Origin: a bacterium | Lineage (GTDB): Bacteria > Bacteroidota > Rhodothermia > Balneolales > M1805 | NCBI GenBank assembly: GCA_006226965.1 | Contig: SBGQ01000116.1 | Location: 1 to 34,208 of the forward strand | DNA: 34,208 nt | Direction of reading: 5' to 3' | Shown: in pieces, positions 1 through 34,208 of the stretch | How the letters are laid out: each line of letters begins with the position of its first letter | Position numbering within the stretch: position 1 is the first letter of the stretch | Position numbers and translations under genes: made by a program | The notes under the pieces: model-generated | The model's database searches: none | What the model was told of the DNA's origin: nothing | Seen by the model: only the letters and a program-made list of their open reading frames with translations

Positions 1-114
1 ATGAAGAAAAATGTATTAATAAACTATTCTAGTCCAGACCCAGACCCGCCACCAATTGATAATGGAGGGGGAGATTCAGGTACAAACCCCAAAAAACCAG
101 ATGGTGGTGGCTAA
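1..114 (+). CDS. Short Pro/Gly/Asp-rich ORF, possibly partial
   Basis: An open frame of 37 codons begins with ATG at the first base of the window and ends with TAA. The product starts MKKNVLINYSS, then becomes a low-complexity tail rich in proline, aspartate and glycine (PDPDPPP, GGG, PDGGG). It has no cysteine, signal peptide or membrane segment. Its stop codon overlaps the stop of the convergent patatin gene by 4 bases. Because the window begins at this ATG, it may be either a true small gene or the end of a longer one. The Lys-rich start followed by a Pro/Gly tail resembles some modified-peptide precursors, but nothing else supports that. Function unknown. Confidence 0.35.
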   Translation: MKKNVLINYSSPDPDPPPIDNGGGDSGTNPKKPDGGG

Positions 115-1280
115 TTTTCCAGACGTTGTAATAAAACATCCAACCGGTTCAGTGCGGAATTAAATTGTTCTCGTGTAGAACCGGTTTTTTCTTTGTAAAG
201 GATAAACTCATCTTGCTCTAATAAGATTTCATTAAGCATAAAACCGTGCTTTTCTAAAATTGGAGCTAATTCTTTTCTTCTTTTTTTGATGTCTAGTAAG
301 GTAAGACGGTAGGCGTGTTCACATACTTCTTTACGTGTTGAAAAACTCAAAATATTATTAAAGAACATGCGGTAATCCGTTGCAGGCGGTTCGAATATAA
401 CGACATCAGCATCAGGGTATTTTTGTGCATAGCCTTTTAGCCCGGCTTTCATTCTGGAATGAATCATCATTCTGAACGTTTGAGATAAAATCGTTGGCAA
501 GCCTTTATCAACTAGCGAGCCGAATTCAGATTCTTCGAGATCATGTTCTAATGGAACTATCGGATTTATTCCAATAACCAGTTTTACATCTTCATTAAAA
601 GCTACGGAGGCGTGGATCGTTCTTCGAGCTACACCATCCACATACTGTCGGCCTTCAATTTCTACAGGAGCATACACTCCTGGCAAAGCAGAAGAGGCTT
701 GTACTGCTTTTGAGATAGGTATATGATCGAATCCGTCTTCGCCGAAACGAACAGTTTTTCCGGAATCCAAGTCAACGGCGACAATACGAAGCATGGTTTT
801 TAGTTCTCTGAAATCGTTTGTTTTACCGTCTTTATTAAAATTGTCTCTTAGGTAGGCTTCTAGAGGAGCGTTATCAAATACACCGTTTGGCAGCAATTCT
901 GTAAAGTCTGCTAAAGCCCCAAAAAGAGAATTATCTCGCATATCTGATGTATAGGAGCGAATGACATCAATAAATTTACCGGGGAGTTGAAATAGTTTTC
1001 CGGCTACTTCCTTCAAGTTTGGCTTGTATAAAATCTCCGGGGAGATTGGGTTAACTCCATCAAGGTGCGATAGGATGGCAAGACTCATATCTCTGGGAGA
1101 AATATCGTTAACTAGGTTCGAGCAGATAAGTGCACCCGCACTAACGCCGACATAAACGTCCATTTGTTTGGTATTTAATCCAATAATAGCATCTTCCAAT
1201 GCACAAAGGGCGCCAATTTCATAAACGGCACCTTCAACGCCGCCGCCGGCACATGCTAAACCTAGTTTTTTTGTACTCAT
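111..1280 (-). CDS. Patatin-like phospholipase family protein
   Basis: This 389-residue protein is a predicted serine acyl hydrolase of the patatin family, which cleaves acyl esters with a Ser-Asp dyad. The glycine-rich oxyanion loop (AGGGVEG, residues 11-17), the nucleophile elbow GVSAG (Ser47) and the dyad motif DG (Asp215-Gly216) are all present and in family order. There is no signal peptide, so it should act in the cytoplasm. The C-terminal 150 residues are family-specific and not assignable. It lies downstream of two phasin genes and a PhaR-type gene on the same strand, although a terminator separates it from them. That context suggests action on granule lipids or polymer, as an inference. 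Substrate is unknown. Confidence 0.85.
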   Translation of the reverse strand: MSTKKLGLACAGGGVEGAVYEIGALCALEDAIIGLNTKQMDVYVGVSAGALICSNLVNDISPRDMSLAILSHLDGVNPISPEILYKPNLKEVAGKLFQLPGKFIDVIRSYTSDMRDNSLFGALADFTELLPNGVFDNAPLEAYLRDNFNKDGKTNDFRELKTMLRIVAVDLDSGKTVRFGEDGFDHIPISKAVQASSALPGVYAPVEIEGRQYVDGVARRTIHASVAFNEDVKLVIGINPIVPLEHDLEESEFGSLVDKGLPTILSQTFRMMIHSRMKAGLKGYAQKYPDADVVIFEPPATDYRMFFNNILSFSTRKEVCEHAYRLTLLDIKKRRKELAPILEKHGFMLNEILLEQDEFILYKEKTGSTREQFNSALNRLDVLLQRLEN

Positions 1281-1366
1281 ATTTTCCTGTCTATCCGCCT
1301 GTTCGACCCAAATTAAAAGAGTCAGGTTTTAAAAGCTACCTTCTGAACACTATTTTGATCAGAAGT

Positions 1367-1399
1367 AAAAAAGGCTTCACAGCCGAAGCCGGAAGCCTT
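1367..1399 (-). terminator. Rho-independent terminator after the first phasin gene
   Basis: On the minus strand an 8-bp stem AAGGCTTC / GAAGCCTT is followed directly by six T residues. An alternative shorter stem GGCTTC / GAAGCC uses the loop. It begins 4 bases after the stop codon of the 1404-1757 gene and separates it from the patatin gene. Confidence 0.8.
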
Positions 1400-1403
1400 A
1401 AAT

Positions 1404-1757
1404 CTATTTTGAATTAAATTTTTTATGAAGAGCTTCTACTTTTTGAGTGAGAGCGTCAATCTTTGAACTTAATTCACGTACTTGTTTTTGTGTTGGAATT
1501 CCGACGTGATTTACAACATCTTCCACGGCGGTATCCACTTTGTTTTGAATATCTTGTTGAACCGCAGTTGCTTTTTTTACAACCTCATCAACTGTTTTTT
1601 TTGCGGTTTCTTCCGTTTGTTTCTTTATGGATTCACTTTTCGATTTAATATCGCGTGCCAATTTCGCCGCTTCTTCTTCAATCGTTGCTACAGTTCCTAA
1701 GCCAAATAGCCAAACTTTTCGAGCCGCTTCGTCTAATTCTTTTACTTTATCCGACAT
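1404..1757 (-). CDS. Phasin family protein
   Basis: This 117-residue protein matches the phasin (polyhydroxyalkanoate granule-associated) family: a conserved N-terminal helix containing ARKVWLFGLGTVA, then a long Lys/Glu/Ala/Thr-rich amphipathic helical region, then a C-terminal coiled-coil heptad stretch (SSKIDALTQKVEALHKK). Phasins coat the surface of polymer granules. A longer frame begins at a TTG at 1778, but that codon lies against the T-run of the preceding terminator, so the ATG at 1757, which has AAGGG 8 bases upstream, is preferred. It is a paralogue of the next gene upstream, sharing the W-L-F/A-G-L-G motif and the 'IP' break before the C-terminal coiled coil. Confidence 0.82.
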   Translation of the reverse strand: MSDKVKELDEAARKVWLFGLGTVATIEEEAAKLARDIKSKSESIKKQTEETAKKTVDEVVKKATAVQQDIQNKVDTAVEDVVNHVGIPTQKQVRELSSKIDALTQKVEALHKKFNSK

Positions 1758-1769
1758 TTTCTTACCCTT

Positions 1770-1804
1770 AAAAAACAATTACACCGGTTTTCACGCCGGT
1801 GTAA
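1770..1804 (-). terminator. Rho-independent terminator between the two phasin genes
   Basis: A perfect 9-bp stem TTACACCGG / CCGGTGTAA with an 8-base loop is followed on the minus strand by AATTG and six T residues. It lies just after the stop of the 1822-2238 gene and just before the start of the 1404-1757 gene, so the two phasins are probably expressed at different levels or the second has its own promoter. Confidence 0.8.
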
Positions 1805-1821
1805 CTACATTCAACTTTGGG

Positions 1822-2238
1822 TTATTTTGCTGCAGGTTTCTCTGCAGCAGGCTTTTTAGAAAGTTCTTCAACTTTTTTAGTAAGCGTTTCAACTTTAGAA
1901 ATAAGTGATTTTACTTCATCACGACTTGGGATATCGAAGCGATCTAGAACTTGCTTTACGGTATCGTCTAAAGTTTCAGATACTTTGCTGGTTACTTTGG
2001 TTTCGGTGTCTTTTGCCATTGTTTTAACAGAATCAACCAAAGATTCGATTTCTTTTTTGCCTTTTTTCTCAAAAGCTTCACCCTTTTCAACGAGTGAATC
2101 ATATAAACGTACACCTTCGTCTTTAGCAGATGCTAATGCACCTAATCCGGCTAACCAGATTTCACGTGCTTTATCCGTTACGTTTTTTTCCATGTCTTTG
2201 ATGTCTATAAGCGACTTTTCTTTTTTTTCTTTAGCCAT
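1822..2238 (-). CDS. Phasin family protein
   Basis: A 138-residue phasin paralogue. The N-terminal helix carries the conserved AREIWLAGLGALASA motif (about residues 24-38), followed by a Lys/Glu/Val-rich helical body, the break DRFDIPSRDEV, and a C-terminal coiled coil ending in a Pro-Ala-Lys tail (KKPAAEKPAAK) typical of phasins. It begins 20 bases after the phaR-like gene with a good ribosome binding site (GGAG, 6 bases before ATG), so the two are probably cotranscribed. Its likely role is coating and stabilising polyhydroxyalkanoate or similar granules. The polymer itself is inferred, because no synthase gene lies in the window. Confidence 0.85.
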   Translation of the reverse strand: MAKEKKEKSLIDIKDMEKNVTDKAREIWLAGLGALASAKDEGVRLYDSLVEKGEAFEKKGKKEIESLVDSVKTMAKDTETKVTSKVSETLDDTVKQVLDRFDIPSRDEVKSLISKVETLTKKVEELSKKPAAEKPAAK

Positions 2239-2258
2239 TGGTGTTCTCCGTTTAGAGG

Positions 2259-2684
2259 TTAATTTTTGTTTTCTACATCAACTGAAAGCTGCTCGATAAG
2301 GTGCTCTAAGGTTTGTACTTTTTGTTCGAGCTGAGCAATTTCTTCTTTATTTGAACGAGGAATCCATTTTGAAAGTGAATCCTGAACCAGTTTATCAACA
2401 CCTTTCATTACCTGATCGACTCCGCGGTCGATTACTGTATTGCCCCAACGAATCATATCGTGAAGTACTTCAGCCGGAATTGCAGAATTCCCTTTTTTTC
2501 CTTCTTCGAAAATAATTTGGGTTAAAATCTGATTGGTGATTTCGAGTCCGCTTTCGTTATCCATCACTTGCACTTGCTCATTATTTCTGATAAGAAATGC
2601 CACATCATCTAATGAAACATACTTCTTGGTGAGTGTGTCGTAGAGTTTGCGGTTTGGATAACGTTTAATTATTCGGGTTTTCAT
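2259..2684 (-). CDS. phaR: PhaR-type polyhydroxyalkanoate synthesis regulator
   Basis: This 141-residue protein opens with the hallmark IIKRYPNRKLYDT of the PHB/PHA accumulation regulator DNA-binding domain (residues about 4-65), followed by a helical region and a C-terminal coiled coil (residues 112-137). In studied bacteria PhaR represses phasin genes and its own gene by binding TGC-containing operators, and is released when it binds nascent polymer. Here it heads the phasin cluster, and a strong promoter with palindromes inside and beside it sits 22-71 bases upstream, as expected for autorepression. No clear Shine-Dalgarno precedes the ATG. Family assignment is strong. The autoregulation is inferred from sequence. 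Confidence 0.88.
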   Translation of the reverse strand: MKTRIIKRYPNRKLYDTLTKKYVSLDDVAFLIRNNEQVQVMDNESGLEITNQILTQIIFEEGKKGNSAIPAEVLHDMIRWGNTVIDRGVDQVMKGVDKLVQDSLSKWIPRSNKEEIAQLEQKVQTLEHLIEQLSVDVENKN

Positions 2685-2705
2685 CGTGTTTAATTAATTT
2701 CAAAA

Positions 2706-2736
2706 CAAATATAACGCACTGCGTCATAAATGTCAA
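2706..2736 (-). promoter_or_regulatory. Promoter of the phaR-phasin operon
   Basis: Read on the minus strand the region contains TTGACA, a 17-base spacer and TATATT. The last element continues as TATATTTG, matching the Bacteroidota TAnnTTTG box, with TTG 20 bases upstream. It fits both sigma consensus forms. It ends 21 bases before the phaR start codon. Confidence 0.75.
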
Positions 2737-2755
2737 GAAAAATATGACGCAGCGT
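2714..2755. promoter_or_regulatory. Paired palindromes, likely PhaR operator
   Basis: Two short palindromes, ACGCA-C-TGCGT (2714-2724) and ACGC-A-GCGT (2747-2755), are arranged as a larger inverted repeat in which CTGCGTCATA faces TATGACGCAG. Their centres are 32 bp apart, close to three helical turns. The first lies between the -35 and -10 elements of the phaR promoter and the second just upstream of -35. The TGC/GCA half-sites agree with known PhaR operators. Binding itself is an inference. Confidence 0.6.
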
Positions 2756-2816
2756 GTCAAAAAAAATATTTCCTGCGATATTTTGCTCAATTCGAATGGT
2801 TTTGTCATATTCAAGT

Positions 2817-3350
2817 ATGATAAAACTACCAGACAAGAGAACTTTATATCTGTTTTATGAGCGAATTTCTTTAGGTAAAAAAGAAAGATTAGCCATCTTG
2901 GTTTTATGCTCATTAATAATCGGTGTCGAAACAGTACGTCTAGCCAAGCTATATGTGTTCACAAACAGAGATACATATGATTATGCGGAACTTAATGCAT
3001 TAATTGATAAACGAACCTTGCAGATGCAACAGTCTTACGATTCTTTGATAACTGCGAGATATAATCCGGCTCCGATAGCAGAAGTGGTTGAAGTAAAGGT
3101 TGAAAAGAAATCAACTAAAAAGACTACTAAACCTAAAGTGAGCTTAGGGTTAAATAGCTTAGATATTAATCTAGCAGATGCAAAAGAGTGGGAGGCATTA
3201 CCACGAATAGGACCAAAGACGGCTCAAGCTATAATTGATAAACGTATTGAATTAGGCGGATTTACAGCCATCGAAGAGTTGTTGAAAGTAAAAGGAATCG
3301 GTCCTAAAACGCTGGAGCAAATAAAACCCTATTTAAAAGCTCTCGAATAG
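2817..3350 (+). CDS. ComEA-like helix-hairpin-helix protein
   Basis: With the ATG at 2817 the product has 177 residues: a short cytoplasmic N-terminus, one membrane segment (about residues 24-41, LAILVLCSLIIGVE), a Lys-rich linker (VEKKSTKKTTKPK), and a C-terminal helix-hairpin-helix domain beginning LDINLADAKEWEALPRIGPK and ending with VKGIGPKTLEQIKPYL. This is the layout of ComEA-type DNA receptors used in natural transformation, and also of generic envelope HhH proteins. A longer frame from a GTG at 2754 would overlap the phaR operator and is unlikely. It is transcribed away from phaR, so the second palindrome could influence it. No other competence genes are nearby. Confidence 0.75.
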   Translation: MIKLPDKRTLYLFYERISLGKKERLAILVLCSLIIGVETVRLAKLYVFTNRDTYDYAELNALIDKRTLQMQQSYDSLITARYNPAPIAEVVEVKVEKKSTKKTTKPKVSLGLNSLDINLADAKEWEALPRIGPKTAQAIIDKRIELGGFTAIEELLKVKGIGPKTLEQIKPYLKALE

Positions 3351-3443
3351 AATAATCAAAGAAAAGCGTAAAGTGCTTTTATGGCTTATTCATTTTAGTA
3401 TATTTTACGAATTAAGGGGAAATAACTTGTTTTCAAATACATT

Positions 3444-4109
3444 ATGCTTTCATTTATTGTCTTAGTACTTATTTCATATGTAGTTGGGTCAATTCCGTCA
3501 TCTGTATGGGTTGGCAAAGTAACGAAGGGTATTGATTTACGTGAGCATGGCAGTGGAAATGCCGGCGCTACAAATACATTTAGAGTGCTTGGCTGGAAAG
3601 CAGGTGTCTTTGTTGTCATAATCGACTTTATTAAGGGCCTCACCGCAACCTTGTGGGTCATGAAATTAGCGCCTTACTTTGGTGAGCTACCGCAATGGTT
3701 TATGGATGGCAACGAATCTGTATTAAAAATCATTTTAGGTTTTACGGCAGTTATTGGGCATACGCTCCCTATTTTCGCACAATTTAGAGGTGGTAAAGGG
3801 ATGTTGACAGCTTGTGGGATGTTATTTGGAGTTGAGCCTATTTCAATTGGAATTGCGACAACAACATTTTTGGTTGTCATGTTTTCTAGCCGGTACGTTT
3901 CTCTGGCTTCAATCATTTCATCAATAGTTTACCCGATTATGCTGCTCATTCTAAAGTTTGGATTTGGAATGAACATCAGTTATGTGTTGATTGTTTTGGC
4001 AACATTGTTGTGTGTGTTTTTGATTTATAAACATCGTTCGAATATTACCCGCTTAAAAGCCGGTAATGAAAACAAAATCCCTGCTTTTTGGAAGAAAAGC
4101 GAGAAATAA
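3444..4109 (+). CDS. plsY: Glycerol-3-phosphate acyltransferase PlsY
   Basis: PlsY transfers the acyl group of acyl-phosphate to glycerol-3-phosphate to make lysophosphatidic acid in the inner membrane. The 221-residue length and all three conserved loops agree: GSIPSSVWVGK near residues 15-25, the phosphate-binding loop HGSGNAGATNTFRVLG, and GHTLPIFAQFRGGKGM in the middle. Five or so hydrophobic segments are seen. It is followed after 12 bases by gpsA, which makes its substrate glycerol-3-phosphate, so the two form a pathway operon. The Lys-rich C-terminus (KKSEK) is unremarkable. The ATG is the only sensible start before the first membrane helix. Confidence 0.95.
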   Translation: MLSFIVLVLISYVVGSIPSSVWVGKVTKGIDLREHGSGNAGATNTFRVLGWKAGVFVVIIDFIKGLTATLWVMKLAPYFGELPQWFMDGNESVLKIILGFTAVIGHTLPIFAQFRGGKGMLTACGMLFGVEPISIGIATTTFLVVMFSSRYVSLASIISSIVYPIMLLILKFGFGMNISYVLIVLATLLCVFLIYKHRSNITRLKAGNENKIPAFWKKSEK

Positions 4110-4121
4110 AAGGATAGAAAC

Positions 4122-5129
4122 GTGAAAGTTACTGTAATAGGTGCCGGAAGCTGGGGAACCGCATTAGCCATTGTTCTAGCTCGAGCAGAACACGATGTAC
4201 TCATTTGGGCTAGAGAGCAAGAAATATCGTTCGGAATAAATAATTTCCACGAAAATAAGACCTATTTACCGGGTGTTACCTTACCTGATAGCATTGTAAG
4301 TCACACCGATTTATCAGAATGTTTACAAGAGCGCGATTTAATTGTATTTGCAACGCCATCTCATACAACACGCGAAGTAGCTTCTAAGGTGAAGCCGATG
4401 CTTAGCGGAAATGAAATTTGTATTACGGTTTCAAAAGGAATTGAAAACGGAACATTTATGACGATGTCTCAGGTACTTACAGAAGTACTGAATGGAAAAA
4501 TTATCGAAGATCATATAGGCGTTTTATATGGACCGTCTCATGCTGAAGAAGTTTCAAGAAACAAGCCGACCTTAGTTGTTGCATCAGCGAACTCAAAATC
4601 AACAGCAAGAATTATTCAAGAAGCATTCATGACTCCCATGTTTCGTGTGTATGTAAATCAGGATGTAATGGGTGTAGAAATTGCAGGTTCAGTTAAAAAC
4701 GTAATCGCTATCGCAGCGGGAGTAATAGACGGAGCGAACTTAGGTGATAACGCTAAAGCTGCTTTATTAACTCGTGGTTTAGCAGAAATGCGTCGTCTTG
4801 GAATGCATTTAGGTGCATCGCAAGATACGTTTTCAGGATTGGCAGGTATGGGAGATTTAATTGCAACCTGTACATCACAACACTCCAGAAACAGATACGT
4901 GGGTTATCATGTAGGTAAAGGCGAAAAAGTTGATGCCATAATTGCACGCATGAATATGGTTGCCGAAGGTGTTAAAACAACCAAATCTGTTCATGGCTGG
5001 GCAACAAAACTTGGGATCACCATGCCAATTACAGAGGCTGTATATAAGGTGCTTTTCGAAGATTTTGACCCTAGAGATGCTGTTTTCCAACTCATGACTC
5101 GCGATCCTAAAGAAGAGCACAGAAATTAG
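4122..5129 (+). CDS. gpsA: Glycerol-3-phosphate dehydrogenase [NAD(P)+]
   Basis: GpsA reduces dihydroxyacetone phosphate to sn-glycerol-3-phosphate for phospholipid synthesis. The 335-residue protein has the N-terminal Rossmann motif GAGSWGTALA (residues 7-16), the substrate-domain stretch EIAGSVKNVIAIAAG, the LTRGLAEM helix and the GLAGMGDLIATC motif. The start is GTG, preceded by AAAGGA at a good distance. It follows plsY by 12 bases, which couples substrate formation to the acyltransferase. No strong terminator follows: only a 7-bp hairpin without a T-run at 5147-5172. Confidence 0.96.
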   Translation: MKVTVIGAGSWGTALAIVLARAEHDVLIWAREQEISFGINNFHENKTYLPGVTLPDSIVSHTDLSECLQERDLIVFATPSHTTREVASKVKPMLSGNEICITVSKGIENGTFMTMSQVLTEVLNGKIIEDHIGVLYGPSHAEEVSRNKPTLVVASANSKSTARIIQEAFMTPMFRVYVNQDVMGVEIAGSVKNVIAIAAGVIDGANLGDNAKAALLTRGLAEMRRLGMHLGASQDTFSGLAGMGDLIATCTSQHSRNRYVGYHVGKGEKVDAIIARMNMVAEGVKTTKSVHGWATKLGITMPITEAVYKVLFEDFDPRDAVFQLMTRDPKEEHRN

Positions 5130-5216
5130 TTTCCCGTTCGTTCATTCCATCAAAATTACATTATATTGATGGCGAGCTGATATAGAAATTACCCTTTACT
5201 TTGTTCTTGACGAGTT

Positions 5217-5885
5217 ATGCAAGAGATTTTTCCGGTTCGTTCTAAAATGAACCTTCAAGACTTAAGAAATCTGATAAAGACAGGTGAAAGTTCGTTTTTG
5301 GAATTTAAACGAACTATTCCGAGTCCTGAAAAAATAGCTCGTGAAATGTGCGCTTTTGCCAATTCGAATGGTGGAATTCTCATTATCGGAATTGATGACG
5401 ACGGTAGCTTGGTTGGTGTTGAAAGTTATTATGAGCAACATTTTTTGCTTACAGAAGCCACTAATTATCTATTAAAACCCGCTATTGAGCCTGAAATTGA
5501 AATCATACCTTTTAAAAACAAAGAAATTGTTCTGGTAAAAATCAAAGAAGCAGAAGATAAGCCGGTTTTTGTGGATTTAGGCGATGAATGGGCCGGCTTT
5601 GTACGAGTAAACGATAAAAGCATAAAAGCGAGTAAAGAAATGCTTCAAGTGCTTAAAAATCGCACATCTGAAGAAGGTGTAACATTCGAATTCGGCCCCA
5701 ATGAGCAAAAATTATTTCGATTTTTAAATCAATACGAACGAATTACAGTAAATGAGTTCTCGAATCTGGTGAATATTAGTTATCGCAGAGCTTCCAGAAT
5801 ACTCGTAAATTTAGTGAGCGCGGGTGTGCTGAATTTATTCACCCATGAGAAAGCCGAATTCTTCACCTTGGCAAGACCTGTTTAA
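5217..5885 (+). CDS. AlbA_2 (Schlafen-type) DNA/RNA-binding domain protein
   Basis: The 222-residue protein carries an AlbA_2 domain: GESSFLEFKRT (about residues 23-33), then CAFANSNGGILIIGIDDDG, the family core, then a strand rich in EIEIIPFKNKEIVLVKI. The C-terminal 60 residues look like a winged helix (FRFLNQYERITVNEFSNLV), giving a two-domain regulator-like layout. AlbA_2 domains bind nucleic acid in predicted transcription regulators and nucleases. An internal ATG at 5247 (MNLQDLRNLI) is an equally plausible start. The next gene, an A-type Fe-S carrier, begins 2 bases after the stop, so they are translationally coupled. Regulatory target is unknown. Confidence 0.78.
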   Translation: MQEIFPVRSKMNLQDLRNLIKTGESSFLEFKRTIPSPEKIAREMCAFANSNGGILIIGIDDDGSLVGVESYYEQHFLLTEATNYLLKPAIEPEIEIIPFKNKEIVLVKIKEAEDKPVFVDLGDEWAGFVRVNDKSIKASKEMLQVLKNRTSEEGVTFEFGPNEQKLFRFLNQYERITVNEFSNLVNISYRRASRILVNLVSAGVLNLFTHEKAEFFTLARPV

Positions 5886-5887
5886 TT

Positions 5888-6244
5888 ATGTCAGATTTAT
5901 TTGTTTTTACCCCGGTTGCTGAGCCGATTAAAATTTCAGATTCCGCATCAAAACAACTTCAAAAAGTGTTATCAGATAATTCAGAAGCTGATAAAGTGCT
6001 TCGAATTGGCGTTAAAGGTGGCGGGTGCTCAGGAATGAGTTACATTTTAGAACTCGATAATAAAACAGACTATGATGATGTCTATACAGTAAATGGAGTT
6101 GAGTTTGTTTTAGACAGACGCCATTTATTATATATCGAAGGAACAGAGTTGCAATTTAGTGACGGTTTAGATAATCGCGGTTTTGAGTTTGTAAATCCGA
6201 ATGCAACGGAAACCTGTGGTTGCGGGACTTCTTTTAAGGCTTAA
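5888..6244 (+). CDS. A-type iron-sulfur carrier (HesB/IscA/ErpA family)
   Basis: This 118-residue protein is an A-type carrier that delivers Fe-S clusters to target enzymes. The three ligand cysteines are present: Cys47 in KGGGCSGMSY and Cys110/Cys112 in TCGCGTSF near the C-terminus. The body (IKISDSASKQL at the start, GTELQFSD and GFEFVNPNA later) matches the fold, with a slightly longer N-terminus than IscA. It starts 2 bases after the AlbA_2-domain gene. Which of IscA, ErpA or SufA it corresponds to cannot be told from sequence alone, and no suf or isc genes are in the window. Confidence 0.92.
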   Translation: MSDLFVFTPVAEPIKISDSASKQLQKVLSDNSEADKVLRIGVKGGGCSGMSYILELDNKTDYDDVYTVNGVEFVLDRRHLLYIEGTELQFSDGLDNRGFEFVNPNATETCGCGTSFKA

Positions 6245-6311
6245 TAAATACATACTTAATGTGCTTAGGGTTTAAAAAAGCGCTTGCAAAAAATCTTTAG
6301 ATTTAATGCGA

Positions 6312-6319
6312 TAGGTTTG
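6312..6319 (+). promoter_or_regulatory. Possible -7 promoter element of the antiporter gene
   Basis: TAGGTTTG matches the Bacteroidota -7 box TAnnTTTG. It lies 39 bases before the ATG at 6359, but no well-spaced TTG box is visible, so the call rests on one element. Confidence 0.35.
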
Positions 6320-6358
6320 TATTTTGCCCCACTTATTTTTTTCATTCAACTTGTTAAT

Positions 6359-8122
6359 ATGCAAAAAACGCATCGTTACATTTTAGCATTAATTATAGTA
6401 GGTATAGTTGTAGTTTTTTCGAATTCACTTTCGGCACAAGACAGCGCAACAGTTGTTATGTCAGAGGTTGAGCAGATTGTCGGGAAAAGTAGCGATGCCA
6501 CATGGGTTAGTGTATTACCTCCAATTATTGCCATTGTTTTAGCATTAGTCACGCGTCAAGTATTGTTCTCCTTGTTTGTTGCTATTTGGATTGGCGCATG
6601 GCTTGTGGCTGATAACGGAATGATAGGCTTGGGAGCCGGATTTTTTACAACCATCACTGATTACATTGTACCGGGAATTGCTACTGTTGACCACGTAAGT
6701 ATTATGCTTTTTTCCGTTCTGATTGGTGGCATGATTGGGATTATTTCTGAAAACGGCGGTGCAAGAGGTGTTATTGATGTGGTTTCTAAATATGTGAAAA
6801 CACAGCGCCAAGGTATGGTAATGACTTCTTTAGTTGGTTTGTTAATCTTTTTTGATGATTACGCAAACACAATGGTAGTAGGAAACACCATGCGTCCGTT
6901 AACAGATAAATTGAAAATCACTAGAGCAAAACTTGCTTATTTAGTCGACTCTACTTCTGCACCTGTTGCAACAGTAGCTATTGTGAGTACTTGGATTGGT
7001 GCTATGTTAGGTTATATCTCTGATGCTGAATCTAAAATGCCGGATTACCATGAAACCGCGTATTCGGTATTTCTTGGTTCTTTAGAGTATAACTTTTATG
7101 CGTTTTTAACCATTTTCTTTGTGTTTACAATTTCAGCATCAGGTAAAGATTTTGGACCTATGTTGAAATCCAGAATTCAGTTGTTAAAAGCAAAAAATGA
7201 TCCGACGCTTGATAAGTATGGAGTTTGGTCGGAAGATGGAAATAAAGAAGACGGTTTAGTTCATTCTAGTTATTTAAATGCTCTGATTCCGATTTTTGTA
7301 TTAGTATTTACAACAATTGTTGGCTTATATATAACCGGAACGGGCGATTCGTTACGAGATATTATTGCATCTTCAAATTCTTATGCGGCATTGCTTTGGG
7401 GCTCTTTAATGTCCTTAACCGTTGCGCTCAGTATGACCTTTTTCCAAAAGTTGATGGATGTGGACAGCATGATTAAAGCAATGATGAGCGGTATGCATAC
7501 CATGTTTGATGGTTTAATCATTTTAGTGATGGCTTGGGCTTTGAGTGAACTCACCTCTCAATTACATACCGCAGATTATTTGGTTTCTGTTTTTAGTGAA
7601 TCCTTGAATCCGTACTGGTTACCGGTTGTTATTTTCATTTTATCCGGATTAACGAGTTTCTCAACAGGTTCTAGTTGGGGTACAATGGGAATTCTGATGC
7701 CGTTAGTCGTTCCTTTGACTTGGGCTTTAGGTAAAGCAAACGGCTTAGATTATGCTGTAACTCATGAATTAATTTACGCAAGTGTGGCATCTGTATTAGC
7801 CGGTTCCGTTTGGGGTGATCACTGTTCACCAATTTCAGATACAACTATTTTGAGTTCGATATCAAGTCAGTGTGATCATATTGAACATGTGAGAACACAG
7901 CTGCCGTACTCGATGTTAGTCGGTGTAGTAAGTATTTTTTCTTTGATTTTGGTTACTGTATTTGATTTGCCGACTTGGGTGATTTATGTATCCTTTATCC
8001 CGATTTTATATTTCTTTATCCAAAAATTTGGTGACAGGGCAAGTGAATTGAATCTTGATGAATATAAGTTTGAGAATTTGCAGAAATACGAAGCGAAAGA
8101 CTCAGACCCACATCTTAAGTAA
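6359..8122 (+). CDS. nhaC: NhaC-type Na+/H+ antiporter
   Basis: This 587-residue inner-membrane protein has about 11-12 hydrophobic segments and two Na+/H+ antiporter NhaC domains. The signature near the end, WGDHCSPISDTTILSS, and SGLTSFSTGSSWGTMGIL just before it are the most conserved NhaC motifs, and FFDDYANTMVVG occurs in the first half. The frame is open back to a TTG at 6284, but the likely promoter box lies inside that extension, so the ATG at 6359 is chosen. The chosen N-terminus is a signal-like helix ending NSLSAQDS, followed by a short polar stretch before the first transport helix. Role: sodium extrusion and pH homeostasis, which fits a marine or saline habitat. Confidence 0.9.
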   Translation: MQKTHRYILALIIVGIVVVFSNSLSAQDSATVVMSEVEQIVGKSSDATWVSVLPPIIAIVLALVTRQVLFSLFVAIWIGAWLVADNGMIGLGAGFFTTITDYIVPGIATVDHVSIMLFSVLIGGMIGIISENGGARGVIDVVSKYVKTQRQGMVMTSLVGLLIFFDDYANTMVVGNTMRPLTDKLKITRAKLAYLVDSTSAPVATVAIVSTWIGAMLGYISDAESKMPDYHETAYSVFLGSLEYNFYAFLTIFFVFTISASGKDFGPMLKSRIQLLKAKNDPTLDKYGVWSEDGNKEDGLVHSSYLNALIPIFVLVFTTIVGLYITGTGDSLRDIIASSNSYAALLWGSLMSLTVALSMTFFQKLMDVDSMIKAMMSGMHTMFDGLIILVMAWALSELTSQLHTADYLVSVFSESLNPYWLPVVIFILSGLTSFSTGSSWGTMGILMPLVVPLTWALGKANGLDYAVTHELIYASVASVLAGSVWGDHCSPISDTTILSSISSQCDHIEHVRTQLPYSMLVGVVSIFSLILVTVFDLPTWVIYVSFIPILYFFIQKFGDRASELNLDEYKFENLQKYEAKDSDPHLK

Positions 8123-8123
8123 A

Positions 8124-8153
8124 TAAAAAAACCCGCACATAGCGGGTTTTTTT
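8124..8153. terminator. Bidirectional Rho-independent terminator
   Basis: An 8-bp perfect stem AAACCCGC / GCGGGTTT with the loop ACATA has T-runs on both strands. It lies between the convergent nhaC and trxB genes, so it can end both transcripts. Confidence 0.9.
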
Positions 8154-8180
8154 ATGGAAAATAATGGGCTGATTCAATTT

Positions 8181-9128
8181 TTAAGCGTGTTGTTCTTCTA
8201 ACCAACGCTCGGTATCAATGGCAGCTTTACAGCCGGAACCTGCAGCAGTAATTGCCTGACGATAAACGCTATCCATAGCGTCGCCGCAAGCAAATACGCC
8301 TTCAACATTAGTGTAAGAAGAAGAGCCGATAGTTTTGATGTAACCGACATCATCCATATCAATAACACCTTTAAATAAATCGGTATTTGGTTTGTGACCA
8401 ATCGCCATAAATACACCGGTAACATCCGCTAAAACTTTCGTTTCACCGGTAGTAATATTTTTAAGACGAATTCCTTCAACCACTTTTTCGCCTAAGATTT
8501 CTTCAATTTCAGATTCCCAGGCAACTTCAATTTTAGGGTTGTTTAATACACGGTGTTGCATGGTTTTTGAAGCACGGAATTCATTACGGCGGTGAACAAC
8601 TGTTACTTTGCTGGCAAATTTTGTTAAGAAAGAAGCTTCTTCCATAGCTGTATCGCCACCACCAACAATTACTACATGCTGATTTCTGAAAAAAGCACCA
8701 TCGCAAGTAGCACATGCAGATACTCCGTACCCACGAAGTTTAGATTCGCTAGGGATACCTAACCACTTTGCAGATGCACCGGTTGAGATAATGATAGATT
8801 CTGCTTTAAATGAGAATTCTTCATCAACAGTTATTGAAAATGGTCGTGATGATAAATCAACCTTGGTAACCATTCCGTAACGGCAATCAGCACCAAAACG
8901 GGTTGCCTGTTGACGAAACATATCCATCATAGCAGGACCCATAACACCGTCTGGAAAACCCGGGTAATTTTCGACATCAGTTGTAGTCATTAATTGTCCG
9001 CCGGGTTCAGGGCCTTCGAATACAACAGGTTTTAGGTCGGCACGTGCCGCATAAATTGCAGCAGTGAGTCCTGCAGGACCGCTACCGATAATGGCTAATT
9101 TGATAGTTTTGCCAGCTAAATCTTCCAT
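8181..9128 (-). CDS. trxB: Thioredoxin-disulfide reductase
   Basis: TrxB is an FAD enzyme that passes electrons from NADPH to thioredoxin. The 315-residue length is standard. It shows the FAD-binding GSGPAG (residues 15-20), the redox-active pair Cys139-Ala-Thr-Cys142 in CATCDGAFF, the NADPH-binding GGGDTAMEE after it, and the C-terminal FAD motif GVFACGDAMD. It is a single gene with its own 3' terminator shared with nhaC. No thioredoxin gene is adjacent. Confidence 0.97.
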   Translation of the reverse strand: MEDLAGKTIKLAIIGSGPAGLTAAIYAARADLKPVVFEGPEPGGQLMTTTDVENYPGFPDGVMGPAMMDMFRQQATRFGADCRYGMVTKVDLSSRPFSITVDEEFSFKAESIIISTGASAKWLGIPSESKLRGYGVSACATCDGAFFRNQHVVIVGGGDTAMEEASFLTKFASKVTVVHRRNEFRASKTMQHRVLNNPKIEVAWESEIEEILGEKVVEGIRLKNITTGETKVLADVTGVFMAIGHKPNTDLFKGVIDMDDVGYIKTIGSSSYTNVEGVFACGDAMDSVYRQAITAAGSGCKAAIDTERWLEEQHA

Positions 9129-9343
9129 AATAGATACAAGTGTTAAGATTAATTTCGGAGCAAAAAGTACGGAATTCCTGAAAAGGAAATGAATTGATAG
9201 CCTCTATAAAACTTATTTTATGGCAAAAATGTCGGCTAAATTACGTGATACTTGAGCCTTCAAAAAGGCATTCTGTTTCACGAATAAAGTCTAAAATTTA
9301 GTACCTTCAAACCCTAAGAAATCTTAAAAATTACCAGTGTATT

Positions 9344-11131
9344 ATGGCCGGAGAGTACCGAGCGTTAACCCGAAAATATCGTCCAGTTCATTTTGAAGAC
9401 ATTGTTTCTCAGGAGCATGTAAGCAATACATTAAAGAATGCCATTGAGCAGGATCGATTATCGCATGCCTATATGTTTTGTGGTCCGAGAGGTGTGGGGA
9501 AAACAACGATGGCTCGTGTATTAGCTCGTGCAATTAATCAGGTAGATGATTCCGTTGACGGCGAGGCTTTAAGTAATACCTTAAATATTATTGAGATTGA
9601 TGCTGCATCGAACAATAAAGTAGAAGATGTACATCGAATTAGAGAGACGGTTCGCATCCCTCCACAAAGCGGTAAATACAAGATTTATATTATTGATGAG
9701 GTTCATATGCTTACCAAGCAGGCTTTCAACGCATTGTTGAAAACTCTTGAAGAGCCGCCTCCGCACGTTATTTTCATATTTGCTACAACAGAGCCGCATA
9801 AGGTTTTACCTACCATTTTATCTCGTGTACAGCGCTTTGATTTTCGTCGAATTAAAGTTGAAGAAATCGTTTCTCAGCTGAAGAGAATTGCACAGGACGA
9901 GAACATTACTATTGATACGGAATCACTTCATGTAATAGGAAAAAAAGCGGACGGAGCTTTACGTGATGCGCTTGGTTTGATGGATCAGGCCATTGCATTT
10001 TGCGGTAGCACCATCACCCATAACGATTTACTGCAAGCGCTCAATGTTGTAGGAACAGACCGCTTATTTGAATTGACTGATTACGTGTATAAGCATGATT
10101 CAACAGCTGCCATGCAATTGGTTGAATCGATGATGCAGGAAGGGCACGATATTCAGGAGTTTTTGGTGAGCTTAACCGAGCATATGCGAAATTTATTTTT
10201 CGCTAAAGACCCGAAGAATATTAAGTTGATCGAAGCTTCGGAAGAAACTAAAGGCCGTTATATCGAACAGGCGAAATTGTTTAGTGAAGACGACTTACTA
10301 CGTTTATTGCATTTAAGTTCAGAAGGACAAATTTCCATTAAAGATGCGCATCAGCCGCGTATTCATTTTGAGCTCATCATCCTAAAAATGGTGAAAATGC
10401 AACGAATTGACGGGTTAAAAGCGATATTACAAGAGTTAAAAGCATTGCGAACTGGTGGTGCTCCGGTAATTCCTCAAAGTAACACGTTACCCGTTTCAGA
10501 ATCGCCAATGAATGCAGGGGCAAGTTCTTCGGCAAAGTCTGCTGATGCTGTTGCAGATGCTTATCGCGCAAAATTACAAAATAACCCTCAAGGCGGAACA
10601 AAAGCATCACATTCAGAACGAGTGCAAGGCGGATTAAAATCTGTATCTGTTCAGGTTGATGAGTTGGAAACAGGTAAAGCATCAGCAAAAATAGATGGCT
10701 CGACAGCTTTAAAATTAGACGCCGCGGAAGCCGAAATCACAGAAAAGAAATCCCTTTCAGGACCGGTGCCATTGCATTTGGTAACCAGAAATTGGGATGA
10801 GTTTTTAGATCGTACTAAAACAGAGTTACAACCCACATTTCATTTAATAATAAAGCGCACACGTCCGGTTGATATTCAGGAAAACACGGTCGTATTGGAA
10901 GTGAGCGACGATTTTACAGCAGATTTGATTGATACAAACAAACGCGATATTGCACGGGTTTTATCGGAATGTATCGGGCAACGCGTTCAGGTTGATTCTC
11001 GTTTGGTTGCTCAGCAAAAAGATGCGGTTCAACTCGACCCATACGAGCGTTTCAGAAAACTCCAAGAAAAAGACCCGATTTTACGTGCTGTTGTGGAATT
11101 ATTCGGCGCTGAATTAGATTATAATATTTAA
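9344..11131 (+). CDS. dnaX: DNA polymerase III subunit gamma/tau
   Basis: DnaX is the clamp-loader ATPase subunit. This 595-residue protein has Walker A GPRGVGKTT (residues 47-55), Walker B IIDEVH (116-121), sensor 1 region FIFATTEP, and the SR finger LSRVQRF (159-165). Unusually, the zinc-binding insert that normally carries four cysteines between the Walker A helix and the EIDAASN motif is absent: ARAIN is joined to NIIEIDAASN by about 15 residues without cysteine. The usual SRC finger is also SRV. A Ser/Ala-rich linker (about 375-450) leads to a C-terminal tau-type domain. It begins the dnaX-ybaB-recR cluster, with TACCTTCA, a near-match to TAnnTTTG, upstream. Confidence 0.96.
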   Translation: MAGEYRALTRKYRPVHFEDIVSQEHVSNTLKNAIEQDRLSHAYMFCGPRGVGKTTMARVLARAINQVDDSVDGEALSNTLNIIEIDAASNNKVEDVHRIRETVRIPPQSGKYKIYIIDEVHMLTKQAFNALLKTLEEPPPHVIFIFATTEPHKVLPTILSRVQRFDFRRIKVEEIVSQLKRIAQDENITIDTESLHVIGKKADGALRDALGLMDQAIAFCGSTITHNDLLQALNVVGTDRLFELTDYVYKHDSTAAMQLVESMMQEGHDIQEFLVSLTEHMRNLFFAKDPKNIKLIEASEETKGRYIEQAKLFSEDDLLRLLHLSSEGQISIKDAHQPRIHFELIILKMVKMQRIDGLKAILQELKALRTGGAPVIPQSNTLPVSESPMNAGASSSAKSADAVADAYRAKLQNNPQGGTKASHSERVQGGLKSVSVQVDELETGKASAKIDGSTALKLDAAEAEITEKKSLSGPVPLHLVTRNWDEFLDRTKTELQPTFHLIIKRTRPVDIQENTVVLEVSDDFTADLIDTNKRDIARVLSECIGQRVQVDSRLVAQQKDAVQLDPYERFRKLQEKDPILRAVVELFGAELDYNI

Positions 11132-11146
11132 AAAACGGTAGAAATT

Positions 11147-11479
11147 ATGTTAGGAAACATGGCAGATTTATTCGGCAAAGTGCAGGAAATGCAACAAAAA
11201 ATGTCCGAAATGAAAGAAAAATTAGCTCAAACAGAATATACATCTGAGTCGGGCGGCGGCATGGTTAAAGTAACTGTGAATGGCCTAAAAAAAGTGTTAT
11301 CCGTTAAGATTGATAAAGATTTAATTGACCCGAACGACCCTGAAATGCTCGAAGATTTGATAGTTGCGGGTGTAAACAAAGCCTTAGATGAAGTTGAAAA
11401 ACAGGCTCAAAACTCGATGGGTGATTTAACAAAAGGTATGATGCCGGGCGGATTCGACCTCAGCAAATTTGGTTTATAA
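11147..11479 (+). CDS. ybaB: YbaB/EbfC family nucleoid-associated protein
   Basis: This 110-residue protein has the family layout: an N-terminal helix (MADLFGKVQEMQQKMSEMKEK), then VKVTVNGLKKVLSVKID, then a second helix with DLIVAGVNKALDEVEK, and a Gly/Met-rich tail (GMMPGGFDL). YbaB proteins are dimers that bind DNA. The gene lies 15 bases after dnaX and 6 bases before recR, the widely conserved order, which supports the assignment. An internal ATG at 11159 is an alternative start. Confidence 0.95.
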   Translation: MLGNMADLFGKVQEMQQKMSEMKEKLAQTEYTSESGGGMVKVTVNGLKKVLSVKIDKDLIDPNDPEMLEDLIVAGVNKALDEVEKQAQNSMGDLTKGMMPGGFDLSKFGL

Positions 11480-11485
11480 ACGTTC

Positions 11486-12085
11486 ATGCAACTCATTTCA
11501 GAAGCTCTCGAGCGAACCATTGAAGAATTAGCAAAGTTGCCCGGAATGGGTAGAAAATCGGCGCAACGCATTGCCATGCATTTGCTAAAAAAAGATGAAG
11601 GCAGTGTGTTAAAATTGGCAGAAACCTTGGTTCATTTAAAGCAATCTACAACAACTTGTTCTGTTTGCCACATCGTTACAGACCGAGATCCGTGTCCGAT
11701 TTGTGGAAATCCAAAAAGAAATACAGGGATTGTCTGTGTGGTTGAGGATATAAAAGATGTGTATGCTATCGAAAGAACCAACGAGTTTAAAGGACGTTAT
11801 CACGTTTTAGGCGGTGTTATTTCACCTATGGAAAGCATCGGGCCGGATCAAATCCGCATAAAAGAATTGGTTCAGCGTGTGGGTTCCGGAGAAATTGAAG
11901 AACTTATTTTGGCTCTAAATCCGGATGCAGAAGGCGAGGCAACGTCCTTTTACATTCAAAAGTTAGTCCGCCCGTTTGAGATTAAAATTACCCGAATTGC
12001 ACAGGGAATTCCATTAGGTTCAGAGTTGGAATTTGTAGATGAAGCAACCTTATCCAGAGCGTTTGAAGGTCGCTCGGTGGTTTAG
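11486..12085 (+). CDS. recR: Recombination mediator RecR
   Basis: RecR works with RecO (and RecF) to load RecA on single-stranded DNA. The 199-residue protein has the N-terminal helix-hairpin-helix (LAKLPGMGRKSAQRIA), a four-cysteine zinc finger (Cys58, 61, 70, 73 in CSVCHIV and CPICGN), a Toprim domain (CVVEDIKDVYAIE; LNPDAEGEATSFYI), and the C-terminal Walker-B-like IARGIPLGSELE-type segment, here IAQGIPLGSELEFVDE. It ends the dnaX cluster. Its stop codon directly abuts that of the convergent yoeB gene with no bases between, and no terminator is visible. Confidence 0.97.
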   Translation: MQLISEALERTIEELAKLPGMGRKSAQRIAMHLLKKDEGSVLKLAETLVHLKQSTTTCSVCHIVTDRDPCPICGNPKRNTGIVCVVEDIKDVYAIERTNEFKGRYHVLGGVISPMESIGPDQIRIKELVQRVGSGEIEELILALNPDAEGEATSFYIQKLVRPFEIKITRIAQGIPLGSELEFVDEATLSRAFEGRSVV

Positions 12086-12343
12086 CTAATCATAATGGAA
12101 TCGGCATTTAGCAATAAGAATCTCGTCTTCTTTTACTTGATAAATGAGGCGGTGCTCATCGTTTATTCTTCTTGACCAAAATCCCTGATATTTGAATTTA
12201 AGCGGTTCAGGTTTGCCTATGCCGTTAAATGGGTTTCTGGAGATGTCTTTCAATAAATCATTAATTCGCTGAAGCATTTTTTTATCCGTCTTTTGCCAAA
12301 ACAGATAATCTTCCCATGATTCATCAACAAAAACGAATTTCAT
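12086..12343 (-). CDS. yoeB: YoeB-family mRNA interferase toxin
   Basis: YoeB is a ribosome-dependent endoribonuclease of type II toxin-antitoxin systems. The 85-residue protein has the family length and places the catalytic residues at the same positions as in E. coli YoeB: Glu46, Arg65, His83 and Tyr84, in PEPLKF, DEHRLIY and CRFHYD. The toxin therefore looks intact. Its ATG overlaps the antitoxin stop by 4 bases (ATGA), giving translational coupling. The 3' end abuts the recR stop. Confidence 0.95.
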   Translation of the reverse strand: MKFVFVDESWEDYLFWQKTDKKMLQRINDLLKDISRNPFNGIGKPEPLKFKYQGFWSRRINDEHRLIYQVKEDEILIAKCRFHYD

Positions 12344-12594
12344 ACTTCGAGCAACTCTTTTTGAAAAGTTGAGCCTGATTTCAGTTTTTCGATAGCGGAA
12401 TCGAGTCGGAGCTCATTTGCTTTAGAGGAAAGCTCATGTTGGGTTGCTTGCAAAGAATTATATTCTTCTAAAGACATTATCACCACACCAGAGTCTTTTC
12501 CTCGATTTATGATTAAGGTTTCAAAGTTTAAAGTAACCTTATCAAGATAACTTTTGATGTCTTTTCTGAAATCAGAAATAGTTGTAGTAAGCAT
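12340..12594 (-). CDS. yefM: YefM/Phd-family antitoxin
   Basis: This 84-residue protein has the YefM/Phd layout: an N-terminal DNA-binding region starting MLTTTISDFRKDIKSYLDKV, the strand-turn LIINRGKDSGVVIMSLEEYN, and a C-terminal helix that should wrap the toxin. YefM neutralises YoeB and, with it, represses the operon. It precedes yoeB with a 4-base overlap. Upstream lie a consensus promoter and three TGTACA boxes, the known YefM core recognition sequence. No Shine-Dalgarno is visible before the ATG. Confidence 0.94.
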   Translation of the reverse strand: MLTTTISDFRKDIKSYLDKVTLNFETLIINRGKDSGVVIMSLEEYNSLQATQHELSSKANELRLDSAIEKLKSGSTFQKELLEV

Positions 12595-12606
12595 AGTTGA
12601 AGTTTA

Positions 12607-12636
12607 TGTACATATTTATGTACAAATATATGTACA
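12607..12636. promoter_or_regulatory. YefM operator: three TGTACA boxes
   Basis: TGTACA occurs at 12607-12612, 12619-12624 and 12631-12636, exactly 12 bp apart centre to centre. The outer two extend to TATGTACATA palindromes. One box lies within the promoter spacer, one overlaps the -7 element, and one lies downstream. In E. coli the yefM-yoeB operator contains two such palindromes with a TGTACA core. Confidence 0.85.
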
Positions 12637-12654
12637 TAAAGTGGTGATTCAAAA
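12623..12654 (-). promoter_or_regulatory. yefM-yoeB promoter
   Basis: On the minus strand TTTTG is followed by 19 bases and then TATATTTG, an exact match to the Bacteroidota TTG / TAnnTTTG promoter. It lies 28 bases before the yefM start codon and overlaps two TGTACA boxes. Confidence 0.75.
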
Positions 12655-12661
12655 CCCGGAC

Positions 12662-13531
12662 TTATCGTCCTCTTCCTCTGCGATTAGACGATTTCTCTCT
12701 TTTCTGTTTTTGATTTTCTTTCCCGGCTGATTTAAATGTTTTTTTTGAGTTGCCAGTTGCCGGTTTTTCGTTATTTCTTTTGGGTTTTGATGATTGTTTA
12801 GGTTTGGGCTTCGATTGTTTTTTTTCAGCCCCGTCTGATGAATCTTGAATGGCATCGAAGATAGCTTTTAGCTCTTTATCAGATAATTCTCTCCAATCGC
12901 CAACTGCTAATTTCCCTAGATCGACATTCATAATTCGAATACGTTGTAAGCGAACAACATCATATCCAAAATGCTCGCACATACGGCGAATTTGTCTGTT
13001 TAATCCTTGAATCAAAATGATTCGGAATACAAATTCACTTTCCTTTTTTACAAAGCATTTTTTGGTAACCTGACCCAAAATCGGAACCCCCGAACTCATG
13101 CTTTTTACAAATTCATCAGAAATAGGTTTGTTTACCGTAACGATATATTCTTTCTCGTGCTCATTCCCGGCTCGTAGAATTTTATTCACGATGTCGCCAT
13201 TGTTCGTGAGCAGAATCAAACCTTCGGAATCTTTATCCAGTCTGCCAATAGGGAAAATGCGCTTTGGGAAATTCAGATAATCGATGATATTGTCTTTGGT
13301 CGTGTTTTCTGTTGTACTAACTATCCCAACAGGTTTATTCAGAGCAATATAAATGTCCTGAGTTCGGTCTTTTATGATGCGTCCGTCCACACGAATTTCA
13401 TCAGAACTTTCAACTTGAACGCCAATTGTAGCTTTTTTCCCGTTTACAAAAACGCGCCCTTGTTCGATCATCGCATCTGCTTCGCGACGAGAACATAATC
13501 CGGTATCAGAAATAGCTTTATTTAAACGCAT
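12662..13531 (-). CDS. rluF: 23S rRNA pseudouridine synthase, RluF-like
   Basis: This 289-residue protein has an N-terminal S4 RNA-binding domain ([20 protein letters not shown]) and an RsuA/RluB/E/F catalytic domain with the nucleophile Asp99 in GRLDKDSEG. The segment [19 protein letters not shown] and [20 protein letters not shown] point to RluF, which modifies U2604 of 23S rRNA, rather than RluB. Residues from about 230 form a Lys/Ser/Arg-rich tail ending RRGRGR. Its ATG overlaps the stop of the giant PKD gene by one base (TAATG), so it is translationally coupled to an unrelated envelope operon. There is no terminator before yefM. Confidence 0.9.
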
Positions 13532-16500
13532 TATTCAGCAACAACGGTTACGGTAAAACGAAGCGGTTTTGAACCTTCAACGTCGAATTCTTTAACCACA
13601 ACAGTAAACTGATTTTCACCTTTTTTAACCGGTACAATTAAGGAAGTTCCATAGCCGAGTGAACCCGTTGTGCCGAACCATTCGCTGTCTAAAGCATCCG
13701 GATTAGGACGATTTAATGCAGGTAAAGTAAGCGATGCAAAAGGGTTGGCAGGATTCCATTTTACGATTACTGCTTCGGGTTTATCATCAACCAAAGCTAA
13801 TGGTTCGAATACTTCAACCGGAAAGCTAGTTTGCGCCAAAACGGTATCACGTGGAGTCCAAACCCAGCTAAGATTAAAACTTCCGACTTGTGTAGCTGTC
13901 CAGGATTTTTGTTGATTTCCATCAATAGATAAAAACACTTTTTCCGGAGCATGATAAGTAGCTGCAGAAATTGTATATCCCTGAATTACGTTTCGCGGAG
14001 CGTAATAAAGCATATTTGGCGGTTGAACGATATGTACCATTTTAGAAACGGAATCAACCGCATTTTCTAAACCGCTTTCATCATTTTGTATCAATTTAAT
14101 TTGATAGGCATTTGCAGTGGCAACAAAGGCTGTTGTATCCATTTTTGAACCGTTTACCATCCATGTAGTGGTCAGTTTTTGCCCCTCAGCATCATTGATT
14201 TCTGAGGGCACTAACTGTATAGATTCCCCTTTGTAAATCACATTCGGTAAGTTGAACTGTGAAATTGGCGGAGCATTTACTGTAAATGTTTCGGTTTTAG
14301 AAACGGTTCCGCTAGTTACTCCAGAGTTATCGCTTATCGTTAAACCTAAGGTGTAATTACCGGGTTTTAAGAATCCTAATTGAACTTCCAAACCGCCTTC
14401 GATTTTGTTGCCGTTAAGAGTCCAAGTATAGGTTTGAATAAATCCGTCTCGGTCGCCGGAACCTGTTGCACGAACTCTTACTGCTTTATTATGTGCATAA
14501 ATCGGTTTTTTATCCCAAGCTAACACAGGCGGGAAGTTCACTCGCATTTCTTTCTTTGCATATGAGATATTACAATCAGAACCGGATTCAACTTCGACTA
14601 TCAATTGAATAGTCAATTTTCCGGATGATTGTGGTGTGAAGCGCTGTTGTAAACCTTGTAATTTGGTTTCAAAGCTATCCGGATTGGTTACAATCCACTG
14701 AGCACCTTTTAAGGTTCCGTTAAGCACAGACTTCGAAGCATCGAGCGTGATAACTTCACCCGGGTTTGTCCATTCAGGAACTTCAAAACGAGCTTCAGGA
14801 CCTTCCACAACGCGAACGGTAGCCGTTGTTACACTGGTGTTGCTACAATTACCTGCATCAGAACCGATTACGGTTAGTTGAACCGTGTAGGTTCCGGCTC
14901 TATTAAACAGGTGAGTTACCTGGGTTCCGAATCCAACCGATTCATCACCAAAATCCCAAGAATAAGCACCAATTGGTCCGTTCGGGTCGGTACTTTTACT
15001 TCCGTCAAAAATCATCGGTGTGTTTACACAAATGGTTGTGTCAACAAAATTAATTCTTGCTGTAGGTGAACCGGAAACTTTAACCGGAATTTTTGCAATG
15101 GTTGGCTCTGCTGATATGCCGTCGTGCAAGGTTAAAGTAGCTGTGTAAACACCCGGTTTTTCGTATGTGTGATAAGGGTTGTTATCTCGAGACGTATTTC
15201 CGTCACCAAAATCCCACTGAGTGGAGAATTGGTCGCCATCAGGATCGTAACTTCTGGCACTGGAGAAAATGATAATCTGCCCTGTACATGATTCAATCAA
15301 TGAATCAACCAAAGCAACTACAGGTCTATTTACTAACACATCAATTCCGGTAGAAATAGTACTGTTTTGCAAGCCGTCTCGGTCGTTTAATGTAAGTCCG
15401 ATTTTATAATAACCGCCAGCCGGAGCATTCCATGTGAGTTGCGGTTCAGATTGTTTAGTTCCATCCGGTAGAATCCAGGTGAACTCTAGAGGTGAGCCGT
15501 CAGCATCATAACTTTTTGCGGCATTAAGAACAACAGCTTTTGAGTTGGTAACAATTCGTTGTTCAGTTACAATTATAGGGCTGGCGTTTACCCGAATGGT
15601 TTCTTCGTAAACAGTTTTTGAATTCGTTAAACCATTATTATCATCTGCGGTAATTTTGAAGCTAAATGTGCCCGATTGTGAGAAGGTGTGAGAAATTTGT
15701 GCACCTGTATAAGTTTTTCCGTCGCCGAAATCCCAAGTAAAGTTCAGGTTTTTATCATCAAAATCGAAAGAATTGCCAGCCGAAAAAATCGTTTTTTTAC
15801 CGGGCTCAGTAACAGTAGGCGTTGCTGTCCATTCAATTTCTGGCGGAAAGTTCACACGAATTTTTCGTGTTTTTTTATGAATTGCTGAGTCAAAACCGGA
15901 ATCGTCTTTCACCTGAAGCTGAATTACATGCTCACCGGGTTCTGCAATGCTATAGGTAAACTGCTCACCGCTTCCAATTTGTTTTCCCTGATGAAACCAT
16001 AGGTATTGAGTTACATTTCCGTCTTCGTCTTTACTTTCTGAGCCGTCTAAAACGAAGCGTTCGTTTGGAGCAACTAGCGTTTTTACTGAAAATTGTGCAA
16101 TCGGATTTTTGTTAACGATGACTTCTTTTTGGATGGACTGTACCGAGTTTGCCATGTTTTGACCATCATCAACCGTTAAGGTAACCGTGTAGGTTCCGGC
16201 TCTGGAATATTGATGATTTACCTGTGAACCTTGCGCCGTTGAGTTATCACCAAAATTCCACGAATAAACCGCAATGGATTGGTCAGAATCAGAGCTTTGA
16301 TCTGCACGAAATACAACTAACGCGTCATTTGTTTTATCAACAGAAGTTATAACAGGTACTGGTTCTTCGTTAACTCTAATCGTTTTTTTGATGGATTTGA
16401 TGGAGTTAGAAACACCTTGTTTGTCATTTACGGTTAAGGTTATTTCATAATCTCCGGGTTTTTCAAAAGCGAGTGCAAATTGTGGATTTTGAGATGTTCT

Positions 16501-18237
16501 TCCGTCAGAAATTGCCCAAGCATAGGATAATCGATCTTGGTCTGGGTCGGTACTTGGAGCAGCATTTAGGTTTAAAATCTGATCCGGAGCTATCAAATTA
16601 GGTAACGTAAAAGCCGGTTCCGGAGCGCCGTTAACTTTAAAACTGCGTATTGTCTCAAAAGAAGCATTGGTTGTTCCGGAAATATCATTCACCGTTAATT
16701 TTACGTCGAATGTACCGCGTTCGGCATGGTTCACTAAAATGCTTTCCGAAGTATTTGAACCCTGAATGCCGTTTACTTCCCATGAAAAAGCCAAAGAATC
16801 ACCGTCAGAATCCAATAATGAAGCAGCTGTAAAACGGGTTTGAGTACCTAATGCTACAATCGGATTGAGTTCGATTTCCCCATAAGGTTGTGTGTTGATG
16901 CGAATCGTAAAGGTGCTGTCAACCGTTGAACAAGCAGAACCCGGTGTTTTATCGTCCAAGATTAATCGAACTCTGTAGTCTCCTGAGGTAGAGGCCGAAA
17001 AGTTTAAAAGCGGCGCATCTCCACGATAAACGCCATCAACAAACCAAGCAAAACTTAATTCGCTGTTTTCCGGGTCGGATGACTCTTGAGCGTTTAATTC
17101 AAGAACTTCACTTGGGGAAATTATCGATTTGAACCCCTTTAACACCAAATTCGGTTTTTGATTCACAAAAACAGTTGGTTCAGTAACTTTGTAAAGAGGG
17201 GTATATCGTCCTTTTGTTGGTGTTATAAGTTGAAGTTTTACACTTCCTTTTTGGGTGAATTTATGCTGGGTTTCAATTCCGGTAAAACGTCTGTTTTCGA
17301 GCAACCAAATTGTTTTTTCCGGCGCGTATTCATAGGTATTGGCATTCACTCGTAACTGAAATTGATCACAATCTTTTCCGGCATTCGAAATTAAAGTCGG
17401 TGCAGAAAGTGTTTCACTTTGTTTGATAATCGGGCTGATAATCCATGGTGTAATTCCGTTTTCAGTCTGAATTACCATGTTGTTTAAGCGTTCAGAAGAG
17501 CCGCTTAATTCCAAAGCCCATGAATTCTCCAAACCAAAGCGTTGTACTTGAAATACATTTTCGGGCGTGATGACGTCACCAAAGGCATCGAGTACAGAAA
17601 CTTTGGTGTCTTCTTCACCGGTAACGACCAAATTTTGTGGTGCTACTTTATCAAAAAGAGGTTTTAATTGAATACGCGTATTCGGATTGGTTTTGTAGAG
17701 TCCAATCACCAAATCCATCGAAACTAAATCGAATAATTTGTCTGTTTGGTTGATGAAACGCACATTAAAGTTGTTTACATCGTCGCCGTTATCTGTTTTT
17801 GCTCGTAGAATCCAACCTTGTTCTGCGGTTTCTGTCAGTTGTAGAATTTCTACCCAACGGTTCAGGTATTTTTGTTCAGCAAGAATGGAAATGGATAAGC
17901 CTTTAACACTGTCTGTTCCGGTAATTTCCCGAACGGAATTGCCTTGTACGGTGTATAATTTTTCGAAAGGAATCAGTTCAAACGTAGTTGTTGTACTTGG
18001 TTTTCCTGCTAAAACATCAGCGAAACCACCGATTCCGGCATCATAAATTTCAAATTTAGGGAGAGCTTTTACGGTATCGGCTTTCGGACGTAGCCATAAA
18101 TCGTACACCCCTTTTTTATCGCCGGATTGTACCCGAACCTGCTGCCCGGAAATCGAAAAATACACTTCCTGAGCAAATAGATGTTGAAAGCTTAACGCTC
18201 CCAATATCAGACCAATAAGAACACACTTTTTCATCAT
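13531..18237 (-). CDS. Giant secreted PKD-repeat protein
   Basis: This 1568-residue protein has a signal peptide ([20 protein letters not shown], cleavage near FAQ). Residues about 24-355 form a region I do not recognise. From about 360 to 1395 there are 12 tandem PKD (Ig-like) repeats of about 87 residues, most beginning VNxxP and containing SxDxDG and WxFGDG motifs (examples [26 protein letters not shown]). The last 170 residues are a separate beta-rich segment with no sorting tail such as YPNP. PKD arrays form stalks in surface adhesins and carbohydrate-binding enzymes, but no catalytic domain is visible. It starts 1 base after the FecR-domain gene and overlaps rluF by 1 base. Probable cell-surface protein; ligand unknown. 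Confidence 0.88.
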
Positions 18238-18238
18238 A

Positions 18239-20005
18239 TTATTCTAAAATAAACTGCTTTTCCGCGATAACTTCACCCGTTTTTTTCATGATAAACCGAA
18301 TGTGAATAAAATCGGCACCACTTGCTTGTAATTGTAATGCCCAGTCCCAAGACTGACCGCATTCTGCTTTAAATACTTTTGTACCTACGGAAGCTTCAAC
18401 CAATAGCGGCTCGTACGCTTTTCCTGAAACCTGAATAATAGGTGCACGGCGTATTTTTTCACCAATAGTTGATGTTGACCAATTCAATTTCCACAGTTGT
18501 TCCGGTTGAATTTTAACAACACGCTTTTGAATGGTTGTTTTGTTTTGAGAACGGTCAATAGCTTCAATTTGTAAAGGCGTTTCCGGTTTTTGAATCGGAA
18601 TGGAAATCGAAAACTCACCGCCATTTTGAACGTTTACCTCGGTTTGATTCACTTTTAAAACAGAACCGGGTTCGGTAATACCTTCTAAAACAAATTGTTC
18701 ATTTCTGGTAAAATAATCTTGAGAAAGTCCATTTTTAAAGAATAATGCAGGCGCTTGTGTGTCTTTGTTTTTTAAAAGGCGATAATTTGGGCTGTCAGTA
18801 CCGCGCAAACCTAGTTTATCATAAGCTCTAAGGCGTATATAAATAGTTCCTTCTTCTATTCCGTCCACTTTAAGAGAAGTGGTTTTACTTTCGTATCGCT
18901 TAATTCCATATGTAAAAGCCGGACTTGGAGAAAACTCGATTTCATAGCGACTGGCTTCAGAAACCGTACTCCAAGTGAGATAAACAACGGGATCGTAGGT
19001 TAATGAGTCTGATGCAGGCCAAGTTAAAAGCGGAGCAGTTAGTAATTTTACAGGAGGTAAAGGCTCTTTGCCTCGCTCAACAATAGTTCCTTCGTCTTTT
19101 CCAAGCATTACCTCTGCGCTGGCAACCCGAACAATTGCTTCGCCTTCATAATTAGAATAGGTTACCCGGTCTGCGGCACCTTTTTCAGCCCAAAATTTTG
19201 AAGAATTTACTCGGGTTTCACTATCTGCAGCTTTTACAACGAATTCGGTAGATTGTCGCGATTTAGCAGATAAAGAAGCTAAAAGTCCGCCATCGCTTAT
19301 TTGTATTTCTGTTTCTGAGGTATTTGAAAGTTTGTCGATTTTGGATGTCTTAACTGTAGCGATAGTTTCCGGATTTATCATCACAAAACTACCGTCGGTA
19401 AAATCGAGTTTTGCGTAAGATTTTTTTAAGGTTTTTATACCGTCTTGCTCTTGGTACAAATCTCCTTTTTCGGAAACATCCCAGTTGCTTATGATTCCTT
19501 TCCTTTTAAATACATCACCCGTTTTACTGGCTAAAATAGCAGAAACAGCTTCTTTTCGGTTGGTTTCGGTTGCGATTTTTAACGCTTTTAGAGAGGCGTC
19601 TAATTGTTTAGCCTCATTAATTGCTGTATCAAAAACTCCATCCTTAACAGCTTTTTGAAATAGATTGTAGCTGTTGTCGTAGTTTGTTAACTCTTTAGAT
19701 GCAAAGACTTTAGCTCCGTTTTTTATTAGGTTGAAATACAGATTTCGTCCTTTTTCAACCTTTTCGGCTTCCTGTTTAAATTCGGAAAGCTTTTTTTGGA
19801 CGTCAATTTTAATGAGAAACGTATTTGATTCTGCCTGATAAGTAGCCAAATTGCTCAAAATAGGCCAATACTGTTCGTTTCCTAAGTGCTTTTTACTCTC
19901 AGCTTGTAGTTCAGATGCTTTTATAGTTATCGGAACTTGTTGAGCCCATACACCGGATTGACTCATTAAAACAATGATTCCCCATAAAAGTGCGTAAAAT
20001 TTCAT
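18239..20005 (-). CDS. Exported FecR-domain protein with Fn3/Ig-like modules
   Basis: The 588-residue product has a signal peptide ending VWAQQ (residues 1-22), a helical region (about 30-155), a FecR domain (about 162-275; GDVFKRKGIISNWDVSEKG then LDFTDGSFVMINPETI), an Fn3-like module (about 325-410; VYLTWSTVSEASRYEIEF) and one or two further beta domains. FecR domains are known from periplasmic sigma-regulator proteins. Stand-alone exported FecR-Fn3 proteins occur next to membrane sensors in several phyla. Here there is no membrane anchor and no sigma factor nearby. It lies 4 bases after the histidine kinase and 1 base before the PKD gene, so it may link surface sensing to the kinase. This is inference. 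Confidence 0.82.
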   Translation of the reverse strand: MKFYALLWGIIVLMSQSGVWAQQVPITIKASELQAESKKHLGNEQYWPILSNLATYQAESNTFLIKIDVQKKLSEFKQEAEKVEKGRNLYFNLIKNGAKVFASKELTNYDNSYNLFQKAVKDGVFDTAINEAKQLDASLKALKIATETNRKEAVSAILASKTGDVFKRKGIISNWDVSEKGDLYQEQDGIKTLKKSYAKLDFTDGSFVMINPETIATVKTSKIDKLSNTSETEIQISDGGLLASLSAKSRQSTEFVVKAADSETRVNSSKFWAEKGAADRVTYSNYEGEAIVRVASAEVMLGKDEGTIVERGKEPLPPVKLLTAPLLTWPASDSLTYDPVVYLTWSTVSEASRYEIEFSPSPAFTYGIKRYESKTTSLKVDGIEEGTIYIRLRAYDKLGLRGTDSPNYRLLKNKDTQAPALFFKNGLSQDYFTRNEQFVLEGITEPGSVLKVNQTEVNVQNGGEFSISIPIQKPETPLQIEAIDRSQNKTTIQKRVVKIQPEQLWKLNWSTSTIGEKIRRAPIIQVSGKAYEPLLVEASVGTKVFKAECGQSWDWALQLQASGADFIHIRFIMKKTGEVIAEKQFILE

Positions 20006-20009
20006 TGGA

Positions 20010-22082
20010 TTAATTTATTTCGGCAGAGATTTCGTCTAATTCTTCATCAATTGGGAAATATAAGATAAAACGAGCGCCAAATTCAGGCTCAGATTCAACT
20101 CTTACTTTTCCGCTGTGCCGTTCCATGATTTCTTTTACGTAAGCTAATCCCAATCCTGTTCCGGGTAAACTTTGGGTTGATTTTACTCGGTAAAATTTAT
20201 CAAACACCTTATCTAAAGCGTCCTGAGGAATTCCAAATCCATAATCAGTTATAGATAAGCAGATAAACTGGTTATGGCGTTTAACTTCAATTCGTATCGT
20301 ACGGCTGTCATCACCATATTTTATAGCATTTGAGACTAAGTTTCGAATAGCATCAATGGTTAACGATTCCGCAGCAAAAATAAACTGAGAATCATCATCA
20401 ACAGAGATATCTAAAGTGATGTTATGCTCCAAAATGGCAGCTTGGAAAGAGTCTTCAATTTGTTGAAGAATACCGCGAACAAAAATCGGAGATTTTTCTA
20501 ATTGTATAGCCTTGGATTCCAATTTGCTGATTTGCAGAAATCTTGAAATGAGTTCATTCATTTCACTGGCGCTGTTCAGAATATATTCAACGTAAAGTTT
20601 TTCGCGGTCTTTATCGCTAAGGGCTGATTGAATGAGCTGTGAAAACCCAATAATGGACGCAACGGGATTTTTTAATTCGTGAACAATTATAGAAATGAGT
20701 TCATTTCGTTTGATATCCATCGAAAGTTCGGTGGTTAAATCATAGAAAATGATTAAGCTGCCGTTATTCTCCGCATTTCTGATGTCGAGTTTATACACTT
20801 TAAAATGGTAAGCGCGGCGGTCGATGGTTTTTGCTTGCCAATCCATAACCGTATAAAACAAACCTGTGTCGGAACTGGTGTTTTTTCTGCGTTCTCGTTG
20901 TTCTTCTGTAATGAGTGAATTTTTTTCTAAAGCACTCCAGTTATTCGGTAACGAAAATGCGATTTCTTCAAAAAAGTATTCCAACTTTTCATTAGTGAAC
21001 ACAAAATTGTCGTTTTCATCCAAAATAGCCACCATCTGGTTGGCATAGCGCATAAGCAGACGATTCCGTTCTTCCTCAGAAATAATTTTATCGATGTTTA
21101 TTTTTTGATAATGGTGGAGCTTTTGACGTATTTCTTCGATGATTAAACTCAGTGGTTTTAAATCGGGTAAACTTGAAATCGTGATAGCATTTTCAAAAGA
21201 GTAATTCCCGAAAGGTTCAATTTCTTGTGCAAGAGTAGCAATAGGTTTTTCAATTACGGAAGTAACGATAACGGCACCAACTCCGATAACAAGCATGGAT
21301 ATTAGCAGAATGATTAGCGAACGATTGAACAAGGACTCTATCGGAGCAATAATATCGCTTTCTAAAACGGTAATTCCATATTGATAGGGCGCAATACTAA
21401 ACGAATTATAGGTTAATATATGCCCTGATTCCTGTTTAACAACACGTTGCAGACTACTGGGCTCAATATCGTTAACATCTTCAATCTTTTGGTTTGAATA
21501 GATAGGAATTCCTTGTTTCCAAACAGCAACTTGTGTTTTTTCAGAGACCGGAACCTCTGTAATCAGTTTAAAAATATCTGAATCTTGAATAAGCACATTC
21601 ATAACAAGCGTTGTTGATTGTGCTTCGAACGAGTAGGTGAGATATAAAAGGTTCTGCTCAAACAACCAATTGAATGCCAAATTAGGAACGGTATTACTTT
21701 CAACCAAACCGATTTTCCAATTGTCTTCAATCGTATTGTAACCGGATGATAGTTGCTTTATTTGAGTAAAAACTCCGGTATTGGGGTCAACAATTCGAAG
21801 AAAAACGATATCGGGGAAAAGTCGAATATAGGTTTCTAAAACGGATTGCAGCGATTCCGGGTTTTTATTTAGAGCCACACCTGCATCGGCTAATACATTT
21901 ACCCAATCGCGAATTCGAATATCGGCTTCATTCAAAATCTGAGTATGAAGCTGCGATACTTTTTCAATGCGCTCCTCAACTAATGCTGTTTCATAAGCCG
22001 GTTTTATTCCAAACCAGGTAACAGACGCGGAGATAATTAATACTCCAAAAACTAATAATAAAAGACGATGTTTAAGTTTCAC
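20010..22082 (-). CDS. Membrane sensor histidine kinase
   Basis: A 690-residue kinase counted from the GTG at 22082; a TTG at 22109 would add nine residues and is possible. Two membrane helices (about 6-24 and 255-277) enclose a periplasmic domain of about 230 residues with a Cache-like layout. A PAS-like segment (about 346-456) precedes the HisKA domain, with the phospho-acceptor His468 in VHELKNPVASI. The ATPase domain has the N-box RNLVSNAIKYG (Asn581), G1 DYGFGIP and G2 GTGLGLAYV. All catalytic boxes are intact. No response regulator lies nearby, so it is an orphan kinase. It is the first gene of the FecR-PKD-RluF operon. Confidence 0.92.
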   Translation of the reverse strand: MKLKHRLLLLVFGVLIISASVTWFGIKPAYETALVEERIEKVSQLHTQILNEADIRIRDWVNVLADAGVALNKNPESLQSVLETYIRLFPDIVFLRIVDPNTGVFTQIKQLSSGYNTIEDNWKIGLVESNTVPNLAFNWLFEQNLLYLTYSFEAQSTTLVMNVLIQDSDIFKLITEVPVSEKTQVAVWKQGIPIYSNQKIEDVNDIEPSSLQRVVKQESGHILTYNSFSIAPYQYGITVLESDIIAPIESLFNRSLIILLISMLVIGVGAVIVTSVIEKPIATLAQEIEPFGNYSFENAITISSLPDLKPLSLIIEEIRQKLHHYQKINIDKIISEEERNRLLMRYANQMVAILDENDNFVFTNEKLEYFFEEIAFSLPNNWSALEKNSLITEEQRERRKNTSSDTGLFYTVMDWQAKTIDRRAYHFKVYKLDIRNAENNGSLIIFYDLTTELSMDIKRNELISIIVHELKNPVASIIGFSQLIQSALSDKDREKLYVEYILNSASEMNELISRFLQISKLESKAIQLEKSPIFVRGILQQIEDSFQAAILEHNITLDISVDDDSQFIFAAESLTIDAIRNLVSNAIKYGDDSRTIRIEVKRHNQFICLSITDYGFGIPQDALDKVFDKFYRVKSTQSLPGTGLGLAYVKEIMERHSGKVRVESEPEFGARFILYFPIDEELDEISAEIN

Positions 22083-22189
22083 TTTGACACAAATTCTCAA
22101 TCGCTTCAATGTAGCAAATTGGGCGCAACTTTCGTGTTAATTTTCTTGATGAATTGATGAAATACTTTAGATTTTGATGAAACTAAGCC

Positions 22190-22231
22190 AAAAAATAAGC
22201 CTGAACTCAATTGCATGAATCGTGTTCAGGC
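22190..22231 (-). terminator. Rho-independent terminator of the peroxiredoxin-like gene
   Basis: On the minus strand an 8-bp stem GCCTGAAC / GTTCAGGC with a 17-base loop is followed by TTATTTTTT. It lies 24 bases after the stop of the 22255-22863 gene and before the histidine kinase start, separating the two transcripts. Confidence 0.75.
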
Positions 22232-22254
22232 CTATGCAACAAAATTCCGATAAA

Positions 22255-22863
22255 TTATTGGCCTTTAATTCCTTTTAAGGCACTTATCAACAAAGATTTG
22301 CTGATTCTGGTTTTGAAATCGGGATTGACGTATTCAAATTGTATCATTCCATCGGTATCAACAACAAACACACTTGGAACAGGCAGTAAATCAACATTTT
22401 TGCCCTCTGAGTATTTTGTAATAGTTGATTTATAACCTTCCGGAGCCTGATATGCTATACCGGCTTTTATCATAGCTTCACGCGTCAGGTCGCTTAATAG
22501 CGTAAAGTTTAGATTGTTTTTACTTAGGTTTTCGCCGGTTTTTTCAAACGAATCAGGACTTATTGCCACTAATTGAAATCCAAGTTCTACGATTGAATCT
22601 AGTGATTTTCGAAGATCTAATAATTGTGCATTACAATACGGACACCAACCACCACGAAAGAAAACTACCACGGTTGGTTTTTCAGCCATAATATTCGCAA
22701 GCATTTTTTTCTCGCCCGTTGGAGTAAAAACCGGAGCGTTTGGAAGTTTTTCTCCGACTAATAGCGGTGAGATATCTTCCGGATTTGCGGGAAATGAGGT
22801 TTGAGCTTGTGAACCTTGTACAAACAGGAATAGCGTCAAAAATGAAAGAAGTAAAGTTTTCAT
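22255..22863 (-). CDS. Exported peroxiredoxin-like (AhpC/TSA) protein
   Basis: This 202-residue protein has a signal peptide (MKTLLLSFLTLFLFVQGSQA, cleavage before QTS) and a thioredoxin-fold domain with the active-site stretch FFRGGWCPYCNAQL, in which Cys74 and Cys77 form a CxxC pair. The rest (LVAISPDSFEKT; VFVVDTDGMIQFEYVNPDFKTR) matches AhpC/TSA-type peroxiredoxins with the RGGWCPYC signature. It should reduce peroxides or act as a thiol oxidoreductase in the periplasm. The gene stands alone with its own terminator, and the trxB gene is far away. Confidence 0.87.
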   Translation of the reverse strand: MKTLLLSFLTLFLFVQGSQAQTSFPANPEDISPLLVGEKLPNAPVFTPTGEKKMLANIMAEKPTVVVFFRGGWCPYCNAQLLDLRKSLDSIVELGFQLVAISPDSFEKTGENLSKNNLNFTLLSDLTREAMIKAGIAYQAPEGYKSTITKYSEGKNVDLLPVPSVFVVDTDGMIQFEYVNPDFKTRISKSLLISALKGIKGQ

Positions 22864-23058
22864 AGTCTTATATGATTTTTTGTTTTGAATAGGCCAAGCT
22901 TACCATATCACAGAAACAAGAAAAGTCGGAAGAGCGACATATTTAAAAATGTTAATGGTGTTTAAGAGGTTGAATGTCAGCTAAAAGACAAAAAGAATGT
23001 AAGCGTGTGCATTTTTTACTTGAAAGACACGAATCTGTGGGTTTCGTTTTCAATCTTT

Positions 23059-23070
23059 AACAACGTTGTT
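23059..23070. promoter_or_regulatory. Perfect 12-bp palindrome upstream of the metalloprotease
   Basis: AACAACGTTGTT is a perfect palindrome 57 bases before the ATG of the zinc metalloprotease gene. It could be a repressor or activator site, but no regulator is indicated. Confidence 0.3.
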
Positions 23071-23126
23071 GCCTAAAAAAGTTAAAATTCGAACATCACT
23101 TATCATTAACAAATCAACAAAGTAGT

Positions 23127-25595
23127 ATGAACGTAAAATCTCCCGTTCTTCTCGGTTTATTGAGTATGGCACTTTTAGCATCTTGTACGGGTGCTAAAAA
23201 AGCACAAAAGCCAGCAGCAGGTGCAAATCCGGCCGGTGGCAAACCGGGTAAAGGCATTCAGCCTTATTCAAAAGTAATTACAGCTAAAGCTAAGTCAGAC
23301 AAGGGTTTATTTACTGTACATAAAGTAGATGATTCTTACTTCTATGAAATTCCTGACTCATTGTTTGGTCGTGAAATTTTAACCGTAACCCGAATTGCGA
23401 AAACCGCAACTAATTTAGGGTACGGTGGCGAAGAACTGAATACTCAAGTTTTCCGCTTCGAAAAAATGGACAAAAAAGTGTTGATGCGTGTTGTTAGCTA
23501 TCAAAACGTAGCAGCTGATTCGCTCCCTATTTTCGAATCTGTTCGCAATTCTAACTTCGAACCAATTGTTCAGGCGTTTGAAATAAAAGCATTGAGTAAA
23601 GACTCAAGCGGTGTTGTAATCGAAGTTGACGGTTTATTATCTGCTGATGTTCCTGTTTTCGGTTTAGACCAAAGAAGTAGAGAACGTTTTCGTGTGAGAA
23701 ACTTAGATAAAGACCGCAGTTTTATCTTAAGCATCAATTCGTATCCAAAAAATATTGAGAACCGAGTTGTATTAACATACAATGCTACAAATGCACCGTC
23801 AAACAACTCCGTAGGTAGCATTTCTTTGGAAATCAATCACTCTATGATTTTACTTCCAAAAGTTCCGATGATTGGCCGTATTGCTGATGACCGTGTTGGT
23901 TTCTTTAGTGTTACTCAAACGGATTACGGTTTAGATGTTCAAAAAGCAAAAACTCGTACATACATCACTCGTTGGAGATTAGAGCCAAAAGATTGGGATG
24001 CCTACAATCGCGGTGAATTGGTAGAACCGGTAAAACCAATCGTGTACTACATCGACCCTGCAACTCCGATGAAATGGAGACCTTACTTAAAGCAAGGTGT
24101 TGAAGATTGGAACAAAGCATTCGAAGCTGCCGGTTTCAAAAACGCGATTAAAGCAATGGATCCTCCAACACCTGAAGAAGATCCTGAATTCAGCCCGGAA
24201 GATATTCGTTATTCGGTAATTCGTTATTTCTCTTCTGATATTCAAAATGCCTACGGTCCACACGTACACGACCCTCGTTCCGGTGAAATTTTAGAAAGTG
24301 ATATCGGTTGGTACCACAACGTAATGAACTTATTACGTAACTGGTATTTCGTACAAACAGCAGCTATTAATCCGGAAGCTCGCGGCGTTGAGTTTAAAGA
24401 TGAAGTAATGGGCGAGTTAATTCGTTTCGTTTCTGCACATGAAGTGGGACATACTTTAGGTTTACCGCACAACATGAAAGCGTCTTCTTCTTATCCTGTT
24501 GATTCATTACGTTCTGCTACCTTTACTCAAAAAATGGGTACGGCACCGGCTATTATGGACTATGCACGTTTCAACTATATTGCACAGCCGGAAGACAAAG
24601 GCGTAAGTTTATATCCTGGAATTGGTTTGTATGATAAATATGCAATCAACTGGGGTTACCGTGCTATTCCAAACGTGAAAAAATCTGATGATGAAACAGC
24701 AACTCTACGTAAATGGATTGAAGCTAAAGCCGGCGATAAAACCTATCGTTTTGGTAACCCAAGCCGCGTAGACCCGAACTCACAAACCGAAGATTTGGGT
24801 GATGATGCTATGAAAGCATCTACCTACGGTATTGCAAACTTAAAACGCATTGTGCCAAACTTAATGACATGGACTAACCAAGGTGGCGAAAGCTATGATG
24901 AATTGGCTGAGCTTTATGGTCAGGTTTTAGGACAATGGAACCGTTATATGGGCCACGTAGCTACAAATATCGGTGGTGTTTACGAAACTCGTAAATACGA
25001 TAACCAAGCCGGTTCAGTTTACGAAGTAGTTCCAAAAGAAAAACAAAAACGCGCTGTTCAGTTCTTGATTAAAGAAGCGTTCAATACTCCGGATTGGATG
25101 ATTAACGAAGAAATTTTCAGCAGAACAGAATCCAGTGGTTTTGTAGAAAGAATTCGTGCATTACAAGCTCGCGCATTGTATTTGGCATTAGATATGGAAA
25201 AAATGCAACGCTTAACAGAAGCAGAAGCATTAATGGGCAGCAAGGCTTATACCTTAAACGATTTAATGAGTGATGTTACAGCCGGCGTTTGGTCGGAGTT
25301 AAAATCTAACGGAACCATTGATGTGTATCGCAGAAACTTACAACGTGCACACATCGATCGTTTAGAGTATTTATTAACCGGCGATGCTCCGAATTTACCA
25401 TCGTTTGTATTTGCATACAGCGGCGGAACTCGAGTAAACGCTTCTCAATCTGAAATCAGACCGGAAGCTCGTGCTCAGTTATTGAAATTAAAAGCTGATA
25501 TCGGTTCAACTATCAGTAAAGTGCGTGATGCATCAACTAAAAACCACTTGGTAGATGCTTTAGCTAGAATCGAAATGATTTTAGACCCTAAATAA
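23127..25595 (+). CDS. Lipoprotein zinc metalloprotease (DUF5117/DUF5118 family)
   Basis: This 822-residue protein is an exported zincin. The N-terminus has a lipoprotein signal with lipobox LLASC (Cys20), followed by an Ala/Gly/Lys/Pro-rich linker. Residues about 45-95 (FTVHKVDDSYFYEIPDSLFG) match the small DUF5118 module, about 95-290 the DUF5117 domain, and the remainder the catalytic domain, with the extended zinc motif HEVGHTLGLPH (His438, Glu439, His442, His448), the metzincin-like HExxHxxGxxH pattern. The family is common in Bacteroidota and relatives, and its substrates are poorly known. A strong terminator follows, so this is a single-gene transcript. Confidence 0.92.
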   Translation: MNVKSPVLLGLLSMALLASCTGAKKAQKPAAGANPAGGKPGKGIQPYSKVITAKAKSDKGLFTVHKVDDSYFYEIPDSLFGREILTVTRIAKTATNLGYGGEELNTQVFRFEKMDKKVLMRVVSYQNVAADSLPIFESVRNSNFEPIVQAFEIKALSKDSSGVVIEVDGLLSADVPVFGLDQRSRERFRVRNLDKDRSFILSINSYPKNIENRVVLTYNATNAPSNNSVGSISLEINHSMILLPKVPMIGRIADDRVGFFSVTQTDYGLDVQKAKTRTYITRWRLEPKDWDAYNRGELVEPVKPIVYYIDPATPMKWRPYLKQGVEDWNKAFEAAGFKNAIKAMDPPTPEEDPEFSPEDIRYSVIRYFSSDIQNAYGPHVHDPRSGEILESDIGWYHNVMNLLRNWYFVQTAAINPEARGVEFKDEVMGELIRFVSAHEVGHTLGLPHNMKASSSYPVDSLRSATFTQKMGTAPAIMDYARFNYIAQPEDKGVSLYPGIGLYDKYAINWGYRAIPNVKKSDDETATLRKWIEAKAGDKTYRFGNPSRVDPNSQTEDLGDDAMKASTYGIANLKRIVPNLMTWTNQGGESYDELAELYGQVLGQWNRYMGHVATNIGGVYETRKYDNQAGSVYEVVPKEKQKRAVQFLIKEAFNTPDWMINEEIFSRTESSGFVERIRALQARALYLALDMEKMQRLTEAEALMGSKAYTLNDLMSDVTAGVWSELKSNGTIDVYRRNLQRAHIDRLEYLLTGDAPNLPSFVFAYSGGTRVNASQSEIRPEARAQLLKLKADIGSTISKVRDASTKNHLVDALARIEMILDPK

Positions 25596-25611
25596 GTACG
25601 CTTTAATGTGG

Positions 25612-25648
25612 AAAAGCCCTTCTGATTTATTTCAGAAGGGCTTTTTTT
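25612..25648 (+). terminator. Strong Rho-independent terminator of the metalloprotease gene
   Basis: A 14-bp perfect arm AAAAGCCCTTCTGA pairs with TCAGAAGGGCTTTT around a six-base loop, followed by further T residues (seven in all). The A-run on the left arm could let it work on the other strand too. Confidence 0.92.
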
Positions 25649-25703
25649 GTTTTAGGGGTTTATCAGCATATTTGTGTATTGTGCTTGAACCTAATTTTTG
25701 AGT

Positions 25704-26855
25704 ATGAAAAAAGTCTTATTTATTGCTTTGCTTTTACTTAGCAGTATTCCTTCATTTGCACAATTTGAAAGCATATACCTGTTTGGTGAAAGTCGGTCAG
25801 AATTAAAGCGATTCCCGCTACAAGTTGATAATCAAACCATTGCTCAAATTTGGTTTCAGCCCTTAGCTTTTCTTACAAAAGCAAGAGAAAGCACACAAGG
25901 TGTAATTAATTTCGTGAAAGAAGAGCCCTATGCTATTACTCCCGCAGATTCTCTAGATGAACCAAAGTATTACCCGTTAACATTTAAAGACCATATTTAT
26001 GGGGATACCATTTTTGTGAATTTATTAACCTTACCAAACGTAGCGCTCGATTCACTCGAACAAATAAAAGGCCATATCGATTCGGTATTAAGTGTACCCG
26101 TGTATATCAAGAATCAGGCTTTTAACGATAAACTAAGCCTAAAGGCAATTACGGTTAAAATTCCGTTTCCGGATTCTCTTATTCCGGAAAATCAATTTGT
26201 GACCTACCCGGATAGTGCAGATTTAGTGTTAAACTGGGATTATGAAAAAGTAGATTCGCTCAAATTTTCAGCGGACTATTACAACGCTATTCAATCGAAA
26301 CTCAGTTTAAGCATAACGATTAAAGCAGAAGTTAAACCTATAATAGGCAGCTCTTTTGTGTTCACTATTCCACTTTTGGATGAATATGGAATCCATATCA
26401 CCTATGCGGAATATTTGGGCTTAGTCGGCATGTCGTCCGAAAGTTTTAATGTAACTATACCGTTTTCTGTTTTAGGCGGAGAGGATATCGAGCTGTTTCG
26501 AATTCCTTCAATGGATATGAGTGCAATCCTATCAACCTTTACATCTATTGAGGATGAAGATGTTTTAAAACCGGAAAGTATTCAGGTTTCAGCGTATCCG
26601 AATCCGTTTAACCCGACAACAACACTTTCGATTACGGTGCAACAGTCATCCCAATTTTCCATTTTTGTGATGAACTCCATCGGACAAAAAGTACACACCG
26701 TTAAACCAACTAGTACGTATGCATTTGGGGCACATTCGTTTCAATGGGATGCGTCGGGTTTAGCATCGGGTATTTACTTTGTAGTTGTGCAAGGGATAAA
26801 TCTTTCGGATGCACAACCTATTCAACAAGTGTTGCCGATAAGTTTGATTAAATAA
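25704..26855 (+). CDS. Secreted protein with type IX-type C-terminal sorting domain
   Basis: From the ATG at 25704 (the frame is open to a TTG at 25698) the product has 383 residues. The signal peptide MKKVLFIALLLLSSIPSFAQ is clear. Residues about 20-290 are beta-rich and not recognisable. From residue 298 the tail YPNPFNPTTTLSI, IGQKV and LASGIYFVVV matches the type A sorting domain of type IX secretion cargo, so it should be secreted or anchored outside the outer membrane. The next gene overlaps its stop by one base (TAATG), which implies coupled expression with a small Imm31-like protein. Function unknown. Confidence 0.85.
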   Translation: MKKVLFIALLLLSSIPSFAQFESIYLFGESRSELKRFPLQVDNQTIAQIWFQPLAFLTKARESTQGVINFVKEEPYAITPADSLDEPKYYPLTFKDHIYGDTIFVNLLTLPNVALDSLEQIKGHIDSVLSVPVYIKNQAFNDKLSLKAITVKIPFPDSLIPENQFVTYPDSADLVLNWDYEKVDSLKFSADYYNAIQSKLSLSITIKAEVKPIIGSSFVFTIPLLDEYGIHITYAEYLGLVGMSSESFNVTIPFSVLGGEDIELFRIPSMDMSAILSTFTSIEDEDVLKPESIQVSAYPNPFNPTTTLSITVQQSSQFSIFVMNSIGQKVHTVKPTSTYAFGAHSFQWDASGLASGIYFVVVQGINLSDAQPIQQVLPISLIK

Positions 26856-27055
26856 TGCAAAAAGAAATAAGCTATAAATCGGTGGTAAAAATTCTTTCCC
26901 GAAACCCTGAACTCCAAGAAGTTTGGGGTAAAATCGGTGAAGTTGTCGGGCGGTCAGATACGTATGAAGACGGTTCTGTAGACTGGGGTGTTTTTGTATT
27001 TGATACTGAACAGGTTTGGCAAATTCATGAGTCGGATTTAACACTCGAAACGTAG
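26855..27055 (+). CDS. Small protein, possibly Imm31-like
   Basis: A 66-residue protein with no signal or membrane segment. After a short helix (YKSVVKILSRNPEL) it has GKIGEVVGRSDTYEDGS followed by WGVFVFDTEQVWQIHESDL. This pattern of a glycine-rich strand, a Trp-Gly-Val strand and a VW..hEsDL end resembles the Imm31 immunity-protein family and similar SH3-like folds. I recognise the pattern but cannot confirm membership. Translation is coupled to the secreted protein upstream by a 1-base overlap. The last five codons (Thr-Leu-Glu-Thr-stop) lie within the first copy of a 35-bp direct repeat. Confidence 0.7.
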   Translation: MQKEISYKSVVKILSRNPELQEVWGKIGEVVGRSDTYEDGSVDWGVFVFDTEQVWQIHESDLTLET

Positions 27056-27075
27056 CCGAATTTCGCATTAGGGAT
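27041..27075 (+). repeat. 35-bp direct repeat, copy 1
   Basis: It begins ACACTCGAAACGTAG and ends GGGAT. It covers the last codons and stop of the Imm31-like gene. It differs from copy 2 at only two positions (C/T at 27056 and A/T at 27070). Confidence 0.85.
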
Positions 27076-27251
27076 TATTAAGAGTTGAATTCATAGCTAA
27101 CCGTTTATGCGGAAGGGTTTATTGATTACGTAAGAAAGCAAATAAGAGAAGTTGAATCGAAACTTTATGTTGTAAACGTTGGTGTTATCATACTTTCATT
27201 AAATAAAATAGCTATTTTATGGCTCGCAATTATAATAAAGAGTCCTATTAC

Positions 27252-28247
27252 ATGAGAGCCAACAAACGCAATCTGTTTTTTATCATATGTAACTTTCTAT
27301 TAATCGTAAGTTGCAAGGATTTAACAAACAATGATATTGCTCCAGATCCTATAAAAGTTCCAGAATTCCCCAATTTCTATGCCGATCAAGCCATGTATAG
27401 TTCTGATGGCAAAATGATTATTTTTGAAAGACGTTTGCCGGGTGAATCATTTCAATTATGTATGTTACACGAAGATTCATCCGAGGTTTATTCATTTGGT
27501 GGGATATCGTTTTTCCCCAATGATATTAGTTCGAATGATTCGTTATTAATCGGTAATACAAATTTAGCAGATGGGAGAATTGTTAAGTTTAATCTGCATA
27601 CCAGAGAATTGAACTATCTGGCAGGAAGAGGGACTCAGAATAATCTGTACGGTTCAAACTCAACCGAACAATTTCCAATTTTTAGTTATGATGGGTCAAA
27701 AATATTGCATACGATGAGGTCGAATCTTCTAATAGGGTTACGGCGAGGAATTATAGAAATGAATCTGGATGGGTCGGGTTGGAAAGAAATACTCCGGAGT
27801 GATACGACAATTGTCTATAATCCTGTAGAAATAACCAAACTAGGAAATAAACAAGGTTATGCGGCAATTTACAACTATAGAGATGAGGATAATAATAGTA
27901 TTTTAGAGTTATATAAGTATGATGAAAACTTAAATTATGTAGATAATATTAAGTTTACGGAGTTACTCAAAAAGAATAAGATAGAAGGTTACCCTACATA
28001 CTATCAGGTAAATGATAATAATATTCTTCTCAGTAGTAACCTTTACGAGACCTACGTATTAGACCTAGAAAGTGAAAAAGCCTCGCTTTTTTTGGAATTA
28101 GAGCCATATTATTACATTAATGAATTACCTAGACAGCATCCTGTTAAGAAGCATGTGTATTTAATGGTAATTTCATATGGTTATGAATCAAGCATTTTTG
28201 AATACGACGCTCAAGAAAAGGTGTTAACCAACATCTTTAATAAATAA
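27252..28247 (+). CDS. Hypothetical lipoprotein, beta-propeller-like
   Basis: The best start is the ATG at 27252, giving 331 residues with the lipoprotein signal MRANKRNLFFIICNFLLIV followed by SCKD (lipid-attached Cys about residue 21); the frame opens earlier at 27219. The mature part has repeated short blocks of the type YSSDGKMIIFER and FSYDGSKILHTM, spaced like blades of a TolB/YncE-type beta-propeller. No catalytic motif is visible. Codon use is richer in AT (many AAT, TAT, TTA) than in neighbouring genes. The gene is bracketed by two 35-bp repeats 1.2 kb apart, suggesting it was gained as a unit. Function unknown. Confidence 0.75.
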   Translation: MRANKRNLFFIICNFLLIVSCKDLTNNDIAPDPIKVPEFPNFYADQAMYSSDGKMIIFERRLPGESFQLCMLHEDSSEVYSFGGISFFPNDISSNDSLLIGNTNLADGRIVKFNLHTRELNYLAGRGTQNNLYGSNSTEQFPIFSYDGSKILHTMRSNLLIGLRRGIIEMNLDGSGWKEILRSDTTIVYNPVEITKLGNKQGYAAIYNYRDEDNNSILELYKYDENLNYVDNIKFTELLKKNKIEGYPTYYQVNDNNILLSSNLYETYVLDLESEKASLFLELEPYYYINELPRQHPVKKHVYLMVISYGYESSIFEYDAQEKVLTNIFNK

Positions 28248-28250
28248 GAT

Positions 28251-28285
28251 ACACTCGAAACGTAGTCGAATTTCGCATTTGGGAT
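28251..28285 (+). repeat. 35-bp direct repeat, copy 2
   Basis: It begins four bases after the stop of the lipoprotein gene. It matches copy 1 at 33 of 35 positions, with weaker similarity continuing for about 10 more bases. Within it CGAAA and TTTCG form a small inverted repeat. Confidence 0.85.
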
Positions 28286-28316
28286 AGTATTGAGCTCCTG
28301 CGAAAGGATAGCCCGA

Positions 28317-28347
28317 CCCATTAAAAAGCCTAAGGCTTTTTAATGGG
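28317..28347. repeat. REP-like perfect hairpin
   Basis: CCCATTAAAAAGCC and GGCTTTTTAATGGG form a perfect 14-bp stem with a three-base loop (TAA). No T-run follows on either strand, so it is not a standard terminator. The flanking text GATAGCCCGA and GGAATGCCC resembles intergenic repeat elements of Bacteroidota genomes as I recall them. It could still act as an mRNA-stabilising end for the upstream gene. Confidence 0.6.
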
Positions 28348-28370
28348 GAATGCCCAAATAATAAAAGCAT

Positions 28371-28399
28371 AAAAAAAGGTGTAAGAAAAACTTACACCT
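28371..28399 (-). terminator. Rho-independent terminator of the GH30 gene
   Basis: On the minus strand AGGTGTAAG pairs with CTTACACCT over a TTTTT loop and is followed by a run of T residues. It lies 32 bases after the stop of the glycosidase gene. Confidence 0.85.
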
Positions 28400-28431
28400 A
28401 ATCACTTAAATCTTAAGACTTAACCAAAAAC

Positions 28432-29889
28432 CTAGTAAACAATGGTTTGTATCGCGTGCGCAGGAATGGTTAACTCAATGGCTTTCAATTCGATATATAT
28501 TTTATAGGTTATGGCGTTGTCTGTTTGATTCATAACAACGGTTGCCATCGTTCCGTCAGCATTTAGAAATCCGGTGCTGAGTAAAGCACTTCTGCTGCTT
28601 ACGGTACTTACTCGTTTTGCATCAGGACGGATGAATTTTGAGAAGTGACCGATGTAATAATAGGTTGGAGTTAATATAAGTTCATCGGTGCGTGTATCGG
28701 CATGGATTGGCGCAAAACAGAAGTTTCCAACGTGGTTAGGACCGCCGGTTTCATCCAATAAGATATTCCAATCTGTCCAGCCCACAGTTCCGTTTTGGAA
28801 ATCGTTAATCATACTGCGACCGTAGCGTTCGGCATTTGGCCAGAATTGATATCGTTCCGGGTTAAAGCTTTCCACACAGCCTTCTGTGAAGAGTAATTTT
28901 TTATCAGGATACGATTCGTACACGTTGCGCAGGTTACTGTACATATTTTCTCCGCCAGTCCAGTTTTCGTACCAGTGAAAACCAATACCCCAAGCGTATT
29001 GAGCAGCTTCCGGGTCGTTAAAAATAACGCTTGCACGGCGCGCAATTAAATCTCTGTTGTGGTCCCAAACCACGATTTTTTTATCGCCTAAACCTTCACG
29101 ACGCATCATCGGTCCGAGATGGTTTTTCAGGAAATCGCGCTCTTCTTCTGCGGTGTAAATACTTGATTCCCAACGTTGTGTAGCCATAGGCTCATTTTGA
29201 ATCGTAATACCCCAGATTGGAATGCCTTCGGCTTCGTACGCTTTTATAAATTTGGTGTAATACAATGCCCATGAATCGCGAAACTCAGGCAAGAGTTTTC
29301 CGCCGCGCAACATATTTTTATTGTCTTTCATAAAAGCCGGCGGACTCCAAGGGCTCGCGTAAAGAGGCAATTTTCCGCCTGCAGCTTCAATAGCTTTTTT
29401 GATGAGCGGAATTCTGAATTCACGGTCGTGATTTATGGAAAAGGTGTTGAGTTCTTTATCGCCTTCATCGATATAGGTATAACTTCCGGAACTGAAATCA
29501 GCACTGTGAATGGTTGTTCTTGCCAAGGTATAACCAATTCCTTCGTTTTTATCGTAATAGGCTTTTAAAAATTTTGCCTGATTTTCAGCTGATAGTTTGG
29601 CAAATGTTTCTGAGGAAGCATCGGTTATGGCTCCGCCAATACCCCAGAATGATTGAAACGTTTTTTTCGGGTTTACAAAAACAGCCACTTCTGTTTCGAG
29701 GGGTTGTTTGTTGTCTTTAAATTCTAGCGACGCTGTTTTAGTTAAGCGTAAGTCTGTATTTGATGCTGTGGTATAAACCGTTGCGGTTTTATTATCAACG
29801 GAAAATGTTTGTGTAGATGTTTTCTGTGCCATGGGTTTGCACGAAAAAACGAGTAATGAAAGAGCTAATAGTCCAAACTGAATCTTCAT
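28432..29889 (-). CDS. Glycoside hydrolase family 30 lipoprotein
   Basis: This 485-residue protein is a predicted retaining beta-glycosidase of family GH30, which includes glucosylceramidases, beta-1,6-glucanases and xylanases. It has a lipoprotein signal with lipobox LLVFSC (Cys17). In the barrel, the GIGGAITDA motif (residues 83-91), the acid/base Glu233 in TIQNEPMATQRWES and the nucleophile Glu336 in LLFTEGCVES are intact. The C-terminal about 80 residues form the beta-side domain usual in the family. The likely place of action is the cell surface or periplasm. No SusC/SusD pair or other carbohydrate genes are near, so the substrate is not indicated by context. Confidence 0.93.
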   Translation of the reverse strand: MKIQFGLLALSLLVFSCKPMAQKTSTQTFSVDNKTATVYTTASNTDLRLTKTASLEFKDNKQPLETEVAVFVNPKKTFQSFWGIGGAITDASSETFAKLSAENQAKFLKAYYDKNEGIGYTLARTTIHSADFSSGSYTYIDEGDKELNTFSINHDREFRIPLIKKAIEAAGGKLPLYASPWSPPAFMKDNKNMLRGGKLLPEFRDSWALYYTKFIKAYEAEGIPIWGITIQNEPMATQRWESSIYTAEEERDFLKNHLGPMMRREGLGDKKIVVWDHNRDLIARRASVIFNDPEAAQYAWGIGFHWYENWTGGENMYSNLRNVYESYPDKKLLFTEGCVESFNPERYQFWPNAERYGRSMINDFQNGTVGWTDWNILLDETGGPNHVGNFCFAPIHADTRTDELILTPTYYYIGHFSKFIRPDAKRVSTVSSRSALLSTGFLNADGTMATVVMNQTDNAITYKIYIELKAIELTIPAHAIQTIVY

Positions 29890-29946
29890 AAGAATGCCTC
29901 AATTAATTTCCCGAAATGTAGGCTTTTCGGTTGATTTGTAGAAGTA

Positions 29947-29982
29947 AAACGTTGTGTTCAATCGAAATCCAACACAACGTTT
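29947..29982. promoter_or_regulatory. Perfect 12-bp inverted repeat in a divergent intergenic region
   Basis: AAACGTTGTGTT and AACACAACGTTT are perfect complements separated by 12 bases. No gene ends here: the GH30 gene leaves to the left and the 30078 gene to the right, so it is more likely an operator or a 5' leader structure than a terminator. Confidence 0.5.
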
Positions 29983-30077
29983 GAATGAAATCAATCAAGA
30001 AATCAAATCAAAAAAGAAAAATTCAATTACCTTATTCATGCTGTCTTTTTATATGAATTAAAACCAATCAGTTGAAT

Positions 30078-30839
30078 ATGAGCAACTCCTTTTCGCGTGA
30101 AGAAATCTCAAAAATTATGGCTAAAGCCACTCAAATTCAGGCTCAGATGGATAAATACGGAGATCATGAAACCTTAAGTGAAGATGAATTGATTGAATTG
30201 GGGAAAGAAGTCGGGATCAGCAAATCGGCTATAATGGAGGCCATAGGACAGGTTGATGCGACCGAAAAAAAACCGATTAATTTTTCGTGGCTAACAGGTA
30301 CGAGTTGGCTGCAAGATATTCGGGTGCTTCCGGGAACCTTTACCGATGACGAGTGGGAAGATATTGTTCAAGAGATTCGTGCATCTACAGGCGGAATCGG
30401 GAAAGTATCTCAATCAAAATCTACGTTTGAATGGGAGCAGCGCTCTCGTGAGATTGGGTACCGACATTTAACGTTCACACCCGGTAAAAACTCCACAAAA
30501 TTTACATTCAACTATAATTGGCGCGGAATTAAAATGCTGATGACAGCTGTGCCGTCAGTATTAACCATGGCCTTGTTTTCTTTGATCGGTAAAACCATAT
30601 TCGGCGCCGACTTTAAAGCCATCTTTATTTTAGTAGGTTTATTAACAGGTTTTGTCGGAGGAAGAATCTATTTGCATTCTTACTTCAGAGAGCAAAAAAG
30701 AAAGCTGGAAGAACTTTCGAAGTCTATAGCCGGAATCATCAAAAGAAAGAAAAAAGAGCCCGTTCTTCTCGATTCGGTTGATGATGTTTATGGTGAAACA
30801 GAATCAATGAGTAAAAGCAAAAACAAGTTACAGTCCTGA
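30078..30839 (+). CDS. Hypothetical membrane protein with N-terminal helical domain
   Basis: From the ATG at 30078 (a TTG two codons upstream also keeps the frame) the product has 253 residues. The N-terminal 55 residues are helical and charged, with SEDELIELGKEVGISKSAIM resembling a short helical sensor or oligomerisation domain. The middle has a compact alpha/beta region (about 75-150) containing WLTGTSWLQDIRVLPG. Two close membrane helices (about 153-172 and 177-198) follow, then a basic tail (RKLEELSKSI, KRKKKEP). I do not recognise the family. It converges on the 30848 gene with an 8-base gap. Confidence 0.75.
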   Translation: MSNSFSREEISKIMAKATQIQAQMDKYGDHETLSEDELIELGKEVGISKSAIMEAIGQVDATEKKPINFSWLTGTSWLQDIRVLPGTFTDDEWEDIVQEIRASTGGIGKVSQSKSTFEWEQRSREIGYRHLTFTPGKNSTKFTFNYNWRGIKMLMTAVPSVLTMALFSLIGKTIFGADFKAIFILVGLLTGFVGGRIYLHSYFREQKRKLEELSKSIAGIIKRKKKEPVLLDSVDDVYGETESMSKSKNKLQS

Positions 30840-30847
30840 GTTGGTGT

Positions 30848-31693
30848 TTATTCTGTTTGAGGCGTACTTCCTGAACGTTTAAGTGGAATACCAATCATCA
30901 ACAAAAATAAACCATAAAGCGAGGTCTGAAGAACGAGTTTGCCGGAAAGCGCTCCGCCGAACAAATCGTTTAATAGTTCAGACTGTTCTGTATCTAAGAT
31001 GCTGAGCAATAAAAAGGAGTACACAATTACTGTAACAGCAACAAGTATAAGTTGGTGACCCAATCGTGCTATCCATTTTGATGTATCACCGAAATAAAGT
31101 GCACTGGCAGTAAACGCTGCAAAAAGTCCGAGTTGGATGATAAATGAAATCAAAAGGTCGGTATCAAGAGGCAAAGAGAACATGGAGAAGCTAATGACGC
31201 AATTAATCAAAAAATAGCCGCCAAAAACCAACCCCAAGGTGTTTATAACTGTGCGGGGTTTCACTTCAGTTTTAACATCACCGAAAGAAAGAGGGGTATT
31301 TAATTCCTGATATTCTTCAGATATGTGATTAAACCAATCAATGTATTCCGGTCGGCGCAGGTAAATGACGTACATCAAAGAAAAGGCAAATCCCAAAGGC
31401 GCTAAACCTAGGCTTCCGGTTAAAAAAAGCGAAACAACCGGAAATAAAGGGGTAACTATCATGAGGTAATAACGAACGATATCTTTTCTGAACCACAAGC
31501 CCATTGCACCGATTAATGCATAAACACCTTTTGTGAGTCCGAACGGAACAAGTAAAGAAATATCAACAGGAAATTGTTCTAACAAAGGTTTAAATGCTTC
31601 TTGTTGCATACTGATGGGAAAAATCACCAATTCATAAAAAGCTTCGAGAGATAATAAAGTTGCAAACAGGGTAATTAGAGGAGGACGTCTCAT
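30848..31693 (-). CDS. Hypothetical polytopic membrane protein
   Basis: This 281-residue protein has about eight hydrophobic segments (for example residues 5-27, 46-67, 74-111 as a pair, and four in the C-terminal half) with a cytosolic-looking loop near the middle (WFNHISEEYQELNTPLSF). No transporter or enzyme motif is recognisable. It starts 3 bases after the stop of the 31697-32167 gene, so the two are cotranscribed and may form one membrane complex. Confidence 0.75.
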   Translation of the reverse strand: MRRPPLITLFATLLSLEAFYELVIFPISMQQEAFKPLLEQFPVDISLLVPFGLTKGVYALIGAMGLWFRKDIVRYYLMIVTPLFPVVSLFLTGSLGLAPLGFAFSLMYVIYLRRPEYIDWFNHISEEYQELNTPLSFGDVKTEVKPRTVINTLGLVFGGYFLINCVISFSMFSLPLDTDLLISFIIQLGLFAAFTASALYFGDTSKWIARLGHQLILVAVTVIVYSFLLLSILDTEQSELLNDLFGGALSGKLVLQTSLYGLFLLMIGIPLKRSGSTPQTE

Positions 31694-31696
31694 TAT

Positions 31697-32167
31697 TTAT
31701 TGGATTTCAAATTCTACTTGGTGGCGAGCGCGGTAACCGGAATCGTATTCATACACAAAATTAAAACGGAAAGGCTCAAAAGGATTAAAGCGAGACATAT
31801 CTATTCCGCTGAAATAAAGCGTATCGGTCGAGTTAATGGTTTGCCACGGAATTTGAAAGATTTCTCTTCCCAATTGTGAACCTAATATAGATTCTAATAC
31901 TACCGGAGCTTTTGGAAAAGCGATGGAAAAATCGAGCGTATTGTCCGGTTTTAAAGTTAACGGTGAAATGTATAGTGTGAATTGCTCTTGCTTTGTTGAA
32001 TCGGCAACAAACTCCCATTCAATGGTCGATTTCGAAATGGGGAGCTCACGGTTAAAAGACGAAAGGTTAGTGGTATTGTCATTTTGTTGATAATATCGCC
32101 ACAAAAAAGAACCCATGAAGGCGAGTACAAAAACGCCGATTACCCAAAAAAGATGTTTTTTATCCAT
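31697..32167 (-). CDS. Hypothetical single-span membrane protein
   Basis: A 156-residue protein with an N-terminal membrane anchor (residues about 6-23, LFWVIGVFVLAFMGSFLW) and a beta-rich extracytoplasmic domain ending YRARHQVEFEIQ. No known motif is visible. It is the first gene of a two-gene operon with the polytopic protein at 30848-31693, with a 3-base gap. Confidence 0.72.
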   Translation of the reverse strand: MDKKHLFWVIGVFVLAFMGSFLWRYYQQNDNTTNLSSFNRELPISKSTIEWEFVADSTKQEQFTLYISPLTLKPDNTLDFSIAFPKAPVVLESILGSQLGREIFQIPWQTINSTDTLYFSGIDMSRFNPFEPFRFNFVYEYDSGYRARHQVEFEIQ

Positions 32168-32298
32168 CCCGAAAAATAGTCCTCGTTTTTGATAAGGTCA
32201 ATGTTGCAAAGAAATAAGCTTAAATGCGGATGTTTTGGAAGATTTTGTGCACAAACTTGTAGTAACTTGTGCCCATCAAACAAATAAATTGAATTGAT

Positions 32299-32604
32299 AT
32301 GCCCATTTTACACTCTGTATTTTTTTATTTCAAAGAGGATATTTCTTCTGATGTAATTGAAGCTCAAACTAAGGCCATTGTTACGGATTTGGCAAAAATT
32401 GAAGTGGTAAAATGGATAAAAGCAGGTGCTCCGTTTGGGATTGATCGTGATGTAGTTGATAACTCGTACGGAACCAGCTTGCATCTCGAAGTTGAAAGCA
32501 AGCAGGACTTGGATGCTTACCAAACGCATCCTATTCATTTGAACTTTGTTGGCCAGTTTAAACCGAATTGGACCGGAATAAAAGTATTTGATACAAAAAT
32601 CTAA
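32299..32604 (+). CDS. Dabb (stress-responsive A/B barrel) domain protein
   Basis: This 101-residue protein has the Dabb dimeric alpha-beta barrel pattern: the opening strand MPILHSVFFYFKED, the middle helix and strand, LHLEVESKQDLDAYQTHPIHL, and the closing strand. Such small proteins bind or convert hydrophobic ligands or are stress-induced; the exact role is not known here. It is a single gene divergent from the 32167 gene. Confidence 0.85.
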   Translation: MPILHSVFFYFKEDISSDVIEAQTKAIVTDLAKIEVVKWIKAGAPFGIDRDVVDNSYGTSLHLEVESKQDLDAYQTHPIHLNFVGQFKPNWTGIKVFDTKI

Positions 32605-32614
32605 GTACAGCTAG

Positions 32615-32648
32615 GGTATTTACTATACCATACTCCTTTTTTTGGTAT
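32615..32648 (+). terminator. Weak terminator or alternating hairpin in the RRM gene leader
   Basis: GGTAT (32615), ATACCA (32625) and TGGTAT (32643) allow two mutually exclusive hairpins. The first is followed by CCTTTTTTTT and could end the Dabb gene transcript; the second absorbs the T-run in its loop. Stems are only 5-6 bp. Confidence 0.35.
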
Positions 32649-32696
32649 TTTGAACTCCCATATACAGCTTATGGACAACCGCAATTATATAGGTTA

Positions 32697-32960
32697 ATGA
32701 CTATGAATATTTATGTTGGAAATCTTTCTTGGAAGGCAAAAAAAAGCGATTTAGAAAATCTTTTTGCGCATTTCGGAACTGTTTCACGTGCATTTATTGT
32801 ACGTGATAAAAAAACCAAACGTTCACGCGGTTTTGGGTTTGTTGAATTCGAAGATGATGCTGCGGGTCAGGCTGCAATCGATCATTTACACAATACGCTT
32901 TTCATGGATAGAGCATTGGTTGTAAATGAAGCCAAACCGAAAGAAGAAAGCGAATCTTAA
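32697..32960 (+). CDS. RRM-domain RNA-binding protein
   Basis: An 87-residue single RNA recognition motif. The RNP2 motif IYVGNL (residues 4-9) and the RNP1 motif RGFGFVEF (residues about 44-51) are intact, with the aromatic residues that stack on RNA. A short acidic tail (KEESES) follows. Such small RRM proteins are common in Bacteroidota and Cyanobacteria and are often cold-induced. A strong terminator follows. ATG at 32703 is an alternative start two codons downstream. Confidence 0.95.
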   Translation: MTMNIYVGNLSWKAKKSDLENLFAHFGTVSRAFIVRDKKTKRSRGFGFVEFEDDAAGQAAIDHLHNTLFMDRALVVNEAKPKEESES

Positions 32961-32981
32961 TACCATCCACGAAATTGATGA

Positions 32982-33009
32982 AGGCTCGGTTTTACTGAGC
33001 CTGTTTTTT
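32982..33009 (+). terminator. Rho-independent terminator ending at the sixA-like start codon
   Basis: AGGCTCGG pairs with CTGAGCCT (one G-U pair) around a TTTTA loop, followed by G and six T residues (33004-33009). The ATG of the next gene begins at 33010, directly after the T-run. Confidence 0.8.
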
Positions 33010-33519
33010 ATGAAAATTGTATTACTTCAGAGACACGCCAAATCGGATTGGTCGAATGCGGGATTAGACGACCACGACAGACCCCTCAATGAAAGAGGAA
33101 AAAAAGACGCACCGCTCATGGCTAAGTTTTTAGTCAAGCAAGAAGTGAAGCCGGAAATTATTATTTCATCAACAGCAGTTCGTGCGCAGGAAACGGCAAT
33201 GCAACATGTTAAGTCTGGTTTGATAAAAGCGAAACAACTGCACGAGAGAAAAGAATTGTATCAGTTTGACGGCTCTACTTACCCTGATGTACTTTCTAAA
33301 TTGAGCGATGAATATGAAACCGCGATGTTGGTGGGACACAACCCAAGCATTGAAATTTTAGCCGGTTTATTGGTTGGAACGTATTCCTTTCCATTGAGAG
33401 CAAACACTGCGTCCATCCATTTGTTTGAGTTAACTATTGATAGTTGGGCTGATTTAAAAAGCGGTTGCGGACAATTGCAATGGTCAGTCGGGCCGAGATT
33501 ACTGAAAGCGTATAAATAG
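33010..33519 (+). CDS. SixA-like histidine phosphatase family protein
   Basis: A 169-residue phosphatase of the histidine phosphatase (phosphoglycerate mutase-like) superfamily. The catalytic histidine lies in the start motif IVLLQRHAKSDW, and the second conserved histidine in LVGHNPSIE. These, with DDHDRPLNERG and SSTAVRAQET, point to the SixA group, which dephosphorylates phosphohistidine in signalling proteins such as HPt domains. The frame is open to 32926, but that would overlap the RRM gene, so the ATG at 33010 is chosen. It is unclear how ribosomes start there because the terminator stem sits just upstream. It could serve the orphan histidine kinase, but this is speculation. Confidence 0.88.
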   Translation: MKIVLLQRHAKSDWSNAGLDDHDRPLNERGKKDAPLMAKFLVKQEVKPEIIISSTAVRAQETAMQHVKSGLIKAKQLHERKELYQFDGSTYPDVLSKLSDEYETAMLVGHNPSIEILAGLLVGTYSFPLRANTASIHLFELTIDSWADLKSGCGQLQWSVGPRLLKAYK

Positions 33520-33527
33520 GGGTTTAT

Positions 33528-33764
33528 TTAAAGCTTATCAAAATCTTCTGGCTCAATATCCGGAACAGCAGACATAATTCGGTCGAAATCGCTACGATTT
33601 CCTTTTTGAGCACGTTCTTTTAAATAATCAATGGTTAGTAAAGCTGACATTTTCTCAGTTACAGCTAATGTGATGAATTGGTTGAGTGATACTGACTCTT
33701 TTTCTGCCAGTTCTTTTAGTTTTTGATGTAATGAGTCCGGTAATCTTAGGCTTAATGTACTCAT
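33528..33764 (-). CDS. Ribbon-helix-helix antitoxin (HicB/Arc-like)
   Basis: This 78-residue protein begins with an Arc/CopG-type ribbon-helix-helix: the strand STLSLRLPDSLHQKL, then the two helices ending SLNQFITLAVTEKMSALL, with an acidic C-terminal tail (DIEPEDFDKL) suited to binding a toxin. Its ATG overlaps the end of the PIN-domain gene by 4 bases (ATGA), so the toxin-like gene comes first. It ends 8 bases from the convergent SixA-like gene. Confidence 0.88.
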   Translation of the reverse strand: MSTLSLRLPDSLHQKLKELAEKESVSLNQFITLAVTEKMSALLTIDYLKERAQKGNRSDFDRIMSAVPDIEPEDFDKL

Positions 33765-34183
33765 GGTATCTCCTTTATGATTTGAAGAAATTCTTTGGCA
33801 GTAACTAGTTGAATTCCAAATTTTTCAACGCCTGAAAAATCGTGTTTATTATAGGTAACAATGTATTGGCTATTTGATCTTACAGCTAATTCAAGAATCA
33901 TATCATCTTTTGGATCTTTCAGAAAGGGTCGCCATAAGAAAAAAACGTTATGCAAGTTTCCAACTGAGCAAACAAAGTCCAAAAATTGATTTAACTCTGT
34001 GGTTTTAAATTGAAGAGAGCTATTGTTTCTTTTTAAAACATCTTCATATTCAATTACAAGAGGAACGGAAAGATTAATTTCAAATTTACCGGTGCCTAAA
34101 AGCGATAACAATCTATATGATGCACCTTGTTTAGAACGAAGAGCGGAGAAGACAGTATTTGTATCTAAAATAATTTGATGCAT
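33761..34183 (-). CDS. PIN-domain toxin
   Basis: A 140-residue PIN-domain nuclease of the PIN_3 / putative toxin component group. The acidic metal-binding residues are present: Asp7 in IILDTNTV, Glu45/Glu47 in VIEYEDVL, Asp93/Asp94 in DPKDDMILELA and Asp115 in TYNKHDF. PIN toxins cleave RNA. It overlaps the following ribbon-helix-helix gene by 4 bases, forming a type II toxin-antitoxin operon in toxin-first order. Just upstream is an AT-rich palindrome at the window edge. Confidence 0.9.
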   Translation of the reverse strand: MHQIILDTNTVFSALRSKQGASYRLLSLLGTGKFEINLSVPLVIEYEDVLKRNNSSLQFKTTELNQFLDFVCSVGNLHNVFFLWRPFLKDPKDDMILELAVRSNSQYIVTYNKHDFSGVEKFGIQLVTAKEFLQIIKEIP

Positions 34184-34194
34184 AATAACAGTGG

Positions 34195-34208
34195 TATTAT
34201 ATATAATA
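34195..34208. promoter_or_regulatory. AT-rich palindrome upstream of the PIN/RHH operon
   Basis: TATTATATATAATA is a perfect 14-bp palindrome 12 bases before the PIN start codon. It may be an operator for the ribbon-helix-helix protein or part of the promoter. The window ends within this region. Confidence 0.35.

Follow-up and report, generated by a model that had tools for sequence, protein, structure and literature searches.

The two phased palindromes in front of phaR in this window (the whole 34,208-nt stretch of DNA analysed here) very probably serve as the operator through which a PhaR-family repressor controls both its own gene and the phasin genes downstream. Work on PhaR, mostly in Proteobacteria, has treated it as the sensor that matches phasin supply to PHA granules. 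An operator of the PhaR type is known in kind; what is new is probably its setting, in which the supposed signal, PHA, appears to be absent. One operator, its place in the promoter often fixed, recurs across Bacteroidota, Calditrichota, KSB1 and Acidobacteriota as well as at some other loci, mostly in genomes with no recognisable PHA synthase, and this raises the testable question of what signal PhaR responds to in genomes that lack the enzyme.

Table 1. Features of the phaR-phasin locus and its promoter, in window coordinates
Feature	Position	Strand	Basis or remark
Patatin-like lipase, 389 aa	111..1280	-	PF01734
Terminator-like hairpin, phasin 2 / patatin gap	1373..1390	-	
Phasin 2	1404..1757	-	PF05597; start ATG 1757
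Terminator-like hairpin between the two phasins	1775..1808	-	
Phasin 1, 138 aa	1822..2238	-	PF05597, TIGR01837; 20 bp behind phaR
PhaR-like regulator, 141 aa	2259..2684	-	PHB_acc_N (PF07879) DNA-binding domain
Promoter-operator unit of 33 nt, present twice at 76% identity	2693..2758 (2693-2725, 2726-2758)		
-10 element TATATTTG, phaR promoter	2706..2713	-	TATATT in sigma-70 sense
Operator site 1, proximal, putative	2712..2726		TAACGCACTGCGTCA, core CGCACTGCG = YGCRNYGCR
Spacer TTTATGACGCAGTGCGT, 17 bp	2730-2714	-	Between TTGACA and TATATTTG
-35 hexamer TTGACA, phaR promoter	2731..2736	-	Promoter scan and direct read
Operator site 2, distal, putative	2745..2759		TGACGCAGCGTGTCA, core 8/9 positions

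The regulator gene lies on the minus strand together with two phasin genes and a patatin-like lipase gene (Table 1). Its product matches PF07879 over the whole domain with 90.6 bits (cut-off 25) and misses the PhaR equivalog TIGR01848 (82.8 bits versus 109.45, model positions 1-82 of 107). The C-terminal part is predicted to be helical; a Pfam search detected no further domain there, nor one common to most of the 17 homologues scanned alongside. The AlphaFold model of the protein has a pLDDT of about 90-95 in the N-terminal domain and a pTM of 0.46. Foldseek searches with this model returned nothing at E <= 0.001, the best match being ExbD at 0.08, and a PDB sequence search for the DNA-binding domain gave no convincing match, with the better scores falling mostly on the coiled-coil C-terminal part.

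Phasin 1 passes both PF05597 (102.5 bits, cut-off 28.8) and TIGR01837 (96.2 bits, cut-off 94.7), while phasin 2 passes PF05597 (60.9 bits, cut-off 28.8) and stays below the cut-off of TIGR01837 (63.4 bits versus 94.7). A genome-wide phasin search identified these two as the only phasins of the genome. Within the class as well as in other phyla, the patatin-like lipase is a conserved neighbour of phaR and phasin. Read-through from phasin 1 into phasin 2 may be attenuated by the hairpin that separates them, and because a second terminator-like hairpin precedes the patatin gene, that gene may form a separate transcript. Elsewhere in the window, positions 13531-18237 of the minus strand encode a secreted-looking protein of 1568 aa with many PKD-like repeats, as judged by eye.

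We read the upstream region directly. The phaR ATG is at 2684 on the minus strand, the intergenic region spans 2685-2816, and the minus-strand read of the region upstream of phaR is TTGACACGCTGCGTCATATTTTTCTTGACATTTATGACGCAGTGCGTTATATTTG. The promoter proposed in the first-pass annotation, TTGACA, 17 bp and TATATTTG, is present at 2736-2706 on the minus strand; it scored 11/12 consensus matches in a sigma-70 promoter scan and was the best of four candidates in the first 3.5 kb. Both of the palindromes described there were also located, ACGCA-C-TGCGT in the spacer at 2714-2724 and ACGC-A-GCGT upstream at 2747-2755, and the large inverted repeat has arms at 2714-2728 and 2743-2757 that are 87% complementary. 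The block reads equally well as a 33-nt direct repeat or as a large inverted repeat. The conserved operator unit is 15 bp long, TRACGCANYGCGTYA. In this register, which is backed by relatives, site 2 reads TGACGCA-G-CGTGTCA with its centre at 2752, and the two centres are therefore 33 bp apart and not 32 bp as first proposed. Site 1 lies within the 17-bp spacer of TTGACA/TATATT and covers the first two bases of the -10, while site 2 lies immediately upstream of the -35. The offset from the -35 to the operator is identical in relatives and in other phyla. On the far side of the intergenic region, a divergent gene (2817-3350, plus strand) encodes a helix-hairpin-helix protein resembling ComEA. 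The ATG of this gene follows site 2 by about 60 bp, so PhaR might influence it too.

Taken without relatives, palindromy and proximity are weak evidence, because shuffled windows contain on average about 0.7 comparable close pairs of imperfect palindromes each. A profile built from 77 sites in other genomes of the class, which leaves out the window's own genome, gave sites 1 and 2 the two highest scores of the 34-kb window, 23.9 and 16.2 bits, against 7.8 bits for the next match. Similarly, a profile from 62 sites in other phyla gave them 21.1 and 15.7 bits, again ranks 1 and 2, with the next at 6.9. Across the whole 3.78-Mb genome, these are the sole places within one mismatch of TGACGCANYGCGTCA. 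We also sought a genome-wide regulon with a loose motif and rejected it: at 3 mismatches the counts were 104/105 versus 101/89 for the reversed control, and since the motif is no commoner than this control, further targets in the window's own genome are not claimed.

PF07879 is present in 56/196 sampled genomes of the class, and a protein search yielded further PhaR homologues from the window's order. The set used for upstream comparison comprises 56 loci, one per genome, with 27 from the window's order and 29 from the wider class; it overlaps with, but differs from, the 56 PF07879-positive genomes. The first-pass annotation had staked its operator on conservation upstream of phaR in relatives, and a loose box (at least 11/14 positions, within 200 bp upstream of phaR) was found 5' of phaR at 55/56 of these loci, compared with 14% of shuffled sequences. 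Two or more loose boxes occur at 45 of the 56. The sole locus without one sits on a contig with just 20 bp upstream, and one of the matches (L018) is weak. Box spacing varies by lineage: most of family f5 has 22 bp, f8 and f16 have 23-24 bp, and most others have 27-33 bp. The strict box TRACGCRNYGCGTYA occurs in 39/56 PhaR-positive versus 11/140 PhaR-negative class genomes (Fisher p = 5e-18); because these genomes are related, this and the other co-occurrence p-values are descriptive, and the counts are not phylogenetically independent.

Phasin genes away from phaR provide independent evidence that the box marks a phaR-phasin regulon. Genomes of family f12 (the Salinibacter family) carry the strict box a second time, just 5' of a phasin gene at another chromosomal location and usually as two tandem copies spaced about 29-34 bp. 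This box-bearing phasin gene is usually divergent from clpB, as in L084 (among L073-L091), with the operator at 4001, the phasin at 4095-4754 and clpB at 1015-3705. The divergence of phasin and clpB, a disaggregase gene, hints at a link between phasins and protein quality control in this family. The box also offers a ready motif for phasin regulon searches.

We scanned GTDB genomes with an alignment of PhaR-like proteins. The best 80 loci belong to Calditrichota, KSB1, Acidobacteriota, Chloroflexota, Bdellovibrionota, Myxococcota and others; a few are from the window's class. At 47/79 loci among these best 80, the 150 bp upstream of phaR contain the strict core YGCRNYGCR (shuffles, 4.5%). In Calditrichota, the phasin gene comes first and phaR second, with the sites in front of the phasin gene. 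The Bdellovibrionota loci among the best 80 (e.g. L194, L199, L206 and L214) have no strict YGCRNYGCR in those 150 bp, and no phasin was detected near the PhaR homologues of this phylum (within L194-L221), where the PhaR regulon may differ. The composite TTGAC-N-TGMCGCANTGCGKTAT, whose spacer holds the operator, is found at 11/56 class loci and 32/73 other-phyla loci and in none of 100 shuffles. The locus had initially been credited with a different promoter type. However, the operator-in-spacer layout is also seen at loci of Calditrichota, KSB1, Acidobacteriota and Deltaproteobacteria, so that the promoter type is not peculiar to the window's lineage. A Bacteroidota-type TAnnTTTG -7 box is not supported either: the terminal TTTG of TATATTTG is not kept in relatives, in which the -10 reads TATATTTA, TATATTGA or TATATTAC, and other phyla mostly have TATAAA or TATATT.

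The box shares its core with experimentally studied PhaR sites. In Sinorhizobium, the PhaR motif is WNWD2NYGCRNYGCRNH2WNW, and mutation of the palindromes abolished the EMSA shift (PMC12542648). Site 1 fits YGCRNYGCR at 9/9 positions and site 2 at 8/9. The Rhodobacter sphaeroides PhaR site is CTGCNNNGCAG (PMC12542648), and the Ralstonia PhaR palindrome is YTKNTGCRNYGCANMAR (PMC12849132). A close parallel is the S. meliloti PhaR (AniA), with which the window shares the core, a phasin target and two copies flanking the -35, the arrangement reported there for both phaP1 and phaP2 (PMC12542648). The two differ in their flanks, TGA/TCA here and AT-rich in S. meliloti (PMC12542648). Moreover, the S. 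meliloti PhaR binds PHB in an organism with a PHB synthase, whereas no synthase was found here, and autoregulation is weak there, in contrast to the strong sites in the phaR promoter here (PMC12542648). The Sinorhizobium study argues that PHB producers in general probably do not share negative autoregulation of phaR (PMC12542648), whereas the autoregulatory layout is the most conserved feature in the window's class. The PhaR of Ralstonia eutropha (Cupriavidus necator), a repressor of the phasin gene phaP1, is of the same regulator type, and YTKNTGCRNYGCANMAR has the same palindrome geometry (PMC12849132). The outer core base is T/A in Ralstonia and C/G here, and the Ralstonia protein is sequestered by PHB. 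Together, the conserved box, the first and second profile ranks and the known core strongly support the initial proposal that PhaR has its operator in this promoter.

The position of the sites suggests how repression could work. With one site in the spacer and -10 and the other directly 5' of the -35, bound PhaR dimers would exclude RNA polymerase, and a distance of 33 bp, about three helical turns, might allow them to cooperate. As hydrophobic inclusions form, PhaR would be sequestered on their surface and repression would lift, and the derepressed phasin would then coat the inclusions, as modelled on proteobacterial PhaR. Sequestration on an inclusion is proposed by analogy, given that the protein falls short of the equivalog cut-off and that its C-terminal part gave no further Pfam match.

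With respect to the nature of the inclusion, the locus had first been described as a complete candidate circuit. Part of a PHA circuit is indeed present, namely the regulator and two phasins, but the search for a PHA synthase in the genome found none. PhaC_N (PF07167) had no match in this genome, which is rated 100% complete, and the best match to the class III model TIGR01836 reached 27.7 bits (cut-off 365), an alpha/beta-hydrolase match in an ORF whose N-terminus resembles a signal peptide. Because a PHA synthase was not found, ordinary PHA is unlikely to be the inclusion here. Within the class, convincing synthases occur in 3/56 PhaR-positive genomes (G008, G012 and G022, all class III) versus 1/140 PhaR-negative genomes (G185, class I), leaving 53/56 PhaR-positive genomes without one. 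Among the genomes of the best GTDB loci, nearly all from other phyla and of unstated completeness, 3/40 carry a convincing synthase.

Phasin and WS/DGAT genes follow a different distribution. Phasins above cut-off are found in 55/56 PhaR-positive versus 0/140 PhaR-negative class genomes, and WS/DGAT (wax-ester/triacylglycerol synthase) in 41/56 versus 4/140 (p = 5e-25). According to a coordinate comparison, with several loci read, WS/DGAT has a phasin gene no more than about 1.6 kb away in 20 genomes from families f12, f16 and f19. A patatin-like lipase gene follows phaR-phasin at many class loci, and patatin accompanies phaR at 39 of the best 80 GTDB loci, 32 of which also have a phasin. The co-occurrence of phasin and WS/DGAT with PhaR suggests that the phaR-phasin-patatin cassette may serve non-PHA hydrophobic inclusions, perhaps neutral-lipid droplets, which class-wide are the best-supported alternative to PHA.

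It is thus conceivable, at somewhat less than an even chance, that PhaR and phasin in this class serve triacylglycerol/wax-ester droplets and that the droplets sequester PhaR as they do MLDSR in Rhodococcus. This reading refines the operator explanation as to its signal and does not compete with it. In the MLDSR-MLDS system of Rhodococcus jostii, the regulator binds the promoter of an operon holding its own gene and that of the coat protein, and lipid droplets sequester MLDSR and set its availability (PMC5504291). The likeness is one of principle, across different phyla, and no common descent is claimed. Triacylglycerol inclusions have also been reported to carry Ralstonia PhaP1 (Hanisch 2006, cited in PMC5972917), and the tracking of PhaR by WS/DGAT, the WS/DGAT-phasin pairs in three families and the adjoining lipase point in the same direction. 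However, WS/DGAT had no match in the window's own genome or in 14 other PhaR-positive class genomes, mostly of f5 and f12, so droplets made by this enzyme leave the present genome and most of f5 unexplained, and shared ancestry may account for the association. We also looked for PhaR boxes at the WS/DGAT-phasin pairs; most pairs have none, and direct control of WS/DGAT is therefore not claimed.

At a similar chance, PhaR may not be basically a PHA sensor: outside the Proteobacteria, the phaR-phasin-patatin cassette and its one conserved operator could control the coat of other inclusions, likeliest triacylglycerol/wax-ester droplets, with the PHA role as one specialisation. This would provide a candidate route for the regulation of lipid-droplet coat proteins in these phyla. 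A literature search, mostly outside subscription journals, returned nothing relevant on PhaR or phasins lacking a PHA synthase, or on phasins in Salinibacter.

We consider it unlikely that the organism makes PHA through an unrecognised or missing synthase, with PhaR sensing PHA and the patatin-like protein acting as depolymerase. The clustering of phaR, phasins and patatin would fit, as would the patatin-like PhaZh1, a PHA-granule depolymerase of Haloferax (cited in PMC4823750), the patatin-domain protein Slr0060, isolated with PHB granules from Synechocystis (PMC7203880), and the three class genomes that combine PhaR with a class III synthase. Yet the present genome lacks PhaC_N and offers at best the sub-threshold class III match, convincing synthases are rare among PhaR genomes both in the class and in other phyla, and a search for PhaR boxes in the synthase surroundings (12-14 kb) of G008, G012 and G022 found no strict form. 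The slr0058-slr0061 operon of Synechocystis resembles the window in uniting a PhaF-like phasin with patatin-domain genes; unlike here, phaEC is present in that organism, and the available part of the source reports no PhaR-type gene in the operon (PMC7203880). At L222-L224, which come from these three genomes (family f8), the pha cluster is separate and a LysR-like regulator gene precedes it.

It is more doubtful again that the phasins are chiefly stress chaperones and that PhaR answers aggregates or membrane stress instead of storage inclusions. An Azotobacter phasin is chaperone-like and reduces stress (PMC5658603), which agrees with the clpB neighbourhood in the Salinibacter family, but the window has no clpB neighbour, and neighbouring patatin and WS/DGAT genes suggest lipid. 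Finally, it is highly improbable that the palindromes are the site of another regulator or the transcription terminator of a neighbouring gene: a terminator-like match does overlap site 1, but box and phaR co-occur class-wide, unlinked phasin genes carry the box and the box contains the known PhaR core. We rejected the terminator reading of site 1 because the box is conserved as an element upstream of phaR and phasin.

Two small proteins were observed near the phasin and WS/DGAT genes. One is conserved, carries the sequence RYWTPxFVExFVEAINxDxEFQ or similar and occurs at L229, L238, L228 and L237 (near WS/DGAT), L240 (2546-2986) and L244 (2258-2695); it is possibly a lipid-binding partner. The other, with the sequence ELxKxFEVxWxxExVFELLSxVPKSVAHFPKV, directly adjoins WS/DGAT in two Balneolales genomes (L241:4218-4682 and L242:3859-4326).
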